Translations under genes and position numbers: made by a program
In this document: positions 1 through 64,000 of the stretch, in pieces
Position numbering within the stretch: position 1 is the first letter of the stretch
How the letters are laid out: each line of letters begins with the position of its first letter
Notes under the pieces: generated by a model
Database searches by the model: none
The model's input: the letters and a program-made list of their open reading frames with translations, nothing else
Told to the model about the DNA's origin: nothing
Assembly: GCA_902781515.1 (NCBI GenBank)
Contig: CACZJU010000002.1
Location: 90,628-154,627, forward strand
Source of the DNA: an uncultured Bacteroidales bacterium
GTDB taxonomy: Bacteria; Bacteroidota; Bacteroidia; Bacteroidales; Bacteroidaceae
DNA length: 64,000 nucleotides
Reading direction: 5' to 3'

Positions 1-117
1 GCTAATACGCAGGTTCCAATAGTACCAAGAGAAGAACTTCGTGAAAAGGCAGACAAAATTCTTAAAGAGCTTGATGCGATAAGGGAAGAAGTAGAAGAAA
101 TGAGAAATCTCCTTTAG
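1..117 (+). CDS. 3' end of an unknown protein (partial)
   Basis: An open frame enters from the left edge and stops at a TAG ending at 117. The visible 38 residues are highly charged and rich in Glu, Lys and Leu with heptad-like spacing (EELREKADKILKELDAIREE), so the C-terminus is probably a short helical or coiled-coil tail. The start lies outside the window and the family cannot be named. It reads in the same direction as the small-gene run that follows. Confidence 0.6.
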   Translation, partial: ANTQVPIVPREELREKADKILKELDAIREEVEEMRNLL

Positions 118-227
118 AGGTATGGGAGAAATATGACGCGTCTCCCTCATGGGAGGAGTTAATCTTTCTGTTCTCTGAAGGAAAATTGTTATGACCTCAC
201 AATGTATAGGAAATCGTATTGACAATT

Positions 228-923
228 ATGGCAAAGATTAAAAGATATGACAAATACGGTGATCCGATATATGATGTATCGGAGCTGGAACAGTATGTAT
301 ATAGTGGCAGAAAGAAATTGTATAAGTTACCCGAAGGGGGAATATGTGATGCAAAAGGACATCCCCTGGGTATGCTCGACCTCATAGGACTGGGTATTTC
401 ATTGGAGCCCGAGGAGCCAAAGTCTGAAATAGGACTGGGCGACCACGAGATTAAGCAGCTCATGGAACAGACGGTGGATGAGTCTGAACTTAAAGAGCTT
501 GAATTCCGTGAAGTGTGCAATGCCTCCATCAGAGGAGAAAGACCAAGCATCATAGAACCGCTGTTTGGGGAATTGGACAGGCTTGGAGAGTATTGGGCAG
601 AGATTATTGGAGAAGAAAAAGTGAAGCGTATCTACCATGAGCAGAAAGAGTACTTCAATCAGCTACCATCCGAGGATGAGATAAGCACACGGCTGAGGTC
701 TTTATTCGGAGCCGATTATAAATTCCCCGTGAACAAACGGGGCGATGTCTATTTCGTGAATATAATCGACGAAGACACTCATGAGTGTGTTAAATTTATG
801 ATTCAAAACAAGAAGATTTATACGCTGAGATATGAACACGAGGATGATTCAGAGCGTTCAGAATTGGAAGATATCTTTAGGGATGAAACAGAATCAATTC
901 TCGGAATAATTTACGGAATATGA
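228..923 (+). CDS. hypothetical protein, 231 aa, acidic
   Basis: I start it at the ATG giving MAKIKRYDKYGDPIYDVSEL; a TTG nine bases upstream would extend the frame but is less likely. There is no signal peptide and no membrane segment. The first 60 residues read like a compact beta-rich element with a Gly/Leu-rich stretch (GMLDLIGLGISLEPEEPK). The middle is helical and acidic, and the C-terminal 60 residues (DVYFVNIIDEDTHECVKFMI) look like alternating beta strands. I do not recognise the family. It heads a tight group of short unknown genes up to 1853, all on this strand, which suggests one transcript. Confidence 0.6.
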   Translation: MAKIKRYDKYGDPIYDVSELEQYVYSGRKKLYKLPEGGICDAKGHPLGMLDLIGLGISLEPEEPKSEIGLGDHEIKQLMEQTVDESELKELEFREVCNASIRGERPSIIEPLFGELDRLGEYWAEIIGEEKVKRIYHEQKEYFNQLPSEDEISTRLRSLFGADYKFPVNKRGDVYFVNIIDEDTHECVKFMIQNKKIYTLRYEHEDDSERSELEDIFRDETESILGIIYGI

Positions 924-927
924 TATT

Positions 928-1005
928 ATGACTACTTTGGAAACTATTTTCATTGTTGGTTGGAGTACTATGATAGCTATTTTTGATTACTTAGAAAGCA
1001 AATAA
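928..1005 (+). CDS. possible 25-residue membrane peptide
   Basis: A short frame starts four bases after the previous stop and ends seven bases before the next ATG. It encodes a mostly hydrophobic peptide (MTTLETIFIVGWSTMIAIFD...) that could form one transmembrane helix. Its only support is its neat fit between two genes and its hydrophobicity, so it may be chance. Confidence 0.25.
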   Translation: MTTLETIFIVGWSTMIAIFDYLESK

Positions 1006-1011
1006 TTTCTT

Positions 1012-1212
1012 ATGGACATTTTAGGAGTCATTGGTTTTATTATTCTTATACTCCTTGTCATCCTGATCTTCAGCCTGTTGGGCTGGGCTGGCAAGGGGCT
1101 TGGAGTAATCCTCGATCTGGTTGGTGAAGGTTGTAGGTCGTCTGTTGGCTGTTTCTTCTGGATATTCATCATATTAGCTATTATTATCGGATTAGCGGGA
1201 GGGTTTTCTTGA
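1012..1212 (+). CDS. small membrane protein, 66 aa
   Basis: Two hydrophobic stretches, about residues 5-25 (ILGVIGFIILILLVILIFSL) and 45-63 (GCFFWIFIILAIIIGLAGG), are joined by a Gly-rich polar loop. This fits a two-helix inner-membrane hairpin. There is no signal cleavage site or catalytic motif. The next gene starts 11 bases after this stop, so the two are probably co-transcribed. The function is unknown. Confidence 0.5.
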   Translation: MDILGVIGFIILILLVILIFSLLGWAGKGLGVILDLVGEGCRSSVGCFFWIFIILAIIIGLAGGFS

Positions 1213-1223
1213 TTGTTTGTGTC

Positions 1224-1457
1224 ATGGTTTATAGTGTAGACGAGATGCGACAGAGGGCGAGCGAGGCTCGCAGGGAAGCGAAGGCGCTGCAGCAGAAGTT
1301 GCAGGGCATCACGGATCCCGAACAGCGCAAACAATTGTCCCGGCAGATGAACGACCTCTTTGCCGAGGCCAAGAAATTGATGGATGAGGTCAAGGCCCAA
1401 CGTGGCTGGGAAGCAAGCGTCGAGCGCGAACTCAACAGTCTGGGAGTGAATGATTGA
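1224..1457 (+). CDS. small coiled-coil protein, 77 aa
   Basis: I chose the ATG at 1224 (MVYSVDEMRQRASEARREAK) over an upstream TTG that would overlap the previous gene. Nearly the whole protein is Ala/Glu/Lys/Arg/Gln-rich helix with heptad spacing (ASEARREAKALQQKLQGITD), so a soluble dimeric or trimeric coiled coil is likely. It stops seven bases before the next ATG. No family is recognised. Confidence 0.5.
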   Translation: MVYSVDEMRQRASEARREAKALQQKLQGITDPEQRKQLSRQMNDLFAEAKKLMDEVKAQRGWEASVERELNSLGVND

Positions 1458-1463
1458 TATTCT

Positions 1464-1853
1464 ATGCGTTTTCCACCTATCAAACACTATAGCAATATCC
1501 AGCTGACTCCTTCGTTTCTTGGCGAAGGGATTCATGTCGATGATGTGGTATATTACATCTCGTCAACAGCCGAATATGCCATTAAGAAAGGTGCAGTCAT
1601 TGCCAAGAATGTCATCGAACCATCGCATCACTTCAGGATGTTTCCATCTGTAGAACTGACTTTGGACAATGGCGATGTGGTGAATGCACACGACACCTTC
1701 CCTACCAAAGAGGCGGCTCTGGATTACCTTATCTCTAACCTGGAGACACGCATCAAGAATGACAGGAACACCTTGCTGACGCTGCAGAACAAAATCGATT
1801 ACGAGGAGAGGATGCTTCAGCTGCTGAGAAAGAAAGAGCAAGGCTGGCACTAA
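1464..1853 (+). CDS. hypothetical protein, 129 aa, C-terminal coiled coil
   Basis: The N-terminal 75 residues alternate hydrophobic and polar positions (HVDDVVYYISSTAEYAIKKG, VELTLDNGDVVNAHDTFPTK) like a small beta fold. The last 50 residues form a charged helix with heptads (LETRIKNDRNTLLTLQNKID). There is no signal peptide. It is the last of the closely spaced small genes. A GGGCGATG/CATCGCCC hairpin lies just downstream at 1897-1928 but has no T tract. The family is unknown. Confidence 0.5.
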   Translation: MRFPPIKHYSNIQLTPSFLGEGIHVDDVVYYISSTAEYAIKKGAVIAKNVIEPSHHFRMFPSVELTLDNGDVVNAHDTFPTKEAALDYLISNLETRIKNDRNTLLTLQNKIDYEERMLQLLRKKEQGWH

Positions 1854-2004
1854 TCCCCCTCCGCCGCTAACACCCTCTTTGTGACTACACTCTTCATCGC
1901 CCGCTGTCCACATCGGATGGTGGGCGATGGTGTGTGAATACTAAAAAGTGTGCTACACGCAGAGGAAAACATGGTAAAAATCCGGTGCTCTCGGCGAATA
2001 CCAT

Positions 2005-2012
2005 TACCTTTG
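2005..2012 (+). promoter_or_regulatory. Bacteroidetes -7 promoter element
   Basis: TACCTTTG matches the TAnnTTTG element and lies 22 bases before the ATG of the truncated nucleotidyltransferase gene. No clear TTG -33 element is seen at the right distance. Confidence 0.45.
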
Positions 2013-2034
2013 TGGCGATAAAAAGGAAAAACTG

Positions 2035-2232
2035 ATGGAAAAGCAGCGAGTCATAGACCGTGTCACTAAGGTAGCACATCGACATCTGCCCCCCAACAGC
2101 CGTCTGCTCTTGTATGGCTCCAGAGCCCGTGGAGAAGCGCGCAAGGACAGTGACTGGGATTTGCTCATCCTTCTCGATCAGCCTGAGGAATCATTCCAGA
2201 AGGAACAACAGAAATCGAGTGGGAAGCGATAG
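2035..2232 (+). pseudogene. truncated MNT-type nucleotidyltransferase
   Basis: The 65-residue frame contains the nucleotidyltransferase signature LLYGSRARGEARKDSDWDLL: the GS loop and the Asp-x-Asp metal site of the minimal nucleotidyltransferase family. Family members are usually about 100 residues and continue with a conserved tail. Here the frame turns into a Gln/Lys/Ser-rich run and stops. A second frame over 2210-2253 reads EIEWEAIEILRMEG, so a frameshift is plausible. Such proteins often pair with a HEPN partner as a toxin-antitoxin module, but no partner is present. The 3' side is occupied by repeat island I. Confidence 0.55.
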
Positions 2233-2498
2233 AAATCCTCCGAATGGAGGGATAGAATGCTTCGTGCATAACATTACTATACTTGTCGTCATAAGACCTA
2301 GGCCTTATGCCAACAAGACGCAGGTCTTACGTCCACAAGGTCTAGAACAATGAGCATAGGTTCGCGAACCTTCGGCTGTAGGTTATATTAACCTATGGAC
2401 GGAGATAATATTAACCTATGCTGATAAGTTATATTAACCTATGGGCATAGATAATATTTATCTGCTTCTGCTGGAAAATAGTTGTAGTCGCAAAAAAA

Positions 2499-2548
2499 CC
2501 TCACAACCTCCCCCTCCCCTTTATTTATCGGGGCTGGAGGCGGTGAGG
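2499..2548. repeat. long hairpin, arms CCTCAC..CCTCC, loop TTTATTTATC
   Basis: The left arm CCTCACAACCTCC pairs with the right arm GGAGGCGGTGAGG around an inner CCCC/GGGG stem. The loop TTTATTTATC is the reverse complement, with one change, of the GATGAATAAA loop of the copy at 28794. More copies of the CCTCACC arm word follow immediately (2561-2580). Confidence 0.7.
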
Positions 2549-2681
2549 TTTGCTTTCAAACCTCCCCCAAACCTCACCCCAACCTCCCCTCATGGATGAT
2601 GCTCATGCAAAATGAATTGGTAAGAGATATTTTAAGATAAAATGGGAGGTTTAGGTGAGGTTTGGGTGACCTTTGCGAACA

Positions 2682-2727
2682 AACCTCCCATTGGCGAGGC
2701 CTTTATTCATCGGGCCTGGGGGAGGTT
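2682..2727. repeat. long hairpin, arms AACCTCCC/GGGAGGTT, loop TTTATTCATC
   Basis: An inner stem GGCC/GGCC closes the loop TTTATTCATC, the exact reverse complement of GATGAATAAA. Outer arms AACCTCCC and GGGAGGTT pair. It is preceded by GGTGAGGTTTGGGTG, which faces the CCTCACC words of the first hairpin, so the two hairpins form a larger inverted arrangement. Confidence 0.65.
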
Positions 2728-2930
2728 GTGAGGTTTTTTCACATCTTCCCTTTTTTTCAAGTGCTGAGAACACCATTTACAATACTTAGGCCTTACAGCA
2801 ACAAGACCTAGGTCTTATGACAATAAGGTCTAGGTCTCCCGACGGAGGGATAGTAGGGCTTAACAGGAAGGATTACTATTCCTACAGGCATAGGGATAGT
2901 AATCCTTCGAGGGAGGGGATGTATGACGGA

Positions 2931-5030
2931 TTAGCGGGTGTAAGTGCGGAAGCCGTTGAGGGTTTCGTAGTTGGAGATGCCTCCGGGACAGTAGAGGGTG
3001 AAGGTGCGCTCGTCGGTCTTCAGCCAGTAGTTGCCGTACCCATCGACATAGCAGCCATAGAGGTATGTGACATTGAACTTGCCGCCGTACTTGTCCTTGA
3101 CGGTTGTCTCCAGCGTTCTTAGGGTTTTCACATCTTCCTTGGGGTTGGAGGAGAAGAAGGTCATGCGTCCGTCGCCACCGCCCAGAACTCCTACCACACC
3201 TCTGCCGGAGGGTGAGAGGTAGCCGCAGATGTTGAAGCGGACATTCTCGGGCAGACGGGCACCGCGATGCCAGTCGAGTTGCTTGACATTGCTGACTGCC
3301 ACTACTCCACCTCCCATGATGTACATGTTGTCGCCCACAAGCGAGATGCCCACGGGATGGGTGTTGAAGAGGTTGTAGAGGTCGATGTCCTGCTGACTGC
3401 GTTCGTTGCCGTCGTTGCGGGCAATGTAGAGCGTGGAACCGATGAGTCGCAGGAGGTCGCCGTCGTCGGTCAGGACAGCACCGATGATATCGTCGTCGGA
3501 GATGTGCTTGACGCGCTTGTAAGCATTCTGGACGTCATAAACGCTGCACTCTGTGCCCACGACTGCCATGTAGCGTCCGTTGGGAGAGAAGATGATGGTG
3601 GCCTTTTCGCCGTTCTCCTCGCACTCGCCTGCAGCTACCACCTTGGATGTGGCTACGGACTTGCCGTCATAGAGTACTATACCCTTGCCCTCGACTCCGA
3701 GATAGAGGTCGTCGCCGTGAGCTCCGATGTACTGAATGGTGCCGCGTTCTTCTTTCTGCTTCGTTGGCACGAAGTCGGTAATCTTTCCACTGTATTTATC
3801 GACAGCCACGACTGCATTTGTGGGGCTCCAATGGTTTTCGAGGAAGAACATATATTTGTTGTTCTCAGCCGTCGGACGCAGTATGCTCTGCGGGAATTTG
3901 ATGACTGCAAATTCTGCCCTTAAGCCACCTACGCGTCCTTCTTTCTGCGAGTCGTCCTTTGGTTTAGGCTCTGGTTTCGGTTTAGGATCTATAATTGGCG
4001 GGGGAGTAGGTTTACGAGGATCGGGACCGGGACCAGGCTCTGGATCGCCAGAACCATCGCCGGGACCTTCTACAAGTTCACCTCCCTTGTATTTCCTCTT
4101 TTCCTTACCCGGTTTTGTGACTTGTTCTGTGATTTCTATGGTGTCGCCACACTGGATAAGTTGTACGACCTTGCTGTTCTTGGGATAGTATAACTCTGGT
4201 GGGTCGTCACACTCCTTGTCTTTGGTCTCCGCAGCACTCTTCAGGTGGAAATGCTGTTTGAAGAAATCTATCATATCGCGACGCTTGAAGAGCTCGATGT
4301 TGGCATTGGTGTTCTTGCCCGGTCCCCAGCCTAATGTGCTACGCAGGATATCCATAAGGGTAGCGTAGACCTTGATATCCGTGCTGACGGGAGCATTGAG
4401 GTCGGCCTCGGTGTACTGGAATATCACGCCCACTGTCTTGTCGAGCTTGGGCTCGTAGTAACAGTACTGCTCGAAGATGAACTGAATGGGGGCTCCGACA
4501 GCCACCATGAAAGGCGACTTAGACATATCGACCTTTGAAATCCAATGTATTGCCTCACAGCCCATAAAGGTGCATTCTTCGGGCTTAGAGATGCTTAAGC
4601 CGTCCTTGTAGTTGCCCATCACCACGATGGGGCTGCCTCCTTTCGACAACTTCTCATTCATCTGGTCCCACAGGCCTGCGAACAGTCCCTGAAGGGCTGC
4701 CGCATACGTCATAGTCACAGTCATAGCAGGCTTGGCTGCTTTCTGTCCGCCGCTGAACACAAAGACGTAAGTGCGCGTGTGTTGTCCGAGCATCAGGTCG
4801 AACACTTCTTTATACGGTCCGTCGTAGGTTCCGTTGAACTCCCTTTTGTACTTCGTAGAGGAGATGCTCATCGCCCTATTCTCCAGTCTGTCGTCGATGT
4901 ACTCCGGATAGCTCACGATGGTGCCGTCGGGATTGTCGAAGTAGAAGAAGTCGTTGGACAAAGCACCGTTCTGGGCATACGATGCTACACTCAGCAGCAA
5001 CGTGCTCAGGATGAGGATGAATCTTTTCAT
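2931..5030 (-). CDS. secreted protein of unknown function, Pro-rich linker and propeller-like C-terminus
   Basis: A 699-residue protein with a clear signal peptide (MKRFILILSTLLLSVASYAQ). Residues 20-310 form a first domain of unknown family. A linker at about 320-370 is rich in Pro, Gly, Asp and Lys (DPEPGPGPDPRKPTPPPI). The remaining 330 residues contain repeated blocks of the kind YSGKITDFV, GDDLYLGVEGKGIVLYDGKS, SPNGRYMAVVGT and DDGDLLRLIGSTLYIA, which suggest a beta-propeller or WD40-like fold. It lies 39 bases after the thrC stop on the same strand and may be read from the threonine operon, though nothing else ties it to threonine synthesis. It probably sits in the periplasm or on the surface. 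Confidence 0.65.
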   Translation of the reverse strand: MKRFILILSTLLLSVASYAQNGALSNDFFYFDNPDGTIVSYPEYIDDRLENRAMSISSTKYKREFNGTYDGPYKEVFDLMLGQHTRTYVFVFSGGQKAAKPAMTVTMTYAAALQGLFAGLWDQMNEKLSKGGSPIVVMGNYKDGLSISKPEECTFMGCEAIHWISKVDMSKSPFMVAVGAPIQFIFEQYCYYEPKLDKTVGVIFQYTEADLNAPVSTDIKVYATLMDILRSTLGWGPGKNTNANIELFKRRDMIDFFKQHFHLKSAAETKDKECDDPPELYYPKNSKVVQLIQCGDTIEITEQVTKPGKEKRKYKGGELVEGPGDGSGDPEPGPGPDPRKPTPPPIIDPKPKPEPKPKDDSQKEGRVGGLRAEFAVIKFPQSILRPTAENNKYMFFLENHWSPTNAVVAVDKYSGKITDFVPTKQKEERGTIQYIGAHGDDLYLGVEGKGIVLYDGKSVATSKVVAAGECEENGEKATIIFSPNGRYMAVVGTECSVYDVQNAYKRVKHISDDDIIGAVLTDDGDLLRLIGSTLYIARNDGNERSQQDIDLYNLFNTHPVGISLVGDNMYIMGGGVVAVSNVKQLDWHRGARLPENVRFNICGYLSPSGRGVVGVLGGGDGRMTFFSSNPKEDVKTLRTLETTVKDKYGGKFNVTYLYGCYVDGYGNYWLKTDERTFTLYCPGGISNYETLNGFRTYTR

Positions 5031-5069
5031 GGCTTCTAAGGTTAAAGGTTTATAAGTGTGATGTGTGTG

Positions 5070-6398
5070 TTATTGAGAGAGGAGGTAGGACTTGAAGTCC
5101 TTGAAGTCTTTCGTCATGGGGATGCTCTGCTTCTGCCCTCGCATGAAGGCTGCCAGACGGTCGGGAATGGCTACGGGCTGTCCTGTGATTGCCTCCACCG
5201 TGTCCTTGAACTTGGCAGGATGGGCTGTTTCGAGGAAGAAACCGACCTCACCCGGACGCAACTGTTCCTTCAGTGCACGATAACCGCAGGCTCCGTGAGG
5301 ATCGAGTTGGTAGCCCGTTTCCTTCAGGCACTGACGGATGGTTTCTGCTATCTGTTCGTCGGTGTATGTAGCACCCGAGATGTCCTTCGTGATTGCCTCG
5401 TGGCTCTTTCCATATAAATCGTATATGCGTGCGAAGTTGCTGGGGTCGCCTACGTCCATAGCGTTTGCCAGCGTCTGAACACTGGGACGCGGACGATATT
5501 CGCCCGTCTGCAGGTATTCGTAGAAGACATCGTTGCGGTTGTTGGCAGCAATGAAACGGCTGATAGGCAGTCCCATGCGTTTGCCGAACAGTGCTGAGCA
5601 GATGTTGCCGAAGTTACCAGACGGCACGCAACAAACAAGGGACTTTCTCATTTTCTCATTTTCTGAACATCTCATTTTCATAAACTGTGCGACGGCCCAG
5701 AAGTAGTAGAACGACTGGGGCAGGAAACGCGCAACATTGATGCTGTTGGCAGAGGTGAGACGCATGTGCTGGTTGAGCTCTGCATCCATGAAAGCATTCT
5801 TCACCAAAGCCTGACAGTCGTCGAACACGCCGTCAACCTCAATGGCTGTGATGTTCTGACCGAGTGTGGTGAACTGGCACTCCTGAATAGGGCTTACCTT
5901 GCCCTTGGGATATAGCACATAGACGTGGATGCCTTCTACGCCAAGGAAACCGTTGGCAACAGCCGAACCCGTATCACCCGATGTAGCAACCAAGACATTT
6001 ACGACCCCTCTCCCAGCCTCCCCCGTGGGGGAGGAGAAATATTGGAGCAAGCGTGCCATGAAGCGAGCACCAACATCCTTGAAGGCCAGCGTGGGACCGT
6101 GGAAGAGTTCGAGGCTGTAGATGTTTTCCTCGACTTTCACGATGGGGCAGTCAAACGCAAGTGTGTCATAGACAATACGTTTGAGGTCGTCGGCAGGAAT
6201 GTCCTCACCAAAGAAGCTCTGTGCTACGCGGAAGGCAACTTCCTGAAACGTCATCTGCGACATCTCATCGAAGAACTCCTTGGGAAGGGGATTTATGCGC
6301 TCGGGCATATAGAGGCCCTTGTCCTCAGCCAAGCCTTTTACGACTGCCTTTTCCAGTGTGGCAAGCGGTGCCTTGCCGTTGGTGCTATAATAATGCAT
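5070..6398 (-). CDS. thrC: threonine synthase
   Basis: Converts O-phosphohomoserine to threonine with pyridoxal phosphate, the last step of the pathway, in the cytosol. The PLP-lysine motif is visible as HGPTLAFKDVGARF (Lys about 107), followed by the phosphate-binding ATSGDTGSAVANG and a later SGNFGN. The length of 442 is normal for the family. Two stretches look like absorbed simple repeats. One is SPTGEAGRG near residue 125, encoded by an intergenic-type CCTCCCCCGTGGGGGAGG hairpin. The other is MRCSENEKMRK near 240, encoded by a CTCATTTT tract. Both sit in loops between conserved blocks. It is the third gene of the thrA operon, 30 bases after the kinase candidate. Confidence 0.96.
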   Translation of the reverse strand: MHYYSTNGKAPLATLEKAVVKGLAEDKGLYMPERINPLPKEFFDEMSQMTFQEVAFRVAQSFFGEDIPADDLKRIVYDTLAFDCPIVKVEENIYSLELFHGPTLAFKDVGARFMARLLQYFSSPTGEAGRGVVNVLVATSGDTGSAVANGFLGVEGIHVYVLYPKGKVSPIQECQFTTLGQNITAIEVDGVFDDCQALVKNAFMDAELNQHMRLTSANSINVARFLPQSFYYFWAVAQFMKMRCSENEKMRKSLVCCVPSGNFGNICSALFGKRMGLPISRFIAANNRNDVFYEYLQTGEYRPRPSVQTLANAMDVGDPSNFARIYDLYGKSHEAITKDISGATYTDEQIAETIRQCLKETGYQLDPHGACGYRALKEQLRPGEVGFFLETAHPAKFKDTVEAITGQPVAIPDRLAAFMRGQKQSIPMTKDFKDFKSYLLSQ

Positions 6399-6428
6399 AA
6401 TTAAGAATTAACAATTAAGAAATAAGAA

Positions 6429-7636
6429 TTACGATTTCATGAAAGCCTCGATGAAAGCATCACCTTCGAGATGACCGAATGAGCCTTGCTGACAAGCCTC
6501 CTCGTCGAAGGTCTGCACCTCGTCGGCCTCGATGCCGGGATAGTAGATGCAGAAAGGAATGGGTTCGTTGGTATGCGTACGATGAGCCACTGGTGTGGGA
6601 TGGTCGGGCAATAATGCAATGGATAATGGACAATTGATAATTGACAATGATTCAAGAATGGGGGCCACAAGGCGTTTGTCGAGGTTATCGATGCAACGCA
6701 GCTTGAGTTCCAAATCGCCATCGTGACCAGCTTCGTCGCAGGCCTCAACATGGAGATAGACGAAATCGTCGGTCTTCAGTGCTTCAATGGCAGCCTGAGC
6801 CTTGCCCTCGTAGTTAGTATCCCAAAGTCCAGTTGCACCAGGCACATCAATGACGCGCAATCCAGCATATTTTCCAATGCCACGAATGAGGTCAACAGCC
6901 GTGATTACAGCTCCACTCTTTATTTCGGGGAAACGTTCCGGCAATGTCTTCATCTTGGGACGATATCCCCCACCCCACGGCCAGATACTGTTGGCAGGGT
7001 CCATGCCCTTGGCAACGCGTTCCTTATTAAGAGGATGGTCCTTGAGCAGTTCCTGACTCTTAAACATTAAATCCTTCAGCAGACGCGCTGTTTCCTCAGC
7101 TTCGGGAATTTCTGCATACAACATATTCTCGCGCCAAGGCTGTAGAGGAATATCGTGAGGAGGAGTGCAATGGATGTGTTTATTGCCTCCCTTGATGACC
7201 AGAAGATTGCGATACTGCACTCCTGTGTAGAAGTGAACGCGCTCGTTGTTGAGGTGCTCACCCAGATACTTTATCAGAACGTCGGATTCCTCTGTCTCCA
7301 AACGACCGCAAGAGTGATTCTTCAAGAGGTCACCTTCAAGACATACGAAATTGCAGCGCAAAGCCAAATCGTCGTCGGCAAGCTCCACACCAATGCTGGC
7401 AGCCTCCAACGGACCGCGTCCTTCATACACCAAGTGCTGGTCGTAGCCAAGGATGCTGCTGTTGGCAACCTCACTACCGGGATGAAAGCCATCGGGCACA
7501 GTCTTAAGCATTCCACAACGACCATTGCGAGCAAGGAAGTCGAAATGTGGAGTATCGGCATATTGCAGGAGGGTCTTGCCTCCCAATGCCTCAACAGGCC
7601 AATCTGCCATTCCGTCGGCTAATATAATCAAATGCT

Positions 7637-7640
<4 letters not shown>
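6429..7640 (-). CDS. ApgM-like phosphoglycerate mutase family protein, candidate homoserine kinase
   Basis: A 403-residue member of the cofactor-independent (archaeal-type) phosphoglycerate mutase branch of the alkaline phosphatase superfamily. Visible motifs are the N-terminal IILADGMADWP metal site, EVANSSILGYD with the likely catalytic Ser, HVEACDEAGHDG, and LLPDHPTPVAHRTHT with metal ligands. It lies between thrA (4-base ATGA overlap) and thrC, exactly where a homoserine kinase is needed, and no ThrB of the GHMP family is present. ApgM-like proteins in this position have been proposed as alternative homoserine kinases. This assignment is inference from context. A simple-repeat tract (SLSIINCPLSI, about residues 330-343) interrupts the segment before the DHPTP motif. 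Confidence 0.85.
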
Positions 7641-10069
<2,429 letters not shown>

Positions 10070-10095
10070 TAATTGCTATTTATGTATTTGCGCGA

Positions 10096-10126
10096 CAAAG
10101 ATACGAATAAGTGAGCGAAATGCCAA
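10096..10126 (-). promoter_or_regulatory. promoter of the threonine operon
   Basis: On the minus strand the order is TTG (10124-10126), a 20-base spacer, then TATCTTTG (10096-10103), matching the Bacteroidetes sigma factor consensus. It lies 26 bases upstream of the thrA ATG and just past the 3' end of the DUF4861 gene. No leader peptide or attenuator is evident in the short leader. Confidence 0.75.
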
Positions 10127-10134
10127 ATAAAAGA

Positions 10135-11058
10135 CTAAAAACTATGCCGGCACCAGTCGAACCAAGACTGGGCGGAATGGAAGCCACCATCCTGCTGAAG
10201 GTCGCTGGCAACAGCTATCCAGTAACGGATATGTCCGTCAACAGGACGCACCACGCAAAGATAGTTAAGTGCATCCTCCTTAACCTCCACAAGGTTCTCC
10301 TTAGCTACGCGAACCGCCATTCCCAATGTGTGTATGCGGTCGGGATGCCCTTCTTTGTCAGGAACATTCGAACCCCACGAGCACACCAATCCGTCGGCAC
10401 GTGTAGAACCAGTAGAATTAAGCTCAAACTTCTGAACTCCCGTCACAAAGCACATCTCATCCACTCCTTTAGCGGTTAAATCCACATCCACTTGCACATC
10501 ACGATGTCCGCGAATGGCTGTGAAACGCTGACGGAACTGGAGAACACGACCTTGATATTGCCAATCGTGGGCATATATCTCCACCACTGCTGTATCCGGT
10601 CCCTCGCACAATACGCGCTGACCTCGCACGCTGACAGGTTGCACAAAGGTGGGTTGCTCATTCTCGTAACCTCGGAAAGAGCCAGCTCCCACACTTCCTC
10701 CCACGAAGAGAATGTCCTCACCATAACCTGCAGCCCATTGCTCATTGGTGGTGTAGAAATTGGTACTGTCGAGCTCCATTTGCATTGTTTTCTTACCATA
10801 CAGGTCAATGCTCTGACGATGGTCCATATAGACGCGGAAACCTATCCACTCGTTTTCCCACATAGCTCCATGACCATAGATGGCATCGTACATCGCCAAC
10901 GAGGGCACATCGCCCTTAAATTCAACAGAATTGATGCGCGGATAGCGATATTTCCTGTCCCACAACTTCATCTGCGCGCTTACCTGAGCGGAGGATGAGA
11001 GAATGAGAAAATGAGAAAATGAGAAAATGAGAAATAAAAAGAGTCTTTTCATTTTCAA
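10135..11058 (-). CDS. DUF4861 family secreted protein (pectin-related)
   Basis: A 307-residue protein with an N-terminal signal peptide whose hydrophobic core (LFLFLIFSFSHFLILSSSAQ) is partly encoded by a GAGAAAAT tandem tract. The mature part has the DUF4861 pattern: YDAIYGHGAMWENEWIGFRV, DLYGKKTMQMEL and VVEIYAHDW. Members of this family are usually found next to GH105/GH88 unsaturated uronyl hydrolases in rhamnogalacturonan loci, as here. No catalytic mechanism is established to my knowledge. It is the last gene of the GH20-GH105-DUF4861 minus-strand set, 64 bases after GH105. Confidence 0.82.
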   Translation of the reverse strand: MKMKRLFLFLIFSFSHFLILSSSAQVSAQMKLWDRKYRYPRINSVEFKGDVPSLAMYDAIYGHGAMWENEWIGFRVYMDHRQSIDLYGKKTMQMELDSTNFYTTNEQWAAGYGEDILFVGGSVGAGSFRGYENEQPTFVQPVSVRGQRVLCEGPDTAVVEIYAHDWQYQGRVLQFRQRFTAIRGHRDVQVDVDLTAKGVDEMCFVTGVQKFELNSTGSTRADGLVCSWGSNVPDKEGHPDRIHTLGMAVRVAKENLVEVKEDALNYLCVVRPVDGHIRYWIAVASDLQQDGGFHSAQSWFDWCRHSF

Positions 11059-11122
11059 TAACCTCTAAACTTTAAACTCTTATCTTTTTAATTCTTAATT
11101 CTTAACTCTTAATTCTGAGAAA

Positions 11123-12499
11123 CTACTTCACCGCTTCTCCCTTACCGTCTTCTGTCAGATAGAAAAGAGGAGCCTCGTTGGTCTGTTCTTGCTCGTAGTA
11201 GTGCAGACCCGAGTCGTTGGTACGAGGATGCCAGTTGTCGAGCAGACGCAGCATCTCGGCAGCAGCCCAAATGGCAGGACCATAGCCGTGAGCGGCAGCA
11301 GCACTGACTGGACGATAGTAGTAGAAGGCAGGGTCGAACGCCATACCAGTACCCACACAAGTACCAGCCACACGTCCGTCCTTTGTAATCTTCGAAGCCA
11401 AAGCATTCCAACCCAACTGAGCCACAGGACCATAGGTAATGCCTTCGAGCCAACCCTGATTAACGGCACGAGCTATACAGTAGGTGTAGATAGCTGTAGC
11501 AGAGGTCTCAAGATACGAATCGTTACGATCGAGCAACTGATGCCAGAAGCCCTCGCTCGACTGGTACGAAGCCAGTCCGGCAACGTGCTTACGCAACTGT
11601 TCGAGGATGAAGGGACGGTCGGGATGGTTCTCGGGCAGCATATCCAGCAGTTCCACAGTTGTCAGGACAGCCCATCCGTTGGCACGAGCCCAATGATAGG
11701 TAGGCTCCTGAGCAAGTCCCTCGACATATCCGTGACGATAGATTCCCTTTTCCGGAACCCACATACGGCTCACGAAGTTCTTGTACATAGTTGCAGCCTC
11801 ATCGAAGAACTTATTGTCGCCAGTATATACACCACGATAGGCGATAGTGGGAATACCCATATACATATCGTCTAGCCAAATGGTGTTACGCTGCGGACGA
11901 TGACGGGCAAAGGTACGGTCCGGCAGACGATACTGCTGATTCTCAACAAAGTCGAAGTAGTTCTCGATTATCGGACTTAACTTTGAATTGTCAATTTTCA
12001 ATTTTGGATTATTCACTGCCTTCATCATAGCTGTGCACATAGTGCCGCAGTCATCGAGAGCACGCGGATGCAGAATCTGTTCCATCTGAGCATCCTGGCA
12101 CTCCTCCTGTTCCATGAACTTGGGAGCCACTTCGGCAATGAAGTCGAAGCGAGTCTTCACATAGTCGCTATATTTCTGGTCGCCAGTAACCTCGGATGCA
12201 GCCAGCAGAGCCTGATAGGTAATACCCCATTCGTAGCTGCCGATGCGGAAGGCGCCGCGCTCCAGCGTTCCGTCCTCCTTCAATGCGTGTGGAGTCTGCT
12301 CGTCAACATACTTGAATATACGGTCGAGTGCATCAAGCACGCTGTCCTTCGTCGTCTCGCCATAAGGAATCTTGTAATCGGGTTTCAACAAGTGAAGAGG
12401 AGTTGTTGAGTCGTTTACTTCCTCCTCTTGTACGTTAGTTTTTGTACATTGAACACTGATGGCTGCCAAGAGCAGCAGAAACATTGATTTTGCTTTCAT
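11123..12499 (-). CDS. GH105 unsaturated rhamnogalacturonyl hydrolase, lipoprotein
   Basis: Hydrolyses the unsaturated galacturonyl residue left at the non-reducing end by rhamnogalacturonan lyases. The lipobox (LLLAAISVQC) predicts a lipid anchor. The (alpha/alpha)6 barrel shows WLDDMYMGIPTIAY with the likely catalytic Asp, WARANGWAVLTTVELLDMLP, and the C-terminal FDPAFYYYRPVSAAAAHGYG. The length of 458 is slightly above the family norm. Near residue 170 NPKLKIDNSKLSP is encoded by a TTGTCAATTTTCAATTTT tract, another simple-repeat insertion. It starts two bases after the GH20 stop. It works naturally with the PL11 and PL26 lyases in this window. Confidence 0.9.
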   Translation of the reverse strand: MKAKSMFLLLLAAISVQCTKTNVQEEEVNDSTTPLHLLKPDYKIPYGETTKDSVLDALDRIFKYVDEQTPHALKEDGTLERGAFRIGSYEWGITYQALLAASEVTGDQKYSDYVKTRFDFIAEVAPKFMEQEECQDAQMEQILHPRALDDCGTMCTAMMKAVNNPKLKIDNSKLSPIIENYFDFVENQQYRLPDRTFARHRPQRNTIWLDDMYMGIPTIAYRGVYTGDNKFFDEAATMYKNFVSRMWVPEKGIYRHGYVEGLAQEPTYHWARANGWAVLTTVELLDMLPENHPDRPFILEQLRKHVAGLASYQSSEGFWHQLLDRNDSYLETSATAIYTYCIARAVNQGWLEGITYGPVAQLGWNALASKITKDGRVAGTCVGTGMAFDPAFYYYRPVSAAAAHGYGPAIWAAAEMLRLLDNWHPRTNDSGLHYYEQEQTNEAPLFYLTEDGKGEAVK

Positions 12500-12501
12500 A
12501 T

Positions 12502-15144
12502 TTATAGTTTTACTTTATATTTCTTTCCGTTGGTAATAATCACGCCCGGACGATGAAAGGAAGCAACTGGCCTTCCCTGCAGGTCGTATGGACCATTAAT
12601 AGTTTTTTTATCAATAGCTACCACATGCTGCAAGCCATCTGTCACCTCTGCTTCATCTATGGAGAACTGACAACCGGTGTCACTCGTATTGGTGCCAGAA
12701 CCCCAGTTGTAGATTTTATAACTCAATCCGGCATTCGTCTGGTTCAACTGTGCCGTAGTACCCGACACGATGATGAAATAGTCCTTAGTATCGGCCTCCT
12801 TCAAAGTCCAGCCCTTTGTCGGGACAGATGCCGAAGTTGTCAACTGCGTATTATTGGAAGCCGAAGGTGAAATATAGGATTCATCGTTGCGATTTATGAT
12901 ATTATACGCCCCATCATCACGAGCAACGAACCTCCACATTGCTGAATGGGCATTGCCATCAGTACCACCTGTCAGTCCCTTCCCCACTCCGTTGCTTTGC
13001 ACATAACGTCCATTGCGGAGGGGCGTACTCAATGTGTACCAATATGTAGCATTCTCGTCGCTGGGATAAATGGTTACCTTATCATCCTCTGGATTATACT
13101 CCTCGTCGAACAGTTGCTTGGGAGAATAAACAAGGCCGTCCAAAGCATCATTTCCGTCAACATCGGTGACTACAAAGGTAAACATCCATTTGTTCAAGCG
13201 CACACCATTGGCATTGACATAGGGAAGTTTCAGGAATACCTTGTTCCAGCCCTCCTTCAGTTGTATCTTCACTGGCTTACGTGCCGTAAAGTTCTCGTTG
13301 CCAAGAGGTACTTCGTTGTCAATGCTCTTACCTGCATTGTCCCAATTCGGCGCCTTTATCTCCACATCGTTGAGCCAGATGTGCGAGCCTTTTCTGTCCC
13401 ACGAGCCATTAACAGGAGCACTATCTTTCTCCGAGCGTCCATAGTTCTGGAACTCTATGAGAGCACCAGCCTCCTGCTCCACAGGTGAATAGACGTAAGT
13501 CCAGGCATAGGCCGTATAGTTCAATTGAGGGTTCTTATAGAATGCCGGAACCGTTGTTCCCCAAGTATGGCGAAGATAGATACCTGCTCCAGTAGCCCGT
13601 TTTGTCCGATAGGTATGTCCATCATAAACATAACTGTCCTTCAGTCCTTCTGTTTCGGGCGGCAGCACCTTATTGGCAGTTCCTCCATTGGGGAAGGCAT
13701 CGGTAATCAGCCAACGGACATTGGTCTGACGGACATAGGGAATATTCTCATCTTTCAACGAATGAGCCTTATGGAAAAGGAAGCGTCGCTCCCAATCTGC
13801 AAACTCGTCGTATTCATCGCCGACATTGGGAAGTGTAGTTCCACCATTCTCGATATATTGCTTACCACCACCCTTCCAAGCACGTTCCGTTGAAGCAAGG
13901 ACATTGGCATAAACATTATTCTGGCGCATTATACCTTCCTCTGTTTTCACATAGCGGTCGTTCCACACGGCAGTTATCTCTCCTGCCACCTCCGACGAAC
14001 CTTTCTCGGCATAATACACGCTACTCTTGTAAATGCCTACAAGGTCAGCAAACACATCGAAATGATTGATATAGTTATAGCGACAGTCGATATTGGGAAG
14101 TCCCGTCACCTTTTTCCCGGAGGTGCTCCACATCTGCGTCATATCGGCCCCCATCGTCGAAGATATAGTGACACCACGAATGGGGTTCCACACTACTACC
14201 TTCTTTCCAAGACCATGAACATAGTCTGTGATTATTTTCAGGAAATCGGTATAGGTTATCGTCTGCTCATCGGCTCCGATGTGAATATATGGAGCATCGG
14301 GGAACACCTCGCAAACCTCGTCGAGTATGTTCTTCAGTTCCTGCACACCTTGGTCGGTCTGCATCGAATGCCCCATAGCACGCTCGAAGGCAGCACTATG
14401 TCCGGGCATATCTATTTCTGGGATTACGATGATGCCATAGTCGGCAGCCAGTTCAGCAATCTCCCGACACTCCTCCTGCGTGTAGTATTTACCGGCGAAG
14501 CGCGTCATAGAAGATGCATTTGTCAGTTGAGGATATTGCTTTACCTCGAAACGCCATGCCTGATTCTCTGTCAGGTGGAAATGGAAGGTATTTACCTTGA
14601 AGCGTCCCATCAGGCGAATCTGCTTCTTCAGTTCCTCTGCACTGATGTAACTACGTCCGATATCGTGCATCCAGCCCCTCAGTTTGAAAGCAGGCCAGTC
14701 GGTAATAGTACAAGTTTCGAGCTGCAAACCACTGTCCTCTCCCTCTGCCATCTGTGCCAAAGTCTGCACAGCTCGTATTACACCTGTTTCCGTAACTGCA
14801 TTTATTTTTATTCCACTTTCCCCTACTATGAGACGATAAGCCTCGTTGGGATAGCCCGAAAGGGAATAGTTGTAGGAACCACTGATGGCAGAGCCCACAT
14901 TGACAGTCAGCGTTGGAGAATCTGCCTCAGTAGAAAGTTCCTGTCCCAAAAGGTTCTGAAACACTCGTTGAATACGTTCCGAAGGCATTGTCTGACACGA
15001 AAGGACGCCTGTAAGTGCCAATGTCTGTCCTCCTTCGGACATAGTCACCTGCTTGGGAACAGGCAACAGATGGGCAACCTTGCCAACTGCCGACAGCGAC
15101 AAGAGCAATGCCAAAAGTAAAAAACGCAGTCTTCTCATAATCAC
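12502..15144 (-). CDS. GH20 beta-N-acetylhexosaminidase, multidomain
   Basis: An 880-residue secreted enzyme with a signal peptide (RFLLLALLLSLSAVGKVAHL). A GH20b-type N-terminal domain (about 25-150) precedes the TIM barrel, which begins FKLRGWMHDIGRSYISAEEL. The acid/base motif reads YIHIGADEQTI at about residues 287-297. The usual family form is HxGGDE, so the second Gly is Ala here, but the Asp-Glu pair is kept. The catalytic-pocket Trp and Tyr blocks (VVVWNP, ITAVWNDRYV) are present. About residues 480-640 look like an accessory carbohydrate-binding region, followed by a lectin-like module and a short Prevotella-type C-terminal tail (DLQGRPVASFHRPGVIITNG). It releases terminal GlcNAc/GalNAc, so the target may be host or microbial glycans rather than pectin. 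Confidence 0.9.
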   Translation of the reverse strand: MIMRRLRFLLLALLLSLSAVGKVAHLLPVPKQVTMSEGGQTLALTGVLSCQTMPSERIQRVFQNLLGQELSTEADSPTLTVNVGSAISGSYNYSLSGYPNEAYRLIVGESGIKINAVTETGVIRAVQTLAQMAEGEDSGLQLETCTITDWPAFKLRGWMHDIGRSYISAEELKKQIRLMGRFKVNTFHFHLTENQAWRFEVKQYPQLTNASSMTRFAGKYYTQEECREIAELAADYGIIVIPEIDMPGHSAAFERAMGHSMQTDQGVQELKNILDEVCEVFPDAPYIHIGADEQTITYTDFLKIITDYVHGLGKKVVVWNPIRGVTISSTMGADMTQMWSTSGKKVTGLPNIDCRYNYINHFDVFADLVGIYKSSVYYAEKGSSEVAGEITAVWNDRYVKTEEGIMRQNNVYANVLASTERAWKGGGKQYIENGGTTLPNVGDEYDEFADWERRFLFHKAHSLKDENIPYVRQTNVRWLITDAFPNGGTANKVLPPETEGLKDSYVYDGHTYRTKRATGAGIYLRHTWGTTVPAFYKNPQLNYTAYAWTYVYSPVEQEAGALIEFQNYGRSEKDSAPVNGSWDRKGSHIWLNDVEIKAPNWDNAGKSIDNEVPLGNENFTARKPVKIQLKEGWNKVFLKLPYVNANGVRLNKWMFTFVVTDVDGNDALDGLVYSPKQLFDEEYNPEDDKVTIYPSDENATYWYTLSTPLRNGRYVQSNGVGKGLTGGTDGNAHSAMWRFVARDDGAYNIINRNDESYISPSASNNTQLTTSASVPTKGWTLKEADTKDYFIIVSGTTAQLNQTNAGLSYKIYNWGSGTNTSDTGCQFSIDEAEVTDGLQHVVAIDKKTINGPYDLQGRPVASFHRPGVIITNGKKYKVKL

Positions 15145-15160
15145 ATGGTACTAATCATGC

Positions 15161-15169
15161 GCAAATATA
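15161..15169 (-). promoter_or_regulatory. -7 element for the GH20-GH105-DUF4861 operon
   Basis: The minus strand reads TATATTTGC 17 bases upstream of the GH20 ATG, matching TAnnTTTG. The divergent PL26 gene has only a weaker TATCTTCGC near 15213. Confidence 0.6.
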
Positions 15170-15240
15170 AAGAAAAATGGGCGAAGATGGAAACAAATGG
15201 TTGAAATTTCGTATCTTCGCATCGTAAAATGCTATGAATC

Positions 15241-17829
15241 ATGAAACGTAACACCCTTTCCTCTCTTCTATTTTTCAGTTTTTCACTTCTCTTTTTTCAT
15301 TTGCCTTTGAAGGCTCAGGTTCCTCTCCATTGGGTTGGGGGAACACCTCAAGAGAAACAGCCTGTTACTCTTGGCATACCCTTCGACAAGGGGGAGATGA
15401 AAGCCGAAGCAGCAGGCAGCATCACATGCAACGGAACAGCCCTGCCCACCGACTGCTGGCCTTTGGCATACTGGCCCGACGGCAGTGTGAAGTGGTTGGC
15501 AGCAGCAGCCGTAGTGCCTGCTGGTGGCAAGGAGCTCGCTTTTTCTAGAAATTCTAGTCCATCTAGTTCTACTAGTCCCACTAGTCCCACTAGTCATACT
15601 AGTCTTCTGGTGAGCACAGGTCCGCTGAAGGCTTATATCTCCAGCAAGGGAGAGGGTCTGATAGACAGTCTTGTGCTTAATGGCACGAAGGTGGCACAGC
15701 ATGGGACTCTCGTCTGCACCACGCAGAACGAGCCTTATCAGGAAGGTGTCGGCAATTTGCAGTTCTCCAACTATAAGAGTTCCATAGACACTGCCTACAT
15801 AGAGCGTGAAGGACAAGTGCGAACAGTAGTCCGCATCAACGGTCATCACGCTGCCAACGGTCGCCAATGGTTGCCATTTACCGTTCGCCTGTATTTCTAT
15901 CAAGGCAGCGAAGAGGTCAGGATGGTGCATTCCTTTGTATATGACGGCGACCAGAACAAGGATTTCATTCGTTCGCTGGGTGTTCGTTTCGAAGTGCCGA
16001 TGCGCGAACAAACGTATAATCGCCACGTGGCATTTGCTACAGGACAAGGAGTGTGGGCAGAAAGTGTGCAGCCCCTAAGCGGACGTCGCATTCTTGACAA
16101 CAACCCACAATGGGAACTTGATCAGGTGGCAGGCAAGCGCATACCTGAACCCACAGCCTTCGACGAGAAGGGACAAGAGTTGCTTCACCATTGGGCAAAA
16201 TGGAATTCCTTCCGTCTCAGTCAGCCCAACGACCAAGGTTTCAACATCAACAAACGTGCCAATCCCAATAACCCTTGGATAGGAACGCAAACTGGTCGTC
16301 GTGCTCTTGGATATGCTTTTGTGGGTGATGTCAGCGGTGGACTTGGCATTTCTGTCAAAGACTTCTGGCAGAGCTATCCTGCTTCGTTGCAGATTGACAA
16401 TGCCACAAAGGAAATTGCTCTGCTGACCGCCTATCTGTGGAGCCCCGATGCTCCGGCAATGGACCTGCGCCACTACGACAATGTTGCCCACGACCTCATC
16501 GCCTCGTACGAGGATGTTCAAGAGGGAATGTCCACTCCCTATGGTATTGCACGCACATCAACACTGACTCTCATTCCCACCAGCAACTACCCGGGCAAGG
16601 AGGCTGTGGCACAGACGGCACAACGCTTGAGCGAAGACACTCCCCTATTGCCCACTCCCGAATATCTTCACAAGAAACACGCATTCGGCATCTGGTCGCT
16701 GCCCGATACCTCAACGCCCAAACGCAAGCAGGTAGAAGAACTGCTCGACAAGTATCTCGATTACTATCTGCGTCAGCAAGACCAGCACCACTGGTACGGA
16801 TTCTGGCACTATGGCGATTTCATGCACCAGTACGACCCAGCCCGTCACGAGTGGAAATACGACGTAGGTGGCTTTGCTTGGGACAACACCGAACTGGGAA
16901 GCATCTCGTGGCTGTGGTATTCGTTCCTGCGAACAGGTCGTGCCGACCTCTGGCGACTGGCAGTTGCAATGACTCGCCACACCTCAGAAGTGGATGTCTA
17001 TCACATAGGCCCGATGGCAGGCTTGGGCTCTCGTCACAATGTATCGCACTGGGGCTGTGGAGCAAAGGAAGCACGCATCAGTCAGGCTGCATGGAACCGT
17101 TTCCAGTATTACCTCACAGCCGACGAACGCTTGGGCGACCTTATGACCGATGTCAAGGATGCCGACCAGAAGCTCTACACCATCGACCCCATGCGACTGG
17201 CTCTGCCTCGCGAGAAATATCCCTGCACTGCTCCTGCCCGTCTGCGTGTAGGTCCCGACTGGCTGGCCTATGCCGGAAACTGGATGACAGAATACGAGCG
17301 CACGCGTAATATTATATATAGGAAGAAGATTGAGAGCGGCATGAAGAGTATATCGCGTTTGCCCAACGGCATATTCACAGGTCCGGGCGTTCTGGGCTTC
17401 GACCCTGCAACGGGCATCCTCTCGTGGGAGGGCGACAAGAAGATGACCCACGCCGAACATCTGACAGCCATCATGGGCGGTTTCGAGGTACAGCACGAAC
17501 TCGACGAGATGCTGCCCAACAAAGCTTGGCAACGCACATGGCTCGATTACTGCCGCCGCTACCATCTCATGACGAAGAACACCTTCCGCGTCAGTCGTCT
17601 GAAGGCATACGCTGCATGGAAACTCAACGACAAGCAACTTGCCGACGAAGCGTGGAAGGAGATGTGGACATACAACAGCAAGATGCAGCACTACATCTTC
17701 GACATGCGTCACATCGAGGGCAGCGAAGTGCCTGAGCCACTCGACGAAAGTCCACTGACAACCACCAACGACTGCGCCCTGTGGAGCCTCGAAGCCATCT
17801 TTATGCAGGAAGTCATACCGGAAAATTGA
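15241..17829 (+). CDS. PL26-type exo-rhamnogalacturonan lyase family protein
   Basis: An 862-residue secreted protein with a signal peptide (LLFFSFSLLFFHLPLKAQ). The start PLHWVGGTPQEKQPVTLGIP and the block WPLAYWPDGSVKW are hallmarks of the N-terminal domain of the PcRGLX group (PL26). The long middle and C-terminal (alpha/alpha)-type region has repeated Trp/Tyr/His-rich motifs (HWYGFWHYGDFMHQYDP, YDVGGFAWDNTELGS, HWGCGAKEARISQAAWNRFQ). It would cleave rhamnogalacturonan-I backbone ends by beta-elimination, giving the unsaturated product that GH105 uses. Residues of about 100-125 are a Ser/Thr/Pro stretch encoded by a 9-base CTAGTCCCA repeat and absent from conserved blocks. It is divergent from the GH20 operon. 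Confidence 0.8.
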   Translation: MKRNTLSSLLFFSFSLLFFHLPLKAQVPLHWVGGTPQEKQPVTLGIPFDKGEMKAEAAGSITCNGTALPTDCWPLAYWPDGSVKWLAAAAVVPAGGKELAFSRNSSPSSSTSPTSPTSHTSLLVSTGPLKAYISSKGEGLIDSLVLNGTKVAQHGTLVCTTQNEPYQEGVGNLQFSNYKSSIDTAYIEREGQVRTVVRINGHHAANGRQWLPFTVRLYFYQGSEEVRMVHSFVYDGDQNKDFIRSLGVRFEVPMREQTYNRHVAFATGQGVWAESVQPLSGRRILDNNPQWELDQVAGKRIPEPTAFDEKGQELLHHWAKWNSFRLSQPNDQGFNINKRANPNNPWIGTQTGRRALGYAFVGDVSGGLGISVKDFWQSYPASLQIDNATKEIALLTAYLWSPDAPAMDLRHYDNVAHDLIASYEDVQEGMSTPYGIARTSTLTLIPTSNYPGKEAVAQTAQRLSEDTPLLPTPEYLHKKHAFGIWSLPDTSTPKRKQVEELLDKYLDYYLRQQDQHHWYGFWHYGDFMHQYDPARHEWKYDVGGFAWDNTELGSISWLWYSFLRTGRADLWRLAVAMTRHTSEVDVYHIGPMAGLGSRHNVSHWGCGAKEARISQAAWNRFQYYLTADERLGDLMTDVKDADQKLYTIDPMRLALPREKYPCTAPARLRVGPDWLAYAGNWMTEYERTRNIIYRKKIESGMKSISRLPNGIFTGPGVLGFDPATGILSWEGDKKMTHAEHLTAIMGGFEVQHELDEMLPNKAWQRTWLDYCRRYHLMTKNTFRVSRLKAYAAWKLNDKQLADEAWKEMWTYNSKMQHYIFDMRHIEGSEVPEPLDESPLTTTNDCALWSLEAIFMQEVIPEN
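15549..15606. repeat. CTAGTCCCA microsatellite inside the PL26 gene
   Basis: A run of 9-10-base units, each containing CTAG, encodes SPSSSTSPTSPTSHTS in frame. It lies in a loop of the N-terminal domain and resembles the simple tracts that interrupt the thr and GH105 genes. Confidence 0.7.
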
Positions 17830-17901
17830 TTTATATCAAGAAACTACACACTTCGCGCTAAAATGTGCAACATTTCTTCACACAAATTAACACAAAGTAT
17901 A

Positions 17902-17910
17902 TACCTTTGC
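17902..17910 (+). promoter_or_regulatory. -7 element for the FadL-type porin gene
   Basis: TACCTTTGC fits TAnnTTTG and lies 54 bases before the chosen ATG at 17965. No good -33 TTG is found. Its presence supports the shorter start, because a start at 17863 would lie upstream of the promoter. Confidence 0.5.
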
Positions 17911-17964
17911 GTCGATTTAACAATGACAATCGCAAATTCGTTTGCATTTAAACCTAAAAATGTT

Positions 17965-19425
17965 ATGAAAAAAGTATTATTGTTAAGTGCACTTTTCGCA
18001 TTCAACTTTTCACTTTTAACAACTGTCAAGGCCGGAGGTCTGGTGACAAACTCCAACCAGAACGTTTCGTTCCTGCGCCAGATGAGTCAGGATGCCATCA
18101 TCGACATCACCGGCATCTACCTCAACCCTGCAGGTACAGCATTCCTGAAGGACGGCTGGCACATCTCTGCCAACTGGCAGTTTGCCACACAGAGTCGTGA
18201 CATCACCACCACATTCCCTCTGTTTGCTCAGAACCTTGACAACAGCGCAACCACTCATAAGTTCGAGGGTAATGCCTTAGCACCCGTAATTCCATCTCTT
18301 CACGTCAGCTACAACAAAGACAAGTGGAGCGTAAACGGAAGCATATCGCTGGGTGGCGGTGGCGGTAAGTGCGAGTTCGACCAAGGTTTGGGTTCTTTCG
18401 AGGCTCTGTATTCTGGTACTATATATAAAACAATATACCAAAATATAGCCACAAATATTGCAACAACAAATCCCACATGGTCTCCAGCCCAAATTGAAAG
18501 CGCTGCGGATGCACAAATGACAGCCGTCTATCAAGGCTACACGATGGATAGCTATATGAAGGGACGCCAGTACTACTTTGGATTGTCTGTCGGAGGAACA
18601 TACAAGTTCAAGGACAATCTAGCTGGTTTCGTTGGTCTGCGTGCTGTATATGCCACATGTAACTACAATGGCTACGTTCAAGATGTAAGCTACTATATGG
18701 CTACAGCTCCTGGGACACCGATATCTGCCAACAGCGACCTTACATTGAACTGCGACCAGACTGGTTTTGGTGTTACCCCTATCCTTGGCATCGACTACAA
18801 GATTAACAAGCACTGGAACGTAGCCGCTCGCTTCGAGGCTGAAACCAAGCTGCGTTTGAAGAACAAGTCTGAAATGAATAATTTCGCCCTTGCACAAGTT
18901 GCAGCAGGTAATGCTACATTAGCACAATTCCAAGATGGAAGCAAGGTGGCTGCCAACATTCCAGCCATCCTCAGTGCAGGTGCTCAGTACAGCCCCATCG
19001 AGAAGGTTCGCATCATGGCTGGCTGGCACTACTACTTCGACAAGGCTGCCAAGCAGTACAACAGCAAGCAGAAACTCATCGACAAAAACACTCAGGAGTT
19101 CTCTGCCGGTGTAGAATGGGATTGCTGCAAGTGGCTCACAGTCAGCGGTTCATGGCAGAACACCCGCTATGATCTGTCCGACGAGTACATGAACGACCTG
19201 TCCTTCAACCTCTCCAACAATATGATGGGCCTTGGTGTACGTATCCACGCCAGCAAGAAGGTTGACGTTGATGCAGGCTACATGCACACATTCTACAAGG
19301 ATAAAAATGTTTTAACCAACGTATCTGCTCCATCTTTAACTGACCCAAATAGGACTATACCCAAGATTGACTTCTACGAGCGTTCCAACGATGTATTCGG
19401 CATTGGCGTAAACATCAACTTATAA
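17965..19425 (+). CDS. OmpP1/FadL family outer-membrane transport protein
   Basis: A beta-barrel of the FadL/TodX type, 486 residues from the chosen start MKKVLLLSALFAFNFSLLTT, which gives a proper signal peptide ending at VKAGG. FadL features are the N-terminal plug segment (SFLRQMSQDAIIDITGIYLN, with the NPAG motif right after it) and many amphipathic strands ending in an aromatic residue (WHISANWQFATQS, YYFGLSVGGTYKF). It ends in VFGIGVNINL. FadL proteins pass hydrophobic compounds across the outer membrane; the substrate here cannot be read. The GH5 gene starts only four bases after its stop, so the two are co-transcribed. Confidence 0.85.
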   Translation: MKKVLLLSALFAFNFSLLTTVKAGGLVTNSNQNVSFLRQMSQDAIIDITGIYLNPAGTAFLKDGWHISANWQFATQSRDITTTFPLFAQNLDNSATTHKFEGNALAPVIPSLHVSYNKDKWSVNGSISLGGGGGKCEFDQGLGSFEALYSGTIYKTIYQNIATNIATTNPTWSPAQIESAADAQMTAVYQGYTMDSYMKGRQYYFGLSVGGTYKFKDNLAGFVGLRAVYATCNYNGYVQDVSYYMATAPGTPISANSDLTLNCDQTGFGVTPILGIDYKINKHWNVAARFEAETKLRLKNKSEMNNFALAQVAAGNATLAQFQDGSKVAANIPAILSAGAQYSPIEKVRIMAGWHYYFDKAAKQYNSKQKLIDKNTQEFSAGVEWDCCKWLTVSGSWQNTRYDLSDEYMNDLSFNLSNNMMGLGVRIHASKKVDVDAGYMHTFYKDKNVLTNVSAPSLTDPNRTIPKIDFYERSNDVFGIGVNINL

Positions 19426-19429
19426 TATA

Positions 19430-20716
19430 ATGAGTAGGTTCCTACTCATCCTCATACTCGGCACTCTGTTGGTATCATGCCATCGGAGTGCCGACTTCGT
19501 TTCCGTTAGGGACGGAGGCTTTTTCATTGGCGACGAGCCTTACACCTACGTTGGCACAAACATGTGGTATGCACCCATTCTGGGCAGCGAGGGACAGGGA
19601 GGCAATCGCCAGCGACTCTGCATGGAGCTGGATTCGCTGTGCGCCCTTGGCATCAGAAACATACGCATCCTTGTAGGCGGCGAAGGCACATACTCCGACC
19701 TCCCCGACCACATTCGTCCCACTCTGCAGCCCCGTCCGGGTGAGTACAACGACACGCTGCTCGCAGGTCTCGACTTCGTGATGGCAGAGATGGGCAAGCG
19801 CGACATGCGGGCCGTGCTCTATCTCCACAACGCCTGGCAATGGTCGGGCGGCTACGGAGCCTATCTCGATTGGGCAGGCATGGGGCATCCCGCTCCGGCT
19901 TCTTTGTGGAACGAATATACTGCCCACCACAGCCAGTTTGTGCGCTCCGATTCGGCACGAGCCCTCGCCCTTCGCCACACACGCTTCATCGTCTCGCGCA
20001 CCAACACCATTACAGGCAAGGCCTATAAAGACGACCCTACGCTGATGGCTTGGGAGGTGTGCAACGAGCCACGGGCTTTCTCTCGCGACTCAGTCAGCAA
20101 GGAGGGACTTCTCAGTTGGATAAGCGAACAGTCGGAAGCCATAAAGGAGATTGACCCACACCATCTGGTGACCACAGGCAGCGAAGGGCTCTATGGCTGT
20201 GAGGTGGACATCAATCTTTTCCGCTCCATTCACGCCCTGCCCACCATCGACTATCTCTGCTTCCACATCTGGCCTTACACTTGGGGTTGGACTGGTCGCT
20301 TCGTTTCACCCAACAGCGAGGCACGCCAGCAGCTCCCCCTCTCCACACTCTCCGACAGTCTTCCTGCTGCCATCAGCAAGACCCAGTCGTACATCGACCT
20401 CCATCACAACATTGCCCAAGAACTTCGAAAGCCCCTCGTTCTGGAAGAGTTCGGCTACCCACGCGACAGTTTCGAGATAGCCACCGGCACCCCCACACGG
20501 GCTCGCGACCAGTATTTCCAATACATCCTGTCACAAGTCGGCAAAGGACGTAAAATCGCAGGCTGCAATTTCTGGGCTTGGGGAGGTATGGCACAGCCCG
20601 CTCACCCCATGTGGCAACCTTGGGACGCATACACCGGCGACCCGGCACAGGAAGAGCAAGGCCTCTACTCCGTCTTCCTCTCCGACCGCACCACCCTTTC
20701 CATCATCCGCAAATAA
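19430..20716 (+). CDS. GH5-type glycosidase (mannanase-like), lipoprotein
   Basis: A 428-residue protein with a lipobox (LILILGTLLVSCHRS). The TIM barrel shows the clan A pattern: an N-terminal TYVGTNMWYAPILGSE, LGIRNIRILVGGEG, the acid/base motif AWEVCNEPRAF (Glu about 210) and the nucleophile motif PLVLEEFGYPRD (Glu about 338). These blocks resemble beta-mannanases of subfamily GH5_7, giving endo-1,4-beta-mannosidase as the best guess, but the substrate is not provable from sequence. A cell-surface or periplasmic location is expected. It sits directly behind the FadL gene and ahead of a cyclophilin remnant. Confidence 0.85.
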   Translation: MSRFLLILILGTLLVSCHRSADFVSVRDGGFFIGDEPYTYVGTNMWYAPILGSEGQGGNRQRLCMELDSLCALGIRNIRILVGGEGTYSDLPDHIRPTLQPRPGEYNDTLLAGLDFVMAEMGKRDMRAVLYLHNAWQWSGGYGAYLDWAGMGHPAPASLWNEYTAHHSQFVRSDSARALALRHTRFIVSRTNTITGKAYKDDPTLMAWEVCNEPRAFSRDSVSKEGLLSWISEQSEAIKEIDPHHLVTTGSEGLYGCEVDINLFRSIHALPTIDYLCFHIWPYTWGWTGRFVSPNSEARQQLPLSTLSDSLPAAISKTQSYIDLHHNIAQELRKPLVLEEFGYPRDSFEIATGTPTRARDQYFQYILSQVGKGRKIAGCNFWAWGGMAQPAHPMWQPWDAYTGDPAQEEQGLYSVFLSDRTTLSIIRK

Positions 20717-20723
20717 CAACATC

Positions 20724-20849
20724 ATGAAAAAACTCCTCACGTTAATACTCATTGCCCTTGTGCTAAGCGCATGCAACGAGAAGAAAACAGCCACTGAAGT
20801 ACTCATTGAAACCTCGATGGGCAACATCCGCCGCGTCACCGTCCTCTAA
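20724..20849 (+). pseudogene. N-terminal remnant of a cyclophilin-type prolyl isomerase lipoprotein
   Basis: A 41-residue frame starts seven bases after the GH5 stop. It has a good lipoprotein signal (LLTLILIALVLSACNEKK) followed by EVLIETSMGNIR, which is the first beta strand of cyclophilin-type peptidyl-prolyl isomerases. The frame then stops, whereas a full enzyme needs about 150 more residues, none of which appear downstream. It could survive as a tiny lipoprotein, but decay by deletion is the simpler reading. Confidence 0.6.
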
Positions 20850-20877
20850 CGAAGAAACAAATAAGAATAAGAACGAT

Positions 20878-21963
20878 ATGAAGAGAATCATCCTGTTAAT
20901 CATAGTCGTTGTAGCTGTGGCAATGAGCACGACGGCAGCAATAAAAGTGGAAGTTAGCGAGACAGTAGAGCTAATGGGGATACTTGCGCATACAGCCGAT
21001 TACTCAGCATATAACGCGAACCTTGCCGGAGAGTACTCAAAGGACATCGACGCATGGTTTGCCCCATACAAGCAGCACAAGGCCGTAGTCCTCAGTCAGG
21101 ACATCCGCGAGAAGTATGGCATCGGCTACGAAAGGGTATCGAATATGGCTATACACCTCGACATCGAAAAGGGCAAACTGAAGCTTATAGGCGAGCGCTC
21201 CGAACTGAACAACGGTTGGGAGAATGTTGACCTCGACGATTTTGTGGACAAATTGAACCAGTTCTACAAGGACACGCGCTTCCACGAGTTCTTCGAGCAG
21301 CACCGAGCCTTCTACGAAGAGGGAATCAAGAGCTACGAAACCGATGTCATGCCTTACTTCCACCCCGAATGGTACGCCCGTTTCTACGGCACAGAGGCTA
21401 CGGAGCAGTTCCGCATCGTCATCGGCTTCGCACACGGCGACACCAACAATGGAGTGAGTCGCCAACTGCAGGGACAACCACGCGAGGTATTCTCCATCAT
21501 GGGCTATGTTATCAATCCCAACACGGGCAAGCCACGCTGGGACGCAGCCATACTCATACACGAATTCAACCACTCCTTCGTCAATCCCCTACTCGACAAA
21601 GCCGCCAACTCCGCTCTCATTGAGAAAGTCGGACAGAAGCTTTTCCAGTGGTCGCAGCCAGAGATGCAGAACCAAGCCTACAACGAATGGAGCATCGTCA
21701 TCAACGAGAGCATCGTCCGTGCCGCCGTATTCATTTACATGAAAGACAACGGACTCATCAATAAAGGCACCCTGAATTTCCTGTTCTACGAAACATGGCG
21801 CAGAGGTTTCCGCTGGACGCCAGAGCTAATCGAAGCACTCCAGACCTACGCCAACAATCGCGACAAATACCCCACGCTCAACGACTACTATCCTGAGATA
21901 GCCCGCTGCCTTGAGCAATACGTCATCACCGAATCCACCCGCCTCCAAAACGCCCTGAAATAA
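20878..21963 (+). CDS. DUF4932 protein, putative secreted zinc metalloprotease
   Basis: I start it at the ATG giving MKRIILLIIVVVAVAMSTTA, a signal peptide; the longer frame overlaps the cyclophilin remnant. The 361-residue protein matches the DUF4932 pattern, with a central AAILIHEFNHSFVNPLLDKA. The HEFNH sequence is an HExxH zinc-binding site, and NEWSIVINESIVRAAV may supply the third ligand. Peptidase activity is inferred from this motif only. No neighbour suggests a substrate. Confidence 0.78.
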   Translation: MKRIILLIIVVVAVAMSTTAAIKVEVSETVELMGILAHTADYSAYNANLAGEYSKDIDAWFAPYKQHKAVVLSQDIREKYGIGYERVSNMAIHLDIEKGKLKLIGERSELNNGWENVDLDDFVDKLNQFYKDTRFHEFFEQHRAFYEEGIKSYETDVMPYFHPEWYARFYGTEATEQFRIVIGFAHGDTNNGVSRQLQGQPREVFSIMGYVINPNTGKPRWDAAILIHEFNHSFVNPLLDKAANSALIEKVGQKLFQWSQPEMQNQAYNEWSIVINESIVRAAVFIYMKDNGLINKGTLNFLFYETWRRGFRWTPELIEALQTYANNRDKYPTLNDYYPEIARCLEQYVITESTRLQNALK

Positions 21964-22026
21964 ACCCATCGCCCAAACCAGAGAACATTTCGGGCGCTTT
22001 TGCTTTTGCTTCTAAAAATTAATATG

Positions 22027-22034
22027 TATCTTTG
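22027..22034 (+). promoter_or_regulatory. -7 element for the YoeB-type toxin-antitoxin operon
   Basis: TATCTTTG lies 26 bases before the antitoxin ATG. TTG sequences 18 or more bases upstream could serve as the -33 element. Such operons are normally repressed by their own antitoxin-toxin complex, but no operator palindrome is obvious. Confidence 0.55.
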
Positions 22035-22060
22035 TACCGTGAAAATAATCATTTGGCGTT

Positions 22061-22297
22061 ATGACTACTCTAGAACTGAATGCTGAGATGTTGCGTTCTA
22101 TGAGCGTGATTGCTGAGGACGAGACGTTGCTAAGACGGGCTATTAAATACCTGCATAAGTTGATTTCTGAGAAGCAGGCTGACCCCACGGAACTTACCCG
22201 TGAGGAATTCTTCACACGTATTGAAGAAGCCAGGAAGCAGCCTGGCAAGCAATTTGCCAGCGTCGAGGAACTGGACCAATATATCCGCAATCTATGA
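22061..22297 (+). CDS. antitoxin of a YoeB/Txe-type pair
   Basis: A 78-residue acidic protein (MTTLELNAEMLRSMSVIAED) with two predicted helices in the first half and a flexible, charged second half (LTREEFFTRIEEARKQPGKQ), the usual layout of antitoxins whose tail wraps the toxin. Its stop overlaps the toxin start in an ATGA. I do not see a classic Phd/YefM fold signature, so it may belong to a Bacteroidetes-specific antitoxin group. Confidence 0.8.
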   Translation: MTTLELNAEMLRSMSVIAEDETLLRRAIKYLHKLISEKQADPTELTREEFFTRIEEARKQPGKQFASVEELDQYIRNL

Positions 22298-22572
22298 GTC
22301 GTTATCGCGTAGAGATTAAGGAGCAAGCGCAGCACGACCTTAAAGCTCTCAGCAAGAATGAGCCAAAGGCATATAAGAAAGCGCTCGCTTTGATAGCTGA
22401 GCTATACGACCATCCACAAAGCGGAACTGGAAAGCCAGAACAGCTTAAAGGTGGTGGAGGAACGTTGTGGAGCCGCCGTATTTCGCAAAAACACAGACTT
22501 GTATATGAGATTTTTGAAACAATAGTCCGCGTAGATGTACTCACGGCCTATGGCCATTATGGTGACAAATAA
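22294..22572 (+). CDS. YoeB/Txe-type mRNA-cleaving toxin
   Basis: A 92-residue RelE-superfamily endoribonuclease. The pattern YRVEIKEQAQHDLKALSKNE, then GTGKPEQLKGGGGTLWSRRI, then SQKHRLVYEI and a C-terminal AYGHYGDK is that of YoeB toxins, including the His and Tyr near the end that act in catalysis. Toxins of this family bind the ribosome and cut mRNA in the A site. It is translationally coupled to the antitoxin by a 4-base overlap. Confidence 0.88.
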   Translation: MSRYRVEIKEQAQHDLKALSKNEPKAYKKALALIAELYDHPQSGTGKPEQLKGGGGTLWSRRISQKHRLVYEIFETIVRVDVLTAYGHYGDK

Positions 22573-22610
22573 TCTCATAAAACTATACTCAAACTCCTTT
22601 GCGAAATATC

Positions 22611-22698
22611 TATAGAAACATAGGCTACTCAATATAGTAACTTCGGCATTTCTTTATAGTAACTCCACCATTTCACTATAGAGACTTCAGCTATTCGC
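22611..22698. repeat. four tandem 22-bp iterons
   Basis: Four consecutive units of exactly 22 bases start at 22611, 22633, 22655 and 22677. Each begins TATAG and continues with a variant of TAACTTCGGCATTTC. They differ at several positions, so they are old or functionally constrained in part. They lie 48 bases upstream of the promoter element at 22746 and could be binding sites for a regulator. Confidence 0.65.
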
Positions 22699-22745
22699 TA
22701 CAAAACATTTTTACGCTTCCCTTTTCCTATTTAAAAATAAATTCG

Positions 22746-22754
22746 TAATTTTGC
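22746..22754 (+). promoter_or_regulatory. -7 element for the small-protein/DUF6169 pair
   Basis: TAATTTTGC matches TAnnTTTG, 26 bases before the ATG at 22781. A -33 TTG is not clear; the four 22-bp iterons end 47 bases upstream. Confidence 0.5.
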
Positions 22755-22780
22755 AGCGAACGGAATAATAGGAATGTGCT

Positions 22781-22924
22781 ATGAATAGCGAAAAGAGGAC
22801 CATGATAGCTCGTATCTTCCGCAAAATGCAGGAAGACAAAAAAACAATACGAGCATATATCAAGGAACACGGAACTTTAAATGGTTTTAGCAATGACTCA
22901 ATTCAATTTGCTAAACCGATATGA
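22781..22924 (+). CDS. small basic protein, 47 aa, overlapping the DUF6169 gene
   Basis: The frame reads MNSEKRTMIARIFRKMQEDK and goes on with a second charged helix. It starts at a sensible distance from the promoter and overlaps the next gene by 29 bases in another frame, a typical coupled arrangement. It has no known fold that I can name. The positive N-terminus and two-helix look are compatible with a regulator or antitoxin-like partner of the next gene, but that is a guess. Confidence 0.5.
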   Translation: MNSEKRTMIARIFRKMQEDKKTIRAYIKEHGTLNGFSNDSIQFAKPI

Positions 22925-23381
22925 GTTTGACGACATAGAAAATGGGTATTCCTTCACAACAGATGACGGGAATACCTATTTTGTATATTTCATTGAATAC
23001 CCTCTTATTGATACATTACCTGACGGAACGCTCTTTACGTTTAATATAGAACGTCTTGATGACAATAACCATAGAAACGGCTCAGAGCAAAAGGTCAGAA
23101 ATACCATTTTACACATATTGGCTTCATTCTTCGAGAAACACGAACGAGCCATTCTCTCAGTTTGCGACATAACCGATGGTCGTCAGAAAGTAAGAAAAAG
23201 GCTTTTTGACAAGTGGTACAACGATTTTGGAGCTACACTACTGGAAAAAAGAGAAGCACCAGTCATTGTTGAAGGCAATATTACCTACAGTATGCTATAT
23301 TATAGAAGGGATAATATATATAAATCTCTTTTGGAAGATGGCTTCGATGAATTAGTTGCAGTTAATTTCTATAACGAATAA
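22896..23381 (+). CDS. DUF6169 family protein
   Basis: 161 residues from the ATG giving MTQFNLLNRYEFDDIENGYS; an ATG 15 bases earlier is also possible. The blocks YSFTTDDGNTYFVYFIEYP, FTFNIERLDDNN and RNTILHILASFFEKHERAIL are typical of this Bacteroidetes family of unknown function. There is no signal peptide, so it is probably cytosolic. It always seems to be a small single-domain protein, and the pairing with an upstream 47-residue gene is notable. Confidence 0.7.
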   Translation, partial: TQFNLLNRYEFDDIENGYSFTTDDGNTYFVYFIEYPLIDTLPDGTLFTFNIERLDDNNHRNGSEQKVRNTILHILASFFEKHERAILSVCDITDGRQKVRKRLFDKWYNDFGATLLEKREAPVIVEGNITYSMLYYRRDNIYKSLLEDGFDELVAVNFYNE

Positions 23382-23404
23382 ATAATCCCACCACCGCTTA
23401 CACC

Positions 23405-23440
23405 AGCCTTTCCGTCCACAAAGCGGAGAGGCTTTTTCTT
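23405..23440 (+). terminator. rho-independent terminator after the DUF6169 gene
   Basis: AGCCTTTCCG pairs over ten positions (one G-T) with CGGAGAGGCT across a nine-base loop and is followed by TTTTTCTTT. Confidence 0.8.
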
Positions 23441-23491
23441 TGCGCCCGAAACATTTTGGGGCATTTGTTTTGAGCATATTAAATAAATATG

Positions 23492-23500
23492 TAAATTTGC
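23492..23500 (+). promoter_or_regulatory. -7 element in front of the structured RNA
   Basis: TAAATTTGC is a full match to TAnnTTTGC. Transcription would start near 23506, about 290 bases before the next ATG, which is too long for an ordinary leader and supports an RNA gene or a structured leader. Confidence 0.6.
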
Positions 23501-23505
23501 AGCGG

Positions 23506-23775
23506 TATCAGGGGAGAAATCCCGAGCCGCAGATGCATTAGCTTATTATTTCGCACTTACCGAAAAGACGTAGGAAATCTATTTTGGAATAGTCGATTTA
23601 ATAGCGAGGGAAAGGCCTGGAGAGGTATTTCCTGCTAACAAATATAGCTTTGCAACACGTATTGGCGTGGAGCATTCTTATATGTTAGCAGGGGTTCCAA
23701 AATTCCTACGTCTGCCCCTTAGGTAAGTGCATAAGAATGGCCACGCCATTCTTTATGCCCTTCCTTGCCGCTGCT
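23506..23775 (+). ncRNA. candidate structured RNA with 6S-like rod
   Basis: No gene is seen in this stretch. A long rod at 23553-23730 is built of GCACTTACC/GGTAAGTGC, GACGTAGGAA/TTCCTACGTC, ATTTTGGAA/TTCCAAAAT and CCTGCTAACA/TGTTAGCAGG. A 40-base unpaired bubble on the 5' side precedes the last stem, and a small CACG/CGTG hairpin sits in the terminal loop. A short 5' hairpin (23503-23530) and a 3' hairpin (23729-23758, GCATAAGAATGG/CCATTCTTTATGC) flank the rod. Rod length (about 180) and bubble recall 6S RNA, but family identity is unproven. It could also be a leader of the lipoprotein gene that follows. Confidence 0.55.
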
Positions 23776-23796
23776 TAGACATTATAAACAACTAAA

Positions 23797-24429
23797 ATGA
23801 TAAGCAAAATGAAAACAATGAAAAACTTTGGAATGATTGCCCTCGTGGCAATGGTATTGATGGGCTGTGGTAGCACAAAGCCTCTAGTAGAGTCTCGTAT
23901 TGACACTAAGAAGAGCCTTGAGGGCGAGAATGTATCTGTAGAAACTGCCAAGTTACAAGGCATTGATATGGTTGACGACCTAAGTGAGGACGGTCTTACA
24001 ATACGTAAAGTAGCTTACAAGTGGTATGCAGGCATTGGTAAGGCTAACGACAAGCAGACTGCCATAGAGATAGCTGAACGTGAAGCACGTGCAACGATTT
24101 CGCGAGTTATTGAGAACATGGTAGAAGACCAAGCTAAGCGTGGAAGTCTGACCAATAACGGAGAGGTGCAGAAGGCTGTGAGTTCGTATTGGAAACAGAT
24201 GAGTAAGAGCATACAGAATGCTTGTGAACCTTTCGGCGATACAAAAATCGAGTTTAGCCCCACAACTAAGATGTACACTGTAACCGCCAAGGTGGGCGTT
24301 CGTGGTGACAAGTTCCAGCAGATGCTTAACAATGCCGGTAACTATAAGCCCAACAATCTTAGCGGTAAGGACTTGGATAGCTTCATTGAGGTAAATAATT
24401 CAATCATGAATGCTGCCAAAGGTAAGTAA
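23797..24429 (+). CDS. LPP20-like lipoprotein, 210 aa
   Basis: Several in-frame ATGs lie close together; those at 23809 or 23818 also give a good lipoprotein signal (MKNFGMIALVAMVLMGCGST). The mature domain, from about residue 65, has the LPP20-type pattern YKWYAGIGKANDKQTAIEIA and REARATISRVIENMVEDQAK, then ACEPFGDTKIEFSPTTKMYT, ending in a helical tail. It is clearly paralogous to the gene at 25419. The family is linked to the envelope, with no defined activity. It is first of five consecutive envelope genes. Confidence 0.7.
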   Translation: MISKMKTMKNFGMIALVAMVLMGCGSTKPLVESRIDTKKSLEGENVSVETAKLQGIDMVDDLSEDGLTIRKVAYKWYAGIGKANDKQTAIEIAEREARATISRVIENMVEDQAKRGSLTNNGEVQKAVSSYWKQMSKSIQNACEPFGDTKIEFSPTTKMYTVTAKVGVRGDKFQQMLNNAGNYKPNNLSGKDLDSFIEVNNSIMNAAKGK

Positions 24430-24432
24430 ACA

Positions 24433-25422
24433 ATGAGGCGTATATTTGCATTAGCTTTACTTTTCGTCAGCATTGTAGCCTCGGCTCAAAACTATCCAGC
24501 GGAGTGGGCAAAATACACTTCTGACGATTATTACCATGACATCGAGAGCGCAGCTACCAAGCAGTCCGCTCTCGAACTGGCACGCACGAACCTTGCACGT
24601 CAGATACAAGTGAAGATAAACGAGGTGAGCCAAATGGACAAACATGTGCTTGACGGTCGCTCGAACGTTCTATACCGCTCGTCGAAGAACTTTTCTACCA
24701 ATGTGGACATGAACCTCACCGAGACAAAGAGCTACTACAACGATGCTCTCGGAAAACACTATGTCCTTATATATATAGATAAGGTAGCAGCAAGTACTTT
24801 CTATGAGAATGAAGTCAAGATGCTCATTAGCAATACGGGTAACACAATAACCATAGCTGACAACTACATCAAGAATGGCTTCAAGCAGAAAGCTAAGACC
24901 GAGTTGCAGAAAGCCTTAGGACAGTTTGACAATGCGGCTAAACCATTCTTCTGGCTCAATGTCTTTGGTCTTGCAGAGTATCGGATACAGAACTATCTTA
25001 ATCAGGTACATGAACGTGAACAAAGTATCAAACAGCGTCTAACCGACTTGGAGTATGGTACGACATATTGCGTTGTTTGTGAGGCAGAAATGTTTGGTAT
25101 GAAGTATGTCAAGTTGGCTAATGAGGTGAAGGGGAACCTTTCGGCCTCTGGTTGTAACTTTGTAGATGAACAGGGAAGTGCAGACTACACAATCCGCATT
25201 AAGGCCTCGGCTCGAAGGTACAACGAGTTTCAAGGTGCCTACTTCACATACATAGATGCAGCGGTAACCATAGACAAGAATGCCACAGGACAGCGCATCT
25301 TCGAGGATGAAGTATCGGTCAAAGGTGCCCATACACTTAGTTATGATGAAGCCGCCCGTGATGGATACAAGCAAATAACCAAGGAAATCACAAAAATGTT
25401 AAATGAAAACATAAAGCTATGA
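24433..25422 (+). CDS. LPP20 family exported protein, 329 aa
   Basis: A signal peptide (RRIFALALLFVSIVASAQ) precedes WAKYTSDDYYHDIESAATKQ and SALELARTNLARQIQVKINE, the LPP20 domain pattern. Residues of about 120-190 are helical and TPR-like. The C-terminal third (EMFGMKYVKLANEVKGNLSA to GAHTLSYDEAARDGYKQITK) resembles the fold that accompanies CsgG-like proteins. It begins four bases after the previous stop, and its end overlaps the next gene by four bases, so the three genes are one operon. Confidence 0.68.
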   Translation: MRRIFALALLFVSIVASAQNYPAEWAKYTSDDYYHDIESAATKQSALELARTNLARQIQVKINEVSQMDKHVLDGRSNVLYRSSKNFSTNVDMNLTETKSYYNDALGKHYVLIYIDKVAASTFYENEVKMLISNTGNTITIADNYIKNGFKQKAKTELQKALGQFDNAAKPFFWLNVFGLAEYRIQNYLNQVHEREQSIKQRLTDLEYGTTYCVVCEAEMFGMKYVKLANEVKGNLSASGCNFVDEQGSADYTIRIKASARRYNEFQGAYFTYIDAAVTIDKNATGQRIFEDEVSVKGAHTLSYDEAARDGYKQITKEITKMLNENIKL

Positions 25423-25979
25423 AAAGGCACATATTTATGTTATCAGTCCTGTTGTTTTCAACAATAGAGGCTGTTGCTCAAAATACTACAAAGACTCTAA
25501 AACTTCAGGGCTTAGAAATGAAAGAGGCAATGAATGAGGACGGTACGGCATTGATTCAACGTCCTTATCGTTGGTTTGCCGGTATCGGAAAAGCTGACGA
25601 TGAAGGGTTGGCTGTTGAAATGGCACAACTCGAAGCCTACGCAACTGTGTCTCGTGTTATAGAGAATGTAGTTAAGGCCCAAGCCAAGCGTGGAGCTATT
25701 TCTGACAACGGCATAGTACAGAAGGCCCTCCAGTCGTATTGGGAGCAGAAAAGTTCGAGTATTCAGAAAGCCTGCGAACCCTTTGGCGACACAGAAGTGA
25801 CTTTTAATAGTGAAACTGGAATGTATGAGGCAGTAGCCAAAGTAGGCATTCGTGGCGACCGCTATATCAAACTTCTTGGTGAGGCAAAAGACGCCAAGCC
25901 CGAAGGTCTGACTGGCAATGATCTGAAGCAGTTCATTGAGACCAATAATGCCATTATCGATGCTGCAAAAGGAAACTAA
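25419..25979 (+). CDS. LPP20-like exported protein, paralog of the 23797 gene
   Basis: A 186-residue protein with a cleavable signal (FMLSVLLFSTIEAVAQ) instead of a lipobox. Its core YRWFAGIGKADDEGLAVEMA, VSRVIENVVKAQAKRGAISD, ACEPFGDTEVTFNSETGMYE and the tail FIETNNAIIDAAKGN align throughout with the lipoprotein at 23797, so one arose from the other by duplication. It is translationally coupled to the preceding gene. A lipid-anchored and a soluble form of the same domain in one operon suggests a complex across or along the outer membrane. Confidence 0.68.
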   Translation: MKRHIFMLSVLLFSTIEAVAQNTTKTLKLQGLEMKEAMNEDGTALIQRPYRWFAGIGKADDEGLAVEMAQLEAYATVSRVIENVVKAQAKRGAISDNGIVQKALQSYWEQKSSSIQKACEPFGDTEVTFNSETGMYEAVAKVGIRGDRYIKLLGEAKDAKPEGLTGNDLKQFIETNNAIIDAAKGN

Positions 25980-26008
25980 AATTATACCTTAAACAATTAA
26001 TTTTATTA

Positions 26009-27292
26009 ATGATGAAAAAACTATTTATTATTATTCTCTCTACATTATCATTGATGACATTTGCGCAAAAGAAAGTCGCAATACTTGAGTGTGTTGATAG
26101 AGAATGTAATGTTTCACAGGGTGTGAAATTGATGGTTCGTAGTAGCTTGTCAATGGCTATTGCTGAGACACCTGGTTACGAGGCCTTTGATCGCGTGGAT
26201 ATTGCGTCCATTTTAGGAGAACAAGAATTTCAACGTACAGGCTTAATAAAGGAAACGGATATAAGGAAGTTGGGAGAGATGACTGGGGCTTCTTATATTC
26301 TTGTAGCCGAGGTAGCCTATTTGAATGAATCTACAGTTATTATTCTAGCTAAATTCTTGGATGTTGAAACTGCGAAAATTGAGGGATCGTCAAGTGTTCA
26401 TAGTTCAACTTCCATTGAAGATTTAGATCGTAAATGTAAATTGTTAGCAAGAAAGCTACTTAAATTGGATCTTGAAACTGGTGCTATTAGAAGTAAGATA
26501 ACTTATGAAGGTGGTATTTATGAAGGTGAAGTAGTAAATGGTAAGCCTCATGGTCAAGGAAAGTTGTTATATTCCCTTAATAATGTCTCTAATTATGTTT
26601 CTTATGAAGGAGATTGGTTTGATGGTGAAAAACAAGGTAAGGGTACGATGATATGGAAAAATGGAGATAAATATGTGGGCAATTGGAAAAACAACAAACA
26701 AGATGGGCAGGGTAACTATTATTGGGCTGATGGTAGTATTTATAACGGAAATTGGGAAGACTCTAAGAAAAATGGTCAAGGAGTATTTTACTATGCTCCT
26801 AACAATAGTTCAAATATAGTGTCTAATGAAGGATATTGGTTAAATGATAAAGAACAAGGTCAACGTACAATTATTTGGAAAGATGGCACCAAATATGTAG
26901 GTGGTTGGGAAAACGATAAAAGAAACGGTCAAGGAACCGAATATTTTCTTAATGGTGATAAACTAATAGGAACATGGTATAGCGATAAGAGAAATGGTAA
27001 AGTGATATGGCATTATATAAATGGAGATAGGGAAGAGTGCCAATATTTAGATGGGAAAATAGCTGATGAAGATGCTACTTATTATTGGGGGACTGGAGAA
27101 TATATGACAGGGACGTATTTAAATGGGAAAAAATCTGGAAAGTGGATTAAACGCCAACCAAATGGAACGATAATATGTACATATACATATAAAGAAGGGA
27201 ATCTGATTAAAACAAAGGAGGAAAAGACAAGTGATATGCCAAAAGGTATATTTCGAAAAGTATTAGCAATCCCTTTTAGTAAGAAAAAGTGA
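26009..27292 (+). CDS. CsgG-like N-terminal domain fused to MORN repeats
   Basis: A 427-residue exported protein (signal KKLFIIILSTLSLMTFAQ). Residues 20-165 (KKVAILECVDRECNVSQGVK, GYEAFDRVDIASILGEQEFQ, DIRKLGEMTGASYILVAEVA) form a domain of the CsgG/LpoB type shared with the gene at 27358. From about 170 to 400 there are at least eight MORN-type repeats of the form YEGDWFDGEKQGKGTMIWKN and YVGNWKNNKQDGQGNYYW. The gene is visibly richer in A+T than its neighbours, especially in the repeat part, hinting at a different history. MORN repeats usually form rigid beta-hairpin rods or bind lipids or proteins; the exact role here is unknown. Confidence 0.75.
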   Translation: MMKKLFIIILSTLSLMTFAQKKVAILECVDRECNVSQGVKLMVRSSLSMAIAETPGYEAFDRVDIASILGEQEFQRTGLIKETDIRKLGEMTGASYILVAEVAYLNESTVIILAKFLDVETAKIEGSSSVHSSTSIEDLDRKCKLLARKLLKLDLETGAIRSKITYEGGIYEGEVVNGKPHGQGKLLYSLNNVSNYVSYEGDWFDGEKQGKGTMIWKNGDKYVGNWKNNKQDGQGNYYWADGSIYNGNWEDSKKNGQGVFYYAPNNSSNIVSNEGYWLNDKEQGQRTIIWKDGTKYVGGWENDKRNGQGTEYFLNGDKLIGTWYSDKRNGKVIWHYINGDREECQYLDGKIADEDATYYWGTGEYMTGTYLNGKKSGKWIKRQPNGTIICTYTYKEGNLIKTKEEKTSDMPKGIFRKVLAIPFSKKK

Positions 27293-27357
27293 AAATAGTA
27301 TGTTTTTACATTATAGTAAATTATTGCTAATTACCTGTGATCCTGATAATATAAATT

Positions 27358-28296
27358 ATGAAGAGGTTTCTATTTCTTATAACATTGTTAACAATCACTC
27401 TTTTCATAACTGCACAGAACATTAAAAGAGTGGCCATTCTTGAGACCGTGGACAAATATGACAAGGTTGACTATGGTGTGGAGTTCCAACTGAGAGCCTT
27501 TATCACAGATGCTGTGAACAAAACACCGGGATTCGAAGGCTATGACCGTGTGGATATGTCTCAAATCAACAAAGAGCATAATTTCCAACGTACCGGTATG
27601 GTCAGTGATGCAGACATAAAGAAACTCGGTGAGATGACAGGCGCCAGTTCAATCGTTGTGGCTGAAGCCGCTGCCTATGGAAGTGATGACCGAATTATCA
27701 TTGCTGCAAAGATTATTAATATTGAGTCCGGACGCATCGAAAACTCTACAAGACCGAAAGTTGCAAGTACAAGCGACAATGGTATGGAAACGGCCTGCAA
27801 TGCCGTGGTTGCAGAATTACTTGGCAAGTCTAGTGATTCTTATAATTCTAAAGGTTCAGTGCAATCATCGCCCTCAAAACAATCTGTATCTCAAGAAGAA
27901 TATGTTGACTTGGGCTTGCCAAGCGGAACTCTTTGGAAAAAGACAAACGAGAAAGGTGGCTATTACGACTATGACTCCGCTGTTAGCGAATTTGGCACCC
28001 GTCTGCCCACAAAAGAACAGTGGGAAGAACTGATGGCTGAATGCCAGTGGTCGCGAACGGGTAGCGGGTATAAGGTGACGGGGAATAATGGTAAAACCAT
28101 AATTCTGCCCGCAGCGGGCTTCCGCCTTTGCACGGGAATTGTGAGCGACGTGGGTTCTTGGGGCGACTATTGGTCGTCTAGTTCGAATGGTTCGGAGGAA
28201 GCATGGTCCTTGTTCTTCAATCCGGCATGGTGTGCGGACATGTACCGCACTGAACGTTGCTACGGTTACTCTGTTCGTCTCGTCCATAATCCATGA
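27358..28296 (+). CDS. CsgG-like N-terminal domain fused to a lectin-fold C-terminal domain
   Basis: A 312-residue exported protein (signal FLFLITLLTITLFITAQ). The first domain (KRVAILETVDKYDKVDYGVE, NKEHNFQRTGMVSDADIKKL, GASSIVVAEAAAYG) is homologous to that of the preceding gene. After a Ser/Gln-rich linker, the C-terminal 130 residues read EEYVDLGLPSGTLWKKTNEK, RLPTKEQWEELMAECQW, KTIILPAAGFRLCTG, GDYWSSSSNGSEEAWSLFFN and GYSVRLVHN. This is the Fibrobacter-major-paralog/DUF1566-like domain with a C-type-lectin-type layout, frequent in many copies in Prevotella and Bacteroides. No reverse transcriptase is nearby. A strong terminator follows. Confidence 0.72.
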   Translation: MKRFLFLITLLTITLFITAQNIKRVAILETVDKYDKVDYGVEFQLRAFITDAVNKTPGFEGYDRVDMSQINKEHNFQRTGMVSDADIKKLGEMTGASSIVVAEAAAYGSDDRIIIAAKIINIESGRIENSTRPKVASTSDNGMETACNAVVAELLGKSSDSYNSKGSVQSSPSKQSVSQEEYVDLGLPSGTLWKKTNEKGGYYDYDSAVSEFGTRLPTKEQWEELMAECQWSRTGSGYKVTGNNGKTIILPAAGFRLCTGIVSDVGSWGDYWSSSSNGSEEAWSLFFNPAWCADMYRTERCYGYSVRLVHNP

Positions 28297-28320
28297 TTGC
28301 GCAAGCAAGAACAATATAGA

Positions 28321-28361
28321 ACCGCACTTGTCACTTCGCTAGTGGCAAGTGCGGTTTGTTT
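28321..28361 (+). terminator. rho-independent terminator of the envelope cluster
   Basis: ACCGCACTTG pairs perfectly with CAAGTGCGGT across a 15-base loop and is followed by TTTGTTT. Almost the same hairpin, loop included, is reused at 60831. Confidence 0.85.
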
Positions 28362-28793
28362 GCGACTATACGACAACGAGCCAATTTTGCGCTGGTTAAT
28401 CACAAGGTACTAGTCCTTATTGATCTAAGTACTAGAACTTGTGGCAATAGGTTCGCCAACTTATCGCAATAGGTTAAGTTAACCTTCGGCAATAAGTTAA
28501 CTTAACCTATGGACGGAAATAATATTAACTTATGTCGGTAAGTAATATTAACCTATCGGTACAGTTAATATTAACCTTTGGACGGAGGAATAGTATCCCT
28601 ATGAGGGAAGGAATAGTATCCCTAAGCGCATAGGAATAGTAATGTTCCGTGCTTAACATTACTATCCCTATCGTCATAAGACCTAGACCTTATCGCAACA
28701 AGACCTAGGTCTTATCGACACAGGTACTAGAACATATGAGCATAGGTTATATTTATCTACTTCTGCTGAAAAACAGTTGTAGTCGCAAAAAAA

Positions 28794-28843
28794 CCTCACA
28801 ACCTCCCCCAGGCCCGATGAATAAAGGGCTGGAGGCGGTGAGG
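28794..28843. repeat. long hairpin, arms CCTCAC..CCTCC, loop GATGAATAAA
   Basis: CCTCAC-AA-CCTCC pairs with GGAGG-CG-GTGAGG around a GCCC/GGGC stem closing the loop GATGAATAAA (28816-28825). Arms are the same as at 2499, but the loop is in the opposite orientation. Confidence 0.72.
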
Positions 28844-28995
28844 TTTGCTTTCAAACCTCACCCAAACCTCACCCAAACCTCACCACAGAAATTCTTCAAC
28901 ATCAAGGAACATCTGAGTTGCGCAGCAAACTATGCCCAAAGTAGGTGGGGCAGGTGCAATAATTTATGAGTTTTTTGCTCGAAAAAACCATCATT

Positions 28996-29037
28996 CCATC
29001 ACCTTTCCTTTATTTATGGGGGCTGAACGGGTGATGG
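28996..29037. repeat. hairpin with CCATCACC/GGGTGATGG arms
   Basis: CCATCACC pairs with GGGTGATGG around TTTATTTATG (29009-29018), a variant of the conserved loop. Further GGTGATGG words continue to 29068. The arm sequence is unrelated to the CCTCAC arms, yet pairing is kept. Confidence 0.65.
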
Positions 29038-29076
29038 ATGGGGTGATGGATGGTGATAGTGGTGATGGTTTTTGCA

Positions 29077-29216
29077 TGAAAATATAGGAAAGCGTGTTTT
29101 TCCGACAATTTAGGAGGGAGTGAGGGCTTGCCAGAGGCGGTCGGAGGGAACGGGAGCTGTGACGTCGATGGGTAGGTGAGAAACGGGGTGTTCGAACTGG
29201 ATGCGACCTGCGTGGA
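29077..29216. repeat. 140-bp direct repeat, left copy
   Basis: This segment matches 31365-31504 with only about nine differences. It carries the last bases of the GH43 gene (TGAAAATATAGG) and the 3' end of the pseudouridine synthase gene. The two copies bracket the GH43 gene at an offset of 2288 bases. Confidence 0.85.
29110..29216 (-). pseudogene. C-terminal fragment of an RluA-family pseudouridine synthase
   Basis: Read on the minus strand this gives FHAGRIQFEHPVSHLPIDVT followed by APVPSDRLWQALTPS and a TAA stop, nearly the same as the end of the intact gene at 31398. The catalytic part is missing. It is the left copy of the direct repeat and cannot be functional. Confidence 0.75.
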
Positions 29217-29316
29217 ATGTGGCTGTCCACCCAGTGCCGTTCCCTACACCGACATCCAAGAAGGCGTCCAGATGGCCTACGGAATTCAACCTCGCCTTGA
29301 TGATATCCGACTGTGA
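29212..29316 (+). pseudogene. C-terminal remnant of an unidentified gene
   Basis: Directly after the repeat, the plus strand is open to a TGA at 29316 and reads like a real protein end (SAVPYTDIQEGVQMAYGIQP, then RLDDIRL). There is no start and no matching N-terminus. It may be the tail of whichever gene preceded GH43 at its source. The family is unknown. Confidence 0.35.
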
Positions 29317-29352
29317 ATTATGTAACAGAGTAAATTAAAGTTTGGTAAGAAG

Positions 29353-29408
29353 GCCTGCCGTTTGAAAAATATTGCGTATATTTGTACCATTAATCCCAGA
29401 CGGCAGGC
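29353..29408 (+). promoter_or_regulatory. GH43 promoter between inverted repeats
   Basis: TATATTTG at 29377-29384 fits the -7 element. It is framed by GCCTGCCGTTTG (29353-29364) and its inverted partner CAGACGGCAGGC (29397-29408), which match at 11 of 12 positions. The arms lie on both sides of the promoter, so they are more likely a regulator site or an inversion site than a leader hairpin. The ATG follows 41 bases later. Confidence 0.55.
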
Positions 29409-29449
29409 ACTTATTAAGTGATATAAACAATAAACAACGCAAAATAATC

Positions 29450-31375
29450 ATGAAACGAATCGTATTTTCTCTATTGGCAATGGTAGTCAGCTTGACGCTG
29501 GCTGCAAAGCCTCTAAGCTCTCCCTTTGCAGGTTATCTTTTCGCATACTTCGAGGGGGGCGGCGATCATAACCTGATGGAGCAACTGCGCTTCGCAGTGA
29601 GCGAGGACGCACAGAACTGGTATGCTCTGAACGACAACAGACCGATTGTAGCCAGTGACAGCATCAGCGAGAGCGGCGGCATTCGCGACCCGCACATATT
29701 GAGGGGTGAGGATGGTTGCTACTACATCGTAGCGACAGACATGCATACCTATGACCCGAAACAGGGCTGGGGTGCAAATCCGGGTATTGTGCTGCTGAAA
29801 TCCAAGGACTTAGTGAACTGGACACATGCGAAGATAAACCTCTCGAAGGACTGGAGTAAGAACTTCGGCGATGCCTACTGGGTGTGGGCGCCGCAGACCA
29901 TTTACGACCGCAAGGCACGGAAGTATATGATTTACTTCACGCTGCAGCGTAACGACCGCAAGACGCTAATCACTTATTATGCTTATGCAAATAAGGACTT
30001 CACAGCTTTCGAGAGCGAGCCGAAGGTGCTGTTCTCCGCGAAATACGGTAGCATCGACAACGACATCATCTACAAGGACGGCGTGTATCATCTCTTCTAC
30101 AAAGGCAACACGAAGGACGAGAACGGCAAGGAGATAAAGAACGGCATACAGCAAGCAACATCTAAGAAACTTACGGGGCCGTACAAGGAGGACTTTGAGT
30201 ATCTGGATGCCTACGCTGACACAAGGACAAGTGTGGAGGGCAGCGGAGTATTCAAACTGAACAACAGCGAGGATTGGATTCTGATGTACGACCTCTACAG
30301 CTCTGGTCGCTACGAGTTCCAGCGTTCGAAGGATTTGAAGACATTTACTCGTGAGCCGGAGTCGTTCCGCAAGGATTTCTTCCCCCGTCACGGCACGGTG
30401 ATGTCGGTGACTGCCGACGAGCTGGAGCGCATGCAGCAGAAATGGGGCTATGTGTTGAAGCACGAGTTCGAGAGTAACGGCAATCCAATCATCCGCGACA
30501 AACATACCGCTGACCCCGCAGTGCTTGTTGAAAACGATACTCTATGGCTCTTTGCAGGACACGATGCCGCTGGTAACCAGACGGGCTATGTGATGAAGGA
30601 CTGGCTACTCTACTCCACCACCGACATGAAGCACTGGACGGAATATCCATCGCCCCTGCGCATCGACGATTTCAAGTGGGCCAACAGCCATCAGGCTTAC
30701 GCCGGACAGGTGGCAAAGGGCAAGGATGGTCGCTACTATTGGTACGTTTCCACCAACTGGTGCGGCATAGGAGTTGCAGTAAGCGACAAGATTACAGGTC
30801 CCTACAAGGATGCACTGGGCAAGCCCCTGCTTACAAACAAGGATTGTTTCGCATCGAAGCACAGTTGGGCCTGCATCGACCCTACCATCCTCATCGACAG
30901 CGACGGCACTCCTTATATTATATGGGGCAACAGAGAGTGCTACTACGCCAAGCTGAAGGACAATATGATAGAGATTGACGGTGAGATTCATCGCATTGAT
31001 GTACCGAACTTTACCGAAGGTCCTTGGATACATAAATTCAACGGCAAATACTATCTGACTTATGCCTCAGAGTGGCCCGAGAAGATTGCCTATGCCGTAG
31101 CCGACCACATCGGCGGTCCATACACGTTCATGGGCATCATCAGCGAGATAGCCGGGAACTCGAACACCACGCACCCTTCCATCGTCAATTTCAAAGATCA
31201 ATGGCTATTCTTCAGTCATAACGGCGGTTTGCCAGACGGTGGAAGCTACAGTCGCAGCATCATTGCCGAACCCATGAGCTACGACAAGGACGGAAAGATA
31301 AACTTCATTCCCTCCACGGCCAAAGGCGCATCCTCTCTAACATTGCCCAGCAAACCTCTGTGCCTGAAAATATAG
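29450..31375 (+). CDS. secreted protein with two GH43-type domains (arabinosidase/arabinanase-like)
   Basis: 641 residues from the ATG giving the signal peptide MKRIVFSLLAMVVSLTLAAK. There are two five-bladed propeller halves. The first has GGIRDPHILRGEDGCYYIVA, DAYWVWAPQTIYD and SIDNDIIYKDGVYHLFY; the second has DKHTADPAVLVENDTLWLFA, CIDPTILIDSDGTPYIIWG and NFTEGPWIHKFNGKYYLTYA. The RDP/ADP Asp, the IDN/IDP Asp and EGS/EGP Glu fit the GH43 triad in each half. The substrate is probably alpha-L-arabinan side chains of pectin or arabinoxylan. It is flanked on both sides by a 140-bp direct repeat, a sign of recent insertion or duplication. Confidence 0.87.
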   Translation: MKRIVFSLLAMVVSLTLAAKPLSSPFAGYLFAYFEGGGDHNLMEQLRFAVSEDAQNWYALNDNRPIVASDSISESGGIRDPHILRGEDGCYYIVATDMHTYDPKQGWGANPGIVLLKSKDLVNWTHAKINLSKDWSKNFGDAYWVWAPQTIYDRKARKYMIYFTLQRNDRKTLITYYAYANKDFTAFESEPKVLFSAKYGSIDNDIIYKDGVYHLFYKGNTKDENGKEIKNGIQQATSKKLTGPYKEDFEYLDAYADTRTSVEGSGVFKLNNSEDWILMYDLYSSGRYEFQRSKDLKTFTREPESFRKDFFPRHGTVMSVTADELERMQQKWGYVLKHEFESNGNPIIRDKHTADPAVLVENDTLWLFAGHDAAGNQTGYVMKDWLLYSTTDMKHWTEYPSPLRIDDFKWANSHQAYAGQVAKGKDGRYYWYVSTNWCGIGVAVSDKITGPYKDALGKPLLTNKDCFASKHSWACIDPTILIDSDGTPYIIWGNRECYYAKLKDNMIEIDGEIHRIDVPNFTEGPWIHKFNGKYYLTYASEWPEKIAYAVADHIGGPYTFMGIISEIAGNSNTTHPSIVNFKDQWLFFSHNGGLPDGGSYSRSIIAEPMSYDKDGKINFIPSTAKGASSLTLPSKPLCLKI

Positions 31376-31504
31376 GAAAGCATGTTTTTCCGACAATTCA
31401 GGAAGGAGTGAGGGCTTGCCAGAGGCGGTCGGAGGGAACGGGAGCTGTGACGTCGATGGATAGGTGGGAAACGGGGTGCTCGAACTGGATGCGACGGGCG
31501 TGGA
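31365..31504. repeat. 140-bp direct repeat, right copy
   Basis: Contains the GH43 stop codon and the 3' end of the intact pseudouridine synthase gene; see the left copy at 29077-29216. Confidence 0.85.
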
Positions 31505-32072
31505 GAGAGATGCCGCCGTCGGGGTTGGAGCGTGGAGCACCGTACTTGAGGTCGCCTTTGATGGGACAGCCTATTTTGGAGAGCTGACAGCGAATCTGAT
31601 GGTGGCGCCCGGTGTGGAGGTTGACTTCGAGAAGGAAGTAGCGGTCGCTGCGAGCAATGACACGATAGTCGAGAATGGCTTGCTTGGAACCTGGCACCTC
31701 GCGGTCGTAGGCACGGGCTGTGTTTGTTTTCTCGTTGCGAGTGAGCCAATGGGTGAGTGTGCCCTCGGTCTGAGGGGGCTGGTTGCCTACGATTGCCCAG
31801 TAGGTCTTCTTTACGGCTCGTGTGCGGAACATCTCGCTCAAGCGGCTGAGGGCTTTCGATGTACGGGCAAAGAGCACTACCCCACTGACGGGTCTGTCGA
31901 GTCTGTGAACGACACCAAGGAACACCTCGCCTGGTTTGGCATAGCGTTCCTTGATATAGGCTTTCACATCATCAGAAAGGGGGACATCGCCTGTTTTGTC
32001 GCCCTGCACGATGTCCCCACTCCGTTTATTCACCACTATTACGTGGTTGTCTTCGTATAGTACGTCCATCAC
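31398..32072 (-). CDS. RluA-family 23S rRNA/tRNA pseudouridine synthase
   Basis: Converts uridine to pseudouridine in structured RNA. The catalytic block reads GVVHRLDRPVSGVVLFARTS, with the conserved Asp of the HRLD motif, followed by KTYWAIVGNQP and LHTGRHHQIRCQLSKIGCPI. At 224 residues it is a short member without an S4 domain, so the exact RNA position cannot be predicted. It overlaps the fabG stop by four bases (ATGA). Its last 107 bases are duplicated upstream of the GH43 gene. Confidence 0.92.
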   Translation of the reverse strand: MMDVLYEDNHVIVVNKRSGDIVQGDKTGDVPLSDDVKAYIKERYAKPGEVFLGVVHRLDRPVSGVVLFARTSKALSRLSEMFRTRAVKKTYWAIVGNQPPQTEGTLTHWLTRNEKTNTARAYDREVPGSKQAILDYRVIARSDRYFLLEVNLHTGRHHQIRCQLSKIGCPIKGDLKYGAPRSNPDGGISLHARRIQFEHPVSHLSIDVTAPVPSDRLWQALTPS

Positions 32073-32809
32073 GTATTCATGCCGCCATCGACTTGGATGA
32101 CCTGACCGGTGACATAGGAGCTGAGGTCGCTGGCAAGGTAGAGAGCTGTGTTGGCAATGTCCTCAACCTGTCCGCCACGACGAAGGGGTATCTTCTTCTT
32201 CCATTCCTCGCGAACCTCTTCGCTGAGAGCAGCAGTCATGGCTGTCTCAATGAAACCGGGGGCAATGGCGTTGGCACGAATGCCCTTGGGACCCATTTCC
32301 TGAGCTATTGACTTCGCGAGTGCGATGAGACCAGCCTTAGAAGCAGCATAGTTGGCCTGTCCGGCATTGCCATGAACACCAACCACTGATGCCATGTTGA
32401 TGATGCTGCCGCCACGCTGACGCATCATGATGGGAACACAGGCGTGGATGAAGTTGAAGGCCGACTTCAGATTGACGGCAATCACAGCATCCCACTGCTG
32501 TTCGCTCATGCGCAGCATCAGTCCGTCCTTGGTGATACCGGCATTGTTGACAAGAATATCTATCGAGCCAAACTCTTCCTTCACTTGTGCCACCACCTGC
32601 TCTGTCTGAGCAAAGTCGGCAGCATTAGAGGCATAGCTTTTTGCCTTTACGCCAAGGGCTGCGAGTTCCTGTTCTGTTTCGAGATTCACCTCAAGGTCGG
32701 TGAATGCTATGTTGGCGCCCTCTTGGGCAAACTTCATGGCAATGGCTTTGCCGATTCCACGTGCCGCACCTGTGATGAGTGCGGTCTTTCCTTCCAATAA
32801 TTTCATCAA
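32069..32809 (-). CDS. fabG: 3-oxoacyl-[acyl-carrier-protein] reductase
   Basis: NADPH-dependent reduction of 3-oxoacyl-ACP in fatty acid elongation, cytosolic. A short-chain dehydrogenase of normal length (246), with the cofactor loop ITGAARGIGKAIAMKFAQEG, NNAGITKDGLMLRM, the catalytic Ser block INMASVVGVHGNAGQANYAA with YAASK, and the C-terminal SYVTGQVIQVDGGM, which favours FabG over other SDRs. It sits between a TetR-type regulator and the rlu gene in one operon. Confidence 0.93.
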   Translation of the reverse strand: MMKLLEGKTALITGAARGIGKAIAMKFAQEGANIAFTDLEVNLETEQELAALGVKAKSYASNAADFAQTEQVVAQVKEEFGSIDILVNNAGITKDGLMLRMSEQQWDAVIAVNLKSAFNFIHACVPIMMRQRGGSIINMASVVGVHGNAGQANYAASKAGLIALAKSIAQEMGPKGIRANAIAPGFIETAMTAALSEEVREEWKKKIPLRRGGQVEDIANTALYLASDLSSYVTGQVIQVDGGMNT

Positions 32810-32827
32810 ATTATCAATTATAAATTT

Positions 32828-33433
32828 TCAATTTTCAATTTTCTCGTCGGGGCGGTCTATTTTTGCCATAGCACGATGAATAACCTGTTTCACCATGGGA
32901 CGGCTGATACTGATGCTGTTGCCCAGACGACCGTAGATGTACGGCACCTCGAGCCCCTTGATGCAATAGTGCAGTATGTCCACAGACATGCGGATGTTTG
33001 TGACATCGAACTTGCCCTGACGTATGCCCTGCATGATTATCTGCTGAATGAGGTCTATCTCCGTCTGGTCGAACACCTTGCGAACCTTCTCCACAAGCCA
33101 GATGTTGCGGAAGAACTCGGCACGCAGGTTGCCATTACGGACAACGGCTTCCTTGATAAGACTCAGGTGGGCGTAGATAAGCTGAACGAGCTTGTCCTCG
33201 GGTTCGAGTTCCTTAGTAGCAACCAAGCGCAAACGCTGACTCATGCGAGTCATCTCCTGCTCAATGACGGCATAGAATACCTCGTCCTTGCTCTTGAAGT
33301 AGGTGTAGAGAGTGCGTCGTCCCTTACCAGAAGCCACTGCGATGTCGTTCATCGTAGTATCCTCGACACCATTCTTTGCGAAGAGGTGACGAGCCATCTC
33401 AATTAACTTGTCCCGTGTCTTAGAGGTACCCAT
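32828..33433 (-). CDS. TetR/AcrR family transcriptional regulator
   Basis: 201 residues from MGTSKTRDKLIEMARHLFAK; an upstream ATG would run through the promoter. The N-terminal helix-turn-helix is clear (GVEDTTMNDIAVASGKGRRT, then LYTYFKSKDEVFYAVIEQEM). The C-terminal ligand domain is divergent. It lies 18 bases upstream of fabG on the same strand, so it may respond to an acyl compound and autoregulate the operon, which is inference from position. A -7 element (TAACTTTG on minus, 33442-33449) lies just upstream of the chosen start. Confidence 0.88.
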   Translation of the reverse strand: MGTSKTRDKLIEMARHLFAKNGVEDTTMNDIAVASGKGRRTLYTYFKSKDEVFYAVIEQEMTRMSQRLRLVATKELEPEDKLVQLIYAHLSLIKEAVVRNGNLRAEFFRNIWLVEKVRKVFDQTEIDLIQQIIMQGIRQGKFDVTNIRMSVDILHYCIKGLEVPYIYGRLGNSISISRPMVKQVIHRAMAKIDRPDEKIEN

Positions 33434-33509
33434 AATTAGCACAAAGTTACTATATTTAATTAAAAACGAAAAGAGAAAGGGGAAAAATATCACATTTTGC
33501 AGTAATTTA

Positions 33510-33542
33510 TTTGGTCAAACCAAAAAAACTCCTTACCTTTGC
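33510..33542 (+). promoter_or_regulatory. promoter of the initiator tRNA gene
   Basis: TTTG at 33510-33513, a 20-base spacer, then TACCTTTGC at 33534-33542, an almost ideal Bacteroidetes promoter. The tRNA begins ten bases after it. Confidence 0.85.
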
Positions 33543-33552
33543 ACTCGCAAAT

Positions 33553-33625
33553 CGCGGAGTGGAGCAGTTGGTAGCTCGCCAGGCTCATAACCTGGAGGTC
33601 GCCCGTTCGAGTCGGACCTCCGCAA
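33553..33625 (+). tRNA. initiator tRNA-fMet (CAT)
   Basis: A full cloverleaf: acceptor CGCGGAG/CTCCGC with the unpaired C1-A72 that marks bacterial initiators, D arm GAGC/GCTC, anticodon stem CCAGG/CCTGG with loop CTCATAA, and T loop TTCGAGT. One C-A mismatch sits in the T stem (GCCCG/CGGAC). CCA is not encoded. It stands alone, with its own promoter and terminator. Confidence 0.95.
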
Positions 33626-33637
33626 CAAAACAAAGAG

Positions 33638-33670
33638 AAGGCCCTCAACACTGAGAGCCTTCTTTCTTTT
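33638..33670. terminator. terminator after tRNA-fMet
   Basis: AAGGCCCTCA and TGAGAGCCTT pair with one mismatch around ACAC and are followed by CTTTCTTTT. It also lies just past the 3' end of the converging PL11 gene. Confidence 0.75.
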
Positions 33671-33682
33671 ATGTTCGCTTGT

Positions 33683-36600
33683 CTATTTCAATACAGTCTT
33701 CTTACGGTTTATGATATATACACCCTTTTGTAATTTACCATTAACCTTCTGACCTGCCATATTATAGACATTTTCGTTCTTGGATTCTGAATTTTGAATC
33801 GAATTAATACCGTCGGGATTAGCAGCAACAACGAGTATGCCCTCGCTGAGTCGGCTGGTGTCCCAAATGAGACCTTGTGCTTCGTTGGGCGAGCAGAGGT
33901 CGTAAGTGAGTTTTGTGCCGACAGTGATTGTAGAGGCATCGAACAACTGAATCTCGTCGCCAACAGACAGTGCCAGACCTGAAGCACCGCGAACCACCAG
34001 TTTGCCATTGAGTTTCAGAGTTCCTATCTCGCTGAACTTACTGAAGGAGGTCTTCGAACCGATGTAGGTCTGTATGGTACCGTTGACGGTAACGTTCTTG
34101 CCGCTGAACTTCAGATTGCCTGCAGAATTTGTTTCCGTGATACCACTGCGCAATGTACCATTACTGCTAACTGTTACGGCACTATTGCCAAGAACGCCCT
34201 TACCGCTCAGTGTGGCTCCGCTGGCAATGGTGAGAGTGCCTGAACCCAGCATGATGTTAGTCTTGGAGCTATTGAGACACAGCTCACCGCCATTTACTCG
34301 GCAAGCACCTTGGAAGTCACCAGAGCCAGTGAACGTCATCTTACATGTGCCCACCTTGTTAAACAACACCTTGTTAGACGAATTGTTATCGGTGATTGTA
34401 CCAGCAAAACTGAAGTCCTTGCCATCCGAATTACCAACATTCCAAGTATTATCGCCACTAACAGCATTTTGATTCATGAAGTTTGAAATAGCCTGGTTGA
34501 GCGAGCCGCTGCCAGTAAGACAACCTATAGTGAAGCTCTGGCAAACATTGGTTACACCGCATCCAGAGGCAATATTGAGCGTGGCGTGAGGCATACCCGT
34601 AGAGCAGTCGAGAGGCAACCAAATGCCTGTGGTTGTATGCTTGATGGTTCCTTCGAACTGCGACCAGTCGCCAATGATGCGCACACGGCTTACAGAGTTG
34701 CGAGGCACGATGGTGAGTGTTCCCTCGCCCGTTATCTTATTGTTGTAAGCTGTGTAATATATATATGACAGATGCCATGTGCCGCTCTTGCCCTTGGGGA
34801 TATAGATGGCATGTGAGGTGCATTGTGCATCGTCGTAAAGCGTGCCGCCCTGGAACTCAACTGTAGAAGCAGGGTTGCTGGTCTCTGCCACCGAACCGGC
34901 AGCGATGACCAAGCGCGAGAGACTGCTGTTGCCGGTAAACAGACATCCAGAGCCCTTCTTCGTGAGTTTGGTGCCCGAAAGCGCTGCTCCCATGCGGAAG
35001 TCGCCAGAGCAGTTTATCACACCACCGTCTTCGCCTATCATCTTCATGGGAGAACCCGTCTCCACAGCAGCCGTAGTCTGCAGCACTGCACCATTCTCAA
35101 TAGTAAAGAGGTCTGCTTTAGTGGTAATACCGCCTAAGTTTCCAGTGGCTGTGTATTGGTTAGATAACTGACTAACCTTTGTGGTCCCACCCTTCAAGTG
35201 ATTACCACCAGTATAGCTGTTGCTACCACCCATGGTTACAGTTCCTGCGCCTTCCTTAATGAACTTGGCATCACCATCGATGGAACCGTCGCCGCTGAAA
35301 GCATAGGTAAGTGTGTTGTTTACTGTGAAAGTATCTGGTATTACACTGCCATCAATCTTAACTACACGCGAGGTAGCATTGTCGTCGAACAGAACATTGT
35401 CGCCCGATACGAACATTTCCGAAGTTCCTCCGCCATCGATGGCAAAGTTCTCGGCATCGCCAAGATTCCAGATGCCATCGTTAACACCTGTCCAGGTTAC
35501 AGAGGCTGCATCGCGCAGTGCCTTAATCTCAAGTATCAGCTTGCCATCCTCGATATATAGCTTTTTCTTATCGTCAGGCAGACCTTCTACCACGATAGAA
35601 TTTACATCGCCCGTGATTTCGCCTGATATTTCTGCCAAGACATACTTTCCGGCGGCTATTTTGGTCTGTCCGCTTGCAGGATGTCCCACCAGCTCAATGA
35701 CAGGACTCAGGTACTGCGGACCTGCATTCACCCAAGCCGAACCCGTCTTCTGCTCAATGTTGAGGGTTGTGGCCTTGATAAGGTCGGACGATGTTCCTTC
35801 GCTATAGAGGTCGGCAACAATGCGCGAACCGAATCCCAGTGACAAATCGCCTACTGTGATAGTTCCCTTTGAATCAGCTCCACCCGGACGGATGACAGAA
35901 GCGTAATCGGCCTTGATGCTCATGAACTCACCACCATTGGAATTGAGTTCTGCAAAGCGGTTGAGCCAAAGAGGCGACTGCATCAGCTTACCGTCGAAAT
36001 TCAGCACGCCTGCCCAGATGTTTGTCTCACCGGTATGCTTAAATTCAGCATTAGGCAAAGTGAGGATGCCATCGCCCTGCTTCACAAGACGTGCCTCACC
36101 TGCCAGTCCACCACCGGTAACAGTGCAAGTGTATGTTGTATAATTGATTTTTGTGTTCTGCGTAGCACATTCACTGGGGGCATTGCCCTGTACCCAAGTG
36201 GGAACGTTGAAAGTGAGGATGTAGGGCTGTGCTCCATCAACAATGCTGACACTGGTGTTTCCAGTTTCGCAAACAATAGCGTGCTGACCGTTAAGAGCCG
36301 CAGATATGCTGCCGCCGTCTGTGACCTCGGTACGTCCAGTCATAGTGTTTGTGGGAGGAGCCTGAGTGATTCCTTCCAACTGTCCCAGGAAATAACTCAA
36401 GTGAGGAGGTTGGTTATAACCGCACATCTGCCAAACCATAGAGTTGCGGTATTGAGGGTCGGACCACAGTGTAGGAATACGGAAACTAGTGCTTGTCGGC
36501 GTAGAATAGATGCGGATGTTATTGTCTGCTGTACGCATAATAACCTCCTCGCGCCAGTCACCAAGAATGTCGCCCTGATAGCAAGGAGTTCCCTTGGTGT

Positions 36601-38209
36601 CATTGTTAGTCATTGAACCCGACATCGTGTAGATGGGACTCCAACTGCCATACTTGGCAACACAGCCTTCTGTGTTCTTACCATTCAAATAGTTAAAGGT
36701 CTCGGAACATAGGTCTCCGTCCCAATAGATGCGCATATTCTGGTTCACGCCAGCCTCGCCAAGTCCACTTACAGGACCGTTAGTAACCAAACTGATAGGA
36801 CCTTCACTGGTGGGTGTGCCCATAGAGCCAGGATAAGAATTGGTGAAGTTTCCAGCCATGCAACGACCTACGTCATCTCCTGCCATATAACGATAATAGA
36901 CCTTAGATGTGGTAGCATCGCGGTAGTTTGTGCCTGGATTATCCTCCATACATGCAAATATCTCTTGTCCGTGACGATAGGGGTCAAAGTCGGAACAATG
37001 CTGGGCATCACCATGACCAAATCCTGTAGTGGAAAGTCCCTTACCGTTATCATCAATGACCATAGAGCCAAATACTATCTCATCACGACCGTCCCAATCG
37101 ACATCGGCAATACCGAAGTTGTGGTAGCCCTGTCCCTTCCAAGGGCCGTTGGTGTTGTTGAACCAACGCCAGCGCTCTGTCAAAGTGTGTGTAGAGGGGT
37201 CAACGTCGTAGGCTATCATCTTGTGACGAGTGTATATACCACGTGCCAAGAAGATGCTGGGCTTGCGTCCGTCAAGATAAGGTGCTCCAAAGAAATGCTT
37301 TGAGCAACGGTGTCCCGAACCATCACCCCAAGCGCTATTGATATTACTCTCACCGCTTTCAAGGCGCTTCAAAGGATAAGAGAGTTGCTGGTATTTAGCA
37401 CCAGTTTCACCATTGAAATAGAGAAGGTATTCGCCATCAGTTGTGACAAACCAATTGACACCGCCACCATTTGCTGCACGCACATTGGAGTTGGCATTAC
37501 CAACAGTGTAGGTCTGACCATTGCGCATGTGCATTACAGCACCATCAGTAGCACGCATCACACACTCAGCCTTACCGTCGCCGTCCCAGTCATAAGCCAC
37601 TATGTTCTGCTCGTTGTTCTGGAAGTCAGCCATATTAGGACCACAGTTCAGCCACCACAGGCGAGTACCGTCCAGTTTGAAGCATTCGAAGATGGTGTAC
37701 TCCTTAGTATCTACACCATCTATTTTCGGACCATTCTTGGGATAGGCCTGCTCCATCTCACTAAGATTGTCGAACTTCATGATGATTTCCAACTCACCAT
37801 CTCCGTCAACATCGGCACAACAGGCATCATTAGGAACGAGCGTGCTCTTGATACCCTCATGAGTCAGCGCAATTTCCTTGTAAGAACTTGACCAAACAGG
37901 AACAGAAACACACGGGTCTTTCTCTTCACCACGAACTACAGGAGCTACGGCATACATACTTGCTGCCGTACCCTGAGTATCACGATAATTTGACACGTTG
38001 ACTGGTGTGTCTGTAATTTTATTCCCATCGCGATAAACATGGTAAGTTACATCATAGTACTCTTCGCCAAGCACACGCCAAGAAAGGTAAACACCGGTGC
38101 CCGACTTCATGGCAATGAGACCGCGATCGAGCTTATCGGTAACACGCTGGGCCCAGCCTTGCAGTGCAACGCAAAGTAATAATGCTGCTAATAGTACAAT
38201 TCTTTTCAT
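33683..38209 (-). CDS. PL11 rhamnogalacturonan lyase with long beta-strand-repeat extension
   Basis: 1508 residues from MKRIVLLAALLLCVALQGWA, a signal peptide. Residues of about 20-620 are a complete PL11 lyase: QRVTDKLDRGLIAMKSGTGV, VYLSWRVLGEEYYDVTYHVY, CCADVDGDGELEIIMKFDNL, YDWDGDGKAECVMRATDGAV and DWREEVIMRTADNNIRIYST, with its Asp-rich calcium sites. It cuts the rhamnogalacturonan-I backbone. From about 700 on come repeated strands like GTVTMGGSNSYTGGNHLKGG and GDGILTLPNAEFKHTGETNI, typical of autotransporter-associated beta-strand repeats. The C-terminus (VYNMAGQKVNGKLQKGVYII, then a basic end) is a Prevotella-type sorting tail. Usual PL11 enzymes are about 600-650 residues, so more than half of this one is extension, probably a surface stalk. 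Confidence 0.9.
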   Translation of the reverse strand: MKRIVLLAALLLCVALQGWAQRVTDKLDRGLIAMKSGTGVYLSWRVLGEEYYDVTYHVYRDGNKITDTPVNVSNYRDTQGTAASMYAVAPVVRGEEKDPCVSVPVWSSSYKEIALTHEGIKSTLVPNDACCADVDGDGELEIIMKFDNLSEMEQAYPKNGPKIDGVDTKEYTIFECFKLDGTRLWWLNCGPNMADFQNNEQNIVAYDWDGDGKAECVMRATDGAVMHMRNGQTYTVGNANSNVRAANGGGVNWFVTTDGEYLLYFNGETGAKYQQLSYPLKRLESGESNINSAWGDGSGHRCSKHFFGAPYLDGRKPSIFLARGIYTRHKMIAYDVDPSTHTLTERWRWFNNTNGPWKGQGYHNFGIADVDWDGRDEIVFGSMVIDDNGKGLSTTGFGHGDAQHCSDFDPYRHGQEIFACMEDNPGTNYRDATTSKVYYRYMAGDDVGRCMAGNFTNSYPGSMGTPTSEGPISLVTNGPVSGLGEAGVNQNMRIYWDGDLCSETFNYLNGKNTEGCVAKYGSWSPIYTMSGSMTNNDTKGTPCYQGDILGDWREEVIMRTADNNIRIYSTPTSTSFRIPTLWSDPQYRNSMVWQMCGYNQPPHLSYFLGQLEGITQAPPTNTMTGRTEVTDGGSISAALNGQHAIVCETGNTSVSIVDGAQPYILTFNVPTWVQGNAPSECATQNTKINYTTYTCTVTGGGLAGEARLVKQGDGILTLPNAEFKHTGETNIWAGVLNFDGKLMQSPLWLNRFAELNSNGGEFMSIKADYASVIRPGGADSKGTITVGDLSLGFGSRIVADLYSEGTSSDLIKATTLNIEQKTGSAWVNAGPQYLSPVIELVGHPASGQTKIAAGKYVLAEISGEITGDVNSIVVEGLPDDKKKLYIEDGKLILEIKALRDAASVTWTGVNDGIWNLGDAENFAIDGGGTSEMFVSGDNVLFDDNATSRVVKIDGSVIPDTFTVNNTLTYAFSGDGSIDGDAKFIKEGAGTVTMGGSNSYTGGNHLKGGTTKVSQLSNQYTATGNLGGITTKADLFTIENGAVLQTTAAVETGSPMKMIGEDGGVINCSGDFRMGAALSGTKLTKKGSGCLFTGNSSLSRLVIAAGSVAETSNPASTVEFQGGTLYDDAQCTSHAIYIPKGKSGTWHLSYIYYTAYNNKITGEGTLTIVPRNSVSRVRIIGDWSQFEGTIKHTTTGIWLPLDCSTGMPHATLNIASGCGVTNVCQSFTIGCLTGSGSLNQAISNFMNQNAVSGDNTWNVGNSDGKDFSFAGTITDNNSSNKVLFNKVGTCKMTFTGSGDFQGACRVNGGELCLNSSKTNIMLGSGTLTIASGATLSGKGVLGNSAVTVSSNGTLRSGITETNSAGNLKFSGKNVTVNGTIQTYIGSKTSFSKFSEIGTLKLNGKLVVRGASGLALSVGDEIQLFDASTITVGTKLTYDLCSPNEAQGLIWDTSRLSEGILVVAANPDGINSIQNSESKNENVYNMAGQKVNGKLQKGVYIINRKKTVLK

Positions 38210-38256
38210 TATAGTTGTCGTTAAATTTATATTCGGCAATATTTGAGATTTTGGAT

Positions 38257-39552
38257 TTATAGATACTCTGGCAGTTGGAACAGCTTTGTTCCGTTGCTTC
38301 CCTTGATGAGTATAGTACGGCCTTCAATGGGATTGGTTTGCAGCTCTGTTTTCACGGCCTCCACATCAGGGAAAAGGCGGAAAGTGTTCTGTGTGTCGGC
38401 AAAATTCTTGCCTACTAACCAAACCTCTGCCCCACTCTTCGCTGCAACATCTACCACACGCTGATGCTCTGCCTTAGAATCGGCACCCAGTTCACGCATG
38501 TCACCCAAAATCATCATTTTATTCTCTGCCTTTATACGCGAGAAATTATCGAGTGCTGCGGACATTGATGTCGGGTTGGCATTATATGCATCTATGATGA
38601 GATGGTTGCGACCGGTATCACGATATTCCGAACGGTTGTTGGTTGGCTGATAGTTTGCCAAAGCCTCGTTGATGAGTGGGAATGGTACACCGAACTGCAT
38701 ACCTACAGCCACTGCTGTCATTAGGTTGTGAATATTGTAAGCACCTATCAAATGTGTCTGAACAGTGTGCCACTGGGTGTGTTCCTGACGATAGCGGAAC
38801 TTCACGAACGGGTTACACTCAACCACTTCTCCCCAAACCTCTGCTCCATCTGTACCTGTCAGCCCGTATCGAACAGCAGGAAGGTCACCTGCCATCTCCA
38901 CAAGGTTCTCGTCAGAAGCATTAAGGAATATTCCTATCTTTCCCTCGCGACGAATGTAGTCGTAGAGTTCGCCCTTGGTCTTCTTCACTCCTTCAAACGA
39001 ACCAAAACCTTCAAGGTGAGCACGACCTACATTTGTGATTAGTCCCATGTCTGGGTCAACAATCTTGCTCAACTGGGCAATCTCACCTGGATGGTTAGCG
39101 CCAGTCTCAATTACTCCAAATCCATTGTCGTCTTGCAGAGTCAGCAAAGTCAAAGGAACGCCAATATGGTTGTTGAGATTTCCCTGAGTCCATTGCACTG
39201 GAGCAACCTGACTCAGAACAGTAGAAACCAGCTCCTTTGTGGTAGTCTTACCATTGGTACCAGTAATCTGGATTATCATCTTCCCTGGCATCTGTTCACG
39301 ATGATAATGGGCTAATTGTTGCAACGTTTCAAGAACATTATCGACAAGTATAAATCTCTCGTTACCAGATATTTTTGCATCGTCAACTATAGCAAAACTA
39401 CAACCTTGCTCCAATGCTTTAGAAGCATACTGATTGCCGTCGAAAGTCTCGCCTTTAAGGGCAAAGAAGATACTGTCTTTAGGGGTACGACGACTATCAG
39501 TGGTCACCACTGGATGTTGCAGGAATATTTCGTATAATTCACTAACATTCAT
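38257..39552 (-). CDS. murF: UDP-N-acetylmuramoyl-tripeptide--D-alanyl-D-alanine ligase
   Basis: Adds D-Ala-D-Ala to the UDP-MurNAc tripeptide in peptidoglycan synthesis. The chosen start gives MNVSELYEIFLQHPVVTTDS; the 23 residues before it run into the promoter. The N-terminal domain has SIFFALKGETFDGNQYASKA, the P-loop reads ITGTNGKTTTKELVSTVL, then GVIETGANHPGEIAQLSKIV, and the C-terminal domain IIDAYNANPTSMSAALDNF, MMILGDMRELG. The length of 431 is normal. It stands alone here rather than in a dcw cluster. Confidence 0.95.
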   Translation of the reverse strand: MNVSELYEIFLQHPVVTTDSRRTPKDSIFFALKGETFDGNQYASKALEQGCSFAIVDDAKISGNERFILVDNVLETLQQLAHYHREQMPGKMIIQITGTNGKTTTKELVSTVLSQVAPVQWTQGNLNNHIGVPLTLLTLQDDNGFGVIETGANHPGEIAQLSKIVDPDMGLITNVGRAHLEGFGSFEGVKKTKGELYDYIRREGKIGIFLNASDENLVEMAGDLPAVRYGLTGTDGAEVWGEVVECNPFVKFRYRQEHTQWHTVQTHLIGAYNIHNLMTAVAVGMQFGVPFPLINEALANYQPTNNRSEYRDTGRNHLIIDAYNANPTSMSAALDNFSRIKAENKMMILGDMRELGADSKAEHQRVVDVAAKSGAEVWLVGKNFADTQNTFRLFPDVEAVKTELQTNPIEGRTILIKGSNGTKLFQLPEYL

Positions 39553-39576
39553 ATTATTCAAAGTACATAACGCGCA

Positions 39577-39584
39577 CAAATATA
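39577..39584 (-). promoter_or_regulatory. -7 element for murF
   Basis: The minus strand reads TATATTTG 24 bases upstream of the murF ATG. The -33 region has no clear TTG. Confidence 0.55.
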
Positions 39585-39638
39585 CGATTTTTTCGCGACT
39601 TCTTGAAACACATGCCAACATTTTTAGTAAATAATTCT

Positions 39639-39757
39639 AATAAAATTTATTTTGTTATTCCCTCGCTTAATCGTATCTTTAACATTCTGTTTTAGATACT
39701 CACGCTCGGAATAATAATAAAATTTATTTTGTTATTCCCTCGCTTAATCGTATCTTT
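39639..39757. repeat. duplicated 42-bp promoter segment
   Basis: A 42-base sequence beginning AATAAAATTTATTTTG and ending CGTATCTTT occurs at 39639-39680 and again, without change, at 39716-39757. In the second copy it continues GC, completing TATCTTTGC with a TTG at 39729-39731 and a 19-base spacer, a good promoter for the next gene. In the first copy it continues AAC, so the -7 element is imperfect at its end. Confidence 0.85.
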
Positions 39758-39779
39758 GCAAAGCAATATATTACAAGAG

Positions 39780-42590
39780 ATGAATCTATTCAACAACAAA
39801 CCACAATCTATCGAGTCTCAGCAAGAGCCTCAACAGTCGGTAAACACAAATAGCGAGAATATCCAACACTCCACCACACAAACAAGCGACAAAACCTCGG
39901 AAGAGGTTGCACGCCAATGGTGGCGCGAACGATTCGGGGAATCTATTCCAGAGGAGGTCCTTTCGTGGATGAAAAAGATGGCACGTAGCGAGGCCCGACG
40001 CCAGTATCTGGCAGACTCACTGCTGACTCCACAACAATTGCAGCGCAACGAAGATGCAAAACGTTTGGCAGAAACCAAGTTGCGAAACATAGAATCGGCC
40101 CTGCAACGGATTCACGACCAACAGGAATGGTTGCGCATATTCAATGAACGCAAACACGAATTCTCGGAGCATAAGTCCAGACTATTCAATGCCAATAAGC
40201 AACTGACAGCACTGGCAAACGAGGAACGCGACCTGTATCGCTTCGAAACATTCGAAACCGTGCAGGGACTTTTCCAAAGGATGCAACTGCTTGAACGATT
40301 GACACGAAACAACAAACAGGTACAAGGTGTAGTAATGCATGAGGCCGAGGACAAAAGGCAGCATGTGGGAGAAATGCAGAAACAACTGCAGCAGAAGAGC
40401 GATAACAAACGCGAAACTGCAAAGTACATGAATGTCGTGCGTGACAATCTGGAACAGGCTAACCGTATATTAGGCCAGCGTGTTGTACTGGAAATCGACG
40501 AAAAGGCTCTTAATAACATCACCGACAACCTGACACAACAACATGAAATAATAGTACAGGAGGTTGCTGAGCATGAAGCAGAAATAAAGAACATTCAGGA
40601 CAACATAACAAAACAGAGCCTGCGCCTGCAATCGATGGAGCCTCACCGCCGCATGATTCATCATGGTGGAGAGATACAGATTCTGCTCGAACGACTTCTG
40701 GAACTACACACAGAAATAGACGAGACAACACACTTGCAGAAAGAGCAGACACTCCATCAGCAACAGGAAAACGAAATGCTGAGCCGAGTATTTGCCGAGT
40801 TCCAGCAGGTGGAACAGGATATTAACAGTCTGAATGCAGAACTGCATCTCCACCGTCAACAGAACATCGGTCTAAGTAGTTACTCCTTACAAGAACGAGC
40901 AATGAGGCTGCGTAGCCGTCGCGAGAGTCTGATTAGTGCCCAATCATTGTGGAACAGAATTCAGTCGGGCTATCGTCATATAGAGGAAAAGACACAAGTC
41001 GTGAACCAATTACGGTTGGAACTTGAAAAGCTCAAGCATGAAATAGACGAACTGGAAAACAAAGTTGTTCCAATGCGTCAGCTATGTCACGAAAAAGAAT
41101 ACACCCTGACTCTAAGTAAAAGCCAGAATGTCATAGAGTTACGTGGTGACCTTAAGGAGGGTGTCAGTTGTACGGTCTGTGGTGCAAAGACCCACCCATA
41201 CCACAGCGACACAATGCTCGAACAAAGTAAACTCATCAGCGAGCAACGCACGGAATTTGAGATGCTGCAAGCAGAGCTTCATTCCAAAGAGAAGATGCTG
41301 CAAGAACTAATTCTGTCGAAAACGGCTACTGAGTCGCGTCGCGATGTTGAAGAGGAATCTCTCTCGCTGTTACGTCGCAGACAGATGGAGGACGTAAATG
41401 AATGGGCGGTGTTTGCAACGCTCGACCCATCGTTCAAGGACTGTTCTTCGTCCACCAATTTCGATGCACGCACCACTCTCATACGCCAGTTAATAGAGAA
41501 TGCCGGTAAGGATGCTGATGCAGCCCAGCACGAATTGGACATATATAATTTCCATCAAAACCGCATCAACGAAACTGCCGAATCTCTGACAAACAAGGAA
41601 CAGCAACGTGCAGGATTAACCACTCGACTCAACGAGGTAAATACAGGTTGTCAAGTACTGGCCCGTCAGGTTGAGCAGACACGCCAGACACAAGCCAAGT
41701 TGGAGACTCTCTTCACACAAGTTTACGAACGAATCAATGGTATGATATCCATAAGCGACTGGTACGAAACGTGGAAGGCTAATCCAGAGGCATTACGCCT
41801 GCAACTGCAAAATATGATGAGCGAATGGGAGCAGGTGAACTACGACTTTCAGTTGTCGAACCATGAGAAGAAGCTACACCAATCTCTTGTTGAGACCAAA
41901 CGCATTACGGATAAATTCATTGAAACGCTATCACTTATCGTACGCGATGATTACGAGAAGCGCAATACTATGCGCAAGGAAGGGGAAAAGGAATATGCAA
42001 CACTGCTTTCCGACAGAGAGGTGAAGGATTATTACGAATACTATGCCCAGCAAACTGCAAAAGCTGAAAAAGAATGGAAGGAGCAGTTTGATGCAACGCA
42101 AAAGGAATCGCACGACCTTGCCATTTTGGATGGTCGTCTGCAGGAACTTACATCATACGGAGAAGGCATTGCTTCAGAGGCAGTAAGCGAACGTTCTCAA
42201 CTCGATATATGGATGCGGCAGTTCAATGCAAACCACCCGCCTGTTCAATACGCCGAATTGGAACAGGCTTTTGCACGAGATATGGATTGGAACGTAATAC
42301 GTGAAAAGATACGTTCGCTTCGCATTGAAGTAATGCTTGAGCAGGCCCGTGTTGATAATCTGCGTAGTTCCATTGTTGCACTACAAGCCGAAGGGATGCG
42401 TCCGTCGGACGACAATGAAGCCGGAGTTCTGGAATCTCTATTGGCACAAAAGGAGCAGTTGGAGAAGCAGCGTCAAGAAGTATTACTGCAACTTGCAGAA
42501 CATCACATTGCACAAGTGCGACACGAGAAATGCCGGGAATGGATAAAAGCTGAAGAAGAAAAGTTGTACGCTATGACAGATAATCGTTAA
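39780..42590 (+). CDS. SbcC-like coiled-coil protein lacking ATPase heads
   Basis: 936 residues from [20 protein letters not shown]. Apart from a short N-terminal globular part ([20 protein letters not shown]) nearly the whole protein is heptad coiled coil. At the exact middle, residues 464-467, is CTVC in the context [19 protein letters not shown], which matches the zinc-hook apex of SbcC/Rad50 (typically CPxCG..HP). There is no Walker A, signature motif or Walker B, so the ATPase heads are missing. It could dimerise through a zinc hook as a tether, alone or with a separate ATPase. No SbcD is adjacent. Its 3' end overlaps the converging recQ end by 20 bases. Its promoter region is duplicated. 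Confidence 0.7.
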
Positions 42591-44394
42591 TCTCGTCAAC
42601 AAATATCTGTCCGTATTTCTGTTGTTTGAACTCACCGATACCACTCACCTGACCGAATTGTGACACTGTGGTAGGCTGTTGGGTTGCAAGTGCATGTAAT
42701 GTTTTATCGCTCAAAACAATATATGGCGGCAAGCCCTGTTCCTGAGCAAGACGTAAGCGAAGGCGTCGCAGGCGCTCGAACAGCGCTGCACTTTCAACAC
42801 CTGCTGAGGTTGCCATTTCTCCTACAAATTCAAAGGTTGGAGTTTCCTTTTTGCGTCGGCGAGTTAATAGTTCCGGTATCACCTCCACCCTATTAATCAC
42901 TGCCAACTGGGCTGACTTTCGTCCGTACAGAACTTCTGCTCCCTGCTGTGTAATGCGCAAATGATTCTGTTCATCATAGGCTATCTCAAGGTAACCCAAC
43001 TGTATCATTTGCAGAATGTAGTCGTTCCAATCTCGTAAGGGAACATCGCGCCCAACAGCAAATGTTGGCAGTTTATCATAAGCATTCGATTTTACTTCAG
43101 GTGAATAATTACCATGAAGAATATCGGACGCAACACGCAACGTTATCTTCTGTCCTGTTCTATATATTGCAGACAATGCCTTCTGCACCAGAACCGTGCC
43201 ATCGAACCGCTTGGGAGGATGCTGACAGACATCGCAGTTGCCACAGTCGTGTTCTGTCTGCTCGCCAAAATAGTTGAGCAGGATACGACGTCTGCACACA
43301 TCAGCTTCAGCATATTCACGCATTCGCTCCAAACGTTCCATATTGATTGCGGCCTGCCCGCTCTCCTTGGCGAATTTTGAAAGCTGCACGATATCTTGCA
43401 GATTGTAGAACAGTAATGTGTCGCTGGGCAAACCATCACGACCGGCACGTCCTATCTCCTGGTAGAAGTTCTCAATGCTCTTGGGTAAATTATAATGCAC
43501 TACATATCGCACATTACTCTTATTAATTCCCATTCCAAATGCTACCGTTGCACAGATAACCTGCACACGGTCGTTCACGAAATCGTCCTGTGCCTTGTCA
43601 CGCTCCTCTGTAGTAAGTCCTGCATGATACACAGCCGTAGTGATACCATGACTCATCAAGTAACTTGCCATAGCTTCGGTATTCTTTCGACTAAGGCAAT
43701 ATATTATGCCGCTATCATCGGGGTGACATCCCACAAAATCCATAATGGCACGTTGCTTGTCCTTAGTACTCAGACCGCGTCTCACGTCAAGACTTAGATT
43801 CGGTCGGTCGAACGATGAAATGAAAGTGCGGGCATTCTCCAAATTCAACTGTGAAAGGATATCCTGCCTGGTTACCTTATCTGCTGTCGCGGTCAGTGCT
43901 ACGATGGGGATTTTAGGATAAAGTTTACGCAAGACTCCCAACTGTGTGTATTCGGGACGAAAATCGTGTCCCCATTGGGATATACAATGAGCCTCATCAA
44001 TGGCAAAGAGCGATATGCGCATTTCATGTACCAGATATGGCAATTCTGTCAGCAACCGCTCTGGCGAAATATACAGCAACTTCAGCACTCCACTGTCCAC
44101 CTCCCTGCGAACCAGAAGGTTCTCTTCTTCGCTATTGGAACTGTTCAGCGCAGCAGCATGCACACCATTTGCCCGTAACTGTTCCACCTGGTCCTTCATC
44201 AGCGATATCAGAGGCGACACTACAATGGTTACTCCAGGTAGCATCAATGCCGGAACCTGATAACAAATGCTCTTGCCTCCACCTGTAGGCATAAGCACCA
44301 AAGCATCGCCGCCCGAAAGCAAATGGCGGATTATCTCCTCTTGCTTCGGGCGGAACGTATCGTATCCGAATACACGCTTCAGTACTTCGTGCAT
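42571..44394 (-). CDS. recQ: ATP-dependent DNA helicase RecQ
   Basis: A 3'-5' helicase for recombination and fork repair. Walker A is [20 protein letters not shown], Walker B with DEAH reads [20 protein letters not shown], and motif VI reads [13 protein letters not shown]. The RQC zinc cysteines lie near residues 368-391 ([13 protein letters not shown] ... CGNCDVC). A C-terminal HRDC domain ends with [20 protein letters not shown]. The length of 607 is at the short end of the usual range. It starts three bases after the purA stop, in one operon. Confidence 0.95.
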
Positions 44395-44397
44395 CGC

Positions 44398-45666
44398 TTA
44401 TCGAACTATCGTCTGTGCGCGGTCGGGACCTACTGAAAGGATGGTGATAGGTGTTTCGAGCTGACGCTCCAGATATGCCACATAATCCTTAAAGGCCTGT
44501 GGGAACTGGTCTTCGCTGGTCATCTGTGTCAGGTCTGTCTGCCAACCGGGCAATTCGTCGTAAACAGCTTGCCAGCCTTCAGTGTCGAAAGGCATATCGG
44601 TAGTGCGGACACCATCTTTTTCATAAGCCACACAAGCCTTTATGGATGAGAAGGTGTCAAGCACATCGCTCTTCATCATTATGAGCTGGGTTACGCCATT
44701 CACCATAATAGCATAGCGCAAAGCAACCAAGTCAACCCAACCGCAACGACGGTTACGACCAGTAACGGCTCCATACTCATGACCGATTTCACGGATGCGG
44801 TCGCCAGTTTCATCGAACAATTCAACGGGGAATGGTCCTGCACCAACACGAGTTGAGTATGCCTTGAAGATACCAAACACCTCACCGATACTGTTAGGAG
44901 CAACACCAAGACCTGTGCATACGCCGCCACATACGGTGTTTGAACTGCTGACAAAGGGATATGTACCATGATCTATATCGAGCATAGTTCCCTGTGCGCC
45001 CTCTGCCAATACGCTCTTGCCTTCACGCAAAGCCTTGTTTATTTCTATCTCAGTATCGGTAAGTGGGAACGAGCGCATATACTCCACTCCTTCCATCCAC
45101 AGACGTTCCTCTTCTGTGATATCATAATCTGTATAGTTCAAGTTGCGAAGAATCTCCTCGTGACGAGCTTTCAGGGCTTTGTACTTTGCCTCGAAGTTAT
45201 CCAATATGTCTCCTACACGAAGTCCTGTACGACTAGCCTTCTCGCTATAGGTGGGACCTATACCCTTGCCCGTTGTTCCAACCTTATTCTTACCCTTTGC
45301 AGCCTCATAAGCACGATCGAGTACACGATGAGTAGGAAGAATGAGATGGGCACGCTTGCTGATATGCAGTCGTGAGCGCAGGTCGTAGCCGGCATCCTCC
45401 AATTCGCGTGCCTCTGCCATAAACAGATCGGGGGCAATAACACAGCCGTTGCCAATAATGTTTATCTTATCTTCGGCAAAGATACCAGAGGGGATAGAAC
45501 GCAAGACAAACTTCTTGCCATCGAAGATAATGGTGTGACCAGCATTAGGACCACCTGCGAAGCGAGCTACGATGTCATACTTCGGGGTAAACACATCAAC
45601 GACCTTACCCTTTCCTTCGTCTCCAAAAACGATACCCAGCAGGGCATCAACTTTTCCTTTACTCAT
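44398..45666 (-). CDS. purA: adenylosuccinate synthetase
   Basis: GTP-dependent first committed step from IMP to AMP, cytosolic. Typical blocks are GIVFGDEGKGKVVDVFTPKY (P loop), RFAGGPNAGHTIIFDGKKFV, GTTGKGIGPTYSEKASRTGL, EGAQGTMLDIDHGTYPFVSS and TGRNRRCGWVDLVALRYA. The length of 422 is normal. It lies 14 bases after the alkylation-repair gene. Confidence 0.96.
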   Translation of the reverse strand: MSKGKVDALLGIVFGDEGKGKVVDVFTPKYDIVARFAGGPNAGHTIIFDGKKFVLRSIPSGIFAEDKINIIGNGCVIAPDLFMAEARELEDAGYDLRSRLHISKRAHLILPTHRVLDRAYEAAKGKNKVGTTGKGIGPTYSEKASRTGLRVGDILDNFEAKYKALKARHEEILRNLNYTDYDITEEERLWMEGVEYMRSFPLTDTEIEINKALREGKSVLAEGAQGTMLDIDHGTYPFVSSSNTVCGGVCTGLGVAPNSIGEVFGIFKAYSTRVGAGPFPVELFDETGDRIREIGHEYGAVTGRNRRCGWVDLVALRYAIMVNGVTQLIMMKSDVLDTFSSIKACVAYEKDGVRTTDMPFDTEGWQAVYDELPGWQTDLTQMTSEDQFPQAFKDYVAYLERQLETPITILSVGPDRAQTIVR

Positions 45667-45680
45667 AGGACTTATATTTT

Positions 45681-46244
45681 TTAGTTTTTATGATTCGAAT
45701 AATAATGATTCTTGGCATTCTGTACTGCCTTACGCAATGGAAGACTGGCTTCCGGACTAATAGACTCTGCCTGGTCGAGGAACTCCTGCCTGCTACGTTC
45801 GTTCAGCTCAGCACCCTGTGCCAGCAGCCTTCCTATCAGGAGAAAACCACACAACTGTATCGTTTCATTTCCATTAGCCATCCACTCGAAAGCCTTTTCC
45901 GAAGCATACGGCAAGCGTGAAAACAAATACATCACAGTGGTCTGTGCTATCTCGGCATTGGGAATCTGCTCTACCCAGATATCAGCCACATCAGGAAGGA
46001 AACGCTCCACCGGCATCAGCATTGCTGCCAATATCTTACTCTCGCGAACATTTTCGTGCCAAAGTTGTTGTGCCACCTCGTGGTTTGGCTCAAACTCGTT
46101 GGCAATAATCTGCAGACGAGGCAGTTCGATGCCGAAATTCACGTGATAAGCGAGTCCGCTCTCACGCATCCGGCTCGATGCCACACCGTTCATGTTGGCT
46201 CGCAGTTCCTTCTTTATATTCTGTATCGTTGTTGTTACATCCAT
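45681..46244 (-). CDS. DNA alkylation repair (ALK/HEAT-like) family protein
   Basis: 187 residues from MDVTTTIQNIKKELRANMNG; an earlier ATG would overlap the DPP III gene. The helical pattern (GIELPRLQIIANEFEPNHEV, AQQLWHENVRESKILAAMLM and DIWVEQIPNAEIAQTTVMYL) fits the AlkC/AlkD-like HEAT-repeat family. It is shorter than AlkD (about 230 residues), so true base-excision activity is uncertain. It lies between dpp3 and purA. Confidence 0.75.
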   Translation of the reverse strand: MDVTTTIQNIKKELRANMNGVASSRMRESGLAYHVNFGIELPRLQIIANEFEPNHEVAQQLWHENVRESKILAAMLMPVERFLPDVADIWVEQIPNAEIAQTTVMYLFSRLPYASEKAFEWMANGNETIQLCGFLLIGRLLAQGAELNERSRQEFLDQAESISPEASLPLRKAVQNAKNHYYSNHKN

Positions 46245-46260
46245 ATCTTTCGATATTGCG

Positions 46261-48198
46261 TTATAACGAATAATCCCTTCCATAACGAAGCATCTGTTCG
46301 TCGAAAGCCTCGCCGTATGTTATTTTCACATCAACAATTTCTCCTGCATCGTTACGCACAGCATTGTAGCAAGGATTGATAAAGCCCTTATAAGGAGCCA
46401 GATTGAGTGCCCGATATCGGCTCAGAATTTCATTATGCAGGTCTGCATCTATTTCCACTCCATAATCCTCAACCAAACGGCGTGCAGCCTCGAAGTCGCC
46501 CTCGCTCTTTATGCGTTGCACTTCTGCCAACAGTTTTCCTATTGCAAGGCGAAGAGCCGGATAATCGGAGATTTGCAGATATGTCTTCTGATTCTTTACG
46601 ACGAGAGTCATTGCTCCATCACAATGAGCCATCACCCAACGGGAAATGAGAGCTCTATTGCGCATGTGTGCTTCCTCTATCTGCTTACCAAGCTCTATGC
46701 GAACGAGCTGCGTCAGCAAACCATTCATCAAATAACTGTAATACTGACTCTTATAAGCCTCTTCGTTAGGCACGAGCCCCAATTCTATTAGTTTCGGGTC
46801 AGCAATATAGTAAAGGGCAAACAGGTCGGCGCGTGCTTCCTCGATAGTGCTTCCGTATGCCTTCAGAGCATCGGGGTCAACACCTGGCAGCAATTTTCCG
46901 CTACCGTGTCCCAGACATTCATGAAGATCGGTGTGCAAATCATCGAGTGCTTCATCGTATGTATTAAGCAAATCGCGCGTAGCTTTGTCTATCACGAACT
47001 CCTCGCGAAAGCCGTTTCCTTTAGCCGCTTCAGCATAGGCGTGAGTCAGATTTCCGATGGTCACGCTCTTACTTCCATGCTCCTGTCTGACCCAGTTGCT
47101 GTTGGGCAGGTTTATGCCAATGGCACTTGCCGGATAAAGGTCGCCGCCCAGAATGGCAGCTTCTACGACCTTTGCCGTAACACCGTTGCACACAGATTTC
47201 TTGAATCGACTGTCAACAGGACTATGGTCCTCGAACCACTGGGCATTATCGCTCAGTTGCTGGGTACGATGTGTTGCTACATTATCACGCAGATTCACGT
47301 ATCCCTCCCACGAGGCCTTCAACCCTAATGGATCACCATAAACCTCGGTAAAGCCATTGGTGAAGTCCACTTCGCTCAACGTATCCTCAACCCATTGTAT
47401 CGTGTATTGGTCGAATGTTCTCAAATCTCCTGTCCGGTAGAACTCTATCAGGGAGGCCAGCACCTGTCGCTGTTTATCGTTCTCAGCCACTTCATGTGCA
47501 GAACTCAGGCAGTCGATAATGCGGTCTATGTTCTTTCCATACATACCGCCACTCTTCCACGTGCGCTCCACAAGACGTCCTTTTTCATCACGCTCCAAAC
47601 GGCTGTTCATCCCGTACATCACTGGATGAGGGTCTTCTGCATTCTTCTGCTCGGCATAAAAGCGTTCGGCCTCTGCCTGCGTAACATCAGGAGAATAATA
47701 ATTCATGGCAGACGTCTGTAACAAATCCTCTCCATCGGCTTGGTTCACCCGCTTTGGCAAGAATTTGTCATCAAATATCAGCCTCATCAGAGTTTCATCA
47801 ACAGGGTATTCTATATCTCGCAGAGCCTTGCGAAGGAAGTCCTCACCGAACGTTGGCTTGAACTTATCCATCGAATAATGATGGTGAACACCATTGGCGA
47901 ACCACACCCTACGCATATATTCACCAAAGGCTCTGGTCTCTGCTTCAGGCAATATGCCAAGTCGCTTATCGCCGCGCTTTATGGCTACATAAACAGCCTC
48001 AAGCATACGACGAAGAGGCAGATTGTAACGACAATTCTGGTCCCACAAGATGTCGCGACCATACAGAGCAGCCTCGCTTAGATGATAAACGAGTTTTTTC
48101 TGTCGCAGCGAGAGGGCATCGAAGCCCTCTACCCTATAGCGCAGCATCTGAATGTCTGCAAAACGCTCGTCGGCGTATCTGAACTGTTCGTCTTTCAA
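46261..48198 (-). CDS. dipeptidyl-peptidase III family zinc peptidase (M49)
   Basis: Releases dipeptides from peptide N-termini. The zinc site is HECLGHGSGKLLPG (near residue 427), the hexapeptide HExxxH form seen in Bacteroides enzymes, with EEARADLFALYYIADPKLIE carrying the third ligand Glu. The length of 645 fits M49. No signal peptide or lipobox is found at the chosen N-terminus (MKDEQFRYADERFADIQMLR), unlike several Bacteroides homologs that are lipoproteins, so this copy is predicted to be cytosolic. Confidence 0.92.
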   Translation of the reverse strand: MKDEQFRYADERFADIQMLRYRVEGFDALSLRQKKLVYHLSEAALYGRDILWDQNCRYNLPLRRMLEAVYVAIKRGDKRLGILPEAETRAFGEYMRRVWFANGVHHHYSMDKFKPTFGEDFLRKALRDIEYPVDETLMRLIFDDKFLPKRVNQADGEDLLQTSAMNYYSPDVTQAEAERFYAEQKNAEDPHPVMYGMNSRLERDEKGRLVERTWKSGGMYGKNIDRIIDCLSSAHEVAENDKQRQVLASLIEFYRTGDLRTFDQYTIQWVEDTLSEVDFTNGFTEVYGDPLGLKASWEGYVNLRDNVATHRTQQLSDNAQWFEDHSPVDSRFKKSVCNGVTAKVVEAAILGGDLYPASAIGINLPNSNWVRQEHGSKSVTIGNLTHAYAEAAKGNGFREEFVIDKATRDLLNTYDEALDDLHTDLHECLGHGSGKLLPGVDPDALKAYGSTIEEARADLFALYYIADPKLIELGLVPNEEAYKSQYYSYLMNGLLTQLVRIELGKQIEEAHMRNRALISRWVMAHCDGAMTLVVKNQKTYLQISDYPALRLAIGKLLAEVQRIKSEGDFEAARRLVEDYGVEIDADLHNEILSRYRALNLAPYKGFINPCYNAVRNDAGEIVDVKITYGEAFDEQMLRYGRDYSL

Positions 48199-48217
48199 TG
48201 TCGCAATCCTAAATTAA

Positions 48218-48631
48218 TTATTTCTGATGCTTGATGCGATATTCACGTGGAGTCATTCCTTTTATGCGGAAGAACGCGGAGTAGAACGACTGTCTGTTGG
48301 CAAAACCGACTATCTTTGCTATATCCTCCACCCTTTTATCAGCATACCGACTGTCTATCAGCAAGTAAAGTGCCTCACGGATACGCAGTTCGTTCACCAA
48401 CGATGCGTAGTTCATCTGATATCTCAGGTTCACCACAGCACTTATGTACCGAGTATTCGTATTCAAATCCTCTGCCAGCATTCGTGCCGAATACTCTGGG
48501 ACGCGATACATTTTATCCATCACCAATCGCTGCTGAATCTTCTCATACAGTTCGTCCACCAGCTCCGGACGAAGCGACATTCGATATGGAGCTTCGCGTT
48601 CCACTTTTTCTTTAATATTGTATTTCGGCAT
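48218..48631 (-). CDS. AraC-type HTH regulator, single domain, 137 aa
   Basis: Start chosen at MPKYNIKEKVEREAPYRMSL, just downstream of the promoter. The protein is essentially one AraC DNA-binding domain. The first HTH lies around RVPEYSARMLAEDLNTNTRY. The second ends in the conserved RVEDIAKIVGFANRQSFYSA followed by FFRIKGMTPREYRIKHQK. There is no sensing domain, so a partner or histidine kinase may control it. It is upstream of dpp3 by 19 bases and probably heads the dpp3-ALK-purA-recQ unit. Confidence 0.88.
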   Translation of the reverse strand: MPKYNIKEKVEREAPYRMSLRPELVDELYEKIQQRLVMDKMYRVPEYSARMLAEDLNTNTRYISAVVNLRYQMNYASLVNELRIREALYLLIDSRYADKRVEDIAKIVGFANRQSFYSAFFRIKGMTPREYRIKHQK

Positions 48632-48651
48632 AGCTGTAAGGTTAAGATATC

Positions 48652-48683
48652 GCAAATGTAAACTTTTTTTCCTAAACGAGCAA
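48652..48683 (-). promoter_or_regulatory. promoter of the araC-type/dpp3 operon
   Basis: On the minus strand TTG (48681-48683), a 20-base spacer, then TACATTTGC (48652-48660). It lies 20 bases upstream of the chosen ATG and just beside repeat island III. Confidence 0.75.
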
Positions 48684-48695
48684 CATTTTCTTCGT

Positions 48696-48778
48696 TTTTT
48701 AGGTTAAGTTAACTTGTGGGCATAGGTTAAGTTAACTTGTAGGCATAGGTTAAGTTAACCTTTGGACATAGGTTCTAA
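48696..48778. repeat. repeat island III: three 23-bp GTTAAGTTAAC units
   Basis: Three consecutive units beginning AGGTTAAGTTAAC, each 23 bases long, are separated by GTGGGCAT, GTAGGCAT and TTGGACAT, followed by a partial AGGTTCTA. It is the small, pure version of the arrays in islands I, II and IV and lies between the TPR gene end and the AraC-type promoter. Confidence 0.8.
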
Positions 48779-48780
48779 AA

Positions 48781-49593
48781 CTATTTCAGCAAAGAAGCCA
48801 TTTCCTTTGGGTCGGCTCCAAGTTTAACAGCCATCTGGGTATCCAATCGTGCCAGTTTGCGCTTCTTCATATCCAGATACAGAGTAGCACGACTGACATA
48901 GAAATCGGCATTCTCCGGCTCCATCTCTATCGCCTTGTTCAGGTCGCGCAAAGCTGCCTCATACTGAAGGCGGCGCTGCTCAATACCGCCCCTGATAGCA
49001 TACAGCATAGCATGATTGGGATATACCATTATCAAGCCATTCATCTGTTCCATTGCTTCACGCGGACGTCCGTCACGATCGTTCAGAAGTATCAGCCCGA
49101 TGTAAGCCTTTTCATTCAGCGGGTCAATGCGAATCATTGCATCGTAGTCGGCACGGGCTCGCTTGTAGTCGTGCATAGCCGAATAGATGTGTGCTCGAAC
49201 GAGCAATGCCTCCATGTTTTCCGGCTGCAGGTCTATAACGTCGCTATAGTCATTCAACGCACGCCCTTCGTTGCCCATGCGATAGTGCAATGCTGCACGG
49301 TCAAGCATAAGTTCTGCATTCTTTGGTTGCAGACTCAGTCCTGCCGTATAGCTGTCCAAAGCCTCATGATTGCGCCCTTGACGCTCCTGAATCTGTCCCA
49401 GATACCTGAACAACAGGTAGTTTGAGCGATGCGAAGGATTGCCTTTCATTGCCTCCTGGAAATAGCCCTCCGCCTGGCTAAGGCTGTCCTTCGCCAAAGC
49501 CTCAAATCCTAGTTTCGACAGCTCTTCATAAGTATGCTGAGCCTTTACAAGCCCAGCATACATTAATAATATCATAATAAGGACGGACCTCAC
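48781..49593 (-). CDS. exported TPR protein
   Basis: A 270-residue protein with a short signal peptide ([16 protein letters not shown]) and about six to seven tetratricopeptide repeats, for example [40 protein letters not shown] and [20 protein letters not shown]. It serves as a protein-binding scaffold in the periplasm. Its start overlaps the leuB stop by four bases, so it is the last gene of the leucine operon, though no link to leucine synthesis is evident. Confidence 0.82.
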
Positions 49594-50651
49594 TTGTTCT
49601 TAATGTAGTCAACAATCCACTGCCCTACTTCGCGAGTACCATACTTGGCACCCCCCTCTACCTGTATTTCAGGAGTGCGTACATTCTGGTCGAGCGAAGC
49701 ATTCACTGCCTCACGAATGAGAGCACCTTCCTGCTTCAGGTCGAAGTATTCGTAGAGCATGGCTACAGAAAGTATCTGCGCCAGAGGATTAGCAATATTC
49801 AAGCCCTTGCCCTGAGGCCAACTACCGTGAATAGGTTCGAACACGGGAGTGTGCTCACCAGTAGAAGCACTTGGAAGCAAGCCCATTGAACCTGTGATGC
49901 ACGAACCCTCGTCGGTCAGTATGTCACCAAATGTGTTCTCCGTTACCATCACGTCGAAGAAACGAGGTTCCTGAATCATGCGCATTGCAGCATTATCGAC
50001 ATACATAAAGTCGGTGGTAACATCGGGATACTCAGTCATAACCTCCTGAGCAACATGACGCCACAAACGGCTCGAAGCCAACACATTGGCCTTGTCCACT
50101 ACTGTAAGGTGATGACGACGCTGACGGGCATATTGATAAGCCACACGCAGAATGCGCTCTACCTCGGGACGGCTGTAATAGTTCGTATCATAAGCCTCCT
50201 CTGTACCTTCTTTCTTTTCGCCGAAATACATACCACCGGTAAGTTCACGGATGCAGATGAAATCAGCTCCACGTACCAGCTCGTCCTTCAAAGGCGACTT
50301 GTGCACGAGGCAGTCGAAAGTAGTCACAGGACGGATATTGGCAAACAGACCCAACTTCTTGCGCATTGCCAGCAAGCCCTGCTCGGGACGAACCTTCGCC
50401 GTAGGGTCATTGTCGAACTTCGGGTCACCAACACTGGCAAACAGTACAGCGTCAGCCTCCATGCAAGTCTGGAAAGTATCTTCGGGGAACGGGTCACCAA
50501 CCTCGTCAATGGCATGTGCTCCACACAGGGCTTCCTTGTACGAAACCTCGTGTCCGAACTTCTCTGCTACAGCCGACATAACGGCCACACCTTGTTCCAT
50601 TATCTCTGGGCCGATGCCGTCACCAGCCAACACTGCAATCTTCAGTTTCAT
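49590..50651 (-). CDS. leuB: 3-isopropylmalate dehydrogenase
   Basis: NAD-dependent oxidative decarboxylation giving 2-oxoisocaproate. Typical blocks are [46 protein letters not shown], the catalytic Lys/Asp regions [15 protein letters not shown] and [20 protein letters not shown], and [10 protein letters not shown]. The length of 353 is normal. It overlaps the upstream citramalate synthase-like gene by four bases. Confidence 0.95.
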
Positions 50652-52186
50652 TTGTAGTTATCTTCTATTATGTTCAACAATTTTATAGTAGCTTTAATAG
50701 CAGCCTCCGTCTGGTCTGCATCGAGGGCATGAGTGCGATAAGTCTTACCTTCGAAGTTCCACTCGATGATGGTTTGCACAAGGGCATCGGTACGACCGCC
50801 AGGAGGAATAGACACGTTATAGTTTGCCAACCAAGGGAACTGACGTCCCAACTTATCGCGATATATATGTCGGATGCAACGTACGAAGGCATCGTACTGA
50901 CCGTCGCCAGTAGCTGTTTCCTCATACATCGTGCCGTTAACGTTCAGTTTCACACTGGCTATAGGTCTCAACCCGTATGATGTGTTAACCATATAACTGT
51001 CAAGCTTCACACGCTCGTCTATGGTGGCGTGTTTCAGCACATCGCTGACAATGTATGGCAAGTCTTCCTGAGTCACCAGTTCCTTCTTGTCGCCAAGCTC
51101 AATGATACGTTCCGTTACTCGCTTTGCCTGTTCTGGTGTCAGTTCCAGTCCCAATTCCTCAAGATTACGAAGAATGTTGGCCTTACCCGAGTTCTTGCCA
51201 AGTGCATATTCGCGTTTGCGTCCGAAGCGTTCAGGCATTAGGTCGTTCTGATACAGACGGCCCTTGTTGTCACCATCGGCATGAACACCTGCCACCTGAG
51301 TGAAGACATTGCCTCCAGTGATTGGTTGGTTTGGGGGAATGGCAATACCCGAATAGCTCTCCACCAAACGGCTTACCTCATTGAGTCGGCTCTCATCGAT
51401 ATTTGTAATCGCCTGGAACTGGTCCTTCAGAATAGCCTGCACGCTGGCCAAAGGAGCATTGCCTGCACGCTCGCCCAATCCGTTCACGCTAGTGTGTATG
51501 CCCTGACAACCTGCCAACACTGCGGCCAGTACGTTGGATATTGCAAGGTCGTAGTCGTTATGGGCATGGAAGTCGAAATGCAGCGTGGGATAGCGCTTAC
51601 GCATACGACGAACATAATTGATAAGCTCCAGTGGATTCAATATTCCCAAAGTATCGGGCAACATGAATCGCTGTATCGATGTATCTTTCAGAGCGTCCAC
51701 CAATCCGAAAACATATTCCGGAGAGGCCTTCATGCCATTGCTCCAGTCCTCGAGATACACATTCACACTTATTCCCTGTTCATCGGCATATCGAATCACA
51801 GCCTTGATGTCTGCCACGTGTTCGTCAAGTGTCTTCCTCAACTGCTCTTCGCAATGACGGCGCGAACCCTTACAAAGCAGGTTGATGTGTTGGCAACCGG
51901 CCTCCTTAATCCAGTCAACCGAAGTGTGACCATCAACGAAGCCAAGCACCTCCACTCTATCCAGGAATCCGTTCTGACTGGCCCACCGGCAAATGTTACT
52001 TACGGCTTCTTTCTCGCCGTCGCTAACACGCGCCGAAGCCACCTCAATGCGGTCAACCTTCAGGTTCTGCAACAGGGCACGAGCCACCATCAGTTTTTCG
52101 TGTGGCATGAAACTTACGCCGCTGGTCTGTTCACCATCGCGCAGCGTAGTATCCATGATTTCTATTACGGAAGGCTTTTTACTCAT
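50648..52186 (-). CDS. alpha-isopropylmalate/(R)-citramalate synthase family enzyme
   Basis: A second DRE-TIM acyltransferase in the operon: [19 protein letters not shown] (metal and acyl-CoA site), [20 protein letters not shown] with the HxHND ligands, [13 protein letters not shown], and a C-terminal LeuA-type allosteric domain ([20 protein letters not shown]). It is 512 residues long. It differs from leuA at 54237 in the substrate loop ([20 protein letters not shown]), so a citramalate synthase role in isoleucine formation from pyruvate is plausible. The assignment between citramalate and isopropylmalate synthase is not settled by sequence alone. Confidence 0.85.
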
Positions 52187-52190
52187 GCTT

Positions 52191-52811
52191 TCATTTCTTG
52201 TTACTGGCTTCCCAGGCTTCTATCTTATCCTTGTTCTCAAGCAGGAAGTCTATGTCATCGAGAGCGTTCATCAGACAATATTTCTTGTAGCCGTTCAGTT
52301 CGAAGTGTTCGCTTCTTCCTGTCGTTACGTTGGTTACTGTCTGATTTGGCACATCAACACGAATCTCTGCCTGAGAGTTTTCGGCAATGGTATCGAAAAG
52401 CTCCTGCTGCATCTCCTTGCTAACTACTACTGGCAACACGAAGTTGTTCAACAGATTGTTGCGATGGATGTCGGCAAAGCTGCTTGAGATTACGACACGT
52501 ACTCCATAACCAGCAATAGCCCATGCAGCATGTTCGCGACTGCTGCCACTTCCCCAGTTTGCTCCTGCAACGATGATTTCATGCACTCCCTTTCGTGGAG
52601 CCTCCTTGTATGCAGACTGATTCATCACGAAGTCACTAACGGGATTACCATTAGCATCGTAACGCAAGTCGTGCATAAAGGCATCGCCGAAGAACTTCGG
52701 ATCGCGTGTCGTACTGGCCAGATAGCGAGCTGGAATTATCAGGTCTGTATTACAGTTGTCTATTGCTATGGGAATGCAAGTAGACTGTATGATATCGAAT
52801 TTTTGTTTCAT
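52191..52811 (-). CDS. leuD: 3-isopropylmalate dehydratase small subunit
   Basis: Swivelling domain of isopropylmalate isomerase. Blocks include CIPIAIDNCNTDLIIPARYL, IIVAGANWGSGSSREHAAWA and ISSSFADIHRNNLLNNFVLP. The length of 206 is normal. It pairs with leuC 32 bases upstream; the gap between them holds AACTCTTAACTCTTAATTC simple repeats. Confidence 0.95.
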   Translation of the reverse strand: MKQKFDIIQSTCIPIAIDNCNTDLIIPARYLASTTRDPKFFGDAFMHDLRYDANGNPVSDFVMNQSAYKEAPRKGVHEIIVAGANWGSGSSREHAAWAIAGYGVRVVISSSFADIHRNNLLNNFVLPVVVSKEMQQELFDTIAENSQAEIRVDVPNQTVTNVTTGRSEHFELNGYKKYCLMNALDDIDFLLENKDKIEAWEASNKK

Positions 52812-52843
52812 AATTCTTAACTCTTAACTCTTAATTCATAATT

Positions 52844-54235
52844 TTACAGTACCTTCCTCGGGTCTGTAACCACTCCCGTAATGGCAGACGCCGCAACGGT
52901 GAGCGGACTGGCCAGAATGGTGCGTGCACCAGGTCCCTGACGACCCACGAAGTTACGGTTAGAGGTAGAGATGGCGAGTTTGCCGGCAGGCACCTTATCG
53001 GGATTCATAGCCAGACAGGCAGAGCACGAAGGCAGGCGCAGTTCGAAACCAGCTTCTTCAAGCACTTTGTCGATTCCCTCATCTACAATCTGCTTACGTA
53101 CCAGCCATGAGCCGGGCACGAGCCAAGCCACTACATTGGGAGCCTTCTTCTTGCCCTTTACCACAGAGGCAAAGGCACGGAAGTCCTCGATGCGTCCGTT
53201 GGTGCAAGCACCCAGGAACACATAATCAACAGGCATACCCTCCAACTTCTGTCCAGGCTTGAACTGCATATAATCGAGTTGCGTCATCAGTTGCAAACGC
53301 TCATCGTCCGTCAGTCCGTCCAGTGTGGGAATGGTGCCGTCAATAGCAATACCTGCACCTGGATTAGTTCCGAATGTAATTCGTGGAGCAATGTCTTCGG
53401 CACGGTATGTAACTTCCTTGTCGAATACAGCATCGTCGTCGCTCTTGAGTTTCTTCCACTCCTCTACGGCCTTATCCCATTCGGCACCCTTGGGGGCATA
53501 TTCACGACCTTTCAGATAGGCGAAGGTGGTTTCATCGGGAGCAATTAATCCAGCACGGCTGCCCATCTCAATTGAGAGATTCGACAGTGTCAGACGACCT
53601 TCCATACTCATATTGCGAACGACCGAACCTGCATATTCCACAGCATAACCCGTAGCACCGCTAGTGGTCATCTGAGCCATGATGTACAAAGCTACATCCT
53701 TTGCCGTAGTGCCTTTAGGCAGGGTGCCTTCTATGTTGATGCGCATGGTCTTGGGCTTGCTTTGCAGGATGCATTGCGAAGCCAACACTTGAGCTACCTC
53801 ACTGGTGCCGATACCCATCGCGATGGCTCCAACAGCACCATGTGTAGAGGTGTGCGAGTCGCCGCAGACAATTGTCATTCCAGGCAGGGACAGACCTTTT
53901 TCCGGACCTACCACATGGATGATACCATTGTCCTTAGTACCCATTGCGAAGTGACGGATACCGAACTCCTCGCAGTTTGCCTTCAGAGTTTCCACCTGCT
54001 TACGGCCTACAGGGTCGTTGATGCAATCCTGCTGGTCGCTGGGTGTGTTGTGATCTGGCATAGCTACTATCTGCTCAGGACGGAACACTTTGAGTCCCTT
54101 GTCCCTCAGCGTGTCGAATGCCTGCGGGCTTGTCACCTCATGGGCATACAGCCTGTCGATATACAACTGCGTGGGCCCATCCTTCACGTTTTGCACCACA
54201 TGTGCATCCCAAATCTTATCAAAAAGTGTATTCAT
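52844..54235 (-). CDS. leuC: 3-isopropylmalate dehydratase large subunit
   Basis: The [4Fe-4S] subunit that isomerises 2- to 3-isopropylmalate. Visible are [20 protein letters not shown], the first cluster ligand block [14 protein letters not shown], and [20 protein letters not shown] with the two other cysteines. It ends in [20 protein letters not shown]. The length of 463 is normal. It starts one base after the leuA stop. Confidence 0.96.
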
Positions 54236-54236
54236 A

Positions 54237-55736
54237 TTATTTGAACTTGTTTATACAATCGATATAGGCCTCGACGGAGGCGGTGACGATATCAGTGTTG
54301 GCACCGAAACCATAGTATATGTGCCCATCGTATTCTACCTGCATGTGCACTTTACCCACATCGTCCGAGCCCTTGGATATGGCCTGAATGGTGAATTCGC
54401 GCAGCGTCATCTGACGGCGGATAATCACCTTGAGGGCCTTGATGGCAGCGTCAACAGGACCGTTACCAGAGGCCGATGCCTCGAAACGCTCACCCGATAT
54501 ATTCAAGCCTATGGCTGCTACACTGCGCACGCCCATTCCTGTGGTTACCTGCAGATAGTCGAGCTTAATGGCGTGAGAAGCCGTACGGTCGGCACCTGCC
54601 AGCACCATTATGTCGTCGTCAGTAACCTCTTTCTTCTTGTCTGCCAACTTTAGGAAGGCCTCGTACAGAGCATCCAGTTTCTCGCCATCCACATCTACTC
54701 CGTTTACATGCAGACGATGCTTCAGGGCAGCACGTCCGCTACGCGCCGTCAGCACGATTGCGTTATCATCAATACCCACTTCCTTGGGATTCATGATTTC
54801 ATAGGTGGAGGCATTCTTGAGCACTCCGTCCTGATGTATGCCGCTCGAATGGGCAAAGGCATTGCGCCCCACGATTGCCTTGTTAGGTTGCACGGGCATA
54901 TTCATCAAGCTCGAAACCATACGGCTTATCGGGTAAATCTTCGTGGTGTTGATGTTTGTCTCGATGTTGAGATAGGGATGTGTCTTGAAGGTCATCACCA
55001 CCTCCTCAAGACTGGTATTGCCAGCGCGCTCGCCTATGCCGTTGATGGTCACTTCCACCTGACGGGCGCCGTTCAACACGCCTGCAACGGTGTTTGCCGT
55101 AGCCATACCGAGGTCGTTGTGACAATGTGTAGAAAGTATCGCCTTACCTGCCGACAGACCATCAACGTGTTCCATCAGATATTTTATCTTCTCGCCATAC
55201 TCCACAGGTACGCGGAAGCCCGTTGTGTCTGGTATGTTCACTACTGTGGCACCGGCCTTAACTACAGCATCTACCACGCGAGCCAGATATTCGTTGTCCG
55301 TACGACCTGCGTCCTCGGCGTAGAACTCCACATCCTCAACATAGTGCTTTGCATACTTCACGGCACGCACAGCCCTTTCGATGATTTCTTCGGGTGTGGA
55401 ATTGAACTTATAGCGGATATGACTCTCGCTGGTGCCAATGCCCGTATGAATGCGCTTGTGCTTGGCATACTGCAGAGCCTCAGCTGCCACGTCTATATCT
55501 TTCTCAACGGCACGCGTCAAGGCGCATATCGTGGGCCAGGTCACTGCCTTAGATATCTCCACTACGGAATTGAAGTCGCCAGGACTCGAGACAGGGAAAC
55601 CTGCCTCTATGACATCCACGCCCAGCATCTCCAACTGTCGTGCCACCTGTATCTTCTCTACTGTGTTCAACTGACAGCCAGGCACCTGCTCGCCGTCCCT
55701 CAACGTTGTGTCGAATATAAACAATCTTTCACTCAT
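54237..55736 (-). CDS. leuA: 2-isopropylmalate synthase
   Basis: First committed step of leucine synthesis. The start at [20 protein letters not shown] was chosen because the longer frame runs through the promoter. Also visible are [20 protein letters not shown] (metal ligands), [20 protein letters not shown] and a C-terminal regulatory domain ([20 protein letters not shown]), giving feedback control by leucine. 499 residues. It leads the order leuA-leuC-leuD-cimA-like-leuB-TPR. No leader peptide rich in Leu codons is evident. Confidence 0.95.
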
Positions 55737-55775
55737 TGCCAACCTTACCTTAATTATATATAAATTATTCGGCGT

Positions 55776-55807
55776 GCAAATATACGAAAATAGAAGCATA
55801 TATGCAA
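55776..55807 (-). promoter_or_regulatory. promoter of the leucine operon
   Basis: On the minus strand TTG (55805-55807), a 20-base spacer, then TATATTTGC (55776-55784), about 40 bases upstream of the leuA ATG. Confidence 0.8.
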
Positions 55808-55846
55808 CTATATGCAAATTATTCCTGTAAGAAAAAGGCTAAGACA

Positions 55847-55880
55847 TTGCAGAAGAATGAAATATATTACCTATCTTTGC
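55847..55880 (+). promoter_or_regulatory. promoter of the MscS gene
   Basis: TATCTTTGC at 55872-55880 with TTG at 55847-55849 (22-base spacer, slightly long). The ATG follows 40 bases later. Confidence 0.65.
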
Positions 55881-55919
55881 AATCGTATAAATATAATATA
55901 ATAAGGTATTTAGGAAGAA

Positions 55920-58529
55920 ATGGAATTGAAAAGGAGAGTGATGGCACTCGTGTGCCTGTGCCTGCTGATGGTCATTCCTGCGCAGGCGGTGCTGAAGGAG
56001 AAGGACTTGGCAAGAACACTGGGAGTGCTGCGTGCAGAACTGGCTGCCGATTACGAAAAGCAGCAGATGTTCATGCAGATGTATGAACAGCAGGGAGCAC
56101 AGCAACACCAGATGCTGGTAAGCTACATGAACCAGTGCGAACAGATAGGACTAATGCTGTATTCGCAGTCGCAGGACAATACGTTCGACATGGCGTATGC
56201 CTGCCAACAGGCCGTCAACCTCCATCGCCAACTGAGTGAAAAGAACGGGCGCACACTTCCATACGACAAGATGATAATGCGGCTGCGCACAGAACTGGAG
56301 CGCTACGATGCACTTATTGCCTCGCTGAAGGCTATGCCGCCTGTTGATAAGGGTAACGAGGAGGTGCTGACGGAGAGCGACAGCATTCTGCTGCAGGCTA
56401 TCGACTCGCTGGAAGCAACAATCGACACTACGGCTGATGCAACTCACGTAGGACCTCCTACTCTATTGACTGAGGAGGCAGACGAAATGCCCAGTGAACC
56501 GCTGTATCTTACAGGTCAACAACTGGAGGACCGCAAGGCGTGTCTGGAGTTTGCCGAAGCCCTGCGCAACAACATGCAGCAATTCCTAGAAACGCTTGAG
56601 GCTGAGAGTACTTACTATAAGAGTGTTAGAGAAAAGGTTGAACGACTCAACGAGTTTGCCCAAGCACGCTACGAGGCATTGCAGGAGAACATTTTCAGCA
56701 ATGGTTCTTCAAACTATTTCTCCGTACTTGGGGCTCTGCCACGATTTATTTCTCAAGCCAAACGTGCTGCCACCACCAAGTACAAACCCTTCAAAGGTTA
56801 TCAGGCAAACTATTCGGAATGGCGTGGCTCGTCGATACTTTTCATTACCATTTTCGTGCTGATGTATCTCACCCTGGCTATGGCTGCTGCATGGGCAGCA
56901 CTACGCTGGCTGATACCCTCACGATGGCTTGGCAGCGACCGTTCGCGCCGACAGATGCTCACGCTGGTTGTGGGCACAGCCTTGTTTGCAATAGTGGTAA
57001 TGGTTTTGCGCTCGTTCATGCCCAGCAACTCGGTACGCATGGGAGCAGGACTGGTCATCAATGCCGCTTGGCTCATGGAGGTCATCTTCCTGTCGCTCTA
57101 CATCAGACTGAAAGGCGAAAACATGCTACACGCCACAATGGTGTACCTGCCTCTCTTGGTGCTGTCGTTCATAGTTGTTATGGTGCGCATACTGCTGGTG
57201 CCCAACGCTGTGCTCAACCTCATCTTCCCCCCTATCCTACTTGGCTTCACGCTATGGCAACTGTGGCTGGGCAGCCGTCACCGTTCGGAACTTCCCATGC
57301 TCGACGTAGTGTATTCCTACATCACCAGCATTGTAATGGTGGTTTCCACCGTTTGTGCATGGGCAGGCTTTACAATGATGGCTGTACAGATAATGGTATG
57401 GTGGACATTCCAGTTGGCTGCCATCACCACCATCACCTGCTTCTACGACCTTTTGGGCATGTATGAGAAGAGCCATCTGACACACAAAATCAGCCTTTCT
57501 GTTGGTAGCGACGGCATCGCTACAGACAAGGCCTCAATCCTGCGCCAAGTACGCCAAGGCGAATACATCAACAAGACATGGCTCTACGACTTGGTGAACA
57601 TGACCGTTGTGCCCATAATGGCTGTGATGTCCGTACTGGGAAGCATATACTGGGCAGCAGCTTTGTTTGAGATGACGAGCGTGTGTCACGATGCTTTCTA
57701 CACCAACTTCATCGACCAGAAGGACCTCATACAGGTATCGCTGTCGAAGATATGCCAAGTGGCTGCGCTGTGGTTCATTTTCCGATACATCAACTACACC
57801 ATTCGCAGCTTCTATGCCCTCTATCGCAAGCAGACAGCCGCACCCGACGATGTGCTTAATCTCACTCTTGCACGCAACGTCATAGCCATATTCACTTGGG
57901 GAATATACTTCATCATAGTGCTCGTGATACTCAACGTGCCAAAGTCGGGCATCAGCATCGTGACGGCAGGTTTGGCAACAGGTCTTGGTTTTGCCATGCA
58001 GGACCTCATCGAGAACTTCTTCTATGGTCTTTCGCTTATGACGGGCCGACTGCGCGTAGGCGACTACATCGAGTGCGACGGCATTACGGGCAAAGTGGAG
58101 AGCATCACCTATCAAAGCACGCAGGTGATTACCGGCGACGGATGCGTCATTGCATTCCTCAACAAGGCACTCTTCAGTAAGAACTTCAAGAACATGACAC
58201 GCAACCACAGCTACGAGCTGATAAGCATACCAGTAGGTGTGGCATACGGCACCGATGTCGAGCGAGTACGCCAACTGCTCATCGAAGCACTCACTCCCAT
58301 CTGTCAGGAGACAAACGACAATGGACTACAGGTTTCCGACCCGGAAAGGCCTATCGATGTACGCTTTGCCGACTTTGGCGAGAGCAGCGTCGATTTGAAA
58401 ATCATGGTCTGGATGCTGGTGGAAATGAAATATGCTCTTACGGCTCGCTGCAAAGAAGCCATATACAACACGCTGAACACGAATAACATAGAAATCCCGT
58501 TCCCACAGCGCGACCTTCACATGCGATAA
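55920..58529 (+). CDS. MscS-family mechanosensitive channel with large N-terminal domain
   Basis: 869 residues with a signal peptide (RVMALVCLCLLMVIPAQAVL). Residues 25-290 form a helical periplasmic region. Several transmembrane helices span about 300-680 (for example SSILFITIFVLMYLTLAMAA and VIAIFTWGIYFIIVLVILNV). The pore helix SGISIVTAGLATGLGFAMQD and the MscS beta domain RVGDYIECDGITGKVESITY follow, then the C-terminal cytosolic part (SYELISIPVGVAYGTDVERV). It resembles large MscM/YbdG-type channels that release solutes on osmotic downshock. The next gene starts 23 bases on. Confidence 0.9.
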   Translation: MELKRRVMALVCLCLLMVIPAQAVLKEKDLARTLGVLRAELAADYEKQQMFMQMYEQQGAQQHQMLVSYMNQCEQIGLMLYSQSQDNTFDMAYACQQAVNLHRQLSEKNGRTLPYDKMIMRLRTELERYDALIASLKAMPPVDKGNEEVLTESDSILLQAIDSLEATIDTTADATHVGPPTLLTEEADEMPSEPLYLTGQQLEDRKACLEFAEALRNNMQQFLETLEAESTYYKSVREKVERLNEFAQARYEALQENIFSNGSSNYFSVLGALPRFISQAKRAATTKYKPFKGYQANYSEWRGSSILFITIFVLMYLTLAMAAAWAALRWLIPSRWLGSDRSRRQMLTLVVGTALFAIVVMVLRSFMPSNSVRMGAGLVINAAWLMEVIFLSLYIRLKGENMLHATMVYLPLLVLSFIVVMVRILLVPNAVLNLIFPPILLGFTLWQLWLGSRHRSELPMLDVVYSYITSIVMVVSTVCAWAGFTMMAVQIMVWWTFQLAAITTITCFYDLLGMYEKSHLTHKISLSVGSDGIATDKASILRQVRQGEYINKTWLYDLVNMTVVPIMAVMSVLGSIYWAAALFEMTSVCHDAFYTNFIDQKDLIQVSLSKICQVAALWFIFRYINYTIRSFYALYRKQTAAPDDVLNLTLARNVIAIFTWGIYFIIVLVILNVPKSGISIVTAGLATGLGFAMQDLIENFFYGLSLMTGRLRVGDYIECDGITGKVESITYQSTQVITGDGCVIAFLNKALFSKNFKNMTRNHSYELISIPVGVAYGTDVERVRQLLIEALTPICQETNDNGLQVSDPERPIDVRFADFGESSVDLKIMVWMLVEMKYALTARCKEAIYNTLNTNNIEIPFPQRDLHMR

Positions 58530-58552
58530 TTAACCCTTAACTATTTTATATT

Positions 58553-60778
58553 ATGAAAAAACTTATTATCCCATTTCTTTCACTCATAGTTATATTACTT
58601 AGTTCTTGTTCCAACAGTGATACACCGGATAAGCCTGCAGAAATAGATTATCCAATACTTTCGAAGATCGATTATGAGTTTAGCCCCACAGGTACAATCG
58701 TATCAGAGGAGACAGCTGCGGCTATAAGCGATGTTGACACGGTGGACCACAGCATTACTCTTCCGTTATCGACGGATGTGCCAAAGGTTGGACAAACGCT
58801 GGTCATAAACACACCAAGCAAGGAGTTGCCAGATGGATTGCTCGCAAAGGTTAAAAGTGTAAATGTAACCTCCAATGGTTATGAGATAACCTACGAGGAT
58901 GCGGAACTTAAAGATGCTTTTAAGGATATAAACATCCCCGAGCAGTATATTCCCATAGGGCAATACGTGGAGCATGTCTACGATGCAGAAGGCAACGAGA
59001 TGGAATTCAAGAAAGTTCCCAAGACACGCGCCAGTGGCGAGAAAACTTTCGAAATTGTGCTGCCTGAGATAGGATGGCCTTTGGCAAAAGGCGTGGAACT
59101 GACTCCTAAAATGAGCATCGACCTGGCAATGCGTTATGTATTCAAGTTTGGCGATTATGAATTGAGCTATGCAGGGGTAAATATCGATGCCGACATAACC
59201 GTAGGAGCCGACCTTAATGCCACTATAAAAGAGGGTAAATTGCTTGAGAAAAAATTCCACATAATGACAATCGTTTGTGGTGCTATCCCTATTGGTCCTG
59301 TTCTGCTAACACCAAGCATCGACGTGCAGGGACTTGTCAAGATTGACGGAAAAATCACGCTCGAAGCCTCCATCAGCTACTCACGTACGCTGCACACCAG
59401 CATGAAATACCAAAAGGGGGCAGGACTCTCAGGCACTTTTGAGTTTGAGCCAGAGTCTCCTGATGCACTGCAATTCAAATTCGGACCAAAGTTCGAGGGT
59501 GGTATATCATACGGACTCATTATGGGTGGTAATATAGGTGTCTTCGGCAAGACACTGGCCGTACGTTCACGCATTAACCTCGTTAAGAAAGAGACCATTA
59601 GTGGAAAACTCGATTTGGCAGCTTTTACCGGCACTGGCATGCAAGGACTCGAAACTTACATTCTGGCAAACACTTCGCCATTGCTGGCTTTGCTGTCGTC
59701 TGCTGAACGATGGAAATTTGCAGAGTTCGAGGATATTATGTACAATCAGTCAATAGGAGTACAAGTTGGTTGGGACCTTACGACACTTGGACTTGATGTT
59801 GCCTCGACCAATTTACCTGAAATGAGTATTCCATTCTCTTCCGTACATATATGCCCGCAATTCGAAATTAAGGACAAGGATTTCCTTGTTTCTACGACTG
59901 ATGGTGAAGTCACACTAAAGCTACACCATACAGAACAAAGCATACTTGACGACCTTACAGAGTTCCGTGCTGTTTTTAAGCGTGTGGGAGCAAAAGACAA
60001 TGAAGAGCCAATAGTGGCATACTTTAACTTCGATGATGAAAAACGCGAATGGCTGAAGGCTGAGGTCAAGGGAGCCGATGTAACCAGCACCGCAAAGGCA
60101 AAACTCAACGGAGGAGAACGCTACGACATCATTTTGTATATGAACGTTGCTAACGAGGATGTTGTCATCTTCCGCGGAACTGCGAAGAAGGAGAACGGGC
60201 TACGTACAGACCCAAGTTCAATATCCGTCAACATCAAACTCGGACTGAAGAGCGAAAACGGCTATGATGCCTCAATGATCTATGATGGTTTGATAAACGC
60301 CAGGACACTATATTGGTGTAATTACGGCAACAACATTCAGGTAAAATCCACCGAAACGGCATATGGAGGAATGAACGTTTCCGGTTCACAAAGCATTGAC
60401 TACAGTGATGGGGACAAACTGGAGGCAAGCATCTCGTTCACCTGCGACGGACCTCGCGACAACAATTTTGGTGCTGTCCACGACGTGGTAATAAAATATA
60501 AATATACTTACTCATGGGGTGAATACACCATGTGGACACTCACGGCAACAGACATCCCGAACTACAAGACAGAATCTGCCCTCACCAATCCCAACAGCAG
60601 TTACGGATTTGCACAATGGCATGCTGAACAAGATGACAACACGCTGAATATAACGTCGCTCGATTATGAGACGTTTATAAAGGGGAGCAGCGAAGTGGAC
60701 AATCGCACAATCAAATACACTGTCTCGCCCCGTGAAAACGATTATCTTTGGATATCCTGCGGTTATTCCAAGCCATAG
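58553..60778 (+). CDS. large lipoprotein of unknown function, 741 aa
   Basis: The lipobox is clear (SLIVILLSSCSNSDTPDKPA). The first 180 residues look like a beta-rich domain (GTIVSEETAAAISDVDTVDH). Residues 180-430 contain long amphipathic strands (MSIDLAMRYVFKFGDYELSY, FEGGISYGLIMGGNIGVFGK), and the C-terminal 280 residues appear to form Ig-like beta domains. I do not recognise the family. It follows the MscS gene closely and is probably co-transcribed, with the palindrome and terminator at 60801-60872 ending the unit. Confidence 0.65.
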   Translation: MKKLIIPFLSLIVILLSSCSNSDTPDKPAEIDYPILSKIDYEFSPTGTIVSEETAAAISDVDTVDHSITLPLSTDVPKVGQTLVINTPSKELPDGLLAKVKSVNVTSNGYEITYEDAELKDAFKDINIPEQYIPIGQYVEHVYDAEGNEMEFKKVPKTRASGEKTFEIVLPEIGWPLAKGVELTPKMSIDLAMRYVFKFGDYELSYAGVNIDADITVGADLNATIKEGKLLEKKFHIMTIVCGAIPIGPVLLTPSIDVQGLVKIDGKITLEASISYSRTLHTSMKYQKGAGLSGTFEFEPESPDALQFKFGPKFEGGISYGLIMGGNIGVFGKTLAVRSRINLVKKETISGKLDLAAFTGTGMQGLETYILANTSPLLALLSSAERWKFAEFEDIMYNQSIGVQVGWDLTTLGLDVASTNLPEMSIPFSSVHICPQFEIKDKDFLVSTTDGEVTLKLHHTEQSILDDLTEFRAVFKRVGAKDNEEPIVAYFNFDDEKREWLKAEVKGADVTSTAKAKLNGGERYDIILYMNVANEDVVIFRGTAKKENGLRTDPSSISVNIKLGLKSENGYDASMIYDGLINARTLYWCNYGNNIQVKSTETAYGGMNVSGSQSIDYSDGDKLEASISFTCDGPRDNNFGAVHDVVIKYKYTYSWGEYTMWTLTATDIPNYKTESALTNPNSSYGFAQWHAEQDDNTLNITSLDYETFIKGSSEVDNRTIKYTVSPRENDYLWISCGYSKP

Positions 60779-60800
60779 CTGCCAATATCCGTTCAGAAAA

Positions 60801-60824
60801 TGTCAGCGCAAATTTGCGCTGACA
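60801..60824. repeat. perfect 24-bp palindrome with AAATTT centre
   Basis: A perfect inverted repeat whose central 14 bases are GCGCAAATTTGCGC, flanked by TGTCA and TGACA. It begins 22 bases after the lipoprotein stop and just before the terminator. The same 14-base centre recurs at 62280-62293. Confidence 0.85.
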
Positions 60825-60830
60825 TCAAAA

Positions 60831-60872
60831 ACCGCACTTGTCACTTCGATAGTGGCAGGTGCGGTTCTTTTT
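60831..60872 (+). terminator. rho-independent terminator of the MscS operon
   Basis: ACCGCACTTG pairs with CAGGTGCGGT (one G-T) around a 15-base loop and is followed by TCTTTTTTT. The sequence is nearly the same as the terminator at 28321. Confidence 0.87.
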
Positions 60873-60971
60873 TTCCGTGAATCCCCGCAATGCGGCTACT
60901 CTATTGCTACGATGCTGCCGAAACCGCTTCAAGGTTTAAGTACGAAACTCAAGCAATCAAAATATGATAAA

Positions 60972-61847
60972 CTATTTATTGCTAGTCTCTATTGATGAAA
61001 ATTTCTTGCTATAATTATTTTGCTGAATGACCTTTTTGCCGTCTTTGATGAAGAGGCCGTGATGGGGCTTGCCAGAAACCTTGCGGCCTGAAATGTCGTA
61101 AGCATTATCGTTGGCTACATGACTGGGATTATTAATGGATTTTATACCATCAGTCACAGGCCACTGGTCATACAGGACTTCACCATTGCGCTCGAAACGT
61201 ACAAGCATAGAGCGATAGTGGCGTACCTCTGTTTTTGGAAGTGCATCATAAATCTTCAGTGGACCGAATAGGCATTCACCATCGTTCCAGTTAACTACTC
61301 CTATTCCTTGAACGATGCGAATACCGTTTACATCCGCATATTTCAGAGATGTTTTTCCTCCGAAGTCCCCATCCTTAATCTCTTCTACTTCACCGAAGTC
61401 AAATGTACCAGGTGGTATTATGCACGTGCAATTAGCGCGTTCTATATCTCTAAACTCCAGCATCATTCCAACCTCCAATTGAAGTTGATATAATGTAGTA
61501 GGAAACAGTGTTAATACATTATCATAGAAGTCGGCAGCAGTTACGTCCACACCATACTCTCCCTCACTTAACAGCAGAGTCAGCGAATCAGTCCAGTTTT
61601 CACCACTTGTATAAACTTTCTTGAATGTCCAATTATTTAGGTTTTTATCTGTATATTCACCCTTCACACTGTACTCCACCGTTTCGAAGTTCGGAACCCA
61701 ATCATCTCCTGATTTAGTGTACCAACTGTCATACTTCGTTGTGTCAAGCCTTATCTCAGTCCATTTCGCCCCCTCTGGGAAATACTCCTGCGAAAATGCT
61801 CCCATTTGCACAACGATTGTCAATAAAAACAGAATTTTCCTTTTCAT
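60972..61847 (-). CDS. secreted protein with Prevotella-type C-terminal sorting tail
   Basis: 291 residues with a signal peptide (KRKILFLLTIVVQMGAFSQ). The body (EYFPEGAKWTEIRLDTTKYD, FETVEYSVKGEYTDKNLNNW) is beta-rich and matches no family I can name. The end reads YDISGRKVSGKPHHGLFIKD followed by a basic tail, similar to the tails of many secreted Prevotella proteins and of the PL11 and GH20 genes in this window. A surface or extracellular location is likely. It converges with the MscS operon. Confidence 0.68.
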   Translation of the reverse strand: MKRKILFLLTIVVQMGAFSQEYFPEGAKWTEIRLDTTKYDSWYTKSGDDWVPNFETVEYSVKGEYTDKNLNNWTFKKVYTSGENWTDSLTLLLSEGEYGVDVTAADFYDNVLTLFPTTLYQLQLEVGMMLEFRDIERANCTCIIPPGTFDFGEVEEIKDGDFGGKTSLKYADVNGIRIVQGIGVVNWNDGECLFGPLKIYDALPKTEVRHYRSMLVRFERNGEVLYDQWPVTDGIKSINNPSHVANDNAYDISGRKVSGKPHHGLFIKDGKKVIQQNNYSKKFSSIETSNK

Positions 61848-61899
61848 AATACTTTATATTTTAAGGTTATGTTATATTGCTTTATATAAATATCTCTAT

Positions 61900-62098
61900 A
61901 TAGGGTTCTCCAATCATATAAAGAAAGCGCAGGCTCTCCATACTCTCTGCCAGGTCTGCAACAACCTCTACAATCCTATGGTGAAGCCTGCACTGATAGT
62001 GCAGCTCTAATAGATTGTAGATTCGCTCATTTTTAATCTCGTACGAGGTTGCAGTTCGGCAGAGACCTTGAGCAAAAATATGTTGTATTCCGCTGAAT
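61900..62098 (-). ncRNA. candidate structured RNA (rod with 5'-side bubble)
   Basis: The minus strand has a TACCTTTGC promoter element at 62105-62113. Downstream, nested stems occupy 61944-62065: GGCAGAGA/TCTCTGCC (outer), GAGGTTGCAG/CTGCAA-CCTC, TCTACAATC/GATTGTAGA, and an inner GCAC/GTGC hairpin. An unpaired 5' stretch of about 23 bases lies between the second and third stems. An 84-codon frame also covers 61882-62136, but its start codon lies upstream of the transcription start, so I prefer an RNA gene. Confidence 0.45.
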
Positions 62099-62130
62099 AC
62101 AGGGGCAAAGGTACGATTAAGTGAACAAAA

Positions 62131-62156
62131 ACGCAAGTTTTACTTGCAGTTTTTTG
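62131..62156. terminator. short bidirectional terminator
   Basis: GCAAGT and ACTTGC pair around TTT, with T tracts on both strands (GTTTTTTG and GTTTTTG). It can end the toxin-antitoxin transcript coming from the right. Confidence 0.5.
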
Positions 62157-62221
62157 AGTGTGAGTACCTAAAACCGCAGGTTAGAGTTACAGATTGTTTT
62201 GAAACGGCAAAGGGACAAGGG

Positions 62222-62308
62222 CTGAAATTTCAGCTCTTGTTATAGCCCAGGGAAATTTTTCCCTCGGCGAAGTAGCCGGGCGCAAATTTGCGCTCGGGTA
62301 ATTTTACC
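62222..62308. repeat. array of four AATT-centred palindromes
   Basis: CTGAAATTTCAG (62222-62233), GGGAAATTTTTCCC (62250-62263), GCGCAAATTTGCGC (62280-62293) and GGTAATTTTACC (62297-62308) follow each other with GCCC/GGGC-type connectors. The centre stays AATT-rich while the arms change and keep pairing. There is no gene in this stretch. Confidence 0.75.
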
Positions 62309-62368
62309 GGGCTGAGATTTAAGTTGGTTAAATATGTGAATCCACTTTATGGGGCTGCGAGTAATATT

Positions 62369-62740
62369 TTATAAATCAAGTACTTCTTCTGCAACCATGT
62401 CTGTTGCAGTTTCCTCTTCCATTTTTGGATAAGGTGTCACTCGTTCATCGTTTATGATGGTGATGCCAAGAGCGTTTTCCAATTTCGAGAGTGTATCGAG
62501 TGACATATTCTCCTTGCCTTTCAGTATCTTCGATACATATTGCTGGGTGCAGCCCATACGTTCAGCGAGGACCTTCTGCGTAAGTCCTTTCTGCTTCATC
62601 TGTAACAGAACCTTTACAGCAATTTTCTGGGAGTGCTGCAGCCACGACCAATTGTCGCGTCTCCATTCTGCCTCCTCGCGCCACCTTGATGGTGTCTCGC
62701 TCTGGTGGTCCTTGAGGAAATCAAGTGTTTTCTTGTTCAT
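62369..62740 (-). CDS. XRE-family HTH protein, likely antitoxin
   Basis: 123 residues. A Cro/C1-type helix-turn-helix covers about 45-95 (MKQKGLTQKVLAERMGCTQQ, then YVSKILKGKENMSLDTLSKL and ENALGITI). The acidic C-terminus (EEETATDMVAEEVLDL) could cover a toxin. It follows the 183-residue gene by 14 bases in the toxin-first order of HigBA-type systems and probably binds the shared promoter. Confidence 0.8.
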   Translation of the reverse strand: MNKKTLDFLKDHQSETPSRWREEAEWRRDNWSWLQHSQKIAVKVLLQMKQKGLTQKVLAERMGCTQQYVSKILKGKENMSLDTLSKLENALGITIINDERVTPYPKMEEETATDMVAEEVLDL

Positions 62741-62754
62741 ACGTCCTCCTTTCT

Positions 62755-63306
62755 TTATTGCAGTTCTGACAGAAAATCCACAAATCCGTCAGCATCAATG
62801 GCCTGATTGCTAATCAGATAGTTGCGAACCTGCTCCATCTTTTTCAATTCGTTCAATGTATGTTCACGTTCCTGCATTGTTCGTGTCAGTTTGATAGCGC
62901 CACCCGTAATAATATAGCACCTAGGTTCCAACTTAACGGCATAGATGCGAAGCCACGAAGCGTGCTGGGGACGATTCTTGATTCTTGCCTTTTCCTTACC
63001 CAACAGCATTTCACTCGTACGACTATTCTCCAATGGACGGAAAATTTTGTCAAGGTCTGCCTCTGGCGATATGTCAAGAATCAGGCACTGTATGCGCTGG
63101 TTATCGTCAATGGTATCGTATATGGCCTGATTGATGTCCGTAATCTTAAAATAGGACTCCAAATCAGCCATATTTGCCAAGAAGAAATCCACCAGCCATT
63201 CTGGATCGCTCCACTGGTCGAAAAGCGTTTTCAAGGCATTGTCAGCTACACCTTCGTAGCGTACTGCCCACAGGGTATTATTATCGAGAATCTTGTCGAA
63301 TGTCAT
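62755..63306 (-). CDS. unknown 183-residue protein, candidate toxin partner of the XRE gene
   Basis: No signal peptide or membrane segment. The N-terminal half (LWAVRYEGVADNALKTLFDQ, WLVDFFLANMADLESYFKIT) is helical. The C-terminal part (KNRPQHASWLRIYAVKLEPR, CYIITGGAIKLTRTMQEREH) is mixed alpha/beta and recalls the RNA-cleaving HigB/RelE fold in outline only. Similar gene pairs with an XRE partner are common in Bacteroidales. Toxin activity is inferred from this arrangement. Confidence 0.6.
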   Translation of the reverse strand: MTFDKILDNNTLWAVRYEGVADNALKTLFDQWSDPEWLVDFFLANMADLESYFKITDINQAIYDTIDDNQRIQCLILDISPEADLDKIFRPLENSRTSEMLLGKEKARIKNRPQHASWLRIYAVKLEPRCYIITGGAIKLTRTMQEREHTLNELKKMEQVRNYLISNQAIDADGFVDFLSELQ

Positions 63307-63327
63307 ACAATATTTGTATTATCTGCT

Positions 63328-63359
63328 GCAAAGATAGGACGAAAATTTGATAAAAACAA
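63328..63359 (-). promoter_or_regulatory. promoter of the XRE toxin-antitoxin pair
   Basis: On the minus strand TTG (63357-63359), a 20-base spacer, then TATCTTTGC (63328-63336), 21 bases upstream of the ATG. Confidence 0.78.
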
Positions 63360-63429
63360 CTGATAGTTGTAAAAATATATTGGCTAACTGAGAAAAACAG
63401 TGTCGACGGACTCAATTTTGATACTGTAT

Positions 63430-63800
63430 TATCACAAGGTTCTAGTAATTAGTGAAACAAGTACTAGAACCTTTGGCAATAAGTTAACTTAACCTGTAGG
63501 AATAGATTAAGTTAACCTTTGACGAGGTCTTTATGCCTGAAAATGAAGAAATGTGTGAAAACAGGTACCCAGGTACCTCTACCGTCTTTAAGCCCCGATG
63601 AATAAAGGCCTCGTCAGCAGGTACCTGTCAGCGTACCTCCATTCCAAGCCCGATGAATACTGGGCTCAACGTCTGTTAAGGTAGTAAGTTACCTGTTTTT
63701 GCGTAATGCGTATTTTTCTGACAAATTGGAAAGGTCGCAGAGGCTTTCACGATAAGACCTAGACCTTATCTCCATAAGACCTAGGTCTTGTTGTCATAAG
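63430..63800. repeat. repeat island IV: palindrome arrays and GGTACCT hairpins
   Basis: From 63432 to 63520 lie TACTAG and GTTAAGTTAAC units as in islands I-III. Two hairpins with GGTACCT arms follow: 63571-63626 with loop GATGAATAAA (63597-63606), and a second one with GATGAATACT (63652-63661) flanked by GTACCT and TTACCT words. After a short unique stretch come AGACCTAGACCT and the exact palindrome AAGACCTAGGTCTT (63776-63789). The order arrays-hairpins-arrays repeats that of island I. No gene is seen between 63307 and the 5S rRNA. Confidence 0.75.
63571..63626. repeat. hairpin with AGGTACCT arms, loop GATGAATAAA
   Basis: AGGTACCT at 63571-63578 pairs with AGGTACCT at 63619-63626 (each is itself palindromic). 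The inner stem GCC/GGC closes GATGAATAAA. The arm word is unlike CCTCACC and CCATCACC of the other islands, while the loop is the same. Confidence 0.65.
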
Positions 63801-63912
63801 TTCTTGCTCCACCTTGTTACGCAAGCGCAGGGCGATTACTTGCTTCTCTTCGTTACGCAAGGCCACTCTCGGCCCACAGGACTGTGGGAGAGGAGGCGGC
63901 CTGCCAAACGAA

Positions 63913-63948
63913 GAAAGCCCTCCAGTCTTTTGGACTGAAGGGCTTCTT
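63913..63948 (-). terminator. rRNA operon terminator
   Basis: On the minus strand AGCCCTTCAGTC pairs with GACTGGAGGGCT around CAAAA and is followed by TTCTT. It lies directly after the 5S gene. Confidence 0.85.
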
Positions 63949-63955
63949 CATTGAA

Positions 63956-64000
63956 AAACGGCGGCTACCTACTCTCCCACAGTTGCAGTACCATCGGCGC
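63956..64000 (-). rRNA. rrf: 5S ribosomal RNA (3' end, partial)
   Basis: The minus strand reads GCGCCGATGGTACTGCAACT and then GTGGGAGAGTAGGTAGCCGC, the conserved 3' third of Bacteroidales 5S rRNA. The rest lies beyond the window, so an rRNA operon ends here and is transcribed leftward. Confidence 0.92.

Follow-up and report, generated by a model that had tools for sequence, protein, structure and literature searches.

The six hairpins that an initial annotation described in the 64-kb window, the whole stretch of DNA analysed here, are all present in its sequence and are probably the end modules of dispersed Bacteroidales elements, full copies of which carry one short VapE-like helicase gene between inverted modules. 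The module architecture, its link to a VapE gene, the inverted modules flanking this gene, the short two-ended elements and the 11–12 bp phasing of the repeated words are evident at the level of sequence. Linking the short VapE gene to inverted iteron ends and scattered copies would give this protein a substrate and a job, and would account for puzzling intergenic repeats; we know of no job described for the stand-alone short VapE proteins of Bacteroidales.

End Modules in the Window

Each end module consists of outer words, the core CCGATGAATAAAGGG or a variant of it, an inverted word, and a run of two or three direct words spaced at about 11 bp, and two modules facing each other bound short dispersed elements. 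The window hairpins are real and form part of this larger unit, the end module of a dispersed element. The loop is exactly GATGAATAAA at three of the six sites and GATAAATAAA, CATAAATAAA or GATGAATACT at the other three; taken alone, the ten-mer is not above chance, with 8 occurrences in the window against 5.05 expected and 12 of 100 shuffles as high. Among the literature matches listed for this ten-mer, none is by its title concerned with the hairpin family.

M1 (2492..2739) is a complete non-autonomous element in which two inverted end modules with the words CCTCAC/ACCTCCC give the word map > > c < > > > ... < < > c < <, and its outer inverted repeat is AAAAAACCTCACAACCTCCCCC/GGGGGAGGTTGTGAGGTTTTTT. 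The core of its left end module (2494..2552, + strand; folding z −3.5) is oriented opposite to that of the copy at 28789 (compared at 2518 and 28814, respectively), with the arms the same. Three direct words at 11-bp spacing follow (2559..2590, + strand; starts at 2559, 2570 and 2581). On the right side, the word map places two inverted words, also at 11-bp spacing (2644..2662, − strand), ahead of the right end module (2682..2735, − strand; z −2.3), which has the exact loop on the − strand at 2702-2711. Directly left of M1, at about 2036-2230, a nucleotidyltransferase-like reading frame that is cut off (GSRARGEARKDSDWDLL) was noticed by eye.

M2 (28787..28886, + strand; z −4.3) is a single end module in which the loop is exact and three direct words recur every 11 bp; no partner end was recognised for it. 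M3 (28982..29073; z −1.8) is a compact element with the word CCATCACC, the loop variant CATAAATAAA and the outer ends AAAAAACCATCA/TGATGGTTTTT. M4 (63558..63699; z −1.7 and −1.6) is also compact, with the word CAGGTACCT; of its two cores, the one at 63597 is GATGAATAAA and the one at about 63652 is GATGAATACT. By eye, outer flanks of two kinds are common to elements with different words in the genome of the window, being seen at window positions 2450-2491, 63520-63557 and 63700-63745 and also at loci L082, L088, L089 and L005; the unit that is conserved may reach about 40 bp past the words.

Distribution of Copies

The genome to which the window belongs (2.46 Mb, 46 contigs, 86% complete) holds eight exact copies of the strict core, defined by four G/C on each side, and none of the reversed pattern. 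When the core is relaxed to three G/C and one mismatch, 24 copies are found versus 3 for the reversed control; 23 of the 24 were read, and in our judgement the surrounding words mark 22 as true ends and one (L081) as a chance match. At least five words are in use in this genome (CCTCACC, GGTACCT, CTAACA, CCTCAT and CCATCACC). The copies of genome G061 share the word ACCTACCAT and those of G062 the word AGTGACCC, with the module order in G062 mirrored relative to the core.

The initial annotation had named copies in related genomes as a check, and the outcome is mixed. Within the genus, the strict core is absent from the 60 relatives searched, a wider version of it is absent from the 138 other genomes of the genus, and a looser 15-base core occurs in 4 of 33 genomes; multi-copy sets are present in other Bacteroidales. 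The numbers of cores there, with the reversed control in brackets, are 32 (1) in G061, 13 (0) in G062, 3 (1) in G063, 5 (0) in G064, 5 (0) in G065 and 2 (1) in G066. Across the family, the 15-base core is found in 19 of 399 genomes (reversed control: two genomes, one match each), with 16 copies in G435, 9 in G496, which is apparently the same genome as G062 judging by the places of its copies, and one or two in most others, some of these being chance matches. A pattern scan of genome contigs returned 32 stretches that match the hairpin pattern. Inspection of 17 by eye placed 11 in Bacteroidales records with paired arms, most of them with repeated words; the remaining six are without repeated words.

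Two further variants were noted. The cores of G435 (e.g., L136, L155 and L165) are accompanied by long words of another kind, which by eye are CTCGGAGCTATTTG-like, in a genome that gave no VapE match, and two loci in records titled Muribaculaceae and Porphyromonadaceae (L040 and L027) share a conserved stretch ahead of the core and AGTTAGGCGGA arms, with no tandem words.

The Linked VapE-Like Gene

Scattered copies lie beside mixed genes: one of 20 neighbouring proteins is VapE-like (L038), and a further 20 proteins beside cores in other genomes include four that are VapE, DUF927 or DUF5906/D5_N helicase-like. Searching the genome of the window for the VapE domain identified three genes, each with a core 56-64 bp after its stop codon; by our own arithmetic, with 22 ends spread over 2.46 Mb, the chance that a gene end picked at random lies within 500 bp of one of them is roughly 1%. 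Each of the three genes has a different word (CCTCAT, CCTCACC and GGTACCT), and the same words recur in scattered copies.

Among 24 VapE loci of seven genomes, a core-like match with at most three mismatches lies within 420 bp of the stop codon in 7 of 10 short genes and 1 of 14 long ones; at four mismatches, a weak criterion, the figures are 10 of 10 and 1 of 14. The 11 genomes of the VapE search were picked for holding cores, so these counts do not come from a random sample. Four of the 11 (G061, G435, G065 and G066) gave no VapE match at E values up to 0.001; G061 and G435 look like drafts, and their many copies with no VapE match count against the link.

The 410-aa protein P0001, in which VapE and DUF3874 parts are recognised, has Pfam matches that include PF05272 (VapE) and no nuclease domain. 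It has matches in 51 of 399 family genomes, with the short form (361 bits or more) at 59 places; below these, the scores drop to 260 bits and less and belong mostly to a form of ~700 aa. A helicase role in the replication of mobile elements has been predicted for VirE/VapE-type domains (PMC5862659), and the term "inverted repeat" is absent from the main text of that paper. By title or abstract start, no description of VapE genes between iteron inverted ends was found in the listed literature, which covers subscription journals thinly.

Downstream of the short VapE gene, 12 of 57 loci (L235, L247, L257, L258, L260, L263, L267, L278, L279, L280, L287 and L296) have a related ORF, with a gap of 3-15 bp in three of them, as if the two formed one operon; the one tested, in L235, is a DUF6078 protein.

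Inverted Modules around VapE Genes

Sixty short VapE loci were assembled, 56 from the P0001 search and four from stretches fetched earlier, and 53 of them had enough flank for the upstream flank to be locally aligned with the reversed downstream flank. At a score threshold of 14 (95% point of cross pairs, 14.0; highest shuffled score, 12.0), matching inverted flanks are found at 30 of these 53 loci as compared to 1 of 104 control ORFs (length at least 300 codons), and 23 have no flanking inverted repeat above threshold. Four of 16 long VapE genes (L230, L301, L302 and L218) also have inverted flanks, which are therefore not restricted to short genes. Of the 25 members of the clade around P0001, 20 have inverted flanks, three have the right-hand module only and two lie at contig edges. 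On the whole tree, the inverted-flank label changes 14 times against a shuffled mean of 19.7 (3 of 500 shuffles as low), which describes a trait that is clustered but patchy; in this count, loci with too little flank were scored as "no" and row L268 is a wrong ORF, leaving 57 VapE rows.

Among 30 right modules, 24 have a tandem period that exceeds all 60 shuffles, 21 of these at 11-12 bp; among 30 left modules, 22 do, with 12 at 11-12 bp and eight at 21-22 bp. Four full elements (L231, L255, L273 and L275) measure 1626, 1693, 1762 and 1802 bp and contain no ORF longer than 75 aa besides VapE. The core is not universal: it is found with at most three mismatches on either side in 8 of 23 VapE loci, two of which are the same gene, and other VapE loci carry core variants such as GATGCACAGG, GATGTACAAA, GATAAACACT or GCATAAACACT.

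Seven of the 57 short VapE loci (L284, L285, L288, L289, L293, L294 and L295) have related genes upstream on the opposite strand. None of the seven passes the inverted-flank threshold, and the one gene tested (L284) matches HU-HIG.

Short Two-Ended Elements

Two facing modules are present at 19 of 27 loci in G061, where 18 of the resulting elements are 331-358 bp long and one is 525 bp. Over the 153 pairs formed by the 18 elements, mean identity is 83% for the ends, 66% for the interiors, 61% for the flanks and 62% for shuffled interiors, so the interiors are barely above chance for most pairs, though some align well. No clear excess of direct repeats indicative of a target-site duplication was seen at the 19 elements; the largest is 5 observed versus 2.1 expected, with many offsets tried. 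For one full element (L275), the joined flanks were searched against 150 genomes of its genus as a candidate empty site, scoring the best three places per genome. Matches were obtained in 48 genomes and none extends across the joint; the left flank is hardly conserved and the gene in the right flank is conserved.

In another genome, a lone end module (L318) lies upstream of the same gene that flanks L275 on the right. A hybrid element was also observed: L254 has the left word AGGTAAGTGTT and the right word AGGTAGGTGTT, with the same right neighbour as L252 and a different left flank, and looks as if two elements had recombined.

The C-Terminal Domain and the Words

The three VapE paralogues in the genome of the window are 99.0-99.5% identical over residues 131-330 and 56-59% identical from residue 331 to the end. 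Contigs in this assembly end inside or just before the VapE genes, and the joint change of protein and word is seen there at the right end. A more complete comparison is provided by two paralogues on the single-contig chromosome of G387. Compared in windows of 60 bp, their DNA is 87-100% identical between about −150 and +930, and 13 of these 18 windows reach at least 95%; still further upstream, one window has 73% and another 98%. Identity falls to 32-60% across the coding sequence of the C-terminal part and in the right module, as it does in the left module from about −260 outwards, and at the protein level the contrast is 95% versus 29% for the C-terminal part. The words of the two differ, being GTGAGAGG and TGTGAGGGT. 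The two paralogues of G334 have C-terminal parts that are 93% identical and words that are one base apart. Counting against a coupling, L255 and L275 have C-terminal parts that are 90% identical and different words.

Over 36 elements, the similarity of words correlates weakly with that of C-terminal parts when the ATPase part is controlled for (partial r 0.11, 35 of 2000 permutations; reverse correlation, partial r 0.09, 126 of 2000). With a correlation this weak, the case for coupling rests on the paralogue comparisons. By these, changes in the C-terminal part go along with changes in the words, seen at both ends for one pair and at the right end in the genome of the window. The paralogue sets consist of near-identical proteins whose differences lie mostly in the part expected to read the DNA word.

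A structure model of the short VapE protein (mean pLDDT 87.1, pTM 0.76) predicts helix, strand, helix, helix, strand, strand over residues 335-405, an order of elements that we read as that of a winged helix. The best Foldseek match in the PDB is PriRep1 with dsDNA (7pds; E 6.7e-18, TM 0.62), followed by the C-terminal region of NrS-1 and, lower, the SaPI5 primase-helicase. A sequence profile search again gave 7pds as the best match (E 1.7e-15).

Proposed Mechanism and Related Systems

Full copies (1.6-1.8 kb in the four measured) encode one VapE-like AAA+ helicase of ~400 aa, which is related to SaPI PriRep1 and lacks the primase part found in the long VapE proteins of Bacteroidales, and short copies such as those in the window would have kept the ends alone. 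The words are best read as iterons for a Rep-like helicase and the ends as origin-like. The words would probably be bound on double-stranded DNA by the predicted C-terminal winged-helix domain, with the core between opposed words probably serving as the place where the helicase opens the DNA; host enzymes may then copy the element from its ends, and the products could join the chromosome elsewhere. In a viral contig (L176), the same core is flanked by TCTAGACA words and lies 26 bp away from a DUF927/NrS-1-like helicase gene, which supports an origin function.

A broader proposal, somewhat less likely than not, is that these are members of a transposase-free element class in which the only protein is a Rep-type helicase and both ends are iteron origins. 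Copies with or without the gene would spread by copying from the ends and joining without target duplication, and specificity would evolve by exchange of the C-terminal DNA-binding part along with the words of both ends, which would let several non-crossing families coexist in one genome. If such mobility is true, a helicase-only route by which DNA spreads in gut and rumen bacteria, apparently undescribed so far, would be added to the known kinds of transposition.

The closest match to the protein in structure and sequence is the SaPI Rep/PriRep1 type, a helicase with a C-terminal DNA-binding part; P0001 matches PF05272 as a VapE-like Rep-type helicase would, and 7pds is its best match. In SaPIs, the iterons are sets of short words close to the helicase gene, and short words are likewise found near the gene here. 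The systems differ in that no integrase, phage-interference or packaging genes lie within L231, L255, L273 and L275, where VapE is the only ORF above 75 aa, and in that a module is present here at both ends, inverted, with short two-ended copies scattered in the chromosome. The long VapE proteins of Bacteroidales, the BT4734-type primase-helicases, share the VapE and DUF3874 parts and, in the 4 of 16 cases above, the inverted flanks, but have an extra N-terminal part (BT4734-like_N in L190) and mostly lack the core (present in 1 of 14). In AAV-type inverted terminal repeats, the hairpin ends carry tandem words to which an SF3-type helicase binds. The modules resemble these in their hairpin ends, putative tandem helicase-binding words and core in both orientations, and differ in that the protein has no nuclease domain among its Pfam matches and the element no virus genes.

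The modules could instead be origins or decoys only, with VapE belonging to phage-satellite or anti-phage biology and the chromosomal copies, immobile by themselves, titrating or mimicking phage origins. The core near a helicase gene in the viral contig, the SaPI kinship of the VapE protein, and ends that are 83% alike around interiors near chance (66%, shuffled 62%) would all suit such a role, but two-ended copies scattered in different intergenic places need a means of spread, and three proteins of the linked gene gave no match to PADLOC anti-phage models. The viral scan found no close P0001 relatives on viral contigs either; distant relatives occur in 17 plasmid and 31 phage records and, among the matches listed, are at most 36.3% identical. 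This explanation is rather unlikely.

Ordinary MITEs of an insertion sequence, moved by a transposase in trans, with VapE as mere cargo or neighbour, would likewise appear as short two-ended elements with inverted ends, and inverted ends around a short non-coding body are what is seen at the 19 of 27 G061 loci and at M1 in the window. The ends match those of VapE elements, in genomes screened for some transposases. The lack of a target duplication, the presence of VapE as the only ORF over 75 aa in the four full elements, and the change of its C-terminal part with the end words argue against MITEs and make them decidedly unlikely. The BrickBuilt MITE of Porphyromonas gingivalis is comparable as a short intergenic tandem-repeat element in a member of the Bacteroidales; it has 23-nt repeats and 12-nt ends resembling IS5-family ends (PMC4596501), whereas the ends described here match a VapE gene.

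REP/REPIN-like palindromes, whose hairpin and loop would be recognised by the single-strand Y1 (RAYT, IS200-like) transposase that spreads them, are also many, intergenic and hairpin-forming, with no target duplication and with ends better kept than interiors, and Y1 genes are found in five of the seven genomes searched. Spread of this kind is nonetheless very unlikely and was rejected: Y1 (PF01797) has no match in G000 and G061, the richest hosts among those searched, nine Y1 loci (L041-L049) do not contain the full GATGAATAAA, the words are helically spaced, and the gene linked to the modules is a VapE helicase. A GTAG- or CGTC-type end tag of the palindrome is reportedly a trait of REP/RAYT systems.

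Fold and Spacing of the Words

The window modules fold better than the mean of their shuffled sequences, three of six clearly and three weakly; of the eight sequences folded in all, one that lies outside a module (L250:1300-1362) is no better than shuffles (z 1.17). Compensating changes in the arms had been taken in the initial annotation to mean that the fold and the loop are what is kept; the core is indeed conserved and the arms change as a unit, but covariation within one word family is not significant. In the 28 ends of this family, from G061, 86.8% of cells pair versus 26-52% with the partner slid, the structure having been drawn from these same sequences. Six of eight word-arm pairs are invariant, 20 of the 28 ends leave the inner pair 23-38 unpaired, 57 of 500 shuffles score as high for covariation, and spacer mutual information is low. 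Between word families, a change of the arms is accompanied by a change of the tandem direct copies, which are situated outside the hairpin at intervals of about one helical turn. This spacing points to a protein on double-stranded DNA, and opposed copies of one binding word would explain the paired arms at least as well as base pairing.

The suggestions of a single-stranded DNA hairpin used in transposition or of a protein site point in the right direction, and the view that the repeat matches no named family holds, as a tRNA is the only Rfam match in the window at the gathering threshold. An RNA element kept for its fold and loop, the remaining suggestion, has stable predicted hairpins at several copies and a conserved core in its favour but is scarcely credible given the non-significant covariation within a family, the helically phased words outside the hairpin, the link to a VapE gene and the lack of an Rfam match at the gathering threshold, on which a structured RNA family was rejected.

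A second repeat, the palindrome AAGACCTAGGTCTT with at most two mismatches, is present in all three islands of the window, at 2293, 2315 and 2803, at 28678 and 28700, and at 63754 and 63776, and is three times paired, 22 bp apart.
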